Shown: positions 1-64,000 of the stretch, piece by piece
Numbering within the stretch: position 1 is the stretch's first letter
Layout: each line of letters opens with the position of its first letter
From: Pseudomonadota bacterium
GTDB taxonomy: Bacteria > Pseudomonadota > Gammaproteobacteria > Burkholderiales > Thiobacillaceae
Reading direction: 5' to 3'
NCBI GenBank assembly: GCA_021820845.1
Contig: JAKADC010000003.1
Coordinates: 186,001 to 250,000, forward strand
Length of the DNA stretch: 64,000 nucleotides
Notes under the pieces: generated by a model
The model's database searches: none
The model's input: the letters and a program-made list of their open reading frames with translations, nothing else
Told to the model about the DNA's origin: nothing
Position numbers and translations under genes: made by a program

Positions 1-4096
<4,096 letters not shown>

Positions 4097-4121
4097 GGAA
4101 GACTCCGAAAGGCAGGTGACA

Positions 4122-4160
4122 AAATTCAGGCGAGCCGCTTGCGCGCGCCCGCCTGAATTT
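4122..4160. repeat. Inverted repeat in the carA leader
   Basis: Perfect 11-bp arms at 4122-4132 and 4150-4160 (AAATTCAGGCG and its complement) flank a 17-base loop. On the minus strand the hairpin follows grxC, precedes the carA start by about 25 bases and is followed by TTTTG. It could be a weak terminator or an attenuating leader structure for carAB. Only the symmetry is observed; the role is inference. Confidence 0.5.
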
Positions 4161-4234
4161 GAATGCCGATATTGTAGCCGATCCGGTCGCGGCCTTCAAT
4201 GCCCGATGCCTTTTGCAGCGGCCCTCAGCGCCGA

Positions 4235-4489
4235 TCAGGGCTGAAGATGGTCGAGGCCCCCGTCCATGTCGAGTTCGGTCAATTCGGTGAAACCGCCGAT
4301 GCAGGTTCCGTCGACGACGATCTGCGGCACGGTGCGTGCGCCGTTGGTGACGACGGCGAATTCCTTCATCGCCTCGCGGTCGAGATCGATGCGGATCTCG
4401 TCGTAGCCGATGCCGCGCTTGTCGAGAAAAGCCTTGGCCTTCACGCAGATGGGACAGGTGCCGGTGCTGTAAACCTTGACGGTGTTCAT
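4235..4489 (-). CDS. grxC: Glutaredoxin, GrxC type
   Basis: Small cytoplasmic thiol-disulfide oxidoreductase of 84 residues. It has the thioredoxin fold start MNTVKVYSTGTCPIC with a dithiol active site CPIC (CPYC in classical glutaredoxins), the cis-proline motif TVPQIVVDG and the GG glutathione-binding stretch. An in-frame ATG six codons upstream (4507) lacks a ribosome site, whereas the chosen ATG has AGGA about 8 bases ahead, so the shorter form is preferred. It sits 21 bp after dapB and upstream of carA, probably cotranscribed. Confidence 0.9.
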   Translation of the reverse strand: MNTVKVYSTGTCPICVKAKAFLDKRGIGYDEIRIDLDREAMKEFAVVTNGARTVPQIVVDGTCIGGFTELTELDMDGGLDHLQP

Positions 4490-4510
4490 GATGGATTCCT
4501 GTTTCATGGG

Positions 4511-5311
4511 TTATTTCAGATCGAGGACGTCGCGCATGTCGTAGAGGCCGGGTGCACGGCCCTGCAGCCATCTGGCGGCACGCAGCGCGCCGCGGGCAAA
4601 CGTCGCGCGGCTGCTGGCCTTGTGGGTGAGCTCGACACGCTCGCCGATGCCAGCGAACAGCAGGGTGTGGTCGCCGACGATATCGCCCCCGCGCACAGTG
4701 GCGAAGCCGATGGTCCCGGGGTCGCGCTCGCCGGTGACGCCCTCGCGGCCATAGACCGCGCAACTCGCGAGATCGCGGTCGATCGCATGCGCCACCGCCT
4801 GTCCCAGTCCCAGCGCAGTGCCCGACGGCGCATCGACCTTGTGACGATGGTGCGCCTCGATGATTTCGATGTCGTAGCCATCCTGTAGCACGCGGGCGGC
4901 GACTTCGGCCAGTTTCATCAGCAGATTCACCCCCGCGCTCATGTTCGGCGCGAATACGACGGGAATCCGCTCTGCCGCCGCGGCAATGCGCGCCTTGCCG
5001 GCCTGGTCGAAACCGGTCGTGCCGATGACCAGCGGCACGCCGGCCGCAACGCAGGCATCGAGATAGCCGAAGGTCGCCTCGGGTCGCGTGAAATCGATCA
5101 GCGCGTGCGCGCCGGCGAGCGCCCCCGCCTCATCGGTCACGCGAACACCGCTGGCGGCGCCCCACGCGGCGCCCGCATCCTGCCCGACGAGCGCGCCGCC
5201 GGGGCGGTCGATGGCGGCGCCGAGCACGCAGTCGGTCTCGGCATCCACCGCTTCGAGCAGGGCGCGTCCCATGCGCCCGGATACGCCGGTAATCGCGACT
5301 CGCATGCTCAT
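4511..5311 (-). CDS. dapB: 4-hydroxy-tetrahydrodipicolinate reductase
   Basis: NAD(P)H-dependent reductase of the diaminopimelate/lysine pathway, acting on the product of DapA (also in this window, at 24.8 kb). 266 residues. Visible motifs are the nucleotide-binding [14 protein letters not shown], the GTTGF loop, and the substrate-binding signature [15 protein letters not shown]. The start ATG overlaps the stop of the upstream bamE-type gene by 4 bp (ATGA); a second Met two codons later is possible. Confidence 0.97.
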
Positions 5312-6339
5312 GGCCGGGCGTCCTTCAGGGCCGACAACACCTTTTCCTCGGTGATCAGCCAGCGGCCCTCGCGTTCGACCATGCGCACCTGCTTGACGAC
5401 GGCATCGTGATAGCTGCCGGACCGGTAATACTGCCTGAACGTCACCGTGGCCGTGCCGTCGCTCTCTTTCTCGACGGATGGCGAGCTCAATTTCACCTCA
5501 ATGGCCTTCGCCGCGCTCAAGGACCGGCGCTTGCGTGCCTCCCAGTCGGCGCGGCTGCCTTCCTGCGGCGCGAAGCTCGCGTCATATGCCGCGAAATAGG
5601 CTTCGCTGTCGCGATGGGCCCAGGCGTCGGCCCAGGCCTTCAGCGATTTCAGCACCGGATCATCGCCCGCCGCGCCAGCACTCGCTTCGGGAAAAGGCGG
5701 CATGGTGTCCGGCTTGATCTGCGTGACATCGGTTTCGGGCTTGAGGCTCAGTTGCGGCGCGGGGTGCGGATCGACGTAGGCCGGCGCATCCTTCGGGCTC
5801 GACAGCGGCGGGACGATCGTGGTCTCGGATCCCGACGGCCGGGGGGACGCGTCGGGCGCAGCCGTTTCCCCTTGGGTCGCCGGCGCAGGAGCGGGCGCTG
5901 GCGCTGCCTGGGCGGCTTCCGGCGCGGCGGCCGTCGCGAATGCGGCTGCATTCGGCACCGCGGCGGCCGCGGGAAGCGCACCGGCCGCCTCTGCCTTGGG
6001 CTCGACAGCGGAAGCCGGCTGCGCTGCCGGCGGCAGATCCCCTTCGATGCGCGCCAGCGTATCGCCGTCGAAATACAGGGTGATGTGCTTCTGCTCGGTC
6101 AGTTTCCCCGCCTTGTAGTACAGGTACACATAATCCCAGCGGTCGCTGCGGAACGGATCGACGACAAGCGGCGTGCCCAGGAGGAAGCGCACCTGCGAGC
6201 GATTGAGCCCCGTCTTCAGCCGGGCGACGTTGTCCTGGTCGAGCGCGTTGCCCTGCTGCACATCGATGCGATGAGGACCGAGGCCGGAACATCCCGCGAG
6301 CAGGGTCAAAAACAGGGCAGAAATCAGGAATTGACGCAT
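5308..6339 (-). CDS. bamE: BamE/SmpA lipoprotein fused to a C-terminal Cds6-like domain
   Basis: Outer-membrane lipoprotein. Residues 1-17 form a lipoprotein signal ending in LAGC17. Residues about 20-105 are a BamE/SmpA domain ([20 protein letters not shown]), the small accessory subunit of the beta-barrel assembly machine. A 110-130 residue Ala/Pro-rich linker follows. Residues about 228-343 resemble the NTF2-like Cds6 C-terminal domain ([44 protein letters not shown]). Normal BamE is about 110-150 residues, so 343 marks a fusion. It is divergent from fur, as in many proteobacteria, and overlaps dapB by 4 bp. The domain calls are from motif recognition. Confidence 0.9.
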
Positions 6340-6417
6340 GTCCAGGAAACCGCGGAGGTTTGGGCGTTGGAAAAAAACGTATCATAACGTATTCGCGTTC
6401 CCCTCCTGGAGACCCCG
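6340..6417. promoter_or_regulatory. Divergent bamE/fur promoter region
   Basis: The 78 bp between the two start codons must carry both promoters. On the minus strand TATGAT (6383-6388) is a good -10 candidate for bamE, without a clear -35. On the plus strand TTGGAA (6367-6372) followed after 17 bases by TATTCG is a weak candidate for fur. The short AT-rich centre could hold a Fur site, but I see no convincing 19-bp Fur box. Confidence 0.35.
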
Positions 6418-6867
6418 TTGAGCAATCCATCCGATCTCAAGAGCATCGGTCTCAAAGCCACGCTGCCGCGTCTCAAGATACTCGACCTGTTCGAGCAGAG
6501 CGGCAAGCGGCACATGAGTGCCGAAGAGGTGTATCGCCTGCTTTCCGACGAAGGCCAGGACATCGGTCTCGCCACCGTTTACCGCGTGCTGACGCAGTTC
6601 GAACAGGCCGGGCTGCTGATCCGCCACCACTTCGACAGCGACAAGGCGGTATTCGAGCTCAACCAGGGCGAACACCACGATCACCTGGTCTGCCTGCAGT
6701 GTGGAAGGGTCGAGGAATTCTTCGACAGCGAAATCGAGAAACGCCAGGAACGGATCGCCAAGGAGCGGGGCTTCGTGATCCGCGATCACTCGCTGCAGAT
6801 CTATGCCGAGTGCGTCAAGGAAAACTGCCCGAATCGCAAATCCGCCGATCCGCGTCACCGCGCATAA
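6418..6867 (+). CDS. fur: Ferric uptake regulator
   Basis: Iron-responsive dimeric repressor, 149 residues. The N-terminal winged helix contains the DNA-recognition segment [18 protein letters not shown]. The metal-binding/dimerisation half carries HHDH (86-89), CLQC (92-95) and CVKENC (132-137), so all expected ligands are present. The start is TTG with GGAG about 7 bases ahead. It is divergent from bamE, the usual context. Its stop codon overlaps the 3' end of the opposite-strand btuF gene by 13 bp. Confidence 0.95.
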
Positions 6868-7718
6868 GGCTTGACCGCCGCGCACAGCTCGGCCACGCCC
6901 GCGATCAGCCGCGGCGTGAGACGGTGCAGACGGTCCGCATCGACCCGTACGAAAGCCCCGTTCTTCACCGCCGGCAGGCTGGAAAAGCGCCGCCACCCGC
7001 TGCGCACGTCGGGGGCGTCGCTGCCGCTCACGATCACTTGCGGCGCGCGTTGCAGGACCGCTTCGCGCGACACCACCGGAGACAGCGCGTGCAGATCGTC
7101 GAACACGTTGCGTGCCCCGCACAGTGCCAGCGCATCGCTGATCCAGTGCGCGCCCCCCACGGTCATCAGCGGACGGTCCCATAGCTCGTAGAAGACGCGG
7201 ACCGGCGGCCTGCGCTCGTTGCTGACCCGCAATGCGGCGAGCCGCGCGGAAAAATCCCGGGCTGCCCGCTCGCCCTCCCCTGCGTGGCCGCTCGCCCGCC
7301 CAAGCAGGCGCAGCAGGCGCGCCACGTCGTCGAGCCGGGCTGCCCGCGTCTGCAGCACGGGCACGCCCAACTGCATCAGCCGGTGGATGTCCGCCGAGCG
7401 ATTGCCCCCCGCCCAGACAACGATGAGATCGGGCTTCAGCGCCAGGATCCGCTCGAAGCTGATGCGGCTGTAATCGCCGACGCGCGGCAGGCGCCGCGCC
7501 GCTTCCGGATAGTCGCTGCCGGCGTCGACGCCGACGACCTGCGCGCCGGCACCGGCGTCAAACAGCAATTCGGTGAGATGCGGCGCCAGCGAGACGATGC
7601 GCTGCGGTGCGCGGTCGAATTCGAGGGTCCGCCCCGCGTCGTCGTGCAGGCGGACCGGTTCGGCGGACGCCGACGCGGCCAGCAGCAGGCATAGCCAGAG
7701 AAGATGGCGGCGGATCAC
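6855..7718 (-). CDS. btuF: Periplasmic cobalamin-binding ABC transporter protein
   Basis: Solute-binding protein of the BtuF/FepB helical-backbone class, probably delivering vitamin B12 or cobinamide to an ABC importer that is not in the window. 287 residues. An N-terminal signal peptide ends near ASASA; the fold motifs are [30 protein letters not shown] and [10 protein letters not shown]. The start is GTG, overlapping the cobC stop by 4 bp (GTGA). Cobalamin specificity is inferred from family resemblance and the adjacent cobC. It converges with fur and overlaps it by 13 bp. Confidence 0.85.
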
Positions 7719-8311
7719 CGCCGGGCGAGATCGCCGCCGTGAAAGACCAGGCTCGCGCGATCCCCGTCGAGGCGCAGGCGCGTCAGCCCGGCATTCGCCA
7801 CCTCGATGCGGTAGGCATGCTCCAGCGGCATCGCGAGGGCCCAGGCGAAGGCCATGCGGATCACGCCGGCGTGTCCGACCAGCAGCACGTGCTGGCCGCC
7901 GTGTCGCGCCCGGATGGTATCCAGCGCGGCCGCCACCCGCGCGTGAAACGCGGCCAGCGGTTCCGCCCCCTGGGGGCGGGCGTTCACGGGATCCGATTTG
8001 AAGCGAGCCAGCGCGCCCGGCGCGTCCTGCTCGATCTCGGCCGCCGTCCTGCCTTCCCATGCGCCGAAACCGACCTCCATCAGCCGTTCGTCCAGCGTCA
8101 GCGGCAAGCGATGGCGGTCGGCGAGCGTTTCGGCGAAGGCGCGGCAGCGCTGGAGGGGCGACGAGACGACGGCGTCCCATGGCGCGGCGTCGCCCACGGC
8201 GGCGCGCATCTGGGCCCAGCCTTTCTCCGAAAGGGGATCGTCGACCTGCCCGCGGTACCGGCGTCCGCCGACCGGCTCGCCGTGGCGCATCAGATCCACC
8301 GTAACGGTCAC
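7715..8311 (-). CDS. cobC: Histidine phosphatase, probable alpha-ribazole phosphatase CobC
   Basis: 198-residue branch 1 histidine phosphatase. The catalytic motif is DLMRHGEP near the N-terminus, with the second catalytic histidine in [11 protein letters not shown]. CobC removes the phosphate of alpha-ribazole-5'-phosphate late in cobalamin nucleotide-loop assembly. The assignment over a generic phosphoglycerate-mutase-like phosphatase rests on the following btuF gene, with which it overlaps by 4 bp. It also overlaps proB by 4 bp, so all three are translationally coupled. Confidence 0.75.
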
Positions 8312-9429
8312 GCGAGCACCACCAGATTGTCGCGATGGATCATCTCCGGCTCGTCCATGTAGCCGAGTTCCTTCTCGATGGCGCTGCTGGGTTTGCCGGC
8401 GATTCGACGCGCTTCGCTGGCGCTGTAATTGGCCAGCCCGCGCGCGATTTCCCGGCCCTCGGGATCGACGATCGCCACCACTTCGCCACGCTCGAACTCG
8501 CCGGTGACGCCTTTCACGCCGACCGGCAGCAGGCTCTTGCCGTCCTCCCGCAGCGCGCGCACCGCGCCATCATCGAGCACGACGCCACCGCGCAATTGCA
8601 GGTGATCCGCCAGCCACTGCCGCCGTGCCGCGAGCGGCGCCTGGCGTGCCACCAGCTGGCTGCCGATCGCCTCGCCCGCCGCCAGCCTCAACAGCACCCG
8701 CTCCTCGCGCCCGCTGCAGATCACGGTATGGGCGCCGCTGCGCGCCGCGCGCTTGGCGGCAAGAATCTTGGTCAGCATGCCGCCGGTGCCGACGCTGCTG
8801 CCGGCTCCGCCCGCCATGCGCTCGAGCTCGGGGTCGCCGGCGTGGGCATCCATCACCAGCGTGGCATCGGGCTGCTTGCGCGGATCGGCGGTATAGAGGC
8901 CGGGCTGGTCGGTGAGGATGACGAGGCAATCGGCTTCGATCAGATTGGTGACCAGCGCGCCCAGCGTGTCGTTGTCGCCAAGGCGGATCTCGTCGGTGGC
9001 GACGGTGTCGTTCTCGTTGATGATCGGCACCACCCTGAGCTCCAGCAGCGTGCGCAGGGTGGAACGCGCGTTCAGGTAGCGCGTGCGGTCGGCCAGGTCC
9101 TCGTGGGTCAGCAGCACCTGCGCGGCGTGCAGGCCATGCGTGCGGAAAATCGATTCGTATGCCTGGACCAGGCCCATCTGCCCGACGGCGGCGGCGGCCT
9201 GCAATTCATTGACGGCACGCGGACGTTTTTTCCACCCCAGCCGCGCGATGCCCTCGGCGATCGCGCCCGACGAGACCAGCACCACCTCTTTTCCCTGCGC
9301 GGTCAACGCGGCGATCTGTTCGGCCCAGCGCGACAGGGCGGCGTGATCGAGTCCGCGCCCCTCGGCGGTGACGAGACTCGAGCCGACCTTGACGACGATG
9401 CGCCTGGCGTGCCTCACCACGGCGTGCAT
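8308..9429 (-). CDS. proB: Glutamate 5-kinase
   Basis: First enzyme of proline synthesis, phosphorylating glutamate. 373 residues: an amino-acid kinase domain ([57 protein letters not shown]) followed by a C-terminal PUA domain from about residue 275. The start is the ATG that overlaps the upstream gene's stop by 1 bp; the frame stays open further upstream but reads through that neighbour. proA is not in the window. It is followed directly by cobC and btuF, an unusual metabolic pairing. Confidence 0.95.
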
Positions 9430-9926
9430 CAGCGCACCCCGCGCCGCAGGCTTTCCACCGCCGCCTTGGCGTCCCGGACGGTGACGCCATCGGGACAGAA
9501 ATGGTCTTCGTAGAGAGCTTTGCGGTACGACAGCAGCGAGCGCAGGCGGATGTCGTGCCAACCGCTGTCGCGGGCCCGGGACCACGTGCCGTCCGGATGG
9601 CCGTAGGCATACAGGCGGCGTTCGGCGGTGTCGCAGCGGATACCCTCGTACGACACGTTGGTGGCGCCCCCCGCCGCCTTGACCACGGCCGTGTAGCGCA
9701 CCACCTTGTCGGGGCCCACGCTGATCGACTTGGCGTCGACGAAGAACCTGTTGTTCGTCGCCGACGAGACCTCGAAGGGGATCAGATCCGGGTCCTTCGG
9801 GTAGGCAGGCAGTTGCGCGGCCACCTCGGTCCACGGCTTGTCCTGTTCGAACTCGTGGTCGAAATCCATCCATGCGCCGCGTGCGGTGAGCGGCAGCAAG
9901 AGCAGCAGGGCGGGCAGTATTTTCAT
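9429..9926 (-). CDS. CNP1-like family exported protein
   Basis: 165-residue protein with a cleavable signal peptide ([18 protein letters not shown]) and the CNP1-like family core ([44 protein letters not shown]). The family is common just before or after proB in betaproteobacteria; its function is not established. An alternative ATG lies three codons upstream (9935); neither has a strong ribosome site. It overlaps proB by 1 bp and is probably the first gene of the CNP1-proB-cobC-btuF operon. Confidence 0.85.
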
Positions 9927-10115
9927 GCCACGCATTCTATTGATTCGGCGGCGGGATGTCTTCAAGAAAGATGCGCCCCGCGAGGCCGGCGCCCTGCCCT
10001 GCCGATCCGTGCCTACGGTGCCCCGGCCGGGGCGTTCGAGGTTGTTCCTTGCGGGGCGAACGGCATGCTCTGAGATACAATCCAGCGACTTCAAGCGCTT
10101 CTCGCGAAGCTTCGA

Positions 10116-11015
10116 ATGCTGCCTGCCTCTCTCAAACGTTACGCCTGGCTCTCCATCGCCGCCGCCCTCGCCACCATCCTGCTCAAGGGATGGGCGTGGT
10201 GGCTAACCGGTTCGGTCGGCCTGCTCTCCGACGCGCTCGAATCCTTCGTCAATCTGGCCGGGGCGATGATGGCGCTCGCCATGCTCTCGCTGGCTGCCCA
10301 GCCGGCGGACGACGCCCACGCCCACGGCCACGGCAAGGCAGAGTATTTCTCCAGCGCGTTCGAAGGCTTCCTCATTCTCGCCGCTGCGGTCGGCATTGCC
10401 TACGCCGCCAGCGAGAGACTGCTGAGCCCCCAGCCGCTCGAGGCAGTCGGGGTCGGCCTCGTCGTGTCCGTCGCAGCGTCGGTCATCAACCTGCTCACCG
10501 GGCGCGTTCTCCTGAACGTCGGCCGGAAGTACAAGTCGATCACCCTGGAGGCCGATGCGCACCATCTTCTCACCGACGTCTGGACCTCGGTCGGCGTCAT
10601 TCTCGGCGTCGGGCTGGTCTGGGCGACAGGTTGGCTGTGGCTCGACCCGGTCATCGCGCTGGCTGTGGCGCTCAACATCGTGTGGACCGGCTGGCGGCTC
10701 CTGCAGCGCTCGGCCGCCGGGCTCATGGACGTCTCGCTGCCGGAGGAGGATGTCCGCACGATCGAACGCATCCTGGAGCGCTACCGCCAGGAGGGGCTGG
10801 AGTTCCATGCCCTCCGCACGCGCCAGGCCGGCACCCGGGCCTTCATTTCCTTCCATCTGCTGGTGCCCGGAGCCTGGACCGTCCAGCGCGGACACGACTG
10901 GTCGGAACGCGTCGAGGCCGACATCCGCGCGACGGTCGAGCACGCGCACATCACGACCCACCTCGAACCGAAGGAAGACCCGATTTCGCTGGCTGACCAG
11001 CACCTCGACCGCTGA
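10116..11015 (+). CDS. Cation diffusion facilitator (FieF/CzcD-like)
   Basis: Proton-coupled divalent-metal efflux transporter of the inner membrane, 299 residues. Six membrane helices are predicted from residue 10 to about 200. Metal-site motifs are LLSDALES in helix 2, [12 protein letters not shown] in helix 5, and a His-rich loop [12 protein letters not shown] cytoplasmic domain follows ([20 protein letters not shown]), ending near HITTHLEP. The substrate (Zn, Fe, Cd or Co) cannot be read from sequence. It stands alone, convergent with the next leftward operon. Confidence 0.93.
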
Positions 11016-11028
11016 GACCCCCGTACGC

Positions 11029-11400
11029 TCAGGTGGGCCGCCGCCGCGCCCGCCAGGCCCAGGCATACGCGGCAAGATTGACGGCCACGACGATGACGCC
11101 CAGCACCTGCTGGATGGCGAGCGTGAGGTGTTCGGGATAGAGGACCGGCAGGAGGTAGCGCTCGACGAAACCGCCGCCATAGGCACTGCCGCCGCCCAGC
11201 ACCCGCAGGTGGTTTTCCAGCGGCGTCAGCGGGCAGATGACGCCGCTGAATTCGACGAAGGCACCCCACGCCGCAGCCGGCAGATGCACCCAGGCCAGGC
11301 GGGGCCAGCGGGGGAGCAGGAAACCGCCTGCCATGACGAACGCGATGAAGAGCAGGTGCAGCAACACCAGGACGTCGGCAAGGAGCAGCGCCATCGTCAT
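11029..11400 (-). CDS. DUF2784 membrane protein
   Basis: 123-residue protein with about four hydrophobic segments and the DUF2784 pattern (VLLHLLFIAFVMAGG; RLAWVHLPAAAWGAFVEF; CPLTPLEN; HLTLAIQQVLGVIVV). Function unknown. The start MTMALL was chosen because its ATG overlaps the stop of the upstream P-type ATPase by 4 bp; the frame extends 16 codons further without a ribosome site. Coupling to the ATPase suggests, but does not prove, a joint role. Confidence 0.8.
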   Translation of the reverse strand: MTMALLLADVLVLLHLLFIAFVMAGGFLLPRWPRLAWVHLPAAAWGAFVEFSGVICPLTPLENHLRVLGGGSAYGGGFVERYLLPVLYPEHLTLAIQQVLGVIVVAVNLAAYAWAWRARRRPT

Positions 11401-13964
11401 CTCCGATCCCTGCGGGCGCCCCGCACCCATTTGAACAATTCGAACCACGCGACGCCGAGCGCCCCGGCCGCCAGGGCCAGCAGCAGGTCGCCGGCGTGCA
11501 GGGGCGCGAAGCCAAACACATCGCGCAGCCAGGGGACGTACAAGGCACAGGCGAGAAAGCCGAGCGTGCCCGCGATCACGCGCCAGAACGCCGCATTCGG
11601 CGTGCGCAGCGAATCGCGCAGCGTCGCCGACCAGGAGCGGTTCACGAGAATCAGCCAGAGATTGCCGGCCACGAGGCTGGCGAACGTCAGTGCGCGCGCC
11701 GCGTCGGCTCCTTTGCCCTGCTGCAGCGCGAATGCGTACACGACGGCCACCGCCAGGAACACCGTGGCGCCCTGCAGCAAGGACAGCAGCAGGGTGGGCA
11801 GGCTGAACAGCGGCGCATCGGATCGGCGGGGCGGCCGACGCATGCTGCCAGCCTCTTCCGGTTCGGCCTCGAAGACGATCGAGCAGGCCGGATCGATGAC
11901 GAGTTCGAGGAATACGATGTGAACCGGCGCCAGGACCAGCGGCAACCCGAACAGCAGCGGCAGCAGCGCCATCCCCGCGATCGGCACATGGACCGCCAGA
12001 ATGTACGCCATCGCCTTGTGGAGGTTGGCGAAAATCCGGCGACCGAGCCGGATCGCGTCGACGATGGCCGAGAAGTCGTCGTCGAGCAGGACAAGCGACG
12101 CCGCTTCGCGCGCGACATCGGTGCCCCGCCCGCCCATGGCGATGCCGATATGCGCGGCCTTCAGTGCGGGTGCGTCGTTGACGCCGTCTCCCGTCATCGC
12201 CACGACCTCCCCATTGGCCTTGAAGGCCTCGACCAGACGCAGCTTCTGTTCCGGCACCACGCGCGCGAAGACGTGCGTCGACCGCAGCCGCTCCCGCAGG
12301 GCCGCTTCGTCGAGACCGTCGATGTCGGCGCCGGTGAGGATGCCGCCTGCCAGATCGATCCCCGCTTCGCGCGCGACCGCCTCGGCGGTGCCTGGGTAAT
12401 CGCCGGTGATCATCGCGACCCGCACGCCGGCCTCGCGCGCGAGCCGGATCGATTCCGGCACGCGCTCGCGCACGCGATCAGTCAGGGCGATCATGCCGAG
12501 GAAGACGAAAGGGAAATCGTGCTGGATCGGCGGCAGGCGGGTGCCGGAGAACGTCGCCTTGGCAACCGCCAGCACGCGCAACCCCTGCTTCGCGAGGCGG
12601 TCGACCCGTTCCGCAACCGCCGCCGTTTCGGCCGCCGACAGATGGCAGAGATCGGCGATCGCTTCCGGCGCGCCCTTCGCGGCGACCACGAACTCGTCCC
12701 GGTGCGTGGCCCGCCAGCCGTGCGACATCGCCAGCATGTCCCGGCTCAACGGATAGTGCCGGACGAGCATCCAGTCGTCGTGCAGGTGCTCGGTGCCGGC
12801 AAGATAGCGGTCGGCGAGGCGCCGGAACGCCTTCTCCATCGGATCGAAAGGGTCGACGAGACTGGCGAGCACGCTGAACTCGACCAGTTCATGGAACCGC
12901 TCGGGCAGCTCCCCGCCCTCCCCGTCTTCGACCACGAAGCATCCGTCTCCCGTCATCAGCTGCGCGACCGCCATGCGGTTCTCGGTGATCGTGCCGGTCT
13001 TGTCGGCGCACAGCACGGTCGCGGCCCCGAGCGTTTCCAGCGCGGGGATGCGCCGGGTCAGGACACGGCTGCGCGAGATGCGCCACGCGCCCAGCGCGAG
13101 GAAGACCGTGAGCACGACGACGAATTCCTGCGGCAGCAGCGAGATCGCGAGCGTGATGCCCGCCAGCAGGGCATCGAGCCAGCCGCCGCGCGTCAGGCCA
13201 TAGAGGACGACGACTGCCGCACACAGCAAGGTTCCGAGCAGCGCGAACAGCCACATCATGCGCCGCACCTGGCGCTGCATCGGGCTCGGCTCGGGGCGCA
13301 GCGCCTCGAGGGAAGCGCCGATGCGGCCCATCTCGGTATGTTCCCCGGTGGCGGTCACGCGGGCAATGCCTTGCCCCTGCACCACCAGCGTGCCCGAGTA
13401 CACCATCGGGGTATCGGGGCCGCCCGGTCGCGGCGGCGGCACGGCGTCGGCACGCGGGGCCTTGCGCACGGGGAACGCCTCACCGGTGAGCAGCGATTCG
13501 TCGACCTGCAGGCCGTTGCACATCAACAGCAGCGCGTCCGCCGGCACCCGGTCGCCCTCAGCCAGCAGGACGATGTCGTCGCGCACCACGTCGTGCCCGG
13601 CGATGCGCTGCTTCTCCCCGTCGCGCACGACGAGCGCGCGCGGGCTGGTAAGATCCCGCAGGGCCTGAAGCACACGCTCGGTCTTGCGGGACTGATACAG
13701 CGTGATCCCCATCACTACGCACACGAAGAACAGCAGCAGCAGCGCTTCGTGCAGGTCGCCGAGCACCAGATAGATGGCAGCCGCGGCGAGCAACAGGATG
13801 AACATCGGCTCGCGAACGACTTCGAACACCAGGCGCGCCATGCCATGCCCATCGGCTTCGGGCAGCACGTTCGGCCTGTCCTGCGCCAGGCGCTCCCGCA
13901 CCTCCGCAGCCGTCAGTCCCCGGAAATCCGGCGTCTCGCAGGAGGGGGCGGCGGGCTGGCTCAC
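11397..13964 (-). CDS. Cation-transporting P-type ATPase (P2-like, unusual M4 motif)
   Basis: 855-residue P-type ATPase. In order: N-terminal cation-ATPase domain (GLTAAEVRERLAQDRPNVLP), M1-M2, actuator with TGEAFPV (160-166), M3-M4 with LLPQEF (277-281), phosphorylation site DKTGTIT (D321), nucleotide domain with KGAPEA, hinge MTGDGVNDAPALK, and six C-terminal helices. The M4 motif is PQEF rather than PEGL of Ca2+ pumps, and M6 reads IDPACSIVFEAEPEE. No N-terminal heavy-metal domains are present. The transported ion is unknown. It is coupled to the DUF2784 gene. Confidence 0.9.
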   Translation of the reverse strand: MSQPAAPSCETPDFRGLTAAEVRERLAQDRPNVLPEADGHGMARLVFEVVREPMFILLLAAAAIYLVLGDLHEALLLLFFVCVVMGITLYQSRKTERVLQALRDLTSPRALVVRDGEKQRIAGHDVVRDDIVLLAEGDRVPADALLLMCNGLQVDESLLTGEAFPVRKAPRADAVPPPRPGGPDTPMVYSGTLVVQGQGIARVTATGEHTEMGRIGASLEALRPEPSPMQRQVRRMMWLFALLGTLLCAAVVVLYGLTRGGWLDALLAGITLAISLLPQEFVVVLTVFLALGAWRISRSRVLTRRIPALETLGAATVLCADKTGTITENRMAVAQLMTGDGCFVVEDGEGGELPERFHELVEFSVLASLVDPFDPMEKAFRRLADRYLAGTEHLHDDWMLVRHYPLSRDMLAMSHGWRATHRDEFVVAAKGAPEAIADLCHLSAAETAAVAERVDRLAKQGLRVLAVAKATFSGTRLPPIQHDFPFVFLGMIALTDRVRERVPESIRLAREAGVRVAMITGDYPGTAEAVAREAGIDLAGGILTGADIDGLDEAALRERLRSTHVFARVVPEQKLRLVEAFKANGEVVAMTGDGVNDAPALKAAHIGIAMGGRGTDVAREAASLVLLDDDFSAIVDAIRLGRRIFANLHKAMAYILAVHVPIAGMALLPLLFGLPLVLAPVHIVFLELVIDPACSIVFEAEPEEAGSMRRPPRRSDAPLFSLPTLLLSLLQGATVFLAVAVVYAFALQQGKGADAARALTFASLVAGNLWLILVNRSWSATLRDSLRTPNAAFWRVIAGTLGFLACALYVPWLRDVFGFAPLHAGDLLLALAAGALGVAWFELFKWVRGARRDRR

Positions 13965-14031
13965 GCCGCCATCCTACGCCGTGCCCGCGTTTTCCAGAAT
14001 GCGTCCTCCGCGCTGCGCCAGCTTGTCCGGT

Positions 14032-14889
14032 TCAATGGCCAGCCAGCGTCGCCTTTGCCTTCACCAGGCGGCCGGCGCGATAGTCGGCCAGGGCCTCTTC
14101 GATCTCCTCGCGGCTCGTCATCACGAACGGGCCGTATTGCACGACCGGTTCGCCGATCGGGCGCCCGGCGACCAGGATGAAGCGCGCCCCCGCGCTCCCC
14201 GCCGCCAGTTCGATTGTGTCGCCGCTCCCCAGCACGGCGAGCGTGTGCGTCGCCAACGGCTCGCCCGCGAGCCGCGCGTCGCCCTCGAACACGTAGACGA
14301 AGGCATTGCGCGCATCGTCCAGCGGCTCGCTGAAACGGCCGGACGGCGGCAGGCTGACGTCGATGTAGAGCACGTCCGTCGCGGGGTCGTCGATCACGCC
14401 GCGCTGTCCGCCAAACGCACCTGCCAGCACCCGCACGCGGGCACCGTTTAGCGTCAGCTCGGGAATGGCTGCTGCAGAGAACTCCTGATAGGCCGGCGCC
14501 GACATCTTGTCCCGTGCGGGCAGGTTGATCCAGAGCTGGAAGCCGCGCATCAGGCCGTTGGTCTGCTGCGGCATCTCGGAATGGATGACGCCGCTCGCCG
14601 CCTTCATCCATTGCACGCCGCCGGCCTTGAGATCGCCCCGGTTGCCCATGCTGTCGCGGTGCGCCATGTGGCCGTCGAGCATGTAGGTGAAGGTGATGAA
14701 GCCGCGGTGCGGATGATCGGGAAAGCCGGCGATGTACTCGTCCGGATTGTCGCTGCCGAAGTGATCCAGCATCAGGAAGGGGTCGAGGTTTCGCAGCGCC
14801 GGCGTGCCGATGCTGCGGTGGACGGTGACGCCCGCGCCTTCGCTGACCTCGAAGGCGGGAACGAGCTGGCGTATCGGTCGTGGCGTCAT
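14032..14889 (-). CDS. Pirin family protein
   Basis: 285-residue bicupin of the pirin/YhaK family. The N-terminal cupin carries the metal ligands H59, H61 (DHPHRGF), H103 and E105 (GVIHSEMP). Characterised bacterial relatives act as quercetin dioxygenases or redox-sensitive regulators; which applies here is unknown. The C-terminal pirin domain contains RPIGEPVVQYGPFVMTS and DYRAGR. It ends 67 bp before the P-type ATPase start and lies 24 bp after the cyclopropane synthase gene, so it may be cotranscribed with the latter. Confidence 0.92.
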   Translation of the reverse strand: MTPRPIRQLVPAFEVSEGAGVTVHRSIGTPALRNLDPFLMLDHFGSDNPDEYIAGFPDHPHRGFITFTYMLDGHMAHRDSMGNRGDLKAGGVQWMKAASGVIHSEMPQQTNGLMRGFQLWINLPARDKMSAPAYQEFSAAAIPELTLNGARVRVLAGAFGGQRGVIDDPATDVLYIDVSLPPSGRFSEPLDDARNAFVYVFEGDARLAGEPLATHTLAVLGSGDTIELAAGSAGARFILVAGRPIGEPVVQYGPFVMTSREEIEEALADYRAGRLVKAKATLAGH

Positions 14890-14913
14890 GATCGCTCTTC
14901 CTCGCGCCGCGCC

Positions 14914-16125
14914 TCAGGCGTCGCGATAAATGAAATCCCGCTTGAATGGATAGTTCGGCTGCGTGCCGTCGACGGGCTTGCCCGCGAGCACCTGCCACAA
15001 TTCCATCCAGCCGTGATCGAAAGCGTAGGCCGAGCCGGCCATGTAGATCCGCCAGATGCGGTATTTCTGTTCGCCGATGAGGCGGCGTGCCTCGTCGGCA
15101 TGGGCCTCCAGCCGGGTGACCCAGTGCCACAGCGTCCTGCCGTAATGCGGACGCAGGTTCTCGGCGTCGAGACATTCGAGGCCGCTGCCGCCCGCGGCAC
15201 GCAGCACCTCGGATGCGTGCACCAGTTCGCCGCCCGGAAACACATAGTCCTCGATGAACTCCGAGATGCCGCTGCCGAGGCCGCCGGCATCGGGCTCGGA
15301 GGTGGTGATGCCGTGGTTGAGCACCAGCCCGCCCGGTTTCAGCAGCGCATGGATCTTGTCGAAATACGCGCGCAGGTTTAGCCGGCCGACGTGCTCGAAC
15401 ATGCCCACGCTGGCGATCTTGTCGTAGCCGCCGTGTTCGGGAACGTCGCGGTAGTCCATCCGCCGCACCTCGACCCGGCCGGCAAGCCCGCGCGCGGCGA
15501 TCTGCTGGACGACGTAGGCATGCTGATCGTCCGACAGCGTGATGCCGACCGCGTGCACGCCGTAGCGCTCGGCTGCATGCAGGATCAACCCGCCCCACCC
15601 GCAGCCGATGTCGAGAAACCGCTCGCCGGGCTGGAGATCGAGCTTGCGGCAGATGTGATCGAGCTTGGCCGCCTGGGCTTCGTCCAGGCTCATGTCCGGC
15701 GACTTGAAATAGGCGCAGGAATAGACGCGGCGGCTGTCCAGCCACAGGCCGTAGAAGTCGTTGGAAACGTCGTAGTGATACTGGATGTTCCTGCGGTCCT
15801 TGCTGCGCGTGTGGCGCCACCACTTCCAGCCGTCCGCTCCGGCCTTCGGCGTGACATCGCCGGCGTTGCAGAGGCGATCGCCGAGCGCGAGGATGTCGCG
15901 GACGTCGCCTTCCAGGTCGAGGTCGCCCTCGACGTAGGCCCGAGCCAGCGCGCCCAGGCTGGGCTCGGCCATGGCCTTGAGGCTGGCGGTCTGGTGCAGC
16001 CGCACCCTCACCGCGGCGTTGTCGGCGGTGCCGACCTCCTCGCCATTCCACAATTCGACGACGAACGGCAGGCCGGATGCTTCCACCCGTCGCCGCACCT
16101 GATGAACACGCAATTGATCCAGCAT
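14914..16125 (-). CDS. Cyclopropane-fatty-acid synthase family methyltransferase (first copy)
   Basis: 403-residue SAM-dependent enzyme expected to methylenate unsaturated acyl chains of membrane phospholipids. SAM motif I is FLDIGCGWGG (170-179). Catalytic-region motifs are HYDVSNDFY, YSCAYF and SVGMFEHVG; the C-terminus has FDHGWMELWQVLAGKP. It differs clearly from the second copy at 54.6 kb, which resembles the classical E. coli enzyme more closely. The N-terminal domain reads VVELWNGEE and VEGDLDLEGD. It is followed by pirin. Confidence 0.9.
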   Translation of the reverse strand: MLDQLRVHQVRRRVEASGLPFVVELWNGEEVGTADNAAVRVRLHQTASLKAMAEPSLGALARAYVEGDLDLEGDVRDILALGDRLCNAGDVTPKAGADGWKWWRHTRSKDRRNIQYHYDVSNDFYGLWLDSRRVYSCAYFKSPDMSLDEAQAAKLDHICRKLDLQPGERFLDIGCGWGGLILHAAERYGVHAVGITLSDDQHAYVVQQIAARGLAGRVEVRRMDYRDVPEHGGYDKIASVGMFEHVGRLNLRAYFDKIHALLKPGGLVLNHGITTSEPDAGGLGSGISEFIEDYVFPGGELVHASEVLRAAGGSGLECLDAENLRPHYGRTLWHWVTRLEAHADEARRLIGEQKYRIWRIYMAGSAYAFDHGWMELWQVLAGKPVDGTQPNYPFKRDFIYRDA

Positions 16126-16184
16126 CTCGTCTCCTCCGTAGATGACGGCGCCTTGTCGTATTGCCCTGCCGCCTGTGTATGACT

Positions 16185-16769
16185 TTAGGTCAGATCGACG
16201 ACGAGCGCAGCACGCGTCGTCTCCGCGAGCGTCATCGCTTCCACCCGATAGGCCGCCAGGTCGATGCCCATGCGGATCGGGCTGCCGCTTTTGGCAGCCG
16301 CGATCGAGGTGGGGTCCAGCTCGAAGCGCAGGAAATGCACCGACGAAGTCTTTTCCTCGTTCTCGCGCTCGAGGTCTTCGTCGGCGATGGCGAACACGCG
16401 CGGCTGCTCCGCCACCTGCACCCAGACGCGATCCTCGATGCCCTTCAGGCGAGCCAGCGCCAGCTTCCGCTCGTCCGCGTCGGAATACTGGATCATCATC
16501 GTGGCCTTCCAGTTGGTGCCGTCCGGAACCAGCGGATTGTAAGCATCGAGCTCGTCCTGGATGCCGGCTTCCTCGAAGGTGCGCTCGGCGCGCAGCATCT
16601 CCTGGATCTGGTAGCGCATGGTCTTCTCATCCTCGAAGATCAGCGTGACATGGTCGCCCAGTTCGACCATGCGGTTCTTCTTGTGCGCCATCACCTCGGC
16701 ACGCATGGCGGGTCGCACCTTGGCGTATCCCTCGAGGGTCATCAGGCTGTCACGGGTAATGTGCGGCAT
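16185..16769 (-). CDS. DUF3501 family protein
   Basis: 194-residue soluble protein of unknown biochemical role (MPHITRDSLMTLEGYAKVRP; RVWVQVAEQPRVFAIADEDLE; SVHFLRFEL). In many proteobacteria DUF3501 genes are next to a rubrerythrin and a GlpC-like Fe-S protein, as here, which suggests a shared oxidative-stress function. The chosen ATG has AAGGAGAG about 5 bases upstream; the frame opens 8 codons earlier without such a site. It lies 20 bp behind the Fe-S protein gene. Confidence 0.88.
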   Translation of the reverse strand: MPHITRDSLMTLEGYAKVRPAMRAEVMAHKKNRMVELGDHVTLIFEDEKTMRYQIQEMLRAERTFEEAGIQDELDAYNPLVPDGTNWKATMMIQYSDADERKLALARLKGIEDRVWVQVAEQPRVFAIADEDLERENEEKTSSVHFLRFELDPTSIAAAKSGSPIRMGIDLAAYRVEAMTLAETTRAALVVDLT

Positions 16770-16789
16770 GTTTGCTCTCCTTGCTGAAT

Positions 16790-18118
16790 TCATTCCAGGC
16801 CATAGGCGATGCGCAGCAGCGTGATCGGATGCTGCTTCTGCGCGGCGGAATCGCCCATGCCCTGCAGGATGTGGCGTGCGGCGATCGCGCAGTCTGAACT
16901 CACATAGTCCGGCTGCGGTTCAGCCATCTGGCGGAACACCGGCTTGCCGATCTTCATCGACTTGTCGAAGTGTTCGCTCTTCACGCCCCACGTGCCGTCA
17001 TGGCCGGAGCAGCGCTCGATCATCGTCACCGACGCGCCGGCCAACTGCAGCGCGTCGCGCGTCTTGTTGCCGATGTTCTGCACGCGCTGATGGCACGGCA
17101 CGTGGTACGACACCTTGCCGAGCGGCGACTTGAAGTCGGTCTTCAGCAGGCCGTCGGCGTTGCGCGCCATCAGGTATTCGAACGGGTCCCACATCGCTTC
17201 CTTCACCGCCAGCACGTCGGCGTCGTGCGGGAACATCAGCGGCAGTTCCTGCTTGTACATCAGCGTGCACGAAGGCACGGCGGTCAGGATCGCATAGCCC
17301 TCGCGGGCGAGCTTCGCCAGATGCGGGATATTGGTCTCCTTGAGCTTCTCGACCGCATCGAGATCGCCGAGCTCCAGCTTGGGCATGCCGCAGCAGACCT
17401 CCTTCTCCACCAGAATGGCGGGAATTTCATTGTGTGCCAGCAGCTTCAGGAGATCGTGGCCGATGCCCGGCTCGTTGTAGTTCACGTAGCAGGTCGCGTA
17501 GATCGCCACCTTGCCCGGTGTCTTCTGGCCGTCCCTCACCGCGAAGCCGCCGTTGGGCCTTGCCGTGGAACGGAATTTCGCGCTGTCGTACTCGGGCAGC
17601 CTGCGGTCCGGATGGATGCGCAACACGCTGCCCATCAGATTGCGCATGGGTTTGCTCTTCAGGCTGGCGTTCACCGCCTGCACCACCACCGGGATCGAGG
17701 CGAGCTTGCCCATCGCGTCGGTGCTCGAAAGGAGCCGGTCGCGGAACGCCGCGCCTTCCGTCTTGAACTTGATCGCCTTGGCACGCAGCATGGTGTGCGG
17801 AAAATCCACGTTCCACGGGTGCGGCGGCACGTAGGGACACTTCGTCATGTAGCAGAGATCGCACAGGTAGCATTCGTCGACCACCTTCCAGTAATCGGTC
17901 TTGGCGACGCCGTCGACTTCCATCGTCGGGGACTCGTCGACCAGATCGAACAGGGTCGGGAACGCGGTGCAAAGCGACACGCAACGGCGGCAGCCGTGGC
18001 AAATGTCGAAGATTCGCTCGAGCTCGTGGGTGAGCTTCTCCTCGTTATAGAAATCCGGATTCTTCCAGTCGATCGGATGGCGGGTGGGCGCTTCCAGGTT
18101 GCCTTCGCGTAGGCTCAT
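16790..18118 (-). CDS. GlpC/HdrD-like iron-sulfur protein with CCG domains
   Basis: 442-residue predicted electron-transfer protein. Two [4Fe-4S] motifs are at the N-terminus: CHGCRRCVSLC (40-50) and CYLCDLCYMTKCP (83-95). Two cysteine-rich CCG-type domains follow (CYVNYNEPG ... VEKEVCCGMPK; VPCHQRVQNIG ... ERCSGHDGTWG). The second CCG motif is altered to CSGHDG. No flavin or membrane segment is seen. The position between DUF3501 and rubrerythrin suggests it supplies electrons to peroxide reduction; this is inference. Confidence 0.9.
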   Translation of the reverse strand: MSLREGNLEAPTRHPIDWKNPDFYNEEKLTHELERIFDICHGCRRCVSLCTAFPTLFDLVDESPTMEVDGVAKTDYWKVVDECYLCDLCYMTKCPYVPPHPWNVDFPHTMLRAKAIKFKTEGAAFRDRLLSSTDAMGKLASIPVVVQAVNASLKSKPMRNLMGSVLRIHPDRRLPEYDSAKFRSTARPNGGFAVRDGQKTPGKVAIYATCYVNYNEPGIGHDLLKLLAHNEIPAILVEKEVCCGMPKLELGDLDAVEKLKETNIPHLAKLAREGYAILTAVPSCTLMYKQELPLMFPHDADVLAVKEAMWDPFEYLMARNADGLLKTDFKSPLGKVSYHVPCHQRVQNIGNKTRDALQLAGASVTMIERCSGHDGTWGVKSEHFDKSMKIGKPVFRQMAEPQPDYVSSDCAIAARHILQGMGDSAAQKQHPITLLRIAYGLE

Positions 18119-18159
18119 GCGAACTCCAGCTTAGATTTCGTATAAATAGGACGAGATTC

Positions 18160-18190
18160 AAAAAAAAGCGGGCCGAATCCGACCCGCTTT
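18160..18190 (-). terminator. Rho-independent terminator after rubrerythrin
   Basis: On the minus strand a GC-rich stem (AAAGCGGGTC pairing with GGCCCGCTTT, one wobble) is followed by a run of eight T. It lies between the rubrerythrin stop (18205) and the Fe-S protein start (18118), so it should reduce or uncouple downstream transcription. Confidence 0.85.
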
Positions 18191-18204
18191 CGGCCTGCGC
18201 GGTA

Positions 18205-18624
18205 TTAAGCGCCCAGGCTGTCCAGGGTCTTCTGGAACTTGTTCGCATGCGAGCGCTCGGCCTTGGCGAGCGTCTCGAACCAGTCGGCGATCTCGTCGAA
18301 TCCTTCCGCGCGTGCGTCCTTGGCCATGCCAGGATACATGTCGGTGTACTCGTGGGTTTCACCGGCGATCGCGGTCTTCAGGTTGTCGGCGGTGGGACCG
18401 AACGCCATGCCGGTGGCCGGGTCGCCGCACTTTTCCAGGTATTCCAGGTGGCCGTGGGCGTGGCCGGTTTCACCTTCGGCGGTGGAGCGGAAAACGGCGG
18501 CAACGTCGTTGTAGCCTTCGACGTCGGCCTTGGCTGCGAAGTAGAGGTAGCGGCGGTTGGCCTGCGATTCGCCGGCGAAGGCGGCCTTCAGATGTTCTTC
18601 GGTTTTCGAACCTTTGAGTTGCAT
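18205..18624 (-). CDS. rbr: Rubrerythrin (no rubredoxin domain)
   Basis: 139-residue diiron peroxidase-type protein. The four-helix ferritin-like domain shows E19 (AGES), E52 with H55 (GETGHA), E89 (AGETHEY) and E123 with H126 (AERSH). The C-terminal rubredoxin Cys4 domain of classical rubrerythrin (about 190 residues) is absent, so an outside electron donor is needed; the adjacent Fe-S protein is a candidate. It has its own terminator. A 13-bp palindrome lies about 115 bp upstream. Confidence 0.93.
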
Positions 18625-18739
18625 AACCTGATCTCCTTTTTTTACATAAACATGCTTTGCAGCACTGAAATTTTCACCCTGTCTGAACCGCCCGGTCCCT
18701 TATCTATAGCAGGTCGCCCAGTGGATAAAATCCGGTTTT

Positions 18740-18752
18740 TAGACTAAGTCTA
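18740..18752. promoter_or_regulatory. Palindrome in the rubrerythrin/msrB intergenic region
   Basis: TAGACT-A-AGTCTA is a perfect 6+1+6 palindrome. It lies in the 261-bp space between divergent rbr and msrB. On the minus strand a -10-like TATAGA sits between it and rbr. GACT/AGTC half-sites recall Rrf2-type operators such as IscR, but the spacing differs; the regulator is unknown. Confidence 0.4.
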
Positions 18753-18885
18753 ATACCTGAACGAAGATTAAACCCGCCGTGATGACGCTGTCAACCGTCG
18801 CGCGAACAACCCTCGCGCAATCATGGCGATACGGCCCGCTGCCGCCGGCAGCGGGTAAACTGCCCGCCAATCAGGAGATTCGCTC

Positions 18886-19290
18886 ATGACTTCCGACAAG
18901 CCGAAAACCGACGCCGAATGGCGTGCCGACCTGAGTCCCGAGCAGTACCGCGTCCTGCGCGAGCATGGGACCGAACGGGCCTTCACCGGCGAATACTGGG
19001 ACCATCACGAAAGCGGCGAGTACCGCTGCGCCGCCTGCGGCGAGCCGCTGTTTTCGTCGACGGCCAAGTTCGATTCCGGCACCGGGTGGCCGAGCTTTTA
19101 TCAGCCGATGAACCCCGACGCCATCACGGAAAAAACGGATACGAGCCACGGCATGGTGCGCGTCGAGGCCCTGTGCCGCCGCTGCGGCTCGCATCTCGGC
19201 CACGTCTTTCCCGACGGCCCTGCCCCCACCGGCCTGCGCTACTGCATCAACTCGGCTTCGCTGCGCTTCCAGAAGACCCCACAGGACTGA
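18886..19290 (+). CDS. msrB: Peptide-methionine (R)-S-oxide reductase
   Basis: Repairs oxidised methionine (R-sulfoxide) in proteins using thioredoxin. 134 residues, cytoplasmic, no signal peptide. Zinc ligands are C48/C51 (CAAC) and C97/C100 (CRRC); the catalytic cysteine is C120 in [10 protein letters not shown]; the substrate pocket is [13 protein letters not shown]. No resolving cysteine is seen in the FDSGTGW segment. It is the first gene of a rightward unit with the flavin reductase 3 bp downstream. Confidence 0.97.
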
Positions 19291-19293
19291 GCC

Positions 19294-19998
19294 TTGCATA
19301 TCTTCGACGCCCGGATCACCGCGATCACCGCCGCTACGCCCACCATCCGCACGCTCCGCCTCGCCATCGCCGATGCCGACTTCCGGTTCTTGCCGGGGCA
19401 ATGGATCGACCTCGGAATCGAAGTCGACGGCGCGTCCCACGCATCGGGATATTCCATTACCACTTCGCCTGTCCACCGAGGCGAGATCGAGCTGGCGATC
19501 AAGGCCAGCACGCGCCATCCGGTCGCGCGCTGGGTGCACGAGCAGGCCCGGATCGGCGACCGCGTGCGCGTGAGCCAGGGCCAGGGGCCGTTCGTCTACC
19601 TGCCGGAAATGAGCGACAACGTCGTGCTGATAGGCGGCGGCGTGGGCGTCACGCCGCTGCTTTCGATCTTCCGCCACATCCGCGACGCCGAACTGGGCAC
19701 GGAAGCGCACCTCGTCTACAGCGTGTCGGACAGCCGCGAGATCCTGTTCCGCGACGAGCTCGAGGCGGCGGTGCGCGCGCACGACAACCTCCACGTGAGC
19801 ATCACCGTGACGCGGCCCGATCCCCAGTGGCACGGCCTCACCGGACGCATCGACCCGGTCAAGCTGCACGCGCTCGACGTGCCGGACGACACCCTGTACT
19901 ACCTGTGCGGGCCGCGGGGCATGATCGAGGACATGAGCGCCTTGCTCCACGGCCTGGGCGTGCCGATGAGCCGCATCATTTTCGAGAAGTGGTGGTAG
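19294..19998 (+). CDS. Ferredoxin-NADP reductase-like flavoprotein (OXNAD1-like)
   Basis: 234-residue FAD/NAD(P)H oxidoreductase without iron-sulfur or ferredoxin domain. The FAD domain has GYSITTSP (most FNRs have RxYS here) and the nucleotide domain has VVLIGGGVGVTPLLSI and YYLCGPRGMIEDM; the chain ends FEKWW. The start is TTG, three bases after the msrB stop, with AGGA about 8 bases ahead. The electron acceptor is unknown; cotranscription with msrB suggests a redox-repair role (inference). Confidence 0.85.
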   Translation: MHIFDARITAITAATPTIRTLRLAIADADFRFLPGQWIDLGIEVDGASHASGYSITTSPVHRGEIELAIKASTRHPVARWVHEQARIGDRVRVSQGQGPFVYLPEMSDNVVLIGGGVGVTPLLSIFRHIRDAELGTEAHLVYSVSDSREILFRDELEAAVRAHDNLHVSITVTRPDPQWHGLTGRIDPVKLHALDVPDDTLYYLCGPRGMIEDMSALLHGLGVPMSRIIFEKWW

Positions 19999-20070
19999 GT
20001 CGATCCGACCATTAAACAACGCGTGCAATCCGTGTAGGGTGCAGGCACCTCGTTCCGAACGGAGAATCCC

Positions 20071-21009
20071 ATGCGCCTCGCCTCCACGGTCGCCGCCCTC
20101 GTTTTCTGCACCGCTGCAGCGGCGGCCCCGAACGATGTCGTCCGGCCCTACCCTGCGCAACAGGTCAGCACCGGCGTCTATGTCATCCACGGCCCGCAGG
20201 GCGTGCCGTCCAAAGCCAACCAGAGCTTCATGAACAATCCGGCCTGGGTCGTCACCCGGGACGGCGTGGTCGTGATCGACCCGGGATCGAGCGTACAGGT
20301 GGGTCGCATGGTCGCGGCGCAGATTCGCAAGACGACCGACAAGCCGGTCACCCACGTGTTCGATACCCACGTTCACGGCGACCACTGGCTGGGCAATCAG
20401 GCCATTCTCGAAGCGTGGCCGAAAGCGACGCTCATCGCGCATCCCGACATGATCAAGCAGGCGAACAACGGCGCCGGCGCGTTCTGGATCAAGCTGATGT
20501 CGGACATGACCGGCGGCTATACCGACGGCACCCGCGCCGAGGTTCCCACGATCGAGGCGGCGGACGGCCAGGAATTCAGGATCGGCGGCAAGACCTTCCG
20601 CATCCACTCGTCGACCGACGCGCACAGCAAGACCGACCTCATGATCGAACTGGTGGAAGACCACATCCTGTTCACCGCGGACAATGTGCTGAATCATCAG
20701 GTCATGAACCTGCGCGACGGCACGTTCAAGGGCGTGATGAAGGCCACCGACCGGGCGCTCGCCCTCGACGCGGCGCTCTACGTGCCGGGACACGGCAAGA
20801 CCGGCGACCGCAAGTTCGTCGAAGACCAGAAGGCCTATTTCAGCACGCTGATGTCCGAAGTGCGTCGCATGTACGACGAAGGCAAGAGCGACTACGAGAT
20901 GAAGCCCGTCATCGCCGAGAAGCTCAAGGCCTACCGGGACTGGGCAGAGTGGGATACCAATCTGGGCCGGCAGATCAGCCTGGCGATCCTCGAAATCGAG
21001 CAGGAGTGA
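20071..21009 (+). CDS. Exported metallo-beta-lactamase-fold hydrolase
   Basis: 312 residues with a signal peptide ending near TAAAAA. The zinc-binding motif is THVHGDHWLG; further ligands lie in DAHSKTD, FTADNVLNH and VPGHGKTG. It resembles periplasmic SoxH-like hydrolases of unknown substrate. A good ribosome site (GGAG) precedes the ATG. A distant homologue of the same type lies at 61.05 kb. It lies 72 bp after the flavin reductase and converges with the DUF3301 gene. Confidence 0.88.
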   Translation: MRLASTVAALVFCTAAAAAPNDVVRPYPAQQVSTGVYVIHGPQGVPSKANQSFMNNPAWVVTRDGVVVIDPGSSVQVGRMVAAQIRKTTDKPVTHVFDTHVHGDHWLGNQAILEAWPKATLIAHPDMIKQANNGAGAFWIKLMSDMTGGYTDGTRAEVPTIEAADGQEFRIGGKTFRIHSSTDAHSKTDLMIELVEDHILFTADNVLNHQVMNLRDGTFKGVMKATDRALALDAALYVPGHGKTGDRKFVEDQKAYFSTLMSEVRRMYDEGKSDYEMKPVIAEKLKAYRDWAEWDTNLGRQISLAILEIEQE

Positions 21010-21046
21010 GGCCGGGGCACGGCCGCCGGCCGCGCTTCGACCGAAG

Positions 21047-21391
21047 CTAGTCTCTCAGCCGGGAGACGCTCGCCAGGTGTCCCGGCTGCCATTCCCCGTC
21101 GAGGTCGATCCATTCGACCCGGTCGCCGAGCATGCGGACGACGCCGGGACGGCGATTGTTGCCGGTATCCGAGAACTCGAAGCGATAGTCGCGCTGGAAC
21201 CTCAGGTGGCCGCTGGCGTTGCGTGCAAGGCGGATCCGGCTCACGGCCACGCTCTCGTCCAGGAGCTGCACGCCTCTCTCGCCGCAGGTACGACGGCCGC
21301 TCGCGACGGCCTGCTCGCGGGCGTGCATGGCGGCATACCAGTACCAGCCGCCCGCTCCCAGCAGTGCCAGCAGGACGGCCTCCCAGCTCAC
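21047..21391 (-). CDS. DUF3301 membrane-anchored protein
   Basis: 114 residues: an N-terminal membrane anchor (VLLALLGAGGWYWYAA), then a short domain with CGERGVQLLDESVAVSRIRL and FQRDYRFEFSDTG typical of DUF3301. Function unknown. It overlaps the upstream RNA helicase gene by 4 bp and is the last gene of the dapA-bamC-MBL-rhlE unit. Confidence 0.82.
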   Translation of the reverse strand: MSWEAVLLALLGAGGWYWYAAMHAREQAVASGRRTCGERGVQLLDESVAVSRIRLARNASGHLRFQRDYRFEFSDTGNNRRPGVVRMLGDRVEWIDLDGEWQPGHLASVSRLRD

Positions 21392-22785
21392 TGCCCGGCG
21401 GAATCGGGTTTGACCGGACTGCGAAACAGCGCCGCGACCTGCTTCTTGGGTGCCGGCCGCGTGAGCGCCGGCGCGCTTTCCGGGCGCGGCGCGTTGCTCG
21501 GCGCGTAGGGTTCGTCGAACAGCGCATCGCGCGGCGCCGCCGGCTTGCTGCGCGGCGCGCCGCGTTCGCGCTCGCCGTGCCGGTCCGCTCGCGGCGGACG
21601 CGCCTGGAAGGCGGGCACATCGGCCGCGCCGGGTTCGAAGCCGGGGACGATCACCGGTGTGAGCGTGCTGCCGATGAGTTTTTCGATGTCCTTGAGATAG
21701 CGCGTCTCGGCTTCGCTCACCAGCGAGATCGCCTCGCCCAGGGCGCCGGCGCGGCCGGTGCGGCCGATGCGGTGCACGTAGTCCTCGGCGTTGTGCGGCA
21801 GATCGTAGTTGACGACGAAGGGGAGCGCCTCGATGTCGATGCCGCGCGCCGCCACGTCGGTCGCGACCAGCACGCGGATGGTGCCCGCCTTGAAGGCGTC
21901 GAGCGCCTTGATGCGCTCCTGCTGCGTCTTGTCGCCGTGGATGGCGTCGGAGTGGATGCCGGCCTTGTTGAGTTCGTTGGCAAGCCGGTTGCAGCCGAGC
22001 TTCGTCCCCGTGAAGACCAGCACCTGCCGCAGGTCGCGGCTCTTGATGAGATGCGCCAGCAGTTGCCGCTTGCGCTCGTGATGCACCGGATGCACCACCT
22101 GCGTGACCGTCACCGCCGTCGTGTTGCGGGCCACCTCGATGAAGGTCGGTACGTTGAGGATGCTGTCGGCCAGCTTGCGGATCTCCTCGGGGAACGTGGC
22201 CGAGAACATCATGTTCACCCGCTGCGCCGGCAGCAGCGCGACGATGCGCTTGAGGTCGGGCATGAAACCCATGTCGAGCATGCGATCGGCCTCGTCGAGC
22301 ACCAGCGTGTTGACCTGCGAAAGCGACAGCGTCTTGTTCTGCACGTGATCGAGGAGCCGTCCGGGCGTCGCCACGAGGATCTCGACGCCGGTTTTCAGGA
22401 TGGGAATCTGCGTGTTGATGTTGACGCCGCCGTAGACCACGAGCGAACGCAGTGGCACGTGCTTGGTGTAGGCCTGGATGCTTTCCTCGACCTGGATCGC
22501 GAGCTCGCGCGTGGGGGTGAGGATCAGCGCGCGGATCGGATGCTTGGCCGGCGAGGTCCCGTTGTTGGCGAACGGCAGCAGGCGCTGGATCAGCGGCAGC
22601 GCGAAAGCCGCCGTCTTGCCGGTGCCGGTCTGTGCGGCGCCCAGGATGTCGCCGCCTTGCAGCGCCAGGGGAATCACCTGCGCCTGGATCGGCGTCGGCG
22701 TGGCGTAGCCCATCTCGTCGAGGGCACGCAGGATGTCGGGCGCGAGCCCGAGTTCAGCAAAAGTCGTCAAAATCGGTCCAGTCAA
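21388..22785 (-). CDS. rhlE: DEAD-box RNA helicase, RhlE type
   Basis: 465-residue ATP-dependent RNA helicase acting in ribosome assembly or RNA turnover. Ordered motifs: Q motif near TPIQAQVIP, Walker A AQTGTGKT, PTRELA, GG, TPGRLLD, DEAD (VLDEADRMLD), SAT, then ARGID and HRIGRTGRAG in the C-terminal RecA domain. The basic, low-complexity tail from about residue 390 (PPRADRHGERERG ...) is typical of RhlE. It lies 29 bp downstream of an MBL-fold gene. Confidence 0.93.
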   Translation of the reverse strand: MTGPILTTFAELGLAPDILRALDEMGYATPTPIQAQVIPLALQGGDILGAAQTGTGKTAAFALPLIQRLLPFANNGTSPAKHPIRALILTPTRELAIQVEESIQAYTKHVPLRSLVVYGGVNINTQIPILKTGVEILVATPGRLLDHVQNKTLSLSQVNTLVLDEADRMLDMGFMPDLKRIVALLPAQRVNMMFSATFPEEIRKLADSILNVPTFIEVARNTTAVTVTQVVHPVHHERKRQLLAHLIKSRDLRQVLVFTGTKLGCNRLANELNKAGIHSDAIHGDKTQQERIKALDAFKAGTIRVLVATDVAARGIDIEALPFVVNYDLPHNAEDYVHRIGRTGRAGALGEAISLVSEAETRYLKDIEKLIGSTLTPVIVPGFEPGAADVPAFQARPPRADRHGERERGAPRSKPAAPRDALFDEPYAPSNAPRPESAPALTRPAPKKQVAALFRSPVKPDSAGQ

Positions 22786-22814
22786 CTCTCTGGTTCGGTT
22801 GATGTATCAGCCGG

Positions 22815-23573
22815 TCAAACCTCGATCCAGTCGAATCCGTTCGTCTGGCAGGCCACGCGCACGTCTTCGTCCGCGCACGCGAGAACCCCGGCCAGCGCAC
22901 GCCGCGCCAGCGCGGCCGTGTTGTTCGTCCTCGACACGTGCGCGGCCACCACGCAGCGCAATTTTTCATGCCTCAGCTTGCCGAGCAACGCCGCGGACTG
23001 GCTGTTTTCCAGGTGGCCGAACCGACCGCCCACGCGACGCTTGAGGCTCGCGGGATACGGTCCGTTTTCCAGCATGGCCGCGTCGTGGTTGCATTCCAGC
23101 ACGAGTGCGTCGACGCCGCCCAGCATGGCCTCGATGTGCGGCGTGCCGCAGCCCGCGTCGGTCAGCACCCCGAGCGTGCGGTCGCCGTCGCCGAACACGA
23201 ACTGCACCGGCTCGCGCGCGTCGTGCGGCACTGGAAACGGCCGGATTTCCAGCCCGTCGACGGCAAACGCCGCATGGCTGTCGATCACCCGCACGGCGAC
23301 GCCGCCGAGGTCCTGCGCCATCGCCAGCGTGCCGGCGGTCAGCCACACCGGCAGCTTGTGCTTGCGTGCCAGCCGGCCGACGCCGCCGATGTGGTCGCTG
23401 TGCTCATGGGTCACCACGATGCCGGCGAGATCGGCGGCCGCGAGCTTGAGCCGCGCCAGCCGCGCCACGCTGTCTGCCAGCCCGAACCCGCAATCCATCA
23501 GAACCCGGGTCGAACCGGCCTCGACCACGAGGCCATTGCCTTCGCTGCCGCTGCCCAGGCTTGCAAACCGCAT
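22815..23573 (-). CDS. MBL-fold hydrolase, YycJ/WalJ-like
   Basis: 252-residue cytoplasmic metallo-beta-lactamase-fold protein. It begins MRFASLGSGSEGNGLVVEAG, the YycJ/WalJ opening, with the metal motif VVTHEHSDHIGG and further ligands in LTDAGCGTPH and LECNHD. Relatives are 5'-to-3' exonuclease-like or of unknown substrate. It lies 43 bp after bamC and 29 bp before rhlE in the same direction. Confidence 0.88.
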   Translation of the reverse strand: MRFASLGSGSEGNGLVVEAGSTRVLMDCGFGLADSVARLARLKLAAADLAGIVVTHEHSDHIGGVGRLARKHKLPVWLTAGTLAMAQDLGGVAVRVIDSHAAFAVDGLEIRPFPVPHDAREPVQFVFGDGDRTLGVLTDAGCGTPHIEAMLGGVDALVLECNHDAAMLENGPYPASLKRRVGGRFGHLENSQSAALLGKLRHEKLRCVVAAHVSRTNNTAALARRALAGVLACADEDVRVACQTNGFDWIEV

Positions 23574-23616
23574 CAGGCGCCCTCGCCCGTCACGTCGATG
23601 ACTTCAAACCCTTCGT

Positions 23617-24720
23617 TTACTTCAATTCCCTGTGCAGCAGATTGATGATGCGATTCCGCGTCTTGTCGTCGGCAGGCTTGCCGCCGGCCCCGGTGACGCT
23701 CACCCGGCTCTTTTCGCCCGCCTCGTTTACGACGATCTGAAGCTGCGGCGAGGACTGCGCCTTCTTGCTGCGCCAGAACGCGAGCTTGGCGAAGACGCCT
23801 TCATCGCGCTTGCTGGCATTGTCGACGTCGGGGTCGATGTAGCGCACGTAATAGATGCCCTTCGAGCGGTCGCGGTCTTCCACCGCGAAGCCGACGCGGT
23901 CGAGCGCGAGGCCGACGCGGCGCCAGGCGCGGTCGAAGCCCTCATCCATTTCCAGCACGGGGGCACCGGCGGACTGGACGATGTGCGCCCGTTCGGGCTC
24001 CTGTTGCTGCTGGGCCAGCAGCGCATCGGCGCGGCTCTTTTCCACCCCGAAGCGCAGCATCAGGCGGCGCAGCATTTCGGCTTCGAGCCCGGGATCGGAA
24101 GCGCGCGGCTCCCATTTGGTCTGGTCCTTGCCCTCGGTCGTGTAGACCTCCTTCATGCCGCGATGGCTGATGTAGATTTCGGTGCCGTCCTTGCCCGTCT
24201 CGATGCGCGTGCGGAACTTGTCGCGCTCGGCGGTGGAATACAGGCCGTCGAGCACCTTTCCGAGGGTGCGCCGGACGATGTCCTGCGGAATCTTGGCCCG
24301 GTTTTCCGCCCAATCGGTTTCCATGATGCCGGTCTCGGGCGATTCCTTGTTGATGATGAACCCGTTTTCCTGCCAGAAGTCCTTGAGCACCGGCCACACC
24401 TGCTGCGGCGTCGCCTGCACGACCAGCCAGCGCTCGCTGCCGGCGCGCTCGATGCGGACCTTGTCTTCGGTGGGCAAGAGCGTGTTCGAGGCGGCCGGCG
24501 TGGCCTTGCGTTCCTGATTGTAGGTCGACAGCGTGGCAGTGCCGTCACCCTGGGTGTCGGGAATCGCGTAGCGGTTGTCCGCGGCGGGCGATACCAGATC
24601 CGGCGGCACTTCGAGCGTCGGTGCCTTCTGCGCCGATTTGTAATCGATTTTTTTGGATTCCATGATGCCGCAGCCGGACAGGGCCACGGCGACCATCAAG
24701 AACAGAGGCAATAAACGCAT
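23617..24720 (-). CDS. bamC: Outer membrane protein assembly lipoprotein BamC
   Basis: 367-residue lipoprotein of the beta-barrel assembly complex. The signal ends in LSGC17. The unstructured N-terminal lasso segment (TLEVPPDLVSPAADNRYAIP) and two helix-grip domains (WLVVQATPQQVWPVLKDFW; FDRAWRRVGLALDRVGFAVED) match BamC/NlpB. It is encoded 53 bp downstream of dapA, as in E. coli. BamE is at 5.3 kb; BamA, BamB and BamD are not in the window. Confidence 0.93.
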   Translation of the reverse strand: MRLLPLFLMVAVALSGCGIMESKKIDYKSAQKAPTLEVPPDLVSPAADNRYAIPDTQGDGTATLSTYNQERKATPAASNTLLPTEDKVRIERAGSERWLVVQATPQQVWPVLKDFWQENGFIINKESPETGIMETDWAENRAKIPQDIVRRTLGKVLDGLYSTAERDKFRTRIETGKDGTEIYISHRGMKEVYTTEGKDQTKWEPRASDPGLEAEMLRRLMLRFGVEKSRADALLAQQQQEPERAHIVQSAGAPVLEMDEGFDRAWRRVGLALDRVGFAVEDRDRSKGIYYVRYIDPDVDNASKRDEGVFAKLAFWRSKKAQSSPQLQIVVNEAGEKSRVSVTGAGGKPADDKTRNRIINLLHRELK

Positions 24721-24773
24721 AAGGTGTCCTAAAAGATAAGGCCTACATCAAAGCGGCATGGCAGCGCGCACCG

Positions 24774-25664
24774 CTAGATCAATCCGGCATGACGCAAGGC
24801 GTCGCGGACCGTGTCATGCAGCCCGGCAGACAACGGGGTCAGGGGCAGTCGCAGGCCGGGCGGAATCAAACCCAGTTCGGCGCACGCCCACTTGACCGGA
24901 ATCGGATTGGCCTCGACGAACAGCTTGCTGTGCAGCGGCAGCAACATGTTGTTGAGTTCGCGCGCGCGCGCGAGGTTCCCGTCGAACGCAGCGGCGCACA
25001 TGTCGTGCATCAGTTTCGGCGCGACGTTGGCGGTGACCGAGATCACGCCGTGCCCGCCCAGCAGCAGGAAGGGCATCGCCGAGGCGTCGTCCCCGCTGTA
25101 CAGCGAAAAGTGCTTCGGCGCGCGACGCAGCAGGTCGGCGGCGCGCTCCATGCTGCCGGTGGCGTCCTTGATGCCGACGATGCCGGGCACGTCCGCCAGA
25201 CGCAGCGCGGTGTCGTTCGACAGATCGGCGACGGTGCGCCCGGGAACGTTGTAGAGGATCAGCGGGAGATCGACCGATTCGGCGATCTTCCTGTAGTGCT
25301 GATAGAGGCCTTCCTGCGTCGGCTTGTTGTAGTAAGGCACCACCGACAAGCCGGCCTGCGCGCCCGCGGCCTTGGCGCACTCGGTCAGTTCGATCGCCTC
25401 GGCGGTGGAATTCGCGCCCGTCCCGGCGATCACCGGCACGCGCCCGGCGGCCTGCTCGACTGCGGTGCGGATCAGGAGGCAGTGCTCGTCGAACCCGACC
25501 GTAGGCGATTCGCCGGTGGTGCCGACGATGCAGATGCCGTCCGTGCCTTCGCCGATGTGCCAGTCGATCAGGCGGCGCAGCGCGTCGAGGTCGAGCGCCC
25601 CGTCGGCCGTCATCGGGGTGACTATCGCAACCAGGCTGCCTCTGGCCGTTTTCATTTCTGCCAT
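24774..25664 (-). CDS. dapA: 4-hydroxy-tetrahydrodipicolinate synthase
   Basis: Condenses pyruvate with aspartate semialdehyde in lysine/diaminopimelate synthesis. 296 residues, TIM barrel. Motifs: VGTTGESPT (pyruvate site), [12 protein letters not shown] (catalytic Tyr), LYNVPGRT, and the Schiff-base lysine in VGIKDATG. It begins the leftward dapA-bamC-MBL-rhlE-DUF3301 unit. The 95 bp upstream, before fliR, should contain its promoter; I see no strong consensus there. Confidence 0.97.
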
Positions 25665-25759
25665 CTTGTTTCCGCCGCTTTAATATTCAGGATCGCGCCG
25701 ATCTTCCGGCGAATCAACGATAAACCGCAGCATTCTAATCCATCTGGATGCGGCTGGCT

Positions 25760-26509
25760 TTATCTCGGCGCGAGCTTCGCCAGCCAGCCCGCCAGCTGCC
25801 CGATGCCCAGGCCGATGCCGTGGGCCAGGAGCGGCGCGGCCAGGATCCAGACCACCGTCAGTCCCAGCGCCGCTATGCCCAGTCCGGCCGAGAACATGTC
25901 CATTCCCGGCGAGGTGCGCGCGACGATGCCGAATGCCAGCTGCACCAGCAACGCCAGCGCCAGCAGAGGCAGGGCCAGTTGCACGCCGGTCGCAAACAGC
26001 CACCCGCCCGCTTCGGCCAACTCGCGCAGGTTCCCCGCACCCGGCAGGACGGCAAGCGGCATCGCGGCAAAGCTGTCGCGAAGCGCGTGAACGATCAGCA
26101 GGTGCCCGTCCGCCCCCAGGAACGCCATCGCCGCCAGCCATGCCGCGAGCGCCCGCCACGCGGCGTCCGCCGGCTCCGCCTGTTCGGAAGTCAGCGCCAG
26201 CAGGCCACCGGTCGCGGTGTGCCCGGTCCACGCCAGCGCGGCGCTCGCCGCCGCGAAGATGAGCCACACGCAAAGCGCGAGCGCCGCGCCCCATGCAGCT
26301 TCCAGGCCCAATGCCAGCACGCCCTGGACGGTGAAGGGGTCGATCGCGCCGGCCGGCAGGGCCGGCGTCAGCGCGGCCGCCAGCACGGCGGCGAGCGCGA
26401 GCCGCAGCAGCAGCGGCAGGCGCCCCACCAGCGGGTCGAACAGGGCCCAGCCGGCGAGCCGTGCGAACGCGAACAATCCGGCCGACGCGCTCGCTTCGGT
26501 CAGCTGCAT
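25760..26509 (-). CDS. fliR: Flagellar-type export protein FliR
   Basis: 249-residue inner-membrane component of the type III export gate, with six hydrophobic segments (FDPLVGRLPLLLRLALAAVL; LPLLALALLVQLAFGIVART; MDMFSAGLGIAALGLTVVW). It is the last gene of the leftward fliF-fliR cluster, 7 bp after fliQ. Sequence similarity fits either a flagellar or an injectisome-type gate; the surrounding genes favour flagellar. FlhB, usually next, is not here. Confidence 0.88.
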   Translation of the reverse strand: MQLTEASASAGLFAFARLAGWALFDPLVGRLPLLLRLALAAVLAAALTPALPAGAIDPFTVQGVLALGLEAAWGAALALCVWLIFAAASAALAWTGHTATGGLLALTSEQAEPADAAWRALAAWLAAMAFLGADGHLLIVHALRDSFAAMPLAVLPGAGNLRELAEAGGWLFATGVQLALPLLALALLVQLAFGIVARTSPGMDMFSAGLGIAALGLTVVWILAAPLLAHGIGLGIGQLAGWLAKLAPR

Positions 26510-26516
26510 CGTCCGC

Positions 26517-26771
26517 TCATTCCACGAGGCCCGGGAAATCGGTCAGCATGCTGCGCGCAAACTCGACCAATTGCCCGCCCATCCAGCTTCCGAGCAGCGC
26601 CAGCACGAGCAGCACGACGATGAGCTTGGGAACGAAGGACAGCGTGGGTTCCAGTATCTGGGTGGCGGCCTGGAACAGGCTGATGGCGAACGCCGTGAGC
26701 AGGCTCGCCAGCAGCACCGGCGCCGCCAGCAGCATCACCAGCCGGAGCGCATCGCGTGCGAGGTCTTCCAT
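26517..26771 (-). CDS. fliQ: Flagellar-type export protein FliQ
   Basis: 84-residue two-helix membrane protein of the export gate (LRLVMLLAAPVLLASLLTAF; LSFVPKLIVVLLVLALLGSW), close to the usual length of 89. The start ATG overlaps the fliP stop by 1 bp; the same frame remains open upstream through fliP, but that extension is only a shadow. Confidence 0.92.
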   Translation of the reverse strand: MEDLARDALRLVMLLAAPVLLASLLTAFAISLFQAATQILEPTLSFVPKLIVVLLVLALLGSWMGGQLVEFARSMLTDFPGLVE

Positions 26772-27499
26772 CAGAAGCTCCCGATCAGCGAACCGACCAG
26801 CAGATGCCAGCCGTCCACCGTGACGAACAGGAGCAGCTTGAGCGGCAGCGACACCAGTTGCGGCGGCAGCATGATCATGCCGAGCGCGGTCAGCACGGCC
26901 GCGACGACCAGGTCGATCACCAGGAACGGCAGCACGACCATGAAGCCGATCTGGAACGCGGTCTTGAGTTCGCTGGTAAGAAAGGCAGGCGCCAGCACCG
27001 CGAGCGGCACCGTCTCGGCCCGCTTGGGATCGATGCGCTTGTCGTCTCCGGTGAAGAGGCCAAGGTCCGCGGCGCGCGTTTGCCGCAGCATGAAGCGCTT
27101 GAGCGGCGACGCAGCCCTGTCGGCGGCGGCGTCGAAGCTCAACGCACCGGCAAGATAGGGCTGGTAGGCCTCGGCGTTGATGGTCTTCAATGCGGGCGAC
27201 ATGACGAACACCGTCAGCAGCACCGCCAGTCCCGTCAGCACGAGATTGGGCGGCGCAGTCGGACTGCCGAGCCCCTGCCGCAGCAGGAACAGGACCACGG
27301 CGATGCGGGTGAAGGCCGTGAACGCCAGCAGCAGCGCCGGGAGGAACGGGAACAGCAGCAGCCACGGCAGGCTCGTCCCCGGCACGCCGATCACCTGCCC
27401 GCCCGCACCCGGGGTCACGCTCAGCAGCGGCACGCTCGCGTCCGCCGCCCACGCCGACGCGCTCAGGCCGAGCGCCAGCAGCAGGAAAAGCGCCCTCAT
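26771..27499 (-). CDS. fliP: Flagellar-type export protein FliP
   Basis: 242-residue export-gate subunit with a cleavable signal peptide (ALFLLLALGLSASAWA). Family motifs are FTAFTRIAVVLFLLRQGLG, ALKTINAEAYQPYLAG, LAVLAPAFLTSELKTAFQIG and GMIMLPPQLVSLPLKLLLF. The start was placed at the ATG that overlaps the fliO stop by 4 bp, directly before the signal peptide. Confidence 0.95.
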   Translation of the reverse strand: MRALFLLLALGLSASAWAADASVPLLSVTPGAGGQVIGVPGTSLPWLLLFPFLPALLLAFTAFTRIAVVLFLLRQGLGSPTAPPNLVLTGLAVLLTVFVMSPALKTINAEAYQPYLAGALSFDAAADRAASPLKRFMLRQTRAADLGLFTGDDKRIDPKRAETVPLAVLAPAFLTSELKTAFQIGFMVVLPFLVIDLVVAAVLTALGMIMLPPQLVSLPLKLLLFVTVDGWHLLVGSLIGSF

Positions 27500-27831
27500 T
27501 GCGCGCCCTCCCGCGCCGATCCCGGCTTTGGCCGGGTATGCAGAAGCCGCACATTGCCGCCCCCCACGCCCAGCAACAGCCAAGTATCGTCGACCTCGAC
27601 GACGACGACGCGTTCGCGCGCGCCGACCGCGGTCGTTCCCACGACCTTGACCGCGCCGTGCGTTCCCACGCCCGGCAGATACCGGCGCACGAGCCACGCC
27701 ACCGCGACGAAGCCGCCGAGGATGAGTACCAGGCTCAGCAGCACGGTCACCAAACTGCCGGCGGGACCGGCCGCCGCCAGCGCCCAGGACGGAACCAGCA
27801 GCAACGCGGCTGCCGCGACGAATCTAGCCAT
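27496..27831 (-). CDS. fliO: Flagellar biosynthesis protein FliO
   Basis: 111 residues: signal-like N-terminus, one membrane helix (VTVLLSLVLILGGFVAVAWLV), then the short FliO cytoplasmic domain (RERVVVVEVDDTWLLLGVGGG; VRLLHT). FliO helps assemble the FliP ring. It overlaps the preceding unassigned gene by 8 bp and fliP by 4 bp. A FliO is characteristic of flagellar rather than injectisome systems. Confidence 0.88.
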   Translation of the reverse strand: MARFVAAAALLLVPSWALAAAGPAGSLVTVLLSLVLILGGFVAVAWLVRRYLPGVGTHGAVKVVGTTAVGARERVVVVEVDDTWLLLGVGGGNVRLLHTRPKPGSAREGAQ

Positions 27832-28288
27832 GCCGGATGACCTCCCGCGCCCAGCGCGTCATGTCGGTTGAGGAAGGCGGCAACTGCAGCGCGAGCGCCG
27901 CCGGCACCGGGCCGCCTGTAATGTGCCAGGCGAGCGTGCGCGGCACCTCGCCTTGCGCCGGCGCGTCCAGCCAGCACTCCGCCAGCACGGCGTCCAGCGT
28001 GCGGACGAACGTGGCGGGAACGAAGGACGCCGCCTCCGTCACGCGCCGGCCGCCGAGGCGGCGCGTCAGCCACAGGTTCGCCAGCGCGTCGTCGGGCCGC
28101 CAGACGGGCGCGCGCGGCGCATCGACGTGCCCGGACGCGGGCCGCGCCGTCGCCCGGACCGGCAGGCGCAGGCGCGCGCTCAGCGTCGCCGCGAGCTTGC
28201 GGGTCAGGCGCGGCTGCAAGCCGTCGCGAGGCGCCGGGGGCGCCGCCAGGAACGCGATTTCGGCCGGGGTGAGTTCGAGCAGCTGCAT
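27824..28288 (-). CDS. Unassigned protein in the flagellar-type export cluster
   Basis: 154 residues, unrecognised. It occupies the fliJ-fliO interval where fliK, fliL, fliM and fliN normally lie. It starts [17 protein letters not shown], has a central segment LANLWLTRRLGGRRVTEAAS and ends with a beta-rich part (TLAWHITGGPVPAALALQLP). No SpoA (FliM/FliN) domain, membrane helix or signal peptide is seen. The W-x-I-T-G stretch might be a remnant of a SctQ/FliM-type N-terminal region, but that is a guess. It overlaps fliJ by 1 bp and fliO by 8 bp, so it is a genuine operon member. Confidence 0.8.
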   Translation of the reverse strand: MQLLELTPAEIAFLAAPPAPRDGLQPRLTRKLAATLSARLRLPVRATARPASGHVDAPRAPVWRPDDALANLWLTRRLGGRRVTEAASFVPATFVRTLDAVLAECWLDAPAQGEVPRTLAWHITGGPVPAALALQLPPSSTDMTRWAREVIRHG

Positions 28289-28740
28289 CAGCGCCCTCGC
28301 TGCCCCGCGTCGCGCCGATGCGTCAGTTCCACCAGTTCGTCGTGATCGCGTTGCTCGATCCGCCGTTGCTGGATGGCGGCGCGCGCGAGATGGCGCTGCT
28401 CGAGCAACCGCAGCGCCTTCAGCCGCTGCTCGGTCTGCAGCCACTCGGCCAGGCGCGCCTGCCACTCGTGATGGGCGGCGTCGATCGCGGCCTGTGCCGC
28501 CTGCATCTCCGCGGCCTGCGCGCGTTGCAGGCGATTCGTTTCCAGCAGCTGCGCGGCCGTCACGCCGCCGCGAAGTTCGCCCGCCAGCTGGGCGATATGC
28601 GCGTCGCGCAACGTCTGCAACTGCACCTGGCGGCCCCGCGCGCGCAGCCAGACGCCGTGCGCGAGCTTGACCCCGCGCGCCAGGGTTTCGCTGCGCCGCT
28701 CGGCGAGTTGCAGCACCGGCGCCAGGGCAAACCGCTTCAC
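28288..28740 (-). CDS. fliJ: FliJ-like export ATPase stalk protein
   Basis: 150-residue, almost entirely helical coiled-coil protein beginning [15 protein letters not shown], typical of FliJ, the central stalk of the FliI ATPase ring and chaperone-escort protein. Sequence identity in this family is always low; the call relies on the N-terminal motif, the coiled coil and position directly after fliI (4 bp overlap). Confidence 0.85.
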
Positions 28741-30131
28741 CGCAGCACCTCGTCGAGATCGTCGCGCGCGGCATCGATCGGCGCGTGCTCGTGCATGCCC
28801 TGCATCAGATAGCCCTGCATCTTCGGATACAGCCGGACGCCCTCGTCGAGCACCAGATCGGCACCCGGCACGTAGGCGCCGACGGCGAGCAGATCGCGGC
28901 TGCGCATGTAGCGCGAATAGAGATACTTGAACCGCCGCGTGCGCTCCAGCGCCTCGTCGGAGAGCAGATCGGGCTGCGCCCGGCTGATCGAGGCCTCGAT
29001 GTCAATCGCGGGATAGTGGCCGGCGTCGGCGAGATCGCGGGACAGCACGATATGGCCGTCGAGAATCGCGCGCGCCGCATCGGCAATCGGATCCTGCTGG
29101 TCGTCGCCCTCCATCAGGACGGTGAAGAATGCTGTGATCGAGCCGCTGCCGCTGCGGCCGTTGCCGGCGCGCTCGGCGAGCTGCGGCAGCTTGGCGAACA
29201 CCGACGGCGGATAACCCTTGGTCGCCGGCGGCTCGCCGATCGCCAGCGCCACTTCGCGCTGCGCCATCGCATAGCGGGTCAGCGAATCCATGATCAGCAG
29301 CACGTGCTTGCCCTGGTCGCGGAAATATTCGGCGATCGACATCGCGTACGCGGCGCCGTTCAGCCGTACCAGCGGCGGGTGGTCGGCGGGCGCGGCGACG
29401 ACCACGGCGCGCGCCATGCCTTCGCTGCCGAGGATGCGGTCGATGAATTCCTTGACCTCGCGCCCGCGCTCGCCGATCAGCCCCACCACGACGACGTCTG
29501 CCTCGGTCATGCGCGCCATCATGCCGAGCAGCACGCTCTTGCCGACGCCGCTGCCGGCGAAGAGGCCAAGCCGCTGCCCGCGCCCTACCGTCAGAAGACC
29601 GTTGATCGCGCGCACGCCGACGTCGAGCGTCTGCCGGATCGGCGCGCGCTCCAGCGGATTGATCGGGCGGCTGTACAAGGGCACGCGGCGCTCGAGCGAC
29701 AGCGGCCCAAGGCCATCGAGCGGACGTCCGGCGCCATCGAGCACGCGCCCGAGCAGGCCGTCGCCCACCGGCACCTGGCGCACCCGGTCCTGCGCGCGGC
29801 GGCGCGGGATATAGCGCATGCCCGGCCGCGGCGGCTGCAGCGCCAGCGGATTGTCGGGAATCACGCGCGCGCCCGGCATCACGCCGTAAATATCGGTGGC
29901 TGGCATGATGAACAGGCGGTCGCCGGAAAATCCAGCCACTTCGGCCTCGATGCTCTGGCCGCCCGGGATCTGGATGTGGCACTGGCTGCCCACCGGCAGC
30001 CGCAAGCCGACCGCCTCCATCACCAGCCCGGACACCCGCGTCAGCCGCCCGCTGGTCGCGATCGGCGTCGCCCAGCCCACCGCGCGGCGGCAGTCGGCGA
30101 GGTATTCGCGCAGGCGGACGATGCGGTCCAT
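28737..30131 (-). CDS. fliI: Flagellum-specific export ATPase FliI
   Basis: 464-residue F1-beta-like ATPase that unfolds and delivers export substrates. Walker [16 protein letters not shown], the following [20 protein letters not shown], Walker [13 protein letters not shown], and [16 protein letters not shown] before EASISR. The start ATG overlaps the fliH stop by 1 bp; the longer open frame upstream lies across fliH and is not used. Confidence 0.95.
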
Positions 30132-30760
30132 TATTCGAGCCAGTTCCGGTTGGAACCGAGCACCTGCACCACCTGGCGCCAGCGCGCCGGCAAGGTGGCG
30201 TCGAGGTCGCCCTGCGCGGTTTCGATCAGGCAGCCGCCGCGCACGATGCGGACATCCTCGACGATGCGCAGGCGGTTCTTGTCGAGCACCTGGTCGAGGT
30301 GCGGGCGCACCAGCGCGGCGTCGTCCGGATTCAGCAGCAGGCGCGCCTCGCGGCTGGTTTCCGCCATCTGCTTCAATGCCATGTTGACCACGTCGAGGAT
30401 GCGTTCCGGCCGCGCAGCGAGCTCGCCCGCCACCACCTGGCGTGCAACGTCGAGCGCCAGTTCCAGCACCATGTCGGCCAGACGAAAATCGAGATTGTCG
30501 AGGGTCGAGGAAAAACTTTCGGCCAGCTGCTTCATGCGCCCGCAGGCCTGCTCGCCCTCCGAGCGCCCCGCCGCCATCCCTTCGGCGTAGCCCTCGGCGC
30601 GCGCGGCTTCGCGCAGCGCGGCGAGCTCGGCCTCGGGATCGGGCTTCGGCGCGGCGTCCGCATCGGCCGCCGCCGCCAGTTCCACCACTTCCCACTGTTC
30701 GAATGCCGTGGGTGTCTTGCGCACGGACTCGTCGGGCCTGGCGTCGTCGTCGCGGTTCAT
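30131..30760 (-). CDS. fliH: Flagellar assembly protein FliH
   Basis: 209-residue stator/regulator of FliI. After an acidic N-terminus there is a glycine-patterned helix ([20 protein letters not shown]), a coiled coil, and the C-terminal domain [19 protein letters not shown]-like segment (written here [19 protein letters not shown]) that binds FliI. It overlaps fliG by 4 bp. Confidence 0.92.
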
Positions 30761-31725
30761 GCCGCCTCCTCCTCGGGAAACTCGATCGCGCCTTCCGCGA
30801 CCAGGCGCCGCAGCGTCGCGCCCGCCTCGTCCTGCGCAGCCTGGATCGCCGTCACGGACACGGGCCCCAGCGTATCAAGATCGACGCGCATGCGCTGCGC
30901 GGCCGTCGGACTCATCACGGCGGTCAACGCGTCGAGCACCCGCCCGTCGCTGCCTTTCATGGCTTGCAGCAGCGTGGGCGCGGCGACGTTGCGCAAAAAC
31001 GCCTTGCGGCCGGCTTCGGACAGCCGCATCAGGTCCTCGAATGCGAGATTGCGCACGCGCAGGCGCGCGCCGAGCTCGGCGTCGTTGCGGTCGAGCTGGC
31101 TCAAGGCGGCCGCGGCGCTCCCCGCGCTCATCTGCCCCAGCAGGTTCGCCACCGCGGCTTCGCCGCGCGACGGTTCGGCGGCGGCGTCGAGGCCCGCAAG
31201 CCACGTATCCAGATCGCGCAGGGTGTCGGCGTCGGCCGGCTCGGTCTGCGCAAGGCTGAGCAAGGTATCCGCGCGCGTCCTGGCGGGCAGCAGTTCGAGC
31301 ATCGCCGCGGCGACATCGCGCGGCAGCTGCGATGCCACTGCCGCGATCACCTGTGGCGCCTGCGCTTCCAGAAGGCCGGCAAGCTCCGCGGGCTCGCGCC
31401 ACGCCAGTTTTTCCAGGGCCTGCGCGCCGGGTGCGCCGAGGCGCTGCAGCATCGCCTGCGCCCGCTCCGGATGAAAGGCCTGCTTGAGCGTCTCGTCGAG
31501 AAAACGCCCGGTATCGGCCGCGAATCCGGTCTGCTCCGCCGCCTCGGCGGCGTAATCGCGAAGAACCCCGCGCACGCGTTCGCGCGGCAGGACCTCGAGC
31601 TCGCGCATGGCGCCGCCCAGGCGCGCCACCTCCAGCGGGCTGAGGTAGCGGAACACCGCGGCCGTCGCGTCCTCGCCTAGCGCGAGCAGAAGCGCGGCGG
31701 ATTTTTCGATGCCGGCCTGGCTCAT
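30757..31725 (-). CDS. fliG: FliG-like rotor/switch protein with altered torque helix
   Basis: 322 residues, near the usual 331. The N-terminal FliF-binding domain ([20 protein letters not shown]), armadillo middle domain and C-terminal domain ([32 protein letters not shown]) are all present. Aligned from memory with E. coli FliG, K264 and D289 are kept but R281, D288 and R297 become T, V and S, so most charged residues that contact the stator are lost. It overlaps fliF by 4 bp (ATGA) and fliH by 4 bp. Confidence 0.92.
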
Positions 31726-33053
31726 GCGCGCATCCAGAGCTTGATCACATCCGCCGCCACGCGCGGATTCGCCAGAACCTGATTGCGAATCGCGTCGAGT
31801 TCGGCATCGAAATCGTCGATGCGCATCCCGTCGCCGCGCCCGCGCCGGAACCGGCGCCAGCCGCCGATGCCGAGTGCCAGCAGGAGCGCGGCGGCGACCC
31901 ATGCCAGCACCGGCATCGGCGACGGCGGCCGCACATCAGGCTGCGGTCGGACCGGCGCGGCCGGAGGCGCGACACGCGCCGGGCGGTCTGCGGCGGAGGT
32001 GTCGGCCGGCCGCTGCGGTGCCGCCGGCAGCGCGTAGACGTTCAAGGTGTCGCCGCGCGCCGGCTGCAGGGCCAGCGCCTCGCGAACGACTTCATCCGCC
32101 CGCGCCAGCTGGTCCGCGTTCGCGTCGAATCCAAGGATCACGACGGCGTTGAGGCGCTCGATGCGGCCCTCGGGCGTGTGCGTCGTGCGCACGGTTTTTT
32201 CCAGCGGATGCGCCTGGCCGCCGACGACGACGTTGCGCACCCGCTCCACCGTCTGCTCGACGTCGCTGTCCTCGAGCGTCGCGGTGACCTGCACGCTCAC
32301 GCGGTCCTTGCCGAGCCACGGCGTCAGGACCGCCAGTGCCCGCCGCGCGAGGTCCTGCTCCAGCGCCATCCGGCGCGTCTGCACCACCTCGGGCGCCGCG
32401 CCGCCGAGCACGATCCCGCGCGGATCCATCACCTGCACGTCCGGCCGCTTCATGCGCGGCACGCTCGCCGCGACGAGGGTCTGGATCGTGGTGACCTGCT
32501 CGGTCGACAGCCGCGCGCCCGGACGCAGGCGCACCAGCACCGCAGCCGTGGCCGGCGGCGCGTCGCGCAGGAAGGGCGAGACCTTGGGCAAGGCGAGATG
32601 GACGCGCGCCAACTCGACCGCTTCGAGCGACTGGATCGAGCGCGCCAGATCGGCTTCGAGCGCGTGCTGATAGCGCTGGCGCTCCTCCAGCGACGACGCG
32701 CCGAAGTGCGGCGCGCGGTCGGCCTCGTCCTGCACGTCGGCGTCGGATCGGGGCAGCCCGCGCGCCGCGAGGCGATAGCGGGCGACGTGCAGCTTGTCGG
32801 CCGGCACTTCGATCGCGCCGTCAGCCGCGGCCAGGCGATACGGAATGTTGAGCTGGTCGAGCGCGGCGATGACCTCGCCTCCCGCCCGATCGGAAAGGTG
32901 CGGATAGAGCACGCGATAGATCGGCGGGTTCGACCACAGGTAGGCCGCGCCGAGCGCCGCGAGCGGCAGCAATACGAGCAGGGCAAGCGTCGCGCGGCGC
33001 AGCGGGCTCGCTTCCGCGATCAGGTCGCGGAGGCTGCTCAGCCAACCCGGCAC
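31722..33053 (-). CDS. fliF: FliF MS-ring protein (short form)
   Basis: 443 residues versus about 550-570 for typical FliF. It has an N-terminal helix (RRATLALLVLLPLAALGAAY), ring-building motifs of the YscJ/FliF domain (YRVLYPHLSDRAGGEVIAAL; RVHLALPKVSPFLRD), a shortened RBM3/collar region, a second helix near residue 375, and an intact FliG-binding tail ([15 protein letters not shown]). The start is GTG with GAGGGG ahead. It opens the leftward fliF-G-H-I-J-X-O-P-Q-R cluster; fliE is not found upstream. Confidence 0.92.
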   Translation of the reverse strand: MPGWLSSLRDLIAEASPLRRATLALLVLLPLAALGAAYLWSNPPIYRVLYPHLSDRAGGEVIAALDQLNIPYRLAAADGAIEVPADKLHVARYRLAARGLPRSDADVQDEADRAPHFGASSLEERQRYQHALEADLARSIQSLEAVELARVHLALPKVSPFLRDAPPATAAVLVRLRPGARLSTEQVTTIQTLVAASVPRMKRPDVQVMDPRGIVLGGAAPEVVQTRRMALEQDLARRALAVLTPWLGKDRVSVQVTATLEDSDVEQTVERVRNVVVGGQAHPLEKTVRTTHTPEGRIERLNAVVILGFDANADQLARADEVVREALALQPARGDTLNVYALPAAPQRPADTSAADRPARVAPPAAPVRPQPDVRPPSPMPVLAWVAAALLLALGIGGWRRFRRGRGDGMRIDDFDAELDAIRNQVLANPRVAADVIKLWMRA

Positions 33054-33122
33054 CGGAGGCCCCTCGTCTGCGTGGTCGGCGCTAGCTGCATCGCGTTGAT
33101 GGGTTGGGTAGTCACATGGCGA

Positions 33123-33575
33123 TTATAACCAGTCGGGCGCGGCGACCGCGCGCAATACCACCTGCAATTGCCCCGCGCGCTCGCGGCTCTGGAACCACCA
33201 GATCGCGCCCTTCTTCACCGCCAGGTCGCCCGGCTGTCCCGCCAGCAACCGCATCGCGACGCGACCCAGAGTTGGCTGATGCCCGACGATCAGAACCGGG
33301 TAGGCCGCGTCGGGCCATCCCGCGACGGTCAGCACGTCTTCGACGCTTGCCCCCGGCGCCAGCGCCGGAACCTGCCGGTAGCCGCGTCCGAGCGCCCGCG
33401 CCGTTTCCAGCGTGCGGACGGCAGGGCTGACCAGGATCTGGACGTCCTGCGCGAGCCGGGGCGTGAGCCAATCTGCCATGCGCGCCGCCTGCTTGCGGCC
33501 CTTGTCGGTGAGTGCGCGATCGAGATCGGGGGCCGTGTCGGCGGCCTCGGCGTGTCGCCACAAAATGAATTCCAT
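33123..33575 (-). CDS. sixA: Phosphohistidine phosphatase SixA
   Basis: 150-residue histidine phosphatase beginning MEFILWRHAEA (RHG-type motif with catalytic His) and with the second catalytic His in VLIVGHQPTLGR. SixA removes phosphate from histidines of phosphotransfer proteins such as PTSNtr or Arc-type HPt domains. It lies 76 bp downstream of the CYTH-CHAD gene and 69 bp upstream of fliF. A TATAAT at its stop codon could be part of a fliF promoter. Confidence 0.9.
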   Translation of the reverse strand: MEFILWRHAEAADTAPDLDRALTDKGRKQAARMADWLTPRLAQDVQILVSPAVRTLETARALGRGYRQVPALAPGASVEDVLTVAGWPDAAYPVLIVGHQPTLGRVAMRLLAGQPGDLAVKKGAIWWFQSRERAGQLQVVLRAVAAPDWL

Positions 33576-33651
33576 CGATTTTCCTCAAGTAAGGCCGGGG
33601 GTCCCGGCGCCCCTAAGATGACTCGCGCGCCGCCCTCCGGTTCATTCGGCG

Positions 33652-35220
33652 CTACCAGTACGGCTTCGAGCCGAGCAGCGCGCGCACCGGCCCGGCACCC
33701 TCGGCGCCGTCCATGTTCGCCCGTTGCGCCGCCAGCCAGCCGAGGACGAAGGCGCCCATCGGCCCGCTTTCGACCTGCGCCGCCGTCAGCAGGTCCGACG
33801 CGACGCGCGCATCGTTGAGCCGCCCGAGGCTTTCCTGGGCGTCGCGCAGCGCCGCCAGATAATGCGCCGGGCGTTGCGCGTGCCCGTCCTCGAAAAGCGT
33901 CTCGAAAAACTCCACCGCATACCGCTGGCGCTTGATCGCGATGCGCAGCGCATGGCGGCGCGCCGGTGCCAGCGCGGCGAAATCGCGGCCGCCGCGAACG
34001 ATCCGGCGGTGCCCTTTTTTCAACGCCCGCCGCGCCCACGCATCGAGCGGCGCGAGCTGGGTGAAGCGCTGCGCCGCCGGCACCGTCTCGCCGTCGGGAA
34101 GAAAGCGCCAGCCGTGGCGCAACAGCCAGCGGTGCATCGCCAGCAGCCACACGCCGGGGCGCGCCCTGCCCAGCGCCTCGCGCATCGCCGCCCGGACGTC
34201 CGCGCGATGCGCTTCCAGCGCCCGCATGCCATGCAGCCACGCGTCGGCAGCGGGGACATGCGGCGCGATCGGCGGCAGGGTTTCGCTGCACAGCACGTCC
34301 CAGTCCCGCGCCGGCCCCAGCGCCACGGCCAGTGCGCGCAGGCCGTCCAGCAGTTCCGGCGGCACCGGGCACGCCTTGCGAAAGAGCCGCAGGGCGGCGC
34401 GCAGCCGCCGCAAGGCGACGCGCGCCTGATGCACGTACTCGATGTCCTCCGACGCGAGTACGCCCGGCAGGTTGGTCTGGAACTGCGCCAGGCACGCCTG
34501 GACGATCGCGGCGAAGGCCTCCTCCACCCCCATGCCGTCGTCCAGCGCCACCGGTGCCGATTTGACAGGCTCGGCCGCGATGCCGCGCGCCAGACGCACG
34601 CCGCGCTCCGCCTTGCTGACATCGAACGGCAGGCCGTCGAACGCCACGGCCCATTCGAGCGCCAGCGCAAACAGCGCATCCGGCCGGCCGGACTTCAATT
34701 CGAGCTCGATCTCGCAAATCGGCGCGCTGCGTTCGCCGGCGCTGCTTTGGCTGGCGACCTCGCCGACGTCGAGCGCCACCTCGATCCGCGCGCCGCCCGC
34801 GCCTTTCAGCAGCCACGCCGTGCGTTCGAACCGCGTCTCGAATACCGGGACGACCCGGACGCGCAACGGCTCCGGCACCAGCGCGCGCGCCTCGGGAGGA
34901 AAGCGGCCCCAGTCGGGTTCCCCCCGGCTGACCGGCATTTCATATTCGACGCGCCGCGACAGCCCGCCCTGCCGCTCGCCCTCGGTCTTCAGCGTCTGCA
35001 GCCAGCGCGGACGTTGACCGGCGCCCTTCACGACGCGGCGCACGCGCAACGCGACGCCGTCGCCGCTGAGGGCAAAGTCCGGCGTGTCGAAATAACGCGT
35101 GACGAGGGTCTGGCGCTCCGGCTGGCTGCGGCGCCGGGCCATCCGCTTGAGAAAGGCCGGGGCCTGCTGCGGCGGCAGCGCGAGCTTGAGCTCGATTTCC
35201 TCTGGCGGCGGAGTTGTCAT
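33652..35220 (-). CDS. CYTH-CHAD domain protein (inorganic triphosphatase-like)
   Basis: 522 residues. The N-terminal CYTH domain (residues about 8-205) has the signature EIELKL and the acidic/basic strands of triphosphate tunnel enzymes (TRYFDTPD; ICEIELELKSG). The C-terminal CHAD domain (about 230-505) is helical with conserved histidines (YVHQARVALRRLRAALRLF; HALRIAIKRQRYAVEFF). CHAD domains bind polyphosphate. The gene is divergent from ppk1 with only 64 bp between starts, supporting a polyphosphate-related role. The frame is open further upstream but overlaps ppk1. Confidence 0.92.
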   Translation of the reverse strand: MTTPPPEEIELKLALPPQQAPAFLKRMARRRSQPERQTLVTRYFDTPDFALSGDGVALRVRRVVKGAGQRPRWLQTLKTEGERQGGLSRRVEYEMPVSRGEPDWGRFPPEARALVPEPLRVRVVPVFETRFERTAWLLKGAGGARIEVALDVGEVASQSSAGERSAPICEIELELKSGRPDALFALALEWAVAFDGLPFDVSKAERGVRLARGIAAEPVKSAPVALDDGMGVEEAFAAIVQACLAQFQTNLPGVLASEDIEYVHQARVALRRLRAALRLFRKACPVPPELLDGLRALAVALGPARDWDVLCSETLPPIAPHVPAADAWLHGMRALEAHRADVRAAMREALGRARPGVWLLAMHRWLLRHGWRFLPDGETVPAAQRFTQLAPLDAWARRALKKGHRRIVRGGRDFAALAPARRHALRIAIKRQRYAVEFFETLFEDGHAQRPAHYLAALRDAQESLGRLNDARVASDLLTAAQVESGPMGAFVLGWLAAQRANMDGAEGAGPVRALLGSKPYW

Positions 35221-35284
35221 ATAAAAGTCATGTCGGGGTCGAGCGAGGCGTTTATCATTGAAGCACACCACGAATAAATCGATC

Positions 35285-37351
35285 ATGAACCTGTCCGGGC
35301 CCGACACCCTCATCAACCGCGAGCTCGGCATCCTCGCCTTCCAGAGCCGCGTGCTGGCCCAGGCCGCCGACCCGGGCACGCCCTTGCTGGAGCGGCTGCG
35401 CTTTCTGTGCATCGTGTCGAGCAACCTGGACGAATTCTTCGAGGTGCGCGTCGCCGGCCTGAAGGAACAGGTCCGCGCAAACTCCACCCAGTGCTCGCCC
35501 GACGGCATGACGCCGCGCCAGCAGTTCCGCGCGGTGTCCGACGCGGCGCATGCGCTGGTATTCCGGCAATACGAGCTGCTCAACAAGCACCTCATCCCCG
35601 AGCTGGCCGCGCACGGCATCCACTTCATCCGCCGCACCCGGTGGAACGAAGTCCAGGCGGCCTGGATACGCGAATATTTCTTCCGCGAGCTGATGCCGGT
35701 CCTGACGCCGGTGGGCCTCGACCCCGCGCACCCCTTCCCGCGCGTTCTCAACAAGAGCCTCAACTTCGCGGTCGAGCTGTCCGGGCGCGACGCCTTCGGC
35801 CGCAATTCCGGCGCCGCCGTGGTGCAGGCGCCGCGCTCGCTCCCGCGCGTCATTCGCCTGCCGGAAGAAATCGCCGGCGGCGAGTACGGCTTCGTCTTCC
35901 TGTCGTCGATCCTGCACGCCCACGTCGGCGAGCTGTTCGCCGGCATGACGGTGCAGGGCTGCTACCAGTTTCGCGTCACCCGCAATTCGGACCTGTTCGT
36001 CGACGAGGAGGAAACCAAGAACCTGCGCCAGGCGCTGCAGGGCGAGCTGCCGCAGCGGCACTTCGGCGCGGCGGTCCGCCTGGAAGTGGCGGACAACTGC
36101 TCGGAGGCGATGGCGGCATTTCTGCTGACGCAGTTCGAACTCGACGCAGACGACCTCTACCAGGAACAGGGCCCGGTGAATCTCGTGCGCCTGATGCAGG
36201 TGCCCGACTGGGTCGACCGTCCCGACCTCAAGTTCGAGCCCTTCGTTCCCGCCCTGCCCGCCCGGCTCGCCAAGGACGACGACATCTTCGCGCAGATCCG
36301 CAAGGGCGACATCCTGCTGCACCATCCCTTCGAATCGTTCCAGCCGGTGATCGATTTCATCGAGCAGGCCGCCGCCGATCCGCTCGTCGTCGCCATCCGG
36401 CAGACCGTCTACCGCACCGGCACCGATTCCAAGCTGATGCAGGCGCTGATCAATGCCGCCCAGTCGGGCAAGGAAGTCACCGTGGTGGTCGAGCTGATGG
36501 CGCGTTTCGACGAGGAGGCCAACATCAACTGGGCCGCCAGGCTGGAAGAAGTCGGCGCCCATGTCGTCTACGGCGTGGTCGGCCACAAGACCCACGCCAA
36601 GCTGGCGCTCGTCATCCGCCGCGAGGAAGGCGAACTGCGCCGCTACGCGCATCTCGGCACCGGCAACTACCACGCCCGCACCGCCCGGATGTACACGGAC
36701 TTCGGCCTGCTGACGGCGGACAAAGCCATCACCGCGGACGTCGCCAGCCTGTTCATCGAGATCACCGGACTCGGCAAGGCGGGGAAGCTCCAGCGCCTGT
36801 GGCAGGCGCCCTTCACCCTGCACGGCGAAGTCGTCGCAGCGATCAACCACGAGGCCGAACTCGCCGCCGCCGGCAAGCCTGCCGCCATCATCGCCAAGAT
36901 GAACGCCCTGCTCGAGCCGCAGGTGATCGCCGCGCTCTACGCCGCCTCGCAGGCGGGCGTGAAGATCGACCTCGTCGTGCGCGGGGTGTGCGCGCTCCGG
37001 CCCGGCATCCCCGGCCTGTCCGACCATATCCGCGTGCGCTCGATCGTGGGGCGCTTCCTCGAGCACACGCGCATCTTCTATTTCAGGAACGGCGGCGACG
37101 CGCGGGTCTTCCTGTCGTCGGCCGACTGGATGGACCGCAACTTCTTCCGCCGCATCGAAACGGCTTTCCCCATCCTCAACCCCAAGCTGAAGAAACGCGT
37201 GATCGCCGAGGGCCTGAAACCCTATCTGCGCGACAACGTGCAGGCCTGGGACATGCATGCCGACGGCAGCTATCGCCACCGCGCCAAGCGCAAGGCCAAG
37301 GCCTACAGCGCGCAGGTCGAACTGCTGGCGCTGCTGACGAAGGAGAAATGA
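35285..37351 (+). CDS. ppk1: Polyphosphate kinase 1
   Basis: Reversible transfer of ATP gamma-phosphate to polyphosphate. 688 residues. N-terminal domain LINRELGILAFQSRVLAQA and FLCIVSSNLDEFFEVRVAGL; phospholipase-D-like catalytic domains with the phosphorylated histidine region VVGHKTHAKLALV, the LGTGNYH loop and C-terminal RNFFRRIE. The first ATG with a family-like N-terminus is used; an in-frame TTG nine codons earlier (35258) is an alternative. It is divergent from the CYTH-CHAD gene. Confidence 0.96.
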   Translation: MNLSGPDTLINRELGILAFQSRVLAQAADPGTPLLERLRFLCIVSSNLDEFFEVRVAGLKEQVRANSTQCSPDGMTPRQQFRAVSDAAHALVFRQYELLNKHLIPELAAHGIHFIRRTRWNEVQAAWIREYFFRELMPVLTPVGLDPAHPFPRVLNKSLNFAVELSGRDAFGRNSGAAVVQAPRSLPRVIRLPEEIAGGEYGFVFLSSILHAHVGELFAGMTVQGCYQFRVTRNSDLFVDEEETKNLRQALQGELPQRHFGAAVRLEVADNCSEAMAAFLLTQFELDADDLYQEQGPVNLVRLMQVPDWVDRPDLKFEPFVPALPARLAKDDDIFAQIRKGDILLHHPFESFQPVIDFIEQAAADPLVVAIRQTVYRTGTDSKLMQALINAAQSGKEVTVVVELMARFDEEANINWAARLEEVGAHVVYGVVGHKTHAKLALVIRREEGELRRYAHLGTGNYHARTARMYTDFGLLTADKAITADVASLFIEITGLGKAGKLQRLWQAPFTLHGEVVAAINHEAELAAAGKPAAIIAKMNALLEPQVIAALYAASQAGVKIDLVVRGVCALRPGIPGLSDHIRVRSIVGRFLEHTRIFYFRNGGDARVFLSSADWMDRNFFRRIETAFPILNPKLKKRVIAEGLKPYLRDNVQAWDMHADGSYRHRAKRKAKAYSAQVELLALLTKEK

Positions 37352-37375
37352 AAAGCCCGGCCGCGTGGCCGGGCT
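37350..37375. terminator. Bidirectional hairpin terminator between ppk1 and the lipoprotein gene
   Basis: A perfect 9-bp stem (AGCCCGGCC at 37354-37362 pairing with 37367-37375) with a GCGT loop lies at the ppk1 stop. On the minus strand it is followed by TTTT, so it best terminates the leftward lipoprotein gene; on the plus strand there is no T tract. Confidence 0.75.
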
Positions 37376-37407
37376 GATCGCGATTCGGGCGAGTGAAGGG
37401 ACGCCGT

Positions 37408-38289
37408 CTAGTCGCCGGGCTGCGGCTGCGTGTCGCGGCGCCGCACCCCGTCCTGCCCGCTGTCATCGCGTCCCTTGCCGCGTCCGTCGGCTTTTCCGTT
37501 CTGCTTTTGGTCGCCCCGCCGGCCGTCGTTCGTGTCGCGCCCGCGTTGCTGCGGCGTCGGCCGCGTCTCCGCTCCGCGACGGACCGGCTCCCCCGCTTGC
37601 CCCGCAGGCGCACCACGTCCGTCGCGCACCGCAGGCTGCGCGGGCCGCAGCGGCGGCACTTCGCGCATGCGCTCCTGCATCATCGTCGGCCCCTGAGCGG
37701 GCCGCGGTCCCATGTCCGGCTGCTGCATGCGCTCGCGCCCATAGGCCGGCGGCTGCGGACGTTCCTGTTCCCGCTCGTAGGCGGGCGGCATCGGCCGCGC
37801 GCCGCTGCCGTACCCCTGCTGAGGAGACGGCGGCCGGTCGGTCCCATTCCGGCGGACATCGCGGGGCGTCACGACACGCTGATAGGAAAACCGGCTGCGC
37901 ACCTGGGACGGCAACGGACGCGCCCGTCGATCATCGTCCACATACTGGGGAACGTCGTTGATATAGACGATGCGCGAGAGCGGATAGCCGTCGCGCACCT
38001 CGGTGTCGCGGCCGAATCGCGGCGGCAGCGAGCGCGTCCACGACGAGTCGCGGAAGTGGCTGCGCAGGCGCGGCGGGATCGGATGCGCATAGCGGTAGTC
38101 GTCGACATACCAGGGGTCGCCGTCGATATAGATGATCTGGACGTAGTAATAGCCGTCGTAGGCGTCCGTGTCGCGGTAGACCGGATAGCCCGGCCCGTAC
38201 ATTCCGTCGTCGTACACATCCGGCGCAACGGTACAGCCGGTCGCCAGCGCGGCCAGACCGGCCGCGAACATCAACCTGCGAAGATTCAT
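37408..38289 (-). CDS. Proline/arginine/glutamine-rich lipoprotein of unknown function
   Basis: 293 residues. The lipoprotein signal ends in LATGC; a very good ribosome site (GGGAGGAAAAG) fixes the ATG. Residues about 20-140 are Tyr/Asp-rich with two related segments (YYYVQIIYIDGDPWYVDDYRY; SRIVYINDVPQYVDDDRRA) that look like an internal repeat. The rest is low-complexity Pro/Arg/Gln/Gly sequence, probably disordered. I do not recognise a characterised family. Confidence 0.75.
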   Translation of the reverse strand: MNLRRLMFAAGLAALATGCTVAPDVYDDGMYGPGYPVYRDTDAYDGYYYVQIIYIDGDPWYVDDYRYAHPIPPRLRSHFRDSSWTRSLPPRFGRDTEVRDGYPLSRIVYINDVPQYVDDDRRARPLPSQVRSRFSYQRVVTPRDVRRNGTDRPPSPQQGYGSGARPMPPAYEREQERPQPPAYGRERMQQPDMGPRPAQGPTMMQERMREVPPLRPAQPAVRDGRGAPAGQAGEPVRRGAETRPTPQQRGRDTNDGRRGDQKQNGKADGRGKGRDDSGQDGVRRRDTQPQPGD

Positions 38290-38381
38290 CTTTTCCTCCC
38301 AATGCAGTGTCCGTGGCGGGACACGCTGCCTGACATTCCCGAGCTTGCCAACGGCCAGTTTAACGACATTCTCCCGCGATA

Positions 38382-38410
38382 CTTGAAATCGGCTGCCTGC
38401 GCCCCCACTT
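38382..38410 (+). promoter_or_regulatory. Sigma-32 (heat-shock) promoter for htpG
   Basis: CTTGAAA at 38382-38388, a 13-base spacer, then CCCCCACTT at 38402-38410. This matches the sigma-32 consensus (CTTGAAA, 11-16 bases, CCCCATnT) well and lies 40 bases before the htpG ATG, as expected for heat-induced htpG. Confidence 0.8.
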
Positions 38411-38449
38411 GCCGTTCCACCTTGTTTGTATGTCACGGGAGATCAAGGC

Positions 38450-40348
<1,899 letters not shown>

Positions 40349-40357
40349 GAAAACAAA

Positions 40358-40408
40358 AAGGCCGTTCGTGTTGAGCTTGTCGAAACACGAACGGCCTTAA
40401 CTGTTTTT
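40358..40408 (+). terminator. REP-like hairpin terminator after htpG
   Basis: Perfect 15-bp stem: 40358-40372 pairs with 40384-40398, with the 11-base loop GAGCTTGTCGA. A TTTTT tract follows at 40404-40408. The stem-loop with a GAGCTTGTCGA core resembles short palindromic REP-type elements dispersed in many high-GC proteobacteria. It begins 10 bases after the htpG stop. The 150 bp beyond it, up to 40560, contain no gene I can see. Confidence 0.8.
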
Positions 40409-40560
40409 ACTAAGCGCGACCGAGCAATCCGTCTCGCTTTGTTACGTCCAACCGCGTCACACCGTTGCGCCTGAACTTAAATGCTGTAATTCTTGGCTAT
40501 GTGTCCTGATCAACATGAAGCCTTTGCGGGCAGTTAGCTTTTCACGTTAGCGTTATCCAA

Positions 40561-41109
40561 ATGCCATCAATATCACTGCAAGTCTTTGAGCACGCAATTC
40601 AGGATGCCATCGATCTGCTAAATCATTTCGACAGCCTCAACAAGCAGCCCCCGCCGCCCGAAGCGGAAGTACTCAAACGCGCGAGCCTAGTTATGGCGTT
40701 AGCCGCGCTGGAAACCTATGTCGAAGATCGGATCAGAGAGGCGACAGACAGAGTAATTGGCGCCGGCTCGGGAGCCAATCGATTGGCAGATTTTTATAAG
40801 TCATCACTTGAAAATGACTTAAAGTATTTCCACACGCCAAGCACTGATCGAGTGAGGTCGATATTCGAGAAATATCTTAGCCTCGATGTAACGGAGGGTT
40901 GGCAGTGGAATCATTTTGATCCCGTGCGGGCACGCGCGGAGTTGAACAAAATCGCCAAGAAACGTGGCGACATAGCGCATAGATCTTGGCGCCCGTTAGC
41001 AGGGCAATCAACAAGTCACGCCGTCACTCGAGAGGATCTGCGGAAGCACATTCGGTTTATTAGAGACCTTGTCACTGCAACTGATTCTTTTCTAGAAAGT
41101 AAGCTCTAG
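40561..41109 (+). CDS. HEPN-domain protein, candidate RNase effector
   Basis: 182-residue all-helical protein. The C-terminal part carries KKRGDIAHRS, in which R135 and H140 form the Rx4H signature of catalytic HEPN ribonucleases; the helix ASLVMALAALETYVEDRIRE and the placement of the motif resemble the MAE_28990/RiboL-PSP HEPN group. Such proteins are toxins or effectors in conflict systems. No clear ribosome site precedes the ATG. Base composition is visibly lower in GC (43-55% in two 60-base lines counted) than the flanks. A protease gene follows after 21 bp. Family placement is from motif and fold only. Confidence 0.8.
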   Translation: MPSISLQVFEHAIQDAIDLLNHFDSLNKQPPPPEAEVLKRASLVMALAALETYVEDRIREATDRVIGAGSGANRLADFYKSSLENDLKYFHTPSTDRVRSIFEKYLSLDVTEGWQWNHFDPVRARAELNKIAKKRGDIAHRSWRPLAGQSTSHAVTREDLRKHIRFIRDLVTATDSFLESKL

Positions 41110-41130
41110 CCGTTCCTGTAGGAAGACGCT

Positions 41131-41931
41131 ATGGTCGACAGCGCAGATAACTTGGCGACGTCCGTCGCAAAGCTCTCAAATCTATTGCTACTTCATGTCA
41201 TTCCTCTGTTCAATATTCGGCCGGGGAAAAGACCTGACTTGATAGGGTCCAGTCTACTGGTCGCGTCGGGAACAAATCGCTTCCTTGTGTCTGCACGTCA
41301 CGTTATTGACAAGATCACTGAACCGGGAGGACTTCACTACTACATCGAGCCAGGGATGCTTCACAAGTTGTATGGAACTGTGCTTCGCACTATTCCATTG
41401 CCAGGGCAGAGCGAACTCGATCCTTATGACTTGGCCATCATCCTGCTCTCGTCCGAAGCAAAAGCTCCCGCAAATGCGGTTTGGAAAACTCCCCTAAATA
41501 TCTCGTCATTAAGGCGAGGCAAGCTTCCAAGAACAAGGAAGCAATATCTGGTCGTCGGCTTTCCCGCCTCAAGGAGTAAAGCAAACCCACATAACCGACG
41601 CCTCAAGTCAGAGTCCTCTGGCTTTCGTGTAATCTCGGCCAATCGTGCTGCCTACGAGAGCTTGGGGCTGTCCGAACAAGAGCACCTTGTTTTAAATCTT
41701 GATATCGAGAACATGATATTTCCAGATGGCTCAATTCGCCGGATTCCTGATCCCCACGGAATGAGTGGTGCCCCGGTGTGGATGTTGTTTGACGAGGATG
41801 GATGCAACGATGTCGATACCACACCAACGGTAGGTATCGTGATTGAGTACCACAAGAAGAGCAATCTGCTCGTGGCAACGGACATAGGTGTTGCACTCGA
41901 TCTCATTGCACAATCTCTCCACGTGGCCTAG
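41131..41931 (+). CDS. Trypsin-like serine protease paired with the HEPN gene
   Basis: 266 residues, no signal peptide, so probably cytoplasmic. A complete chymotrypsin-fold triad is visible: H57 in SARHVID, D100 in DPYDLAIILL, and S212 in HGMSGAPVW (canonical GDSG becomes GMSG). TAGGAAG lies 6 bases before the ATG, and the gene is 21 bp after the HEPN stop, so the two form an operon. GC content is low like that of the HEPN gene. A cytoplasmic trypsin-like protease beside a HEPN RNase suggests proteolytic activation or release of a toxin; that is inference. Confidence 0.82.
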   Translation: MVDSADNLATSVAKLSNLLLLHVIPLFNIRPGKRPDLIGSSLLVASGTNRFLVSARHVIDKITEPGGLHYYIEPGMLHKLYGTVLRTIPLPGQSELDPYDLAIILLSSEAKAPANAVWKTPLNISSLRRGKLPRTRKQYLVVGFPASRSKANPHNRRLKSESSGFRVISANRAAYESLGLSEQEHLVLNLDIENMIFPDGSIRRIPDPHGMSGAPVWMLFDEDGCNDVDTTPTVGIVIEYHKKSNLLVATDIGVALDLIAQSLHVA

Positions 41932-41980
41932 TCCGAACCAAAGGGTCAGCACCAAAATAATTAAAGAAACAGTGGGGGCA

Positions 41981-42007
41981 GGTATTGCAATACCGCACGT
42001 AATGCGG
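41981..42007. repeat. Two adjacent palindromes upstream of a methyltransferase gene
   Basis: GGTATTGCAATACC (41981-41994) is a perfect 14-bp palindrome. It runs into CCGCA-CGTAA-TGCGG (41993-42007), a 5-bp inverted repeat. They lie 50 bp after the protease gene and 12-38 bp before the methyltransferase ATG. They could be an operator or the scar at the right end of the low-GC insert; neither is shown. Confidence 0.5.
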
Positions 42008-42018
42008 CCGGGTGAATC

Positions 42019-42783
42019 ATGAGGAGGCTATCTGCAGTGGACATCCCTCGAATATTCAACATCACCGAAAGCGCTCACCGCATCCACAACCCGTTCACCC
42101 CCGAAAAGCTTGCCACGCTCGGCGCGGCGCTGCGTCTGGAAGCGGGGGCGCGAGTGCTCGACCTCGGCAGCGGTTCGGGGGAGATGCTTTGCACCTGGGC
42201 ACGCGATCACGGGATCGTCGGCACCGGCATCGACCTGAGCCAGCTGTTCACCGAGCAGGCGAAACGCCGTGCCAAAGAACTCGGCGTTGCCGGCCAGGTG
42301 AAGTTCATCCATGGCGATGCCGCCGGCTACGTCTCGGACGAGAAGGTCGATGTGGCAGCCTGTGTGGGTGCCAGCTGGATAGGCGGCGGCGTCGCCGGCA
42401 CGATCGCGCTTCTGGCGCAAAGCCTCAGGTCGGGAGGAATCATCCTCATCGGCGAACCCTTCTGGCGGCAGTTGCCGCCGACGGAAGCGGTTGCCAAGGG
42501 GTGTCATGCCAACGCGATCTCCGACTTTCTGCTGCTTCCTGAATTTCTCGCGTCTTTCCGCACCCTTGGCTACGACGTCGTTGAAATGGTTCTGGCTGAC
42601 CAGGACAGCTGGGACAGATACGAGGCGGCCAAGTGGCTCACGATGCGCCGATGGCTCGAAGCCAATCCCGGGGACGAGCTCGCCGAAGAGGTTCGCGCTC
42701 AACTGAGCTCGGAACCCGAACGCTACGCGACTTACACCCGCGAATACCTGGGCTGGGGCGTGTTCGCGCTGATGGCGCGGTGA
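42019..42783 (+). CDS. Class I SAM-dependent methyltransferase
   Basis: 254 residues with the Rossmann motif I VLDLGSGSGEML, motif II GIDLSQLF and post-motif HGDAAGYV. A C-terminal extension (WDRYEAAKWLTMRRWLEANP; YTREYLGWGVFALMAR) resembles small-molecule methyltransferases of the UbiE/MmtN type, but the substrate is not evident. GC content returns to that of the chromosome here, so it probably does not belong to the preceding insert. Confidence 0.85.
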   Translation: MRRLSAVDIPRIFNITESAHRIHNPFTPEKLATLGAALRLEAGARVLDLGSGSGEMLCTWARDHGIVGTGIDLSQLFTEQAKRRAKELGVAGQVKFIHGDAAGYVSDEKVDVAACVGASWIGGGVAGTIALLAQSLRSGGIILIGEPFWRQLPPTEAVAKGCHANAISDFLLLPEFLASFRTLGYDVVEMVLADQDSWDRYEAAKWLTMRRWLEANPGDELAEEVRAQLSSEPERYATYTREYLGWGVFALMAR

Positions 42784-42904
42784 CGAGGGATGGCTCGGCG
42801 CGTCAACAAGTCGCGGTTACGCGAAAGTAGGCGCGGCAAAAGGAACTTCGCGTTTTGTCTCGCCTCTAGCCTATTACGCAGGCATTGATTGAAGGAGGCA
42901 GGCC

Positions 42905-43057
42905 ATGATCAGGAAACTGAAATCCGGCGAATACCGCATCTACTCGATCAAGACCGACCCGAAAACCGGCAAGCGGCGCAATCTCGGCACGTTCGCGACG
43001 CGCGAGGCGGCCGAAAAGCACGAGCGGGAAATCGAGTTCTTCAAGCGCCGGCACTGA
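42905..43057 (+). CDS. Small basic hypothetical protein (50 aa)
   Basis: Short gene MIRKLKSGEYRIYSIKTDPK..., ending FFKRRH. A strong GAAGGAGG ribosome site precedes the ATG by about 7 bases. The pattern of a short beta-hairpin (GEYRIYS ... RRNLGTF) followed by a helix (REAAEKHEREIEFFKRR) recalls the AP2/integrase-type arm-binding fold, but here it stands alone. Similar stand-alone small proteins occur in proteobacteria; function unknown. It is followed by the DUF3175 gene. Confidence 0.8.
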   Translation: MIRKLKSGEYRIYSIKTDPKTGKRRNLGTFATREAAEKHEREIEFFKRRH

Positions 43058-43087
43058 CGGCCGGGCGTGTTTCAAAGGCGTTTCTCC

Positions 43088-43402
43088 GTGAAATCCTTCC
43101 GCCGCCCCGGAATTTCGCGCGGCACCGACCGCTGGTCGCAGCGCGTGACGACCGGCAGCAATGCACTCGATCTGGAGCCGGGCGTGTTTCGCCTCGATGA
43201 TCCCCGCGCGATCGCGCTGTCGCTCAAGCGGTCTGCCGAGCGCAGCCATCGCCGCAAAACGACGCCTTTCCGCTCGGCCATGTCGATGCTCAACTTCTTC
43301 ATCAACCGGGCCGGCAAGCAGCTGACCGACGCGCAACGGCAACGCCTCGAAGCGGCGAAGGACGAACTGCGCGCCCTGTACGACCGGCCGCGCCGCCATT
43401 GA
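43088..43402 (+). CDS. DUF3175 family protein
   Basis: About 104 residues, basic. Family motifs: DRWSQRVTTGSNALDLEPGVF, IALSLKRSAERSHRRK, FRSAMSMLNFFINRAGKQL. Function unknown. The GTG at 43088 has AAAGGCG about 9 bases ahead; a GTG at 43067 would add seven residues. Probably cotranscribed with the 50-residue gene upstream. Confidence 0.82.
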   Translation: MKSFRRPGISRGTDRWSQRVTTGSNALDLEPGVFRLDDPRAIALSLKRSAERSHRRKTTPFRSAMSMLNFFINRAGKQLTDAQRQRLEAAKDELRALYDRPRRH

Positions 43403-43421
43403 TCGCCGCCACTGATCACCG

Positions 43422-44258
43422 CTACGGCGCGACGACGCGACGCGCCCGATGCACCAGCAGGGGAAGCGCGAGGCGGTTGACGACGCCCGGCAGGCGCAGC
43501 GGCTTGACCAGCATCTTCACCGTCATTTCATAGGGATAGTGGGCGCGCGCCCAGTGCCCGGCGATACGCTGAAAGCGCTGAAAGTCGTCGAGGCTGAAGG
43601 GGTGCCCGGGGTTGCGCACGGCATAGGCGTTTTTCAAGGCGAGGTAGGCGTCCTCCTGGCCGATCTCGGCAAGCCGCTGGCGGATGACGCGCGCGACCTG
43701 CCAGCGCGATGGGCGCTCCAGTTCCCGGTAACGCAGGAAGGCGTGATAGAAGTACTTGTAATGCCCGACCTCGTCGTTGCGGATATGACTCACCAGCACG
43801 GTGAGCACCGGCTCCGGACTGATCTGCTGCAACAAGCCATACAGGCCCGAGGTGCCGGTTTCGACGACGCAGCGCGCGACCATCTCCAACGCGCGCGTCG
43901 GTTCCAGAAGTTCGGTCTTGCAATACGGGCGGTAGTCGGCGCAAAAGCCGTCGAACGCGGCCTGCCAGTCGAACGCGGGCCAGACCGTTTCGACGTAGCG
44001 CCGCAACGCGCGTCCGTGCTGCAGTTCCTCCGGTTCCCAGCGGTCGCGCAGCCACTCGCTGGCTTCGGAATCGCCCGCCATGTGGTCGAGCAGATTGTGC
44101 GTGTACAAATCGGCCAGGCTTTCCACGAACGACGCGGCCGCCAGCACGTAGAACCACGTGTCTTCGCCGGCGATGCGCTCGTGTTCGATGCGGTCGAACG
44201 GAATCTGCTCGATCGACCAGGCGCGGGGCGCAACGGAGGCTGTCTGTGAATCCGGCAT
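43422..44258 (-). CDS. Ferritin-like diiron protein of unknown function
   Basis: 278 residues. A four-helix diiron ligand set is visible: E46 (SFVESL), E78 and H81 (EELQHG), E133 (VVETGTSG), E163 and H166 (NDEVGHY). This ExxH-twice pattern is that of bacterial diiron oxidases/hydroxylases. A C-terminal basic region follows (MTVKMLVKPLRLPGVVNRL). The reaction is unknown. It is divergent from a 2-oxoglutarate oxygenase gene across 231 bp. The frame is open further upstream but lies over that gene. Confidence 0.82.
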   Translation of the reverse strand: MPDSQTASVAPRAWSIEQIPFDRIEHERIAGEDTWFYVLAAASFVESLADLYTHNLLDHMAGDSEASEWLRDRWEPEELQHGRALRRYVETVWPAFDWQAAFDGFCADYRPYCKTELLEPTRALEMVARCVVETGTSGLYGLLQQISPEPVLTVLVSHIRNDEVGHYKYFYHAFLRYRELERPSRWQVARVIRQRLAEIGQEDAYLALKNAYAVRNPGHPFSLDDFQRFQRIAGHWARAHYPYEMTVKMLVKPLRLPGVVNRLALPLLVHRARRVVAP

Positions 44259-44489
44259 ATCAACTCGCTGCTTGTTTCCTGATCCGACTCGTTTCGGCGG
44301 CTGCGGTTCACGGCACGGATTGAATGACTGCTTCCGTATGAAGCTGCGCGGACCAATGCACCGCTGGTCGGGCCTTTGCGGCAAGTCTTGTCTTAGGGCA
44401 CGGACCTGAAGCCGCAAGCTCGGATTTTTCCCGAATTCCGTATAAGATATTCCGCTCCCAATATCCCCTGCAAGACCGAGGCACGAATC

Positions 44490-45380
44490 ATGAAGCAGTG
44501 GCACGCGAAATATCCCAACCGGTTCGCTCTGGCCTCGAATGACGACTATCTGAAATGGCGGGACGAGAAGCTGGCGGCCTACCCGGCGAGCGTCGGCGAC
44601 CTCGTCGTCGAACTGGGCGACATGACCGCCGTCCAGCCCGCCGAGCGGACCAAGATCCTCGAAACCGTGGAACGGGCCAACATGTGCGTCTTCACGGCGG
44701 GGGCCGCCGAACTCGACATGTCCTCGCTGCTGGCTCTGGGACGGCAGCTCGGCGTCACGCGGACGGACAAGTCCGCCCGTCATCCGAAGTCCGACGAATT
44801 GACCGATTCGGGCATCCTGAACCACGCGATCCCCTTCTCCACCCGGCACTGCAACTGGCATACCGACGCGACGTATTACGGCTCGGACAATCCGATCGAG
44901 GCGCTGTTTCTCCTGTGCAAGCGCCCTGCGCTGGAAGGCGGCAGCAACAAGGTGCTGGACCACGAGATGCTGTACATCCATCTCCGGGACGAGGCGCCCG
45001 ACGCCCTCGACGTCCTGATGAACAGGGACTGCTTCAATTACCGGAATCCGGCGACCGGCGAGGTCGACGCGCAGCGGGGCGGAAAAGTCTTCTGGACCAA
45101 CGCCGACGGCCATTTGTGCCACCGGTTCTCGTTCCGCAAGACGGACATGGCCTGGTCCGACGAAAGCGACGTCGCGGCCGCCAGGGACGTTCTCGAGTCC
45201 GTGATCTCGAATGAATCGGCGCATGTCATCGAGGGCCGCCTCGAATCGGGGATGGGCCTGATTTCGAACAACGTCCTGCATACGCGCGAACGGCTCGTCG
45301 ACAGCGACGACGCGGCGAAGAAGCGGCTTCTCTTCCGCGCGCGCTTCCACGACCGGGTCAATCCCGACTATCCGGGCTGA
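44490..45380 (+). CDS. TauD/TfdA-family Fe(II)/2-oxoglutarate dioxygenase
   Basis: 296 residues. The iron facial triad is H124 and D126 in NWHTDATYY plus H263 in SNNVLHTRE; R279 or R282 in RLLFRARFH should bind 2-oxoglutarate. TauD-type enzymes hydroxylate small sulfonates, carboxylates or amino acids; no neighbouring gene reveals the substrate. A -10-like TATAAG lies about 40 bases ahead. Confidence 0.85.
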   Translation: MKQWHAKYPNRFALASNDDYLKWRDEKLAAYPASVGDLVVELGDMTAVQPAERTKILETVERANMCVFTAGAAELDMSSLLALGRQLGVTRTDKSARHPKSDELTDSGILNHAIPFSTRHCNWHTDATYYGSDNPIEALFLLCKRPALEGGSNKVLDHEMLYIHLRDEAPDALDVLMNRDCFNYRNPATGEVDAQRGGKVFWTNADGHLCHRFSFRKTDMAWSDESDVAAARDVLESVISNESAHVIEGRLESGMGLISNNVLHTRERLVDSDDAAKKRLLFRARFHDRVNPDYPG

Positions 45381-45405
45381 GCGGGCGGCGGCACGGCGCC
45401 CCTCC

Positions 45406-45465
45406 GCTTAAGGAAGCGTTAAGCATCGCGCGCGATGCTGCCGTCAGCCGTCTTGCTGAAGACGG
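45406..45465. repeat. Three consecutive inverted repeats upstream of cytochrome b561
   Basis: GCTTAA-N7-TTAAGC (45406-45424), the perfect 16-bp palindrome GCATCGCGCGCGATGC (45423-45438), and a hairpin with arms CCGTCTT/AAGACGG (45448-45465) follow one another within 60 bp. The last may terminate the dioxygenase gene; there is no T tract. Confidence 0.55.
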
Positions 45466-45516
45466 ACGACGAGCCGTCCGCGGTGGGCCGGCCCCGACTG
45501 TCGAAAGGATAGGAAC

Positions 45517-46065
45517 ATGAACCTGGAAACCCCTGCACAGCGCTACGGCGCCTTCATGATCGGCATTCACTGGCTGATGCTGCTGTTGTTCATCGGCGTG
45601 TACGGCACGATCGAACTGCACGAGCTATTCGCGAAAGGCAGCGACGCGCGGGAACTCATGAAGACGTGGCACTTCATGCTCGGCCTGCTCGTGTTCATGC
45701 TGATCTGGGTGAGGCTGACCGCCCGCCTCTCGCGGCCTGCGCCCGCCATCCAGCCCCCGCCGCCGGCGCTCCAGGAGCGCGCCGCAAAGCTGCTGCATCT
45801 GGCGCTGTACGCGTTCATGATCGGCATGCCGCTCGCCGGTTGGCTGACGCTCAGCGCCGCGGGAAAGCCGATCCCGTTCTTCGGCCTCGAACTGCCGGCC
45901 CTGATCGGTGAAAACAAGGCGCTTGCCGAGCAGCTCGAGGAACTGCACGGCACCGTCGGAACGATAGGCTATTTCCTGATCGGCCTGCACGCCGCCGCCG
46001 CGCTGTACCATCATTACATCGCACGCGACAATACGCTGACCCGCATGCTTCCGAGACGCGCGTAG
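45517..46065 (+). CDS. cybB: Cytochrome b561
   Basis: 182-residue four-helix inner-membrane di-haem cytochrome of the CybB type. Helices contain the haem-ligating histidines in GIHWLML, TWHFMLGLL, LLHLALYAFMIGMPLAGWLTLSA-like segments (here LLHLALYAFMIG) and GLHAAAALYHHYI. CybB is thought to pass electrons from quinol, in E. coli to superoxide. GAAAGGATAGG precedes the ATG. Confidence 0.92.
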   Translation: MNLETPAQRYGAFMIGIHWLMLLLFIGVYGTIELHELFAKGSDARELMKTWHFMLGLLVFMLIWVRLTARLSRPAPAIQPPPPALQERAAKLLHLALYAFMIGMPLAGWLTLSAAGKPIPFFGLELPALIGENKALAEQLEELHGTVGTIGYFLIGLHAAAALYHHYIARDNTLTRMLPRRA

Positions 46066-46191
46066 GCGGTCGTCGCCGGTTGCTTCGCGTATAGTTTCCG
46101 GGTGCCGCCGGCGGGTCGGGCCGGCGATTTCGCCGCGCTGCTCCGGCGTCCCGGCCCTTCGAAACGCAACCGCTCACACGACACACGCCGC

Positions 46192-46572
46192 ATGAAAACG
46201 CTTCACGCCCTCGTCGATTCCCCCTTCCACCCCGACTTCAGCGCGCTGTACCGCGAACTCGGGATCGCGTCGGAGCGTTTCGCCTCCGCCCGCAATCTTC
46301 ATCGGGCGATGCAGAAGCAGCCGCCGGATTTCTTCATCGGCGAGTTCGTGTACGGATGGGGAAACAATTATGCCGGCGCGAACGTCTCCAACCTGGACGT
46401 CACGATCCGGTCGCTGCAGCGCTTCGCCCCGCAGGCGAAGGTGATCGTGCTCATGCATCCGCGCGAGGCGCCGCATATCGACAAGCTGCTCGAACTCTTT
46501 CCCGTCCATGCCGTGCTGACCTACCCGGTTTCCGAACAGGCGATGCGGGAAGCGTTGCAGCCTGCGGCCTGA
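46192..46572 (+). CDS. Small receiver-like protein lacking the phosphorylation residues
   Basis: 126 residues with the pattern of a CheY-like fold: PDFFIGEF where the phospho-acceptor should be (E51 in place of Asp) and VHAVLTYPV where the conserved Lys-Pro should be (Tyr111). It may be a pseudo-receiver; the similarity is weak. It ends 11 bp before rlmA-like and is probably cotranscribed with it. Confidence 0.65.
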   Translation: MKTLHALVDSPFHPDFSALYRELGIASERFASARNLHRAMQKQPPDFFIGEFVYGWGNNYAGANVSNLDVTIRSLQRFAPQAKVIVLMHPREAPHIDKLLELFPVHAVLTYPVSEQAMREALQPAA

Positions 46573-46583
46573 CCGCCCAGCCG

Positions 46584-47432
46584 ATGCCCGTCATCCCGTT
46601 CCGGGCACTCGGCTGTCCGCTCGACGGAGCGCCCCTGCGGCTCTCAGGCGCCGCCTGGACCTGCGCCTCGGGACACAGCTTCGACGTCGCAAGCCAGGGC
46701 TACACGAATCTGCTGCCCGTGCAACACAAGCGGTCGCGCGATCCGGGCGACAGCAAGGACATGGTCGCGGCGCGGCAGCGCTTTCTCGCGGCGGGTTTTT
46801 ACCAGCCCATCGCCGCGGCGGTGAGCCGCCTCGCGCTCGACGGCCTGCCCGCCGACGCAAGCCTCAGTTGCCTCGATGCCGGATGCGGCGAGGGATATTA
46901 CCTGCGGCAGCTCGCCGAAGCGGCGGGCGACGCGCCAACCCTCGCCCTGTTGGGCGTCGATATTTCCAAGTGGGCCGTGCTGTCGGCCGCGAAGCAGGAC
47001 AAGCGGATCAACTGGGCGGTCGGCAGCAACGCCAAGCTGCCGGTGCTGCCGGCCACGCTCGATCGCGTGCTGTGCCTGTTCGGATTTCCCGTCTATGCCG
47101 AGTTTGCGCGGGTGTTGAAGCCGGGCGGCAAGCTGCTGCAGGTCGACGCGGGACCCGACCACCTGCGTGAGTTGCGCGAAGTCATCTACCCCAGCCTCAA
47201 GCCCGATCGCACGACCGCGCCGCAGGCGCCGGCGGGCTTCAGCCGCCTGCCGGCGGAGACGCTCCACTTTTCGATTGCCTTGCGCGACCCCGCGCAGATC
47301 GCCGACTTGCTTGCGATGACGCCGCATCTCCACCGTGCCAGCGCGGAGGGACGGGCGCGCGCCGCCGCACTGACGTCACTCGCGCTGAGCGTGGATCTGC
47401 GCCTGACGTGTTTCGAGCGAAACACGGATTGA
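46584..47432 (+). CDS. rlmA: RlmA-like 23S rRNA (guanine-N1)-methyltransferase
   Basis: 282 residues. The N-terminal zinc segment CPLDGAPL ... CASGH has C11, C27 and H31, but the second cysteine of the E. coli CPLC motif is Asp14. The family hallmark YTNLLPVQHKRSRDPGDS is intact, followed by the SAM motif LDAGCGEGYYL. RlmA methylates G745 of 23S rRNA. Loss of one zinc ligand could weaken metal binding. Confidence 0.87.
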   Translation: MPVIPFRALGCPLDGAPLRLSGAAWTCASGHSFDVASQGYTNLLPVQHKRSRDPGDSKDMVAARQRFLAAGFYQPIAAAVSRLALDGLPADASLSCLDAGCGEGYYLRQLAEAAGDAPTLALLGVDISKWAVLSAAKQDKRINWAVGSNAKLPVLPATLDRVLCLFGFPVYAEFARVLKPGGKLLQVDAGPDHLRELREVIYPSLKPDRTTAPQAPAGFSRLPAETLHFSIALRDPAQIADLLAMTPHLHRASAEGRARAAALTSLALSVDLRLTCFERNTD

Positions 47433-47448
47433 CGCGAGCGCCTGTCGG

Positions 47449-47784
47449 CTATTCCTGCGACACTTCCTCCAGGTCGCGAAACAGATCGTTCCAGGACACG
47501 TCGGCGTTCCGCACGAAGCAGGCGACTTCCGCGACCCCGCAGACGGACAGCTCGTTTCCCATCATCATCCAGCCCCGCGCAGGCCAGCCCGTCGTGCCCG
47601 AGACGGTCATGAGGATATCGCTTGCATGTTGCATGATGCGCCCGTTGGCGTAGCACAGTTCCGCAGCCAGTTGCGCGTCGAGCTGCTCCAGCTCCCCGGC
47701 GGCCTCGGCGAGCGTGCCGTCGTCATAGAAACGCAACGTGGCGATGACGCCCTTGATTCCGGACAGGCTTTTTAAGCTCGGCAT
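47449..47784 (-). CDS. DUF2173 family protein (copy 1, last of three)
   Basis: 111 residues. Pattern shared with its two upstream neighbours: LSGIKGVIATLRF, GELEQLDAQLAAELCYANG, a Gly-Trp turn, and VCGVAEVACFVR. DUF2173 proteins are small, roadblock/profilin-like in predicted fold, common in sulfur-oxidising proteobacteria, with no known activity. It lies 27 bp after copy 2. Confidence 0.82.
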   Translation of the reverse strand: MPSLKSLSGIKGVIATLRFYDDGTLAEAAGELEQLDAQLAAELCYANGRIMQHASDILMTVSGTTGWPARGWMMMGNELSVCGVAEVACFVRNADVSWNDLFRDLEEVSQE

Positions 47785-47811
47785 GGTGTTCTCCTCGTAC
47801 CGGCGCCGCGC

Positions 47812-48144
47812 TCAGGCGGCGGCGTTGAAAAGCCGGTAGGCCGCGTCGTAGTCGAAATCCTTCCTGTGCGCGAGCACCGCATTTCCGTTCATGCCCATGA
47901 CCGCATGATCCAGCGTCACGAAGACGAAGCCGCGTTCGGGAAGAAACCCCTGCTGCGCCGTCAACTTCGTCCATCCGGTTGCCTGCATGCGGTAGGTCGC
48001 CATGTTGGCGGCGCACATGTGCGCAATCAGCTCCGCAAAATCCCGGTCCAGCTCGCCGCGCACCTGGCCCAGCTCACCCATGCAGGAAAACTCGACCGCG
48101 CCGTACACGCCGGGCAACGACATCAGTTCATCCAATGTTGGCAT
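47812..48144 (-). CDS. DUF2173 family protein (copy 2)
   Basis: 110 residues beginning MPTLDELMSLPGVYGAVEFS, then QVRGELDRDFAELIAHMCAAN and FVFVTLDHAVMGMNG. It matches the same template as copies 1 and 3 while being diverged, so the triplication is old. It overlaps copy 3 by 17 bp. Confidence 0.82.
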   Translation of the reverse strand: MPTLDELMSLPGVYGAVEFSCMGELGQVRGELDRDFAELIAHMCAANMATYRMQATGWTKLTAQQGFLPERGFVFVTLDHAVMGMNGNAVLAHRKDFDYDAAYRLFNAAA

Positions 48145-48511
48145 TTGGTTCTCCTTTTCCGGGCTTGAGGAGTTCGCTGTCGGCCGACTCTGTCATGGCT
48201 TTGATCAGGCGGTTGAACGAAGTCTCGCGCCCGCGCACGAGGCACACGCTGTCGTGGATCGCGACGATGGACATGTCCGGTCCCCACGTCACCCAGCAAT
48301 AACAAGCGTCCCAGCCCGGCTGGTCGGCCATGCGTCCCAACAGCCGTCCCTGCATTTCGGTGGACATCGTGACGGCCGCGCACAGGTTGGCCATTTCGCC
48401 CGCCTCCGCCTCGGTCAAGGCCCCTTCGAACTCTTCCAGCAGGCCTTTCCTGGAAAAAATACCGGCGGCCACGGTGCCGGGTAATTTCATCAGCTCAGAT
48501 GTTCTCGACAT
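48128..48511 (-). CDS. DUF2173 family protein (copy 3, first of three)
   Basis: 127 residues beginning MSRTSELMKLPGTVAAGIFS, followed by EAEAGEMANLCAAVTM, a Gly-Trp turn (QPGWDACYCWV) and VAIHDSVCLVRGRETS. The ATG was chosen because the family homology starts there; the frame opens 58 codons earlier into the GST promoter region. Copies 3, 2 and 1 form one leftward operon. Confidence 0.82.
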   Translation of the reverse strand: MSRTSELMKLPGTVAAGIFSRKGLLEEFEGALTEAEAGEMANLCAAVTMSTEMQGRLLGRMADQPGWDACYCWVTWGPDMSIVAIHDSVCLVRGRETSFNRLIKAMTESADSELLKPGKGEPNANIG

Positions 48512-48699
48512 AACGCCCCCAAATGTCCGCGCCAGAACACCACTATAGTCAGAACTCGATTTTTTTCCGGCTGCATCGCGCGTGCCCGCTTTGCGTCGAG
48601 CGTATTGCGTCTTCGCTGGGATCGGTGCCGGATACCGGTTCACCGCGCGTGCCGATCGGTTTACGCTACGGTCTGGAAGCACCATCCGAGGTTCACGTC

Positions 48700-49491
48700 A
48701 TGACCCGTCCGACCATCTACAACATTCCCGTCTGCCCCTTCAGCCAGCGACTCGAAATCCTGCTGACGCTGAAAGGCTTGCAAAACGAAATCGACTTTCG
48801 CGTGATCGACATCACCCAGCCCCGGCCCGAATGGCTTCTGCGAAAAACGCGAGGCACGCCTACGCTGCCCGTCCTCGAGACCGCGGACGGCGGGATCGTC
48901 AAGGAAAGCCTGGTCATCATGCAATACCTGGAGGATCTTCACCGCGAACAGCGGGTGGCGCAGCGCGATCCTTATCGGCGCGCGGTGGAAAACATGGTGA
49001 CGCAGATGGCCGGCGACTTCGTCACGCGCGGCTACGGCTGGCTGATGAACCAGGATCCGGCGCGACGCGATGCCTGCCGCGCCGAGATGCTCGGGCAGTA
49101 CGCGCAACTGAACGACTTTCTGCTGGCGCACGCATCCGCTTCGCCGTTTCTCTTCGAAAATTTCGGTTGGGCCGAGGCGGTATTCACGCCGTTCTTCGTC
49201 CGCTTCGAATACCTGGAGTATTACGAGGACTTCGCGCTGCCCGACGAGCCGCGCTATGCGCGCGTGGCGGCGTGGGTCGCGGCCTGCCTCGCGCATCCGG
49301 CAGCCCAGCAAGTCAGCCGGGAGCAGGTGGTCAAGCTTTATTACGACTACGCGAAGGGCGCGGGCAACGGCGTGCTGCCGCCGGGCCGCAGCAAATCGTC
49401 GATGGCCTTCGAGCCCGATTGGCGAACCCGCCCATGGCCGCCGCGGAACAAATACGAGCACGGCGCCACCGATTCCGAACTGGGCCTGTGA
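48700..49491 (+). CDS. Glutathione S-transferase family protein
   Basis: 263 residues. The N-terminal thioredoxin-like domain has a glutaredoxin-like CPFS motif (C12) and RGTPTLPVLETADG with the glutathione-binding ES (VKESLVIMQYLEDL). The helical C-terminal domain follows, ending with an unusual 40-residue tail rich in Pro/Arg. The substrate is unknown. It is divergent from the DUF2173 operon. Confidence 0.87.
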   Translation: MTRPTIYNIPVCPFSQRLEILLTLKGLQNEIDFRVIDITQPRPEWLLRKTRGTPTLPVLETADGGIVKESLVIMQYLEDLHREQRVAQRDPYRRAVENMVTQMAGDFVTRGYGWLMNQDPARRDACRAEMLGQYAQLNDFLLAHASASPFLFENFGWAEAVFTPFFVRFEYLEYYEDFALPDEPRYARVAAWVAACLAHPAAQQVSREQVVKLYYDYAKGAGNGVLPPGRSKSSMAFEPDWRTRPWPPRNKYEHGATDSELGL

Positions 49492-49647
49492 GGCGCTCGC
49501 GGTCCGTGCCTCCGGCCCGCGGCCGGCGCGCCGCAAGGCTACCTCTCGCCGCGTAATCCAAATAAAATTGCGTGTCTTCCTCGCGCCCGGCGTCGAGGAC
49601 GTCGCCTGAACCGCCAACTCCTGTCGGCCCCGACGGCCGAAAATTCC

Positions 49648-50208
49648 ATGCTGAAATCGATTGAACTGTTTTTCGAGAAACTCCTCTGGAACGGCCGCTT
49701 CGTCGTGATGTTCGCGGTCATCGCGAGCATGGCGGCGGCCATCGCCATTTTCTACATGGCGACGGTCGACGTCATCTATCTCGTCATTCACATGGCGCAT
49801 TACGCCGACCCGGCGCTGCCTGCCGAGGCGCGCAAGCTCATCCACGACGAAACGATCACTCACGTGGTCGAAGTCGTCGACGGCTATCTGCTCGCGACCT
49901 TCATGCTGATCTTCGCGCTTGGCATGTACGAACTTTTCGTCAGCGACATCGACGAGGCCCGCAGCAGCAGGGCGTCGAGCAAAATCCTCGTGATCGAAAG
50001 CCTGGACGACCTGAAGACCCGGCTGGCCAAGGTGATCCTGATGATTCTCATCGTCACCCTTTTCGAGGAAGCGCTCAAGATGCAACTGACGACTTCGCTC
50101 GACCTGCTCTATCTGGGCGGCGGCATCGCGCTCATCGGCCTCGCGCTCTATCTCGCGCACAAGTCGGAATCACAGAGCCACGAGACGGAAAGGAAAGGCG
50201 CGCACTGA
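49648..50208 (+). CDS. YqhA/UPF0114 family membrane protein
   Basis: 186 residues, three to four membrane helices (FVVMFAVIASMAAAIAIFY; YLLATFMLIFALGMYELF; LLYLGGGIALIGLALYLA) and the family pattern LKTRLAKVILMILIV. Function unknown. Followed after 60 bp by a methyltransferase in the same direction. Confidence 0.87.
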   Translation: MLKSIELFFEKLLWNGRFVVMFAVIASMAAAIAIFYMATVDVIYLVIHMAHYADPALPAEARKLIHDETITHVVEVVDGYLLATFMLIFALGMYELFVSDIDEARSSRASSKILVIESLDDLKTRLAKVILMILIVTLFEEALKMQLTTSLDLLYLGGGIALIGLALYLAHKSESQSHETERKGAH

Positions 50209-50268
50209 GCGCCGTGGACGCCACGCCCCGGCATTTTGAACAGACACGATCCATCCACACCTGACACC

Positions 50269-50922
50269 ATGACCCCCGCCCAACCCACCACACTCGACGC
50301 CGCGCATTTCGACAGCAAGGCCCGCCAATGGGACGAAAACCCGATCTTTCGGGAACGCGCGCTGAAAATTGCCGATGGCATCCGCAGGACGGTCCCGCTG
50401 AATCGCGACATGCGCGCGCTCGATTACGGCAGCGGCACCGGCCTGCTTTCCTTCCCGCTCAGGAGCGAACTCGGCGCGATCCTGCTGGCGGACAGCTCCA
50501 GCGGAATGCTCGAAGTGGCGGCCGAGAAGATCGCCACGCAGCGGGCAACCAACATGGCGACGGCGAAACTGGACCTGCTCGTCGACCCGCCGCCGACGCA
50601 GCGCTTCGATCTGATCTACACGTCGATGACGCTGCACCACGTCCCGGATACCGATCGCATCCTGCGGATATTCCACGATCTGCTGCGACCCGGCGGATAC
50701 CTGTGCGTCGCGGATCTGGACGAAGAGGACGGCTCCTTCCACGGCCTCGACGTCGTCGACGTGCATCACGGTTTCGCCCGTCCCGAACTCGGCCGGCTTG
50801 CGGCCCAGGCTGGATTCGCCGACGTGCAGTTCCAGACCGTTTTCAACATCGACAAGGAACGCGAGACGACGACGCAAAGTTATCCCGTGTTCCTGATGAC
50901 GGCGAAACGCGCCGGCACCTAG
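50269..50922 (+). CDS. Class I SAM-dependent methyltransferase
   Basis: 217 residues. It begins near LDAAHFDSKARQWDENPIF, with motif I ALDYGSGTGLLS, motif II LADSSSGML, and IYTSMTLHHV. The pattern is that of UbiE/BioC-like small-molecule methyltransferases; the substrate is unknown. An in-frame TTG 11 codons upstream is an alternative start. Confidence 0.83.
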   Translation: MTPAQPTTLDAAHFDSKARQWDENPIFRERALKIADGIRRTVPLNRDMRALDYGSGTGLLSFPLRSELGAILLADSSSGMLEVAAEKIATQRATNMATAKLDLLVDPPPTQRFDLIYTSMTLHHVPDTDRILRIFHDLLRPGGYLCVADLDEEDGSFHGLDVVDVHHGFARPELGRLAAQAGFADVQFQTVFNIDKERETTTQSYPVFLMTAKRAGT

Positions 50923-50937
50923 CGAAAGGACGGGAGA

Positions 50938-51354
50938 ATGGCTTTCGAATACATGTTCTTCAACGAGGCGCTGCGCGACCGGTTCGTGGCGTTTGCGTCC
51001 GCCCGCGGCGTCTCGAGCAGCGTGCGCAAGGACACGATGGAAGGCTTCGTCGTCGAGTTGCCGGACGGGCTTGCCGACGACCTGCAGGACACGTTCGAAG
51101 ACGAGTACGAATCGCTCATGGACGAGCAGATGCTGCTCGCCGAGTCGGATTCCGAACTGGTGAGCCATCACGTTGCCGGTATCACGGCGACGCTGTCCGA
51201 CGGCACGGACCGCCTCGTGCGCATCCCCCCGGCGATCGCGCGGCGCCTCTTCGAGCATTTCACGCCCGAGGAAATCCACGAGATCGCGACCGCGATTGCG
51301 CAAAGCCTCGAGAATCCGGTCGACGGGCCGCTCTGCCGCAGGGCGCCCGAATAA
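50938..51354 (+). CDS. Hypothetical protein (138 aa)
   Basis: Acidic soluble protein beginning MAFEYMFFNEALRDRFVAFA, preceded by GGGAGA 1-7 bases before the ATG. Its middle is acidic (FEDEYESLMDEQMLLAESD), the end reads FTPEEIHEIATAIAQSLE. No family recognised. It lies 16 bp after the methyltransferase, likely in one operon. Confidence 0.72.
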   Translation: MAFEYMFFNEALRDRFVAFASARGVSSSVRKDTMEGFVVELPDGLADDLQDTFEDEYESLMDEQMLLAESDSELVSHHVAGITATLSDGTDRLVRIPPAIARRLFEHFTPEEIHEIATAIAQSLENPVDGPLCRRAPE

Positions 51355-51369
51355 CACCGGAAAAGGCGC

Positions 51370-51744
51370 GTGGAATTTTCGCGGGAATTTCATTACCCTG
51401 CCCTCGACATCCGCGATCTCAAGGGGATGTTGACGGTCGGGGACCTGCCGCAGCTGTGCGCCTCGATCGTTTCGGCAACCCCCAGCGGCGAAAATCAGGG
51501 CGACATCTATTGCGTCTGGGGCGCGTTCAGCGTCCGGCGCGACGAAATCCGCAACGGCGTCCGCTACGCGCTCACCGAGTGTCCGCATGCATTGGCGTGG
51601 ACCGTGACCTACGATGAAGCGTGCGAGAACGTGATCGTTCATTGCACGATAGACAAGACGCATGAGGATCCGGACTTCGTCGAGTCGATCCATACGTTTG
51701 TTTCGGATTGGTCGGACGGCATGCGCCGGGCGCTGCAGCGGTAA
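51370..51744 (+). CDS. Hypothetical protein (124 aa)
   Basis: Starts with GTG 16 bp after the previous gene. Beta-rich pattern with GDIYCVWGAFSVRRDEI, ALAWTVTYDEACENVIVHC and a C-terminal helix. No family recognised. Same direction and spacing suggest it is the last gene of the YqhA-methyltransferase unit. Confidence 0.7.
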   Translation: MEFSREFHYPALDIRDLKGMLTVGDLPQLCASIVSATPSGENQGDIYCVWGAFSVRRDEIRNGVRYALTECPHALAWTVTYDEACENVIVHCTIDKTHEDPDFVESIHTFVSDWSDGMRRALQR

Positions 51745-51841
51745 AGGCGGCGGCGCGACACCGATCGCTCCGTGTGAAGGGGTAGCGCTGTCGCGCCGAA
51801 AGCGGCAAGGCACGTCTACCCGCAGCCACGAGGATCACGCC

Positions 51842-53236
51842 ATGCCCGCCATGTTGCCTTCATGCTCGCGCACGAAAGCGCTGTGTTTGCCGTTCGCGGC
51901 ACTTGTCGCCTACACCGCCAACGGCATCGCCGCGGACGCGCCCGCACCGGACGACCGGCGGGAGCCGCCTCCCGTGAACCTGTCTGCGGCGAATGAAGCC
52001 CCCTCGCCTCCGCCCGCCTCGGAAACGCGCGTCGAGCCGGACTACGCGTTTCCTGCGTGGGAAATCGTCGGCTTCGACATCCTGGTCAATCGCGTCAACC
52101 GTTTCGCAGGCAGCCAGCGCGAGGACTATCAGGTCACGCTCGACAGCATTCGCCGCAATTTGCGCAGCAGTTGGGGCACCGACCGGGACCCTTTCGAGAT
52201 CAACCAGCTCGGCCATCCCTACCAGGGGGCGATGTATCACGGCTTCGCGCGCTCCGCAGGATTCGACTACTGGCATTCGCTCGGCTATACCTTCGCCGGC
52301 AGCGCATTGTGGGAAATCGCCGGCGAGAACACGCGCCCTTCGCGCAACGATCAGATCGCCAGCGGCATCGGCGGGACCTTCCTGGGCGAGGCGCTGTTTC
52401 GCATGTCGAGCCTGGTGCTCGAGCGAGGCGGAGGCATGCCGCGCTTCTGGCGCGAAACCGTCGCGACCGCGATCGCGCCGTCGGCACCGTGAAACGCGAC
52501 GGCACCTTGCCGGCGAACTTCAGGCGAAACGAACTCCAGGTCGATTACGCGCTCGACTACGGCCTCCCCGGCAGTCCCGGCTATCGATATCTGCGGCCAT
52601 TCGACTACTTCGCGTTCCAGGCCACGGCCTCCAGCGCCAGCAAGATCGAAAACGTCATGACGCACGGCGTATTGGTCGGGCGCGGCCACGAGGCCGGCGA
52701 CAGTTTCCGCGGCGTATGGGGACTCTACGGCAGCTACGACTACATCGCCCCCCAGATGTACCGGATTTCGACCACCGCGCTTTCCATCGGGTCGACGGCG
52801 CAGTGGTGGCTCGGCAAGACGCTCTCGCTGCAAGGCACCGCGAGACGGGTCTGGGCTATGCGGCGGTCGGGACGACGCGCGCAAGCGCGAGCGATCGCGA
52901 TTACAACTACGGCGTCGCCCCGCAAGCGTTGCTCGCCCTGCGCCTGACCCAGAACGACCAGTTCGCGGTCGGTCTCGCGTTGCGGGAATACTTCGTGAGC
53001 AGCGTCGCCTCCGGCACCACCGGCGGCCACGACAATATCCTCCGCGGCGAGGCGTCGTTGAGGCGTCGTTAACGTGGCGCATCGCCAAGCGGCGGGCGCT
53101 CAGCTTCAAGCTGCTGGGGAATCGCCGCGATGCCAGGTTCAGGACGCCCGGATCGACGCGACAGACAGAGGTGACGGCGGGCCTTTTCTTCACGATTCTC
53201 GGCCAGGACCGCTTCGGCGTGGTCGACTGGCGATAA
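51842..53236 (+). pseudogene. DUF3943 protein gene broken by three frameshifts
   Basis: The conserved DUF3943 core is intact in the first frame (FEINQLGHPYQGAMYHGFAR; WHSLGYTFAGSALWEIAGEN; ASGIGGTFLGEALFRMSSLV) and stops at 52492. The continuation is read in three successive frames: from about 52483 (GTVKRDGTLPANFRRNELQV), from about 52845 (ETGLGYAAVGTTRASASDRD), and after 53070 (ASLTWRIAKRRALSFKLLGN), ending at 53236. The first two changes fit single-base losses. The third is explained by an 11-bp tandem duplication. Undamaged, it would encode about 460 residues with a signal peptide and an outer-membrane-like C-terminus. Sequencing error cannot be excluded. Confidence 0.85.
53049..53070 (+). 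repeat. 11-bp tandem duplication inside the DUF3943 gene
   Basis: GAGGCGTCGTT occurs twice in immediate succession (53049-53059, 53060-53070). Removing one copy restores the reading ...RGEASLTWRIAK.... An 11-base gain shifts the frame by exactly the step observed. Confidence 0.85.
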
Positions 53237-53442
53237 GGCCAAACCGGCGCCGCCGTGCGCGTCCAGCCCCGGCGCCAAAAACGGACAGGACAGGGGCATT
53301 ATCTTCGCACCGGGAACCGGGGATAATGGCAGCGTGTGCATCGCTTCTACAAGATGATCCCTTCTCCGGCTCCCAGCCTAACGCGACGCCGCGGCGGCCG
53401 CGCCCGCGCCGGGACACGCCTTCCCGGACGGCTGGTCGAGCA

Positions 53443-54579
53443 ATGAACGCACCGACGACGATTCTGATTGTCTCGTCCCTGGTGGCGCTGGCCATGGCCG
53501 CGGCGCTGTTCATCGTCGCACACACCTATCCGAAAACCATCCGGGGGGTGACCGAATGGGCGTTGGCCGCGCTTGCCATCGCGCTGAGCTTGCCGCTGTT
53601 CGTCGGCAGGGGGGTGATTCCCGATCTGTTCAGCATCGTCGGCGCCAATCTCCTGGTCCTGGCCGCTTTTCTGATGATGAATATCGGGATCCGGAAATTC
53701 GCCGGGGTACGATCGGAAATCAGCCCCGCGCTGCTGACGCTGTTCATCCTGACCTACGTCGTGCTTTTCCTGCTGTTCACCTATGTGCGCCCGAGCATCG
53801 CGATGCGCATTGCGGTCTCCGGCGCATTCACCCTTGTGGTCATTCTCGACCTGTTCGTCCTGGTGCTGAGAGCCTTGCCCAGGACGACGGGCCGCCGCCT
53901 CCTGGTCCTTTCCCTCGCGATCCTGATCGGCGCCCGCATCGTTCGTCTCGGAAGCCTGGCGCTCGGCTTCGCACAACCGGCGGGCGTTTTCGACGCCTCG
54001 CTCTCTCAGTTCGCGTATATCGCCCTGCCTTCCATCATGATTCCGCTCGGCACGATAAGCCTCGTCATGCTGGCGTCGGAGAAACTGCGCGAGGAGCTGG
54101 AATTCAGCAGCCGGTACGACGACCTGACCCATTGCCTCAACAAGAAATCGGCGATGGAGGAGTTGCGGCGGGAAACCGCCCGCGCCAGCCGCTCGGGCAA
54201 CACGCTGGCGATCATGCTTGTCGACCTGGACAATTTCAAAATCATCAACGACACCCGCGGCCATCTCGAAGGCGACAAGGTTCTTGCCGATTTTTCGAGG
54301 CAAGCGAAAACCTTCCTCAGGGAGACCGACTGGCTCGCGCGTTTCGGAGGCGACGAATTCATGGTCATCCTTCCGGACACGGATATCGAGCAGGCGTCGC
54401 GCGTCGCGGTTCGTTTCCACGAGGCCGGAAGGGCCGGCCGGCCCGTCGCGTGGTCGGTCAGCATCGGGATTTCGGAGTGGCGGGACCAGGGTGATTCGCT
54501 GGACGCGCTGCTCACCCGCGCGGACCAGGCCCTTTACGCGTCCAAGGCACGGGGACGCAACCAGACGCAGTGCCGTTGA
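53443..54579 (+). CDS. Membrane-bound diguanylate cyclase
   Basis: 378 residues. Residues 1-210 contain seven to eight hydrophobic helices without a recognised sensor family; residues about 220-375 are a GGDEF domain. The catalytic motif FGGDEF is intact (302-306), and the inhibitory I-site R293-E-T-D296 lies five residues ahead, so it should make c-di-GMP with product feedback. The 206 bp between the broken DUF3943 gene and this start contain no gene I can see. Confidence 0.93.
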   Translation: MNAPTTILIVSSLVALAMAAALFIVAHTYPKTIRGVTEWALAALAIALSLPLFVGRGVIPDLFSIVGANLLVLAAFLMMNIGIRKFAGVRSEISPALLTLFILTYVVLFLLFTYVRPSIAMRIAVSGAFTLVVILDLFVLVLRALPRTTGRRLLVLSLAILIGARIVRLGSLALGFAQPAGVFDASLSQFAYIALPSIMIPLGTISLVMLASEKLREELEFSSRYDDLTHCLNKKSAMEELRRETARASRSGNTLAIMLVDLDNFKIINDTRGHLEGDKVLADFSRQAKTFLRETDWLARFGGDEFMVILPDTDIEQASRVAVRFHEAGRAGRPVAWSVSIGISEWRDQGDSLDALLTRADQALYASKARGRNQTQCR

Positions 54580-54610
54580 CCGGTGCCTCCCACTTGGTCG
54601 ATGCCCCGCC

Positions 54611-55783
54611 CTAGCGCACCGAGCGGTACACGTCCCGCCTCTCCCGCTTGCTCAGGACGAGCTGCCAGAGCTGGCCCTGGCGCGCGCGGAAAAAACCTGC
54701 GCAGCTCATCAGGTAGTACTTCCACATGCGATAGAAACGCTTGCCGTACCTGGCTTCCAGAAACGGCCACGCCGTGTCGAAATTCTTCCACCAGGCCATC
54801 AGCGTAAGGTCGTAATCCGTGCCGAAGTTGTGCCAGTCCTCGATCAGGAAGCGGCCCTCCACGGCCGAGGCGATTTCCCGGGCCGAGGGCAGCTTCCCGT
54901 TCGGAAAGATGTATTTGTCGATCCATGCGTCGGTCTTGGGCGAGGTGACCGCGTTGCCGATGGTGTGCAACAGGAAAAGACCGTCGTCCTTCAGTGCGCG
55001 GTGGGCGGTATCGAAATAGGTCGCGTAGTTTTTCGGGCCGACGTGCTCGAACATGCCGACCGAAACGATCTTGTCGAACTGTTCGTCGAGACTGCGATAG
55101 TCCATCAGTTCGATCGTCACCGGCAGCCCGGCGCACCGCTCCCGGGCGAGCTTTTGCTGTTCTTTCGAGACGGTGATGCCGACGACCTCGACGCCGTAGT
55201 GTTCCGCAGCAAAACGCGCCAGTCCGCCCCATCCGCAGCCGATTTCCAGCACGCGCTCGCCGGGTTTCAGCTCCAGCTTGCGGCAGATCATGTCGAGCTT
55301 TTTCTGTTGCGCGTCCCGCAGCCCGGCCGCGTTGTGCCAATACGCGCAGGAGTAGCTCATGGTCGGATCGAGCATTGCCTCGAACACGTCGTTGCCGATG
55401 TCGTAGTGCTGCTCCCCCACCTGGAACGCTCGCCCGGTGGATTGAAGATTGAAGAGGCTGTGGCGCAGGATCTCGCCCAGCAGGCGCAGCCGCGATCCGC
55501 TGTCGATCTTGTCTTCGATGTCGACCCGCAACAGGCGATGAAAGAGCTGATCGAGCCGGTCGCATTCCCACATCCCGTCCATGTAGGCCTCGCCGAAACC
55601 GAGCGAACCTTTTGTCAGGACGCGGGAATACACCCGCTCGTCGAGCACGCGGATATCCCAGGGCGCGTCGCCGTTGATCGCGACGCCCGCCTCGGCCACG
55701 AGAGAACGCAGCACCGCGGGAGGTTCCTGAAGCATTGGCGCGCCGCGCGTCTCCTCCAGGGTGAAGGTGTGATTCTTTTGCAT
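54611..55783 (-). CDS. cfa: Cyclopropane-fatty-acyl-phospholipid synthase (classical type)
   Basis: 390 residues, matching E. coli Cfa in length and motifs. N-terminal domain AINGDAPWDIRVLDERVY and GSLGFGEAYMDGMWECDRLD; SAM motif VLEIGCGWGG (178-187); catalytic-region motifs HYDIGNDVFEAML, YSCAYW, SVGMFEHVGPKNY. A strong GAGGGGG ribosome site precedes the ATG. It converges with the diguanylate cyclase gene (31 bp between stops). A second, less similar Cfa-family gene is at 14.9 kb. Confidence 0.95.
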   Translation of the reverse strand: MQKNHTFTLEETRGAPMLQEPPAVLRSLVAEAGVAINGDAPWDIRVLDERVYSRVLTKGSLGFGEAYMDGMWECDRLDQLFHRLLRVDIEDKIDSGSRLRLLGEILRHSLFNLQSTGRAFQVGEQHYDIGNDVFEAMLDPTMSYSCAYWHNAAGLRDAQQKKLDMICRKLELKPGERVLEIGCGWGGLARFAAEHYGVEVVGITVSKEQQKLARERCAGLPVTIELMDYRSLDEQFDKIVSVGMFEHVGPKNYATYFDTAHRALKDDGLFLLHTIGNAVTSPKTDAWIDKYIFPNGKLPSAREIASAVEGRFLIEDWHNFGTDYDLTLMAWWKNFDTAWPFLEARYGKRFYRMWKYYLMSCAGFFRARQGQLWQLVLSKRERRDVYRSVR

Positions 55784-56307
55784 ACGTCCCCCTCAAAACA
55801 TTGATGCAAAGAGTATGTTTTCACTATTTATTTAACAAACGATTTTTTCATGTCCCACATATCGAATATATCGATATCTCTGTCCTCGCTCGCCTTTCCG
55901 ACCTGCCCTCCGGTCGCGATGGGACTTTCCCGCGCAGCCATGGTCCGTTCGCCACGTCAATCCCCGGAATCGAAAGCATCCCGAGCACTGCCGAAGCGCT
56001 CCAGCCGTTGCCACGCGCGGCGCGCTGTCTTTATTTCGAACTGCGCCGCCGCGCCCGTTGATTATTCGAACAGAAGCGCTACATTGAAATTTCCGGCGGG
56101 TCCGGTCCTTTTTTTCTATAGCCAATTTGACTTTTTTGATGGCTCATCCGTCCCGCTCGGCGCATTTGCCTTTTGATTGCTTTAATCTGGATGCAATAAA
56201 ACCGCCCTATAGTCCTGCAACAGGTGTGCGATTTCAATGAGCCGCGAAGAAGGCAATGCAATTCGCGCAGAAATCCGCTTGTCGCCACAAAAATCGGGGG
56301 ATACGCC
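55784..56307. other. 524-bp intergenic region without a recognisable gene
   Basis: The left part holds the cfa promoter area. The rest has lower-GC patches (for example around 56100-56215) and open frames without family resemblance or ribosome sites. No tRNA or repeat beyond the inverted repeat at 55859 was seen. It separates divergent cfa and the small hypothetical gene, so it should contain the latter's promoter. Confidence 0.6.
55810..55877 (-). promoter_or_regulatory. Candidate cfa promoter with upstream inverted repeat
   Basis: On the minus strand TTGTTA (55833-55838), a 17-base spacer and TACTCT (55810-55815) form a moderate promoter for cfa. About 20 bp further upstream ATATCGA-ATATA-TCGATAT (55859-55877) is a perfect 7-bp inverted repeat, a possible activator site. 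Confidence 0.45.
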
Positions 56308-56769
56308 ATGCGCCACACGCAGCATCTGAATTTCAGGCACGAGGCCAATCGGCCGCCGGCAACGTGGACCGAACCCGCGCCCGACCCGGTCTTCCGGCAG
56401 AGCGACCCCCTGGCAGGCGCCCGGGCCGCCTTGAACGAGATGGGAAATATCGTGTCGCGCCACTGCATGACGCATCCGGACACCCTGACCGAAGAACGGA
56501 TCACCGCCTACGCGCTCGCACTGTTGCGCCTCCGCGAATGCGCTCACGGCGCGAAGCTGGAGCGTCTGATGCATGCCTGCGACGCCCTCGCAGTGACCGT
56601 ATCCCAGCTGATCGAAGACCGGCGCTGCGCCTGCCGTCAGAAATGCGAGGCGCTGATGCGGTTTATCGGGCACGCGGAAGCCATGATCCAGATGTCTCCC
56701 TGGCAGGGCGAAGGCTCCTCTCCGCGCGTCGCGTCGCGCGTCCGCTCTCCAAGCGCTCGCAGCGCCTGA
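56308..56769 (+). CDS. Hypothetical protein (153 aa)
   Basis: Mostly helical after a Pro-rich N-terminus (RPPATWTEPAPDP). Contains LLRLRECAHGAKLERLMHAC and TVSQLIEDRRCACRQKCEAL, helices that could resemble a phosphotransfer (HPt) bundle, with a histidine at the first; this is only a visual impression. Five cysteines. It converges with ppx, 6 bp apart. Confidence 0.6.
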   Translation: MRHTQHLNFRHEANRPPATWTEPAPDPVFRQSDPLAGARAALNEMGNIVSRHCMTHPDTLTEERITAYALALLRLRECAHGAKLERLMHACDALAVTVSQLIEDRRCACRQKCEALMRFIGHAEAMIQMSPWQGEGSSPRVASRVRSPSARSA

Positions 56770-56775
56770 GTCGCG

Positions 56776-58251
56776 CTAGTCGAAGACGTATTTCATTCCG
56801 ACTGCCTGCCAGTGCTGCGCTTCCTCTTCGAGCGCCCGCTGGGTGAGCGGCCGCCGTTCCAGCCAGCCCTCCGGCAGCGCCAGGCGAAAGCGCTTGTTGC
56901 CCGCCTCCACTTTCACGTCCGGTAGACGCGGCTCGGCACGGTTGCGGCAGAGGATGACCGCCTGCCGCAACGACCACACCAGCAGACGATCATTCTCCGA
57001 AAGCATGCCGGCCCCGAAGGCCGGCAGTTTCGTCAGGGCGCCGCGTTGCGCGCGCGCCAGCAGCGCCAGCCGGGCTTGATCGGTGCGTGAGAAGCCGGGC
57101 ATGTCGGCGTTTTCCAGGATGTAGCCGGAATGACGATGGTAGCCGCCGTGCGACACCATCAGCCCGATTTCGTGCAGACGGGCGGCCCAGTCCAGGAAGC
57201 GCACGGCGTTTTCGTCGACACCCCCGTGCGCGGCAAGCAGCTTCATCGCCACCTGACTGACGCGGGCCGCCTGCCGCGTGTCGATGTGATAGCGGCGTGC
57301 GAATTCGCTCACGGTCGCCTCGCGCATGTCGTGCCGGTGAAAACGCCCGAGCAGGTCGTAGAGTATCCCTTCGCGCATCGCCGTTTCGGCGACGTCCATT
57401 TGCTGGATGTCGAGTTCGGCGAACAGCCCGGCCATGATGGCGAAGCCGCCGGCGATGACCGGGCGACGATCGCGTGTCAGGCCCGGCAGGTCGAGCGCGT
57501 CGATGTGCCCCGCCCTGCTGAACGCCGTACGCAGTTGGGCCAGTCCGTCGGCGGTGATGCCGTGTGCCGACCAGCCGCACTGTTCCAGGATTTCGCGCAG
57601 CGCGCGCGCGGTGCCGCTGGAGCCAACCGCCTGCTGCCAGTTGCCCCGTGAAAACATTTTTGCAATGCGCTCGACTTCGGCGCGCGCCGCCGTCTCGGCG
57701 GCCTTGAGCGAAGCCTTGTCGACGGCGCCGTCGGCAAAGTAACGCTCCGAGAAATTCACGCAGCCCATGTGCAGGCTTTCGCGCTCGTGCGGCTTCAGTC
57801 CGTGGCCGATGATGAACTCGGTGGAACCGCCGCCGATGTCGACCACCAGCCGCCGGTCGGGCGAGGCCGGCAGTGAATGGGCGACCCCCAGGTAGATGAG
57901 CCGTGCTTCCTCGCGCCCCGCGACGATCTCGATCGGGTGGCCGAGCGCAGCTTCGGCCTTGGGAATGAAGTCTCCGGCATTCCTGGCGACGCGCAGCGCC
58001 GACGTGCCGACGCAGCGAACCGCTTGCGGCGACAGGCCGCGCAGGCGCTCGCCGAAGCGCCGCAGGCAGTCCAGTGCGCGTTCCTGCGCGGCCTCGTCGA
58101 GCCGCTTGTCGGCGCCGAGACCGCCGGCCAAACGCACGGTTTCCTTCAGCGAATCGAGTGGATAAAGCTGGTCCCCGGCAACCCGCGCCACTTCGAGCCG
58201 GAAGGAATTGGATCCGAGATCAACGGCCGCGAGCGTGTCGTACGTATTCAT
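56776..58251 (-). CDS. ppx: Exopolyphosphatase, Ppx/GppA family
   Basis: 491-residue ASKHA-fold phosphatase that degrades polyphosphate or pppGpp. Motifs: AAVDLGSNSFRLEV, VGTSALRVARN, EIVAGREEARLIYLG, VVDIGGGSTEFIIG, then the C-terminal HD-like domain (FLDWAARLHEIGLMVSHGGYH). The start ATG overlaps the upstream gene's stop by 4 bp. It complements ppk1 at 35 kb. Confidence 0.92.
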   Translation of the reverse strand: MNTYDTLAAVDLGSNSFRLEVARVAGDQLYPLDSLKETVRLAGGLGADKRLDEAAQERALDCLRRFGERLRGLSPQAVRCVGTSALRVARNAGDFIPKAEAALGHPIEIVAGREEARLIYLGVAHSLPASPDRRLVVDIGGGSTEFIIGHGLKPHERESLHMGCVNFSERYFADGAVDKASLKAAETAARAEVERIAKMFSRGNWQQAVGSSGTARALREILEQCGWSAHGITADGLAQLRTAFSRAGHIDALDLPGLTRDRRPVIAGGFAIMAGLFAELDIQQMDVAETAMREGILYDLLGRFHRHDMREATVSEFARRYHIDTRQAARVSQVAMKLLAAHGGVDENAVRFLDWAARLHEIGLMVSHGGYHRHSGYILENADMPGFSRTDQARLALLARAQRGALTKLPAFGAGMLSENDRLLVWSLRQAVILCRNRAEPRLPDVKVEAGNKRFRLALPEGWLERRPLTQRALEEEAQHWQAVGMKYVFD

Positions 58252-59486
58252 GGGGCCTTGCCGAAAAAGAGATAGGCCATGCCGATGGCGACGAGGATGC
58301 CGGCCACGTCGGCGATCAGCCCGCAAGCGACGGCGTGCCGCACACGGCGGATGTTGACCGCGCCGAAATACACCGCCAGCACGTAGAACGTCGTCTCGGT
58401 GCTGCCCTGAACCATGGAGGCGAGCCGCCCGGCGAAGGAATCCGCGCCGTGGGCCTGCATGGTGTCGATCATCATGGCACGCGCGCCGCTGCCCGAAAAC
58501 GGCTTCAACAACGCGGTGGGCAGCGCGTCGACCCAGCGCGCATCCAGGCCGAGCGACAGGACGACGCCGCGCACGCCGTTCATCAGCAGGTCAAGTGCGC
58601 CGCTGGCGCGGAACACGCCTATCGCCACCAGCATCGCGACAAGATAGGGAATGATCGTGATCGCCGTATGAAAGCCTTCCTTGGCGCCTTCGACGAATGC
58701 ATCGTACGCGCTGACGCGCCGCCATACCGCCATCAGCAGGAAGGCCACGATGATGCCGGACAGCACGACGTTGCTGAGAATCGCCGATTGCCGCGTCATC
58801 TCGGCGGCGTCGAGGCTGGAAAAATAGGCGACCAGCCCGCCGATCAGCGCGGTGGCGCCGCCCAGATACGCCATCGTGACGCGGTTCCACAGATGCAGGC
58901 GCTGGAACAGGCTGGTGACCAGAATGCCGGTCAGCGTGCCGACGTAGGTGGTGATGAGCAGCGGCACGAACACGTCGGTAGGATCGGCGGCGCCGAGCTG
59001 CGCGCGGAAGGTGAAGATGGTGACCGGCAGCAGCGTCACCGACGCGGTGTTGATCACAAGAAACAGGATTTGCGCGTCGCTGGCCGTGTCGGTCGAGGGG
59101 TTGAGCTTCTGCAGTTCCTGCATCGCCTTGATGCCGAGCGGCGTCGCGGCGTTGTCGAGCCCCAGCATGTTGGCGCCCATGTTCATGGTCATCGCGCCGA
59201 GCGCCGGATGGTTGGGCGGCACGTCGGGAAACAGACGGCGGAAGAGCGGCGCGAGGCCGCGAGTCAGCACGTCGAGCATGCCCGCGCGCTCGCCCACCTT
59301 CATCACGCCGAGCCAGAGCGCCATCACCCCGGTGAGGCCCAGCGCGATTTCAAACGCGGTCTTGCTGCTGTCGAACAGCGCCTTGACCAGCGCGGCGAAT
59401 GCGCTCGCGTCGCCGAGAAAAACCAGTTTGAAGAACGCGATTAGGAAGGCGACCAGGAAAAAGCCGACCCACAGCGCGTTGAGCAT
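58248..59486 (-). CDS. SpmA-SpmB type nucleoside-recognition (Gate) membrane protein fusion
   Basis: 412 residues. The first half resembles spore maturation protein A (HPALGAMTMNMGANMLGLDNAATPLG-like, here GAMTMNMGANMLGLDNAATP) and the second SpmB (PYLVAMLVAIGVFRASGALD; LLKPFSGSGARAMMIDTM; QGSTETTFYVLAVYFG). In Bacillus these are two genes; fused forms are common in Gram-negatives and their role is unknown. About ten membrane segments. Coupled to ppx. Confidence 0.88.
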   Translation of the reverse strand: MLNALWVGFFLVAFLIAFFKLVFLGDASAFAALVKALFDSSKTAFEIALGLTGVMALWLGVMKVGERAGMLDVLTRGLAPLFRRLFPDVPPNHPALGAMTMNMGANMLGLDNAATPLGIKAMQELQKLNPSTDTASDAQILFLVINTASVTLLPVTIFTFRAQLGAADPTDVFVPLLITTYVGTLTGILVTSLFQRLHLWNRVTMAYLGGATALIGGLVAYFSSLDAAEMTRQSAILSNVVLSGIIVAFLLMAVWRRVSAYDAFVEGAKEGFHTAITIIPYLVAMLVAIGVFRASGALDLLMNGVRGVVLSLGLDARWVDALPTALLKPFSGSGARAMMIDTMQAHGADSFAGRLASMVQGSTETTFYVLAVYFGAVNIRRVRHAVACGLIADVAGILVAIGMAYLFFGKAP

Positions 59487-59495
59487 GGAGCGCGG

Positions 59496-60413
59496 TCAGC
59501 CCATCCAGCCGGCGATGACGATCAGCAGCCCCGCCACCAGCCAGATCACGAGGCCGCGCCAGATCATGCTGACGGCGCTTTCGATGCACTCCGCGTCCGG
59601 CGCCTGGCCGACGCCGAGCTCGGGCCGCCAGACGGTTTCGTGCGCGACGTTGAGGCTCTGCCCTAGCCGGACGCCCATCGCGCCCGCACCGGCCGCGAGC
59701 ACCACGCCGTCCTCGGTCTCCGGCCATCCCGCCGCCTGCGTGCGCCAGCAGAATGTCGCGTCTTCGAAATTGCCGGCGATCGCATACGTCAGCGCGGTGA
59801 GACGGGCAGGCAGCCAGTTGACGACGTGAAAGGCGCGCTGCGCGAAGCCGCCGAAGCTGCCGCGGGCGTCGGTCCAGCGCCGCGCGAGGATCGAGGCTGT
59901 GCGGAACAGGACCGCGCCCACCGGGCCCAGCGGTGCGAGCAGAACGAACCAGAACAGGACGCCGAACATCTGCCGCTGGCTTGCCGCGAAGACCTGCTCG
60001 ATCGTGACGCGCACGATGTCGTCGGCGCTGAACTCGCTCGCGTCGCCGCCTCGCCACGTCCCGATCTGCGCGCGCGCCGCGTCGAGTTCGCCCGTGCCGA
60101 GCAGGCGCGCGATGCGCTCGGCGTCATCGCTGAAATACTTGAATCCCAGAGTGACGTACAGCACGACGACGTTCCATGCCCAACCCAGCAGCGGACTGAT
60201 GCCGGCGAGCAGGGAAAAAACCAGCCATACCCCCGCCAGGAGAGGGCCGACCGCGATGGCCCATGCGATCGCGCCGTGGCTGAACTCGCCGGCATTGAAC
60301 TTGCGTTCGAGCCACTGGATGAACAGGTTGTAGCGCCGATAATGCGGCAACGGCTGACGCAGCGGGCGCACGTGTTCGAGGGCGACGGCGGCGAGAGCGG
60401 AAAAGAAAGCCAT
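59496..60413 (-). CDS. CobD/CbiB-family (AmpE-like) membrane protein
   Basis: 305 residues, four to five membrane helices, with the family motif ALTYAIAGNFEDATFCWRTQA. True CobD/CbiB enzymes attach aminopropanol to adenosylcobyric acid; divergent members such as AmpE have other roles. With no other cobalamin-synthesis genes beside it, the function stays open. It lies 9 bp before the SpmAB-type gene and overlaps the GyrI-like gene by 1 bp. Confidence 0.8.
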   Translation of the reverse strand: MAFFSALAAVALEHVRPLRQPLPHYRRYNLFIQWLERKFNAGEFSHGAIAWAIAVGPLLAGVWLVFSLLAGISPLLGWAWNVVVLYVTLGFKYFSDDAERIARLLGTGELDAARAQIGTWRGGDASEFSADDIVRVTIEQVFAASQRQMFGVLFWFVLLAPLGPVGAVLFRTASILARRWTDARGSFGGFAQRAFHVVNWLPARLTALTYAIAGNFEDATFCWRTQAAGWPETEDGVVLAAGAGAMGVRLGQSLNVAHETVWRPELGVGQAPDAECIESAVSMIWRGLVIWLVAGLLIVIAGWMG

Positions 60414-60940
60414 CAGCGGTTCATTTCCAGGGTAAAGACGCCGATCCGGTCAGCCTCGCCTGCCGGACGGTACAGTTCGACCGTCGGCATGGCGATGTCC
60501 CGACCGCGTTTCCTGAGCGCCTCGGCGAGCGCCTGATAGGCCTTGGACGGGGCGAGCAGGACGGCGGCCTGGACCTGCGCCGAGTAGACCGGGCGGCGCG
60601 CGACGCTGCCTTCCTTCAGGCCCGAGGGGACCGCGGCATTGTCGGCCAGGAGGTAGCCCAGCTGCGCGCGCACCTTGCCGTTGCCGGCGCGCGGGTCGGT
60701 CAGGATCACGCTGATCGTGTCGCCCGGCGCGATCCGCGCGTCGGTGAATTTTTCCAGCGCCATGCGTTGCGGTTTGCGCATGTCGTTGATCGGCCCTTCG
60801 TAGTCGAGGTAGGCGAAGCGGTATGGCCCGGCGACGGTTTCGGTCACGCTGACCGCGTTGAAGCCGCCCCACCACCAGAAGACGGCCAAGATCGGCAATA
60901 CGAATGCCAGCACGAACGCCGGCCACTGTTTTTTGAACAC
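60413..60940 (-). CDS. Membrane-anchored GyrI-like domain protein
   Basis: 175 residues: N-terminal membrane anchor (FVLAFVLPILAVFWWWGGF), then a SOUL/GyrI-like fold (YRFAYLDYEGPINDM; ISVILTDPR; YQALAEALRKRGRDIAMPTVELY). Such domains bind small ligands; here nothing indicates which. First gene of the leftward unit GyrI-like, CobD-like, SpmAB, ppx. Confidence 0.78.
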   Translation of the reverse strand: MFKKQWPAFVLAFVLPILAVFWWWGGFNAVSVTETVAGPYRFAYLDYEGPINDMRKPQRMALEKFTDARIAPGDTISVILTDPRAGNGKVRAQLGYLLADNAAVPSGLKEGSVARRPVYSAQVQAAVLLAPSKAYQALAEALRKRGRDIAMPTVELYRPAGEADRIGVFTLEMNR

Positions 60941-61052
60941 GGATGCGACCCCCTTCTACAACGGCAGAAGATACCACAGCCGGGCTGCCCGGCCGGTGAC
61001 AGGGCGACGCGAGCGGCATCTATAATGGCGCCTCCATCCGGAGGAGTTCGCC

Positions 61053-62000
61053 ATGATCCGCCTGCTGTTCGCTCTGCTGTCGCTCGTCGCGCTGCCTTTC
61101 GCGCACGCTGCCAACGACCTCACCGTGCCGATGAAGGCGGTGCGCGTCGGCGCTCACAGCTATTTCGTGCAGGGCTTGCCTGGGGCGGCCTCGAGCGAAA
61201 ACCAGGGCTTCATGTCGAATGCGGGATTCGTCGTCACGCGTGACGGCGTGGTCGTCTTCGACGCCCTCGCCTCGCCGCCGCTCGCCGAAAAACTGCTCGG
61301 CCTCATTCGTTCCATCACGCCGCTGCCGATTCGACGGGTCGTCGTGAGCCATTACCACGCCGATCATTTCTACGGCCTGCAGGTGTTCAAGGCGCAAGGC
61401 GCCGAAATCTGGGCGCATCGCGCAGCCGAAGGCGCGACGCGCACCGAGAACGCTGCGTTGCGCCTCGCCCAGCGCAAGGAAGTCCTGTTTCCCTGGGTCG
61501 ACGATGGCACCCGGCTCCTGGAAGCCGATCACTTCGTGGACGACGACGCCGAGTTCGAAATGGGCGGCCTGCACTTCGCCCTGCGCCACGTCGGTCCCGC
61601 CCATAGCCGCGAGGATCTAGCGATGCTGGTCCGGGAGGACGGCGTGCTCTACGCCGGTGATGTGGTTTTTCGCGGCCGCGTGCCCTTCGTCGGCGACGCC
61701 GACACCCGCGGGTGGATCGCCGCGCTCGACAAGCTGATCGCCCTCCATCCGCGCGTCCTCGTCCCCGGCCACGGCGCGCCGTCGCGGACACCGCGCGCCG
61801 ATCTTGTCTTCACCCGTGACTATCTGGCCTACCTGCGCGCCCGGATGGGCGAAGCGGCACGCGCGCTCGTTCCCTTCGACGAGGCATACGAAAAAACCGA
61901 CTGGTCGAAATATCGCGACATGCCGGCGTTCAACGAAGCCAACCGCGTCAACGCGTACGACCAGTACCTGCGTCTGGAAGCGGAGGAAACCGGCGAGTAG
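61053..62000 (+). CDS. Exported metallo-beta-lactamase-fold hydrolase (second of this type)
   Basis: 315 residues with a signal peptide (LLFALLSLVALPFAHA). Metal motif SHYHADHFYG, then HVGPAHSREDL, LYAGDVVF and VPGHGAPSRT. It shares organisation with the 20.1 kb protein (signal peptide; ENQGFMSNAGFVVTRDGVVV versus NQSFMNNPAWVVTRDGVVV), so the two are paralogues. GGAGGAG precedes the ATG. Substrate unknown. Confidence 0.88.
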   Translation: MIRLLFALLSLVALPFAHAANDLTVPMKAVRVGAHSYFVQGLPGAASSENQGFMSNAGFVVTRDGVVVFDALASPPLAEKLLGLIRSITPLPIRRVVVSHYHADHFYGLQVFKAQGAEIWAHRAAEGATRTENAALRLAQRKEVLFPWVDDGTRLLEADHFVDDDAEFEMGGLHFALRHVGPAHSREDLAMLVREDGVLYAGDVVFRGRVPFVGDADTRGWIAALDKLIALHPRVLVPGHGAPSRTPRADLVFTRDYLAYLRARMGEAARALVPFDEAYEKTDWSKYRDMPAFNEANRVNAYDQYLRLEAEETGE

Positions 62001-62142
62001 GCTCTCCTGTCGATTACGGAATCCGTGCACGCTCCTGCCGAAGATGCCTGCAGCGCGGCGGGGAAGCCGGCCGGCTGGCCGGGCCCAGACATAAAGAAAT
62101 ATAATTACTTTTAATACGAGGCTCCAAGAAAACTTATCCAGA

Positions 62143-63741
62143 ATGCTCTGCCCGTCGGAGGAACTCCTGCAGAAGAACCTTGCGCTGTCGACCACTTGGC
62201 AGCGCTACCTCGCGGAGCCGAGCTTCGAAAGCTTCGTCGAGCTGGCCGTATCCATCAACAGCTTCACCGAATACCTCATCGACAAGGGCATCACCGTACT
62301 GCATCACGCGAGCCATCAATTGGAGCAGGTCGCGCTCGCCTATTTCAATCGGGATATCGGGCATCCACTGCCGCAGTCCACGCTCGACGACTTGAGCGAA
62401 CGTGTGCGTGCGCTAAGTCGCCTGATCCACGCCCACGCCTCCGCAACCGCGGGGCTCCCCACACACGGTCAGGAGCCACAGCAGGCTTCGCCCGACCCGG
62501 GCCCGACCGGCAGAACCTGGCTGATCACGCAAGACCGGGCCGCCTGGGCCGGCCTCGAGGCACAGCTCGGTTATTTCGGCATGGCCGCCGAATTCGTCAC
62601 ATGGGAACAGGCCTTGCCGGAAAACGCGGGCCTGGCGCCCCTCCTGCTGCTCGACATGGGCGGCCTGCCGGAAACCGAGTGGCGCGGCAGGATCGAGACC
62701 TTGCGGCAGCGATTCGAGATGGCGCAACTGATCTGCCTCGGCGTGCGGTCCAATTTCGACCAGCTGCAGCAGGCGCTGAGCGGCGGCTGCGACAGCTGCC
62801 TGCTGGAAGGCACGCCGACGCATGCCATTATCGAGCACATCATGGAACTCCACGAGCGGCACGAGCAGGAGGCCTACCGCGTGCTGATCGTCGAGGATTC
62901 CAGAACGGCGAGCCACCTCATTCAGCGGACGCTGCAGGAAAACAAGATCGTCTGCGAGATCGTCAACGATCCGTGCCAGACGCTGAACGCGCTCAAGCTG
63001 TTCAACCCCGACCTCATCCTGATGGACATGTACATGCCCAACTGCACGGGCGTCGAGGTCGCGCGGATCATTCGCCAGCACAATGAATTCCTGAGCACGC
63101 CCATCGTCTACCTGTCCGGCGAAACCAACGTCGCGCTGCAGGTCGATGCGATGCGGCTCGGCGGCGATCACTTCCTCACCAAGCCATTCAACCCGGTGTT
63201 CCTGAACACCATCATCATGAGCAAGATCGAGCGCTACCGGGCGTTGCGCCGTTCGATGTACCACGACAGCCTCACCGGACTTCTCAATCACTCCAGCGGC
63301 AAGAACACGCTCGACATGGTGATGTCCGGCGTGGCGCACGAAGGCGGCTTCCTGTCGGTCGCGATGATGGACATCGACCATTTCAAGCAGGTCAACGACA
63401 CCTACGGCCATCCGGTCGGCGACCAGGTCATCCGCGGGCTGTCCTGGCTGCTCAAGCAACGCCTGCGCAAGCAGGACATCCTTTGCCGCTACGGCGGCGA
63501 GGAATTCCTCATCGGCCTGCCGCATACGGACGGCGAAGAGGCCTTTGCGATGGTGGATCGCATCCGCCAGGATTTCGCGCAGATCCGGCACCCCTATCGC
63601 GACAGCCATTTTCTCGCCACCGCCAGCGGCGGAATCGCAACCTTTCCGCTGCACCAGACCGGCGACGCGCTGATCAAGGCCGCCGACGAAGCGCTCTACC
63701 GCGCAAAACGCGACGGGCGCAATCGCATCTGCCGCAGCTAG
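62143..63741 (+). CDS. Response regulator with diguanylate cyclase output
   Basis: 532 residues. Residues 1-115 are helical; 122-240 look like a degenerate receiver (LLLLDMGGLPE at the acceptor strand); 246-365 are a full receiver with D251-D252-like acidic pair (EDS), phospho-acceptor D295 (LMDMYMP) and K347 (LTKPFNP). A GGDEF domain follows with GGEEF (451-455) and I-site RKQD (442-445), so it should make c-di-GMP when phosphorylated. No cognate kinase is in the window. Confidence 0.92.
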   Translation: MLCPSEELLQKNLALSTTWQRYLAEPSFESFVELAVSINSFTEYLIDKGITVLHHASHQLEQVALAYFNRDIGHPLPQSTLDDLSERVRALSRLIHAHASATAGLPTHGQEPQQASPDPGPTGRTWLITQDRAAWAGLEAQLGYFGMAAEFVTWEQALPENAGLAPLLLLDMGGLPETEWRGRIETLRQRFEMAQLICLGVRSNFDQLQQALSGGCDSCLLEGTPTHAIIEHIMELHERHEQEAYRVLIVEDSRTASHLIQRTLQENKIVCEIVNDPCQTLNALKLFNPDLILMDMYMPNCTGVEVARIIRQHNEFLSTPIVYLSGETNVALQVDAMRLGGDHFLTKPFNPVFLNTIIMSKIERYRALRRSMYHDSLTGLLNHSSGKNTLDMVMSGVAHEGGFLSVAMMDIDHFKQVNDTYGHPVGDQVIRGLSWLLKQRLRKQDILCRYGGEEFLIGLPHTDGEEAFAMVDRIRQDFAQIRHPYRDSHFLATASGGIATFPLHQTGDALIKAADEALYRAKRDGRNRICRS

Positions 63742-63742
63742 A

Positions 63743-64000
63743 CTATCCCCATATCAGCTTCAGGCCGATCAATACCGTCACAATTTCGAACGCGCGCTTG
63801 ATCCAGCGGTTGCCCTTGCGGATCGCCAGGTGGCTGCCGAGGTAGCCGCCGAGGATCGAACCTGCCAGCAGCGCGGGCATCCAGCCCCACGCCACGGTGC
63901 CGATCACGCCCAGGACCAGTGCGCCAGTTCCGTTCCACACCAGGCCGCACAGGATCAGCGTGTACGCCACCGCGCGCGCGTAATCCAGACCGAACCAGCG
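63743..64000 (-). CDS. TauE/SafE family permease (N-terminus outside window)
   Basis: The last 85 codons of a leftward gene cut by the window edge. Membrane segments LVWNGTGALVLGVIGTVAWGW and the C-terminal motif GGYLGSHLAIRKGNRWIKRAF ... VTVLIGLKLIW are those of the TauE/SafE (sulfite/organosulfonate exporter) family. Convergent with the response-regulator gene, 1 bp between stops. Confidence 0.85.
   Translation of the reverse strand, partial: RWFGLDYARAVAYTLILCGLVWNGTGALVLGVIGTVAWGWMPALLAGSILGGYLGSHLAIRKGNRWIKRAFEIVTVLIGLKLIWG

Follow-up and report, generated by a model that had tools for sequence, protein, structure and literature searches.

Introduction

Roadblock proteins dimerise through strand beta-3 and helix alpha-2, and two eukaryotic assemblies of this kind, Ragulator and p14-MP1, serve Rag GTPases. 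In Myxococcus xanthus, MglB and MglC are Roadblock-fold paralogues with less than 9% identity which form a 4:2 hetero-complex (as reported in PMC7949163), and paralogues this diverged can therefore co-assemble. The three-gene DUF2173 locus described here resembles this pair in its predicted Roadblock fold and in consisting of diverged paralogues, and differs from it in three respects: it has three members and not two, co-assembly is shown for MglB/MglC whereas for the triplet we infer it, and MglB/MglC are tied to the GTPase MglA, whereas searches of the host genome recognised no GTPase of this kind.

The proteins of the locus match Pfam family PF09941 (DUF2173) in full, a family that is itself uncharacterised. 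In literature searches without most subscription journals, a single paper mentioning DUF2173 by name came up; no work on a DUF2173 complex was found, nor anything on COG4831, which presumably bears a Roadblock label. A two-gene DUF2173 cassette also occurs in Aquificota and in some Hydrogenophilales, with its DUF2173 genes in tandem as in the triplets.

In this work we analysed a window (the whole stretch of 64,000 nucleotides, from a genome of the Thiobacillaceae) and followed its DUF2173 triplet through related genomes. Based on these comparisons, we think it fairly likely that each of the three genes encodes a specialised subunit (A, B or C) of a single hetero-oligomeric scaffold with the Roadblock/LC7 fold. 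Hetero-oligomeric Roadblock proteins are known; the novelty would lie in a bacterial set of three subunits that are inherited together and have no evident GTPase. Should the complex prove real, the uncharacterised DUF2173 family gains a fold and a likely quaternary structure, the series of one, two and three subunits makes it possible to follow how a hetero-oligomer grows as genes duplicate, and a Roadblock system without an evident Ras-like GTPase becomes available for asking what Roadblock proteins do beyond GTPases.

Results and Discussion

The triplet in the window

The locus and its immediate flanks contain the following features:

48128..48511, minus strand: subunit A, DUF2173 protein of 127 aa (open reading frame and Pfam match)
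47812..48144, minus strand: subunit B, DUF2173 protein of 110 aa (open reading frame and Pfam match)
47449..47784, minus strand: subunit C, DUF2173 protein of 111 aa (open reading frame and Pfam match)
48128..48144, minus strand: 17-bp overlap of genes A and B
48150..48156, minus strand: Shine-Dalgarno-like AAGGAGA of gene B, within the coding end of A
46530-47432: methyltransferase gene, converging with the triplet, related to the 23S rRNA methyltransferase RlmA (below the equivalog cutoff)
48700-49491: GST-like gene, diverging from the triplet

The original prediction described three consecutive small proteins of 127, 110 and 111 residues, with a 17-bp overlap between two of the genes, and this is what we find: all three reading frames are intact and consecutive on the minus strand, the overlap lies at 48128-48144, B and C are spaced by 27 bp, and the whole sits between the methyltransferase and the GST-like gene. 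The overlap is found in 12 of the 14 window-type triplet loci listed (the exceptions being L060 and L038), and in all 12 the AAGGAGA of gene B lies inside the end of A, an arrangement which suggests translational coupling of A and B. Five loci of a sub-type (L074, L075, L079, L082 and L083) have a gap of 10-12 bp instead of the overlap. Near the triplet, a 130-residue protein (46182-46572) has no Pfam or NCBIfam match at E<=1; relatives of it stand in the triplet loci L059, L062 and L064, and also in L070, which has a single-copy DUF2173 gene.

Family assignment and predicted fold

Each of the three proteins matches PF09941 across the whole model, at 98.6 (A), 112.9 (B) and 102.5 bits (C), with E from 3e-28 to 1e-32 and a curated cutoff of 26.1 bits, while their pairwise identities are 24.8-26.1%; the common template and the wide divergence claimed in the original prediction are both confirmed. 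When searched against the Robl_LC7 family (PF03259), A reaches 16.7 bits (E 0.006) versus a cutoff of 23 bits, B and C have no match at E<=1, and the whole host genome gives a single match, at 16.6 bits, under the cutoff. By the rule of that Pfam family the proteins therefore lie outside it, and the Roadblock assignment is based on the fold. An NCBIfam search of A, B and C gave no match, as did a PADLOC search for a link to defence (E<=0.1), and a sequence search of solved structures returned only a xylanase at E 0.3, which we take as chance.

The AlphaFold models of A (67-row alignment, pLDDT 90.0, with residues 117-127, the last 11 of its C-terminal tail, below 50) and of B (77-row alignment, pLDDT 95.3) both show the order helix-strand-strand-long helix-three strands-helix, which is the alpha-beta-beta-alpha-beta-beta-beta-alpha order of the Roadblock/LC7 superfamily, as in its solved proteins. 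When compared with the PDB using Foldseek, the best match of each model was a Roadblock/LC7 protein, 3kye for B (E 3.3e-6) and MglB, 1j3w, for A (E 5.4e-6), and the structural alignments to 3kye with VIA-align gave Z 13.6 over 101 residues (rmsd 2.1) for B and Z 16.4 over 111 residues (rmsd 2.0) for A. B is also like Ragulator (5y39, Z 12.2) and p14-MP1 (2zl1, Z 12.3) in fold; both are heteromers of different subunits, according to the titles of their PDB entries, and, unlike the triplet, eukaryotic. A and B are thus confidently predicted Roadblock/LC7 folds, and C would have the same fold by homology. For the function of the family, which the original prediction called unknown, the models of A and B narrow the question to a Roadblock/LC7 fold.

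Copy number and distribution

A search of the whole host genome gave six DUF2173 matches at E<=1, all above the cutoff, including a second triplet:

8487-8891, 8975-9313 and 9324-9659 of contig C20 (locus L036): second triplet, DUF2173 matches

This second set is more diverged and complete, and stands upstream of ilvI, ilvC, psd, pssA and leuA (names assigned by eye from the sequence). For each window protein, the highest score is obtained with its positional counterpart in the second triplet (109 for A, 157 for B and 149 for C), whereas scores between different positions range from 25 to 77. The two sets of the host would form separate, dedicated complexes rather than being spare copies of one. 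The second-triplet A (L036, 8487-8891) shares 87-93% identity, also over its tail, with five relatives belonging to two genera; the window's A reaches at most 79% identity to its nearest tree row.

DUF2173 is rare in a phylum-wide sample of 397 genomes, where the host itself is the one carrier. In the host family it occurs in 64 of 117 genomes, 59 of them in two genera, and 52 of the 64 carriers have exactly three copies (37 genomes, 28 from the host genus and 9 from genus g12) or exactly six (15 genomes). The other carriers include genomes with a triplet and a pair (G057, G074), with two triplets and an internal (G059) or contig-end (G099) fragment, with one triplet and a contig-end fragment (G076) or a broken locus (G071), with a contig-end fragment only (G103), with one copy (three genomes of genus g4, and G037) and with a pair (G012). 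Seventy-one loci (67 distinct), out of 75 with triplet-type genes, carry A, B and C in that order; of the others, L015 and L098 are truncated at the end of a contig, and in L023 and L085 the frames are broken.

Twenty genomes were also reached via their loci, at least three of which (G522, G530 and G531, judged by match positions) were already in the family list. This set comprises five Competibacter-type genomes, each with exactly three copies, two Thiobacillus-type genomes with six, seven Aquificota-type genomes with two or four, two other pair genomes with two, and four single-copy genomes (G521-G524). In a sample of 121 Aquificota genomes, 50 had a DUF2173 match and 40 of these had exactly two or four copies (36 with two, four with four); one more had three, through a pair split by frame, and nine had one, namely seven weak matches (one below the cutoff), one cut short and one with a stop. 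Stops also occur in two of the 36 pairs (G572, G581). The seven weak frames, 213-231 codons long (G556, G575, G582, G587, G599, G637 and G644), perhaps represent a longer relative of the domain. Single-copy relatives with decaying extra copies, the pattern which the original prediction had set against itself, were looked for and do not appear in this genus.

Phylogeny of the subunits

Two trees were built, each on 113-114 usable alignment columns and each with a warning that long branches meet; the cut or broken loci L015, L023, L055, L063, L085 and L098 were left out of them. In the quick tree (236 rows, 67 distinct triplet loci), a single branch sets the 67 A rows apart from all others, and the same holds for the 67 B rows and the 67 C rows (SH-aLRT 87, 94 and 93). 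In the careful tree, with 61 rows from 23 loci picked for diversity after the quick tree was seen, the groups have bootstrap/SH-aLRT supports of 97/82 (A), 99/98 (B) and 98/95 (C), and they span both triplet types and the triplets of Competibacter-type bacteria. The presence of separate A, B and C groups across triplet types indicates that one ancient triplet was probably retained and duplicated as a whole. The genes of Competibacter-type triplets nest within the three subunit groups, next to those of the second triplet type; the set therefore either predates this genus or was transferred whole. The nearest tree rows of the window triplet are mostly Thiobacillus records.

That all window-type triplets descend from one origin separate from the other type was rejected on the 61 rows (AU p 0.0017, a value which may lean toward our reading, given that the rows were hand-chosen after the quick tree) and not rejected on the 236 rows (AU p 0.453); we give more weight to the careful tree, hand-chosen subset though it is. 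In that tree, the first gene of the two-gene version joins the B group (97/91), and A and C are neighbours under a midpoint root (83/89). Two loci titled Rhizobium and Synechococcaceae (L064 and L095) have triplets falling among Thiobacillus and Competibacter rows and are probably mislabelled bins.

One complex or three homodimers

The hetero-oligomer put forward in the original prediction is well supported by the evolutionary record, in which there are three ancient lineages, a fixed A-B-C order, mostly complete sets and purifying selection (see below); the assembly itself is something that we infer. Co-inheritance, separate lineages and selection together suggest an obligate three-subunit Roadblock complex. 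In it, A, B and C would bind each other via the usual Roadblock surfaces, the edge strand beta-3 and the long helix alpha-2, and B may be the hub, pairing with both A and C, a role suggested by its grouping with the first two-gene subunit and by A and C being tree neighbours. Such a complex would operate without a Ras-like GTPase, as a platform holding or gating a partner protein.

The main alternative, which we consider unlikely without dismissing it, is that each gene product forms an independent Roadblock homodimer, the three having separate though related tasks and sharing a transcript merely for convenience. MglB was solved as a homodimer (title of PDB entry 3t1s), the single-copy relatives G521-G524 indicate that the domain can occur alone, and co-inheritance in one operon is also compatible with three homodimers whose tasks are linked. 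Against independent homodimers, partial triplets are rare among the 75 triplet-type loci, 71 of which hold A, B and C in order, and both triplets of the host genome are complete.

Sulfur oxidation

A second alternative to the three-subunit scaffold is that the proteins are a dedicated part of sulfur oxidation, a tie hinted at in the original prediction, which proposed mapping the family in sulfur-oxidising genomes. The carriers include Thiobacillus-type bacteria and Aquificota, dsrA is present in 64 of the 65 genomes of the two main carrier genera and, in one report, a Sulfolobaceae DUF2173 protein, there called a membrane protein, is up 99-fold and 32-fold on sulfur (PMC11323534), which leaves room for a link between DUF2173 and sulfur in some lineages. 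Within the host family, however, the link through dsrA is not specific: dsrA occurs in 107 of the 117 genomes versus 64 for DUF2173, and only 4 of the 43 dsrA-bearing genomes outside the two main genera carry DUF2173, so that DUF2173 is no general part of Dsr sulfur oxidation and the suggested tie proves weak. Moreover, no sulfur-oxidation gene was recognised among the seven scanned neighbours in the window or, by eye, around the second triplet. Full triplets also occur in Competibacter-type bacteria, which are not known as sulfur oxidisers. Taken together, we find a dedicated sulfur role improbable.

Search for partner GTPases

The fold match to MglB (best E 5.4e-6, for A) also raises the idea that the proteins regulate a small Ras-like GTPase in the manner of MglB, as a GAP or an exchange factor. 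Membership of the MglB type calls for an MglA-type partner GTPase in the genome, and in searches of the host genome with the Arf and ATP_bind_1 models, in which a Thermus genome was positive as a control, no MglA-sized small GTPase was recognised. The only Arf match over the cutoff lies in a frame of 923 codons, taken to be IF-2 by its length, and ATP_bind_1 gave sub-cutoff matches only. In three other genomes of the genus, the frames with Arf matches are 925, 1018 and 943 codons long; the genome with the 943-codon frame (G081) has a further weak match in a 304-codon frame. Among the triplet loci whose gene tables were inspected by eye, the only GTPase recognised was a SelB-like translation factor (L060). 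In favour of a GTPase partner elsewhere, Aquificota-type pair carriers have Arf matches in frames of about 180-200 codons, and one of the five Competibacter-type genomes (G527) has a weak match, over the cutoff with its in-frame neighbours, in a frame of 225 codons. The models used may also have missed a more strongly diverged GTPase. An MglB-like GTPase-activating role is unlikely in the host and, as an explanation of the family, we rate regulation of a Ras-like GTPase as very improbable.

Selection and subunit signatures

Rates of substitution (Nei-Gojobori, only pairs with dS of 0.1-1.5) show purifying selection on all subunits, with no relaxed subunit group. The median dN/dS values of A, B and C are 0.22, 0.11 and 0.16 in the window type, 0.08, 0.13 and 0.17 in the second type, 0.23, 0.13 and 0.26 in the sub-type (six, six and nine pairs) and 0.16, 0.10 and 0.10 in the Competibacter type, and the highest value of any single pair is 0.58. 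Recent tandem duplication followed by decay, which the low identity among copies, the orphan fragment L110 (in G059), the broken locus of G071 and the broken frames of L085 might bring to mind, is hardly credible in view of these medians of 0.08-0.26, which largely refute it unless the pairs are atypical, and of the three lineages common to Thiobacillus-type and Competibacter-type triplets.

Among the subunit signatures, a DDG motif in the first hairpin is common to the C subunits of all three groups; as a private mark of C it was rejected, since the second gene of pairs often carries DDG too. Two cysteines of C (window numbering) are nearly invariant, Cys82 in 66 of 67 rows (19+36+11) and Cys89 in all 67 (19+37+11). 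From the strand limits of the B model, these residues are predicted to face each other across the two-residue turn of a beta-hairpin. Both cysteines are also found in all 11 Competibacter-type A subunits, and B subunits have a cysteine at either position in under half of every group.

The two-gene cassette and gene neighbourhoods

The two-gene version of the locus, whose first gene groups with B, differs from the triplets in its surroundings:

L042-L056: loci with two-gene cassettes (example: L050, 4730-8998)

A gene of the SCP2 family lies downstream of the pair in all 15 two-gene loci (those of L042, L044 and L046 being absent from the gene calls and found by a profile search of all reading frames), and a PAS sigma-54 activator, recognised by Pfam, lies near the pair in 13 of the 15, L044 and L046 being those without. 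L049 and L050 have two pairs each, and every one of these pairs is accompanied by an SCP2 gene of its own, separated from the second pair of L050 by a small gene. The promoter scan left out L055, where the pair is split, and L056, which is truncated to a single gene. In 10 of the 15 pairs covered, that scan found a -24/-12 element beginning 48-71 bp before the start codon (shuffle p <=0.035), and the sigma-54-like promoter, together with the nearby activator, indicates that the activator probably drives the pair operon. The same scan of triplets gave shuffle p <0.05 in two of 37 loci (window included), at unrelated positions, which we take as chance; among four single-copy loci, L058 also had p <0.05.

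By contrast, neither SCP2 at E<=1e-3 nor an activator above 200 bits was found in any of the 71 triplet loci, of which 67 are distinct and 42 exceed 6 kb in length, in a search set of 73 loci which included the split pair L055 and the broken L023; weak activator-profile matches of 17-25 bits occur in L059 and L061. The locus gene tables retain some false genes. In the host family, the SCP2 profile exceeds 130 bits only in the three pair genomes (G057, G012 and G074) and in G001. The window-type neighbourhood recurs in Thiobacillus-type loci, the second type adjoins ilv genes and the Competibacter type adjoins an L,D-transpeptidase (YkuD) gene, and the locus gene tables revealed no constant neighbour common to both triplet types. 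The constant neighbours which the original prediction proposed to look for thus exist for the two-gene version, as SCP2 and the sigma-54 activator, and none was found across the triplet types.

Extending the three-subunit scaffold with these observations, one may speculate, as a doubtful elaboration, that it is a GTPase-free bacterial counterpart of the eukaryotic Roadblock heteromers, a fixed A-B-C platform with a stepwise origin from one to two to three genes, in which Cys82/Cys89 of C would act as a redox or metal switch, and whose two-gene version, controlled by sigma-54, would be coupled to an SCP2-type protein that binds lipids or quinones.

Three minor observations concern the cassette genes. 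The SCP2 match of G001 (contig C28, 39185-39565) scores 136.7 bits, in a genome without a DUF2173 match at E<=0.001. In G059 (contig C35), an orphan internal DUF2173 fragment (L110, 4938-5168) stands about 3 kb from a pair-type sigma-54 activator gene and is perhaps the relic of a lost pair cassette. Additionally, the PAS regions of several pair-type activators show, by eye, a C-x6-C-x2-C pattern.
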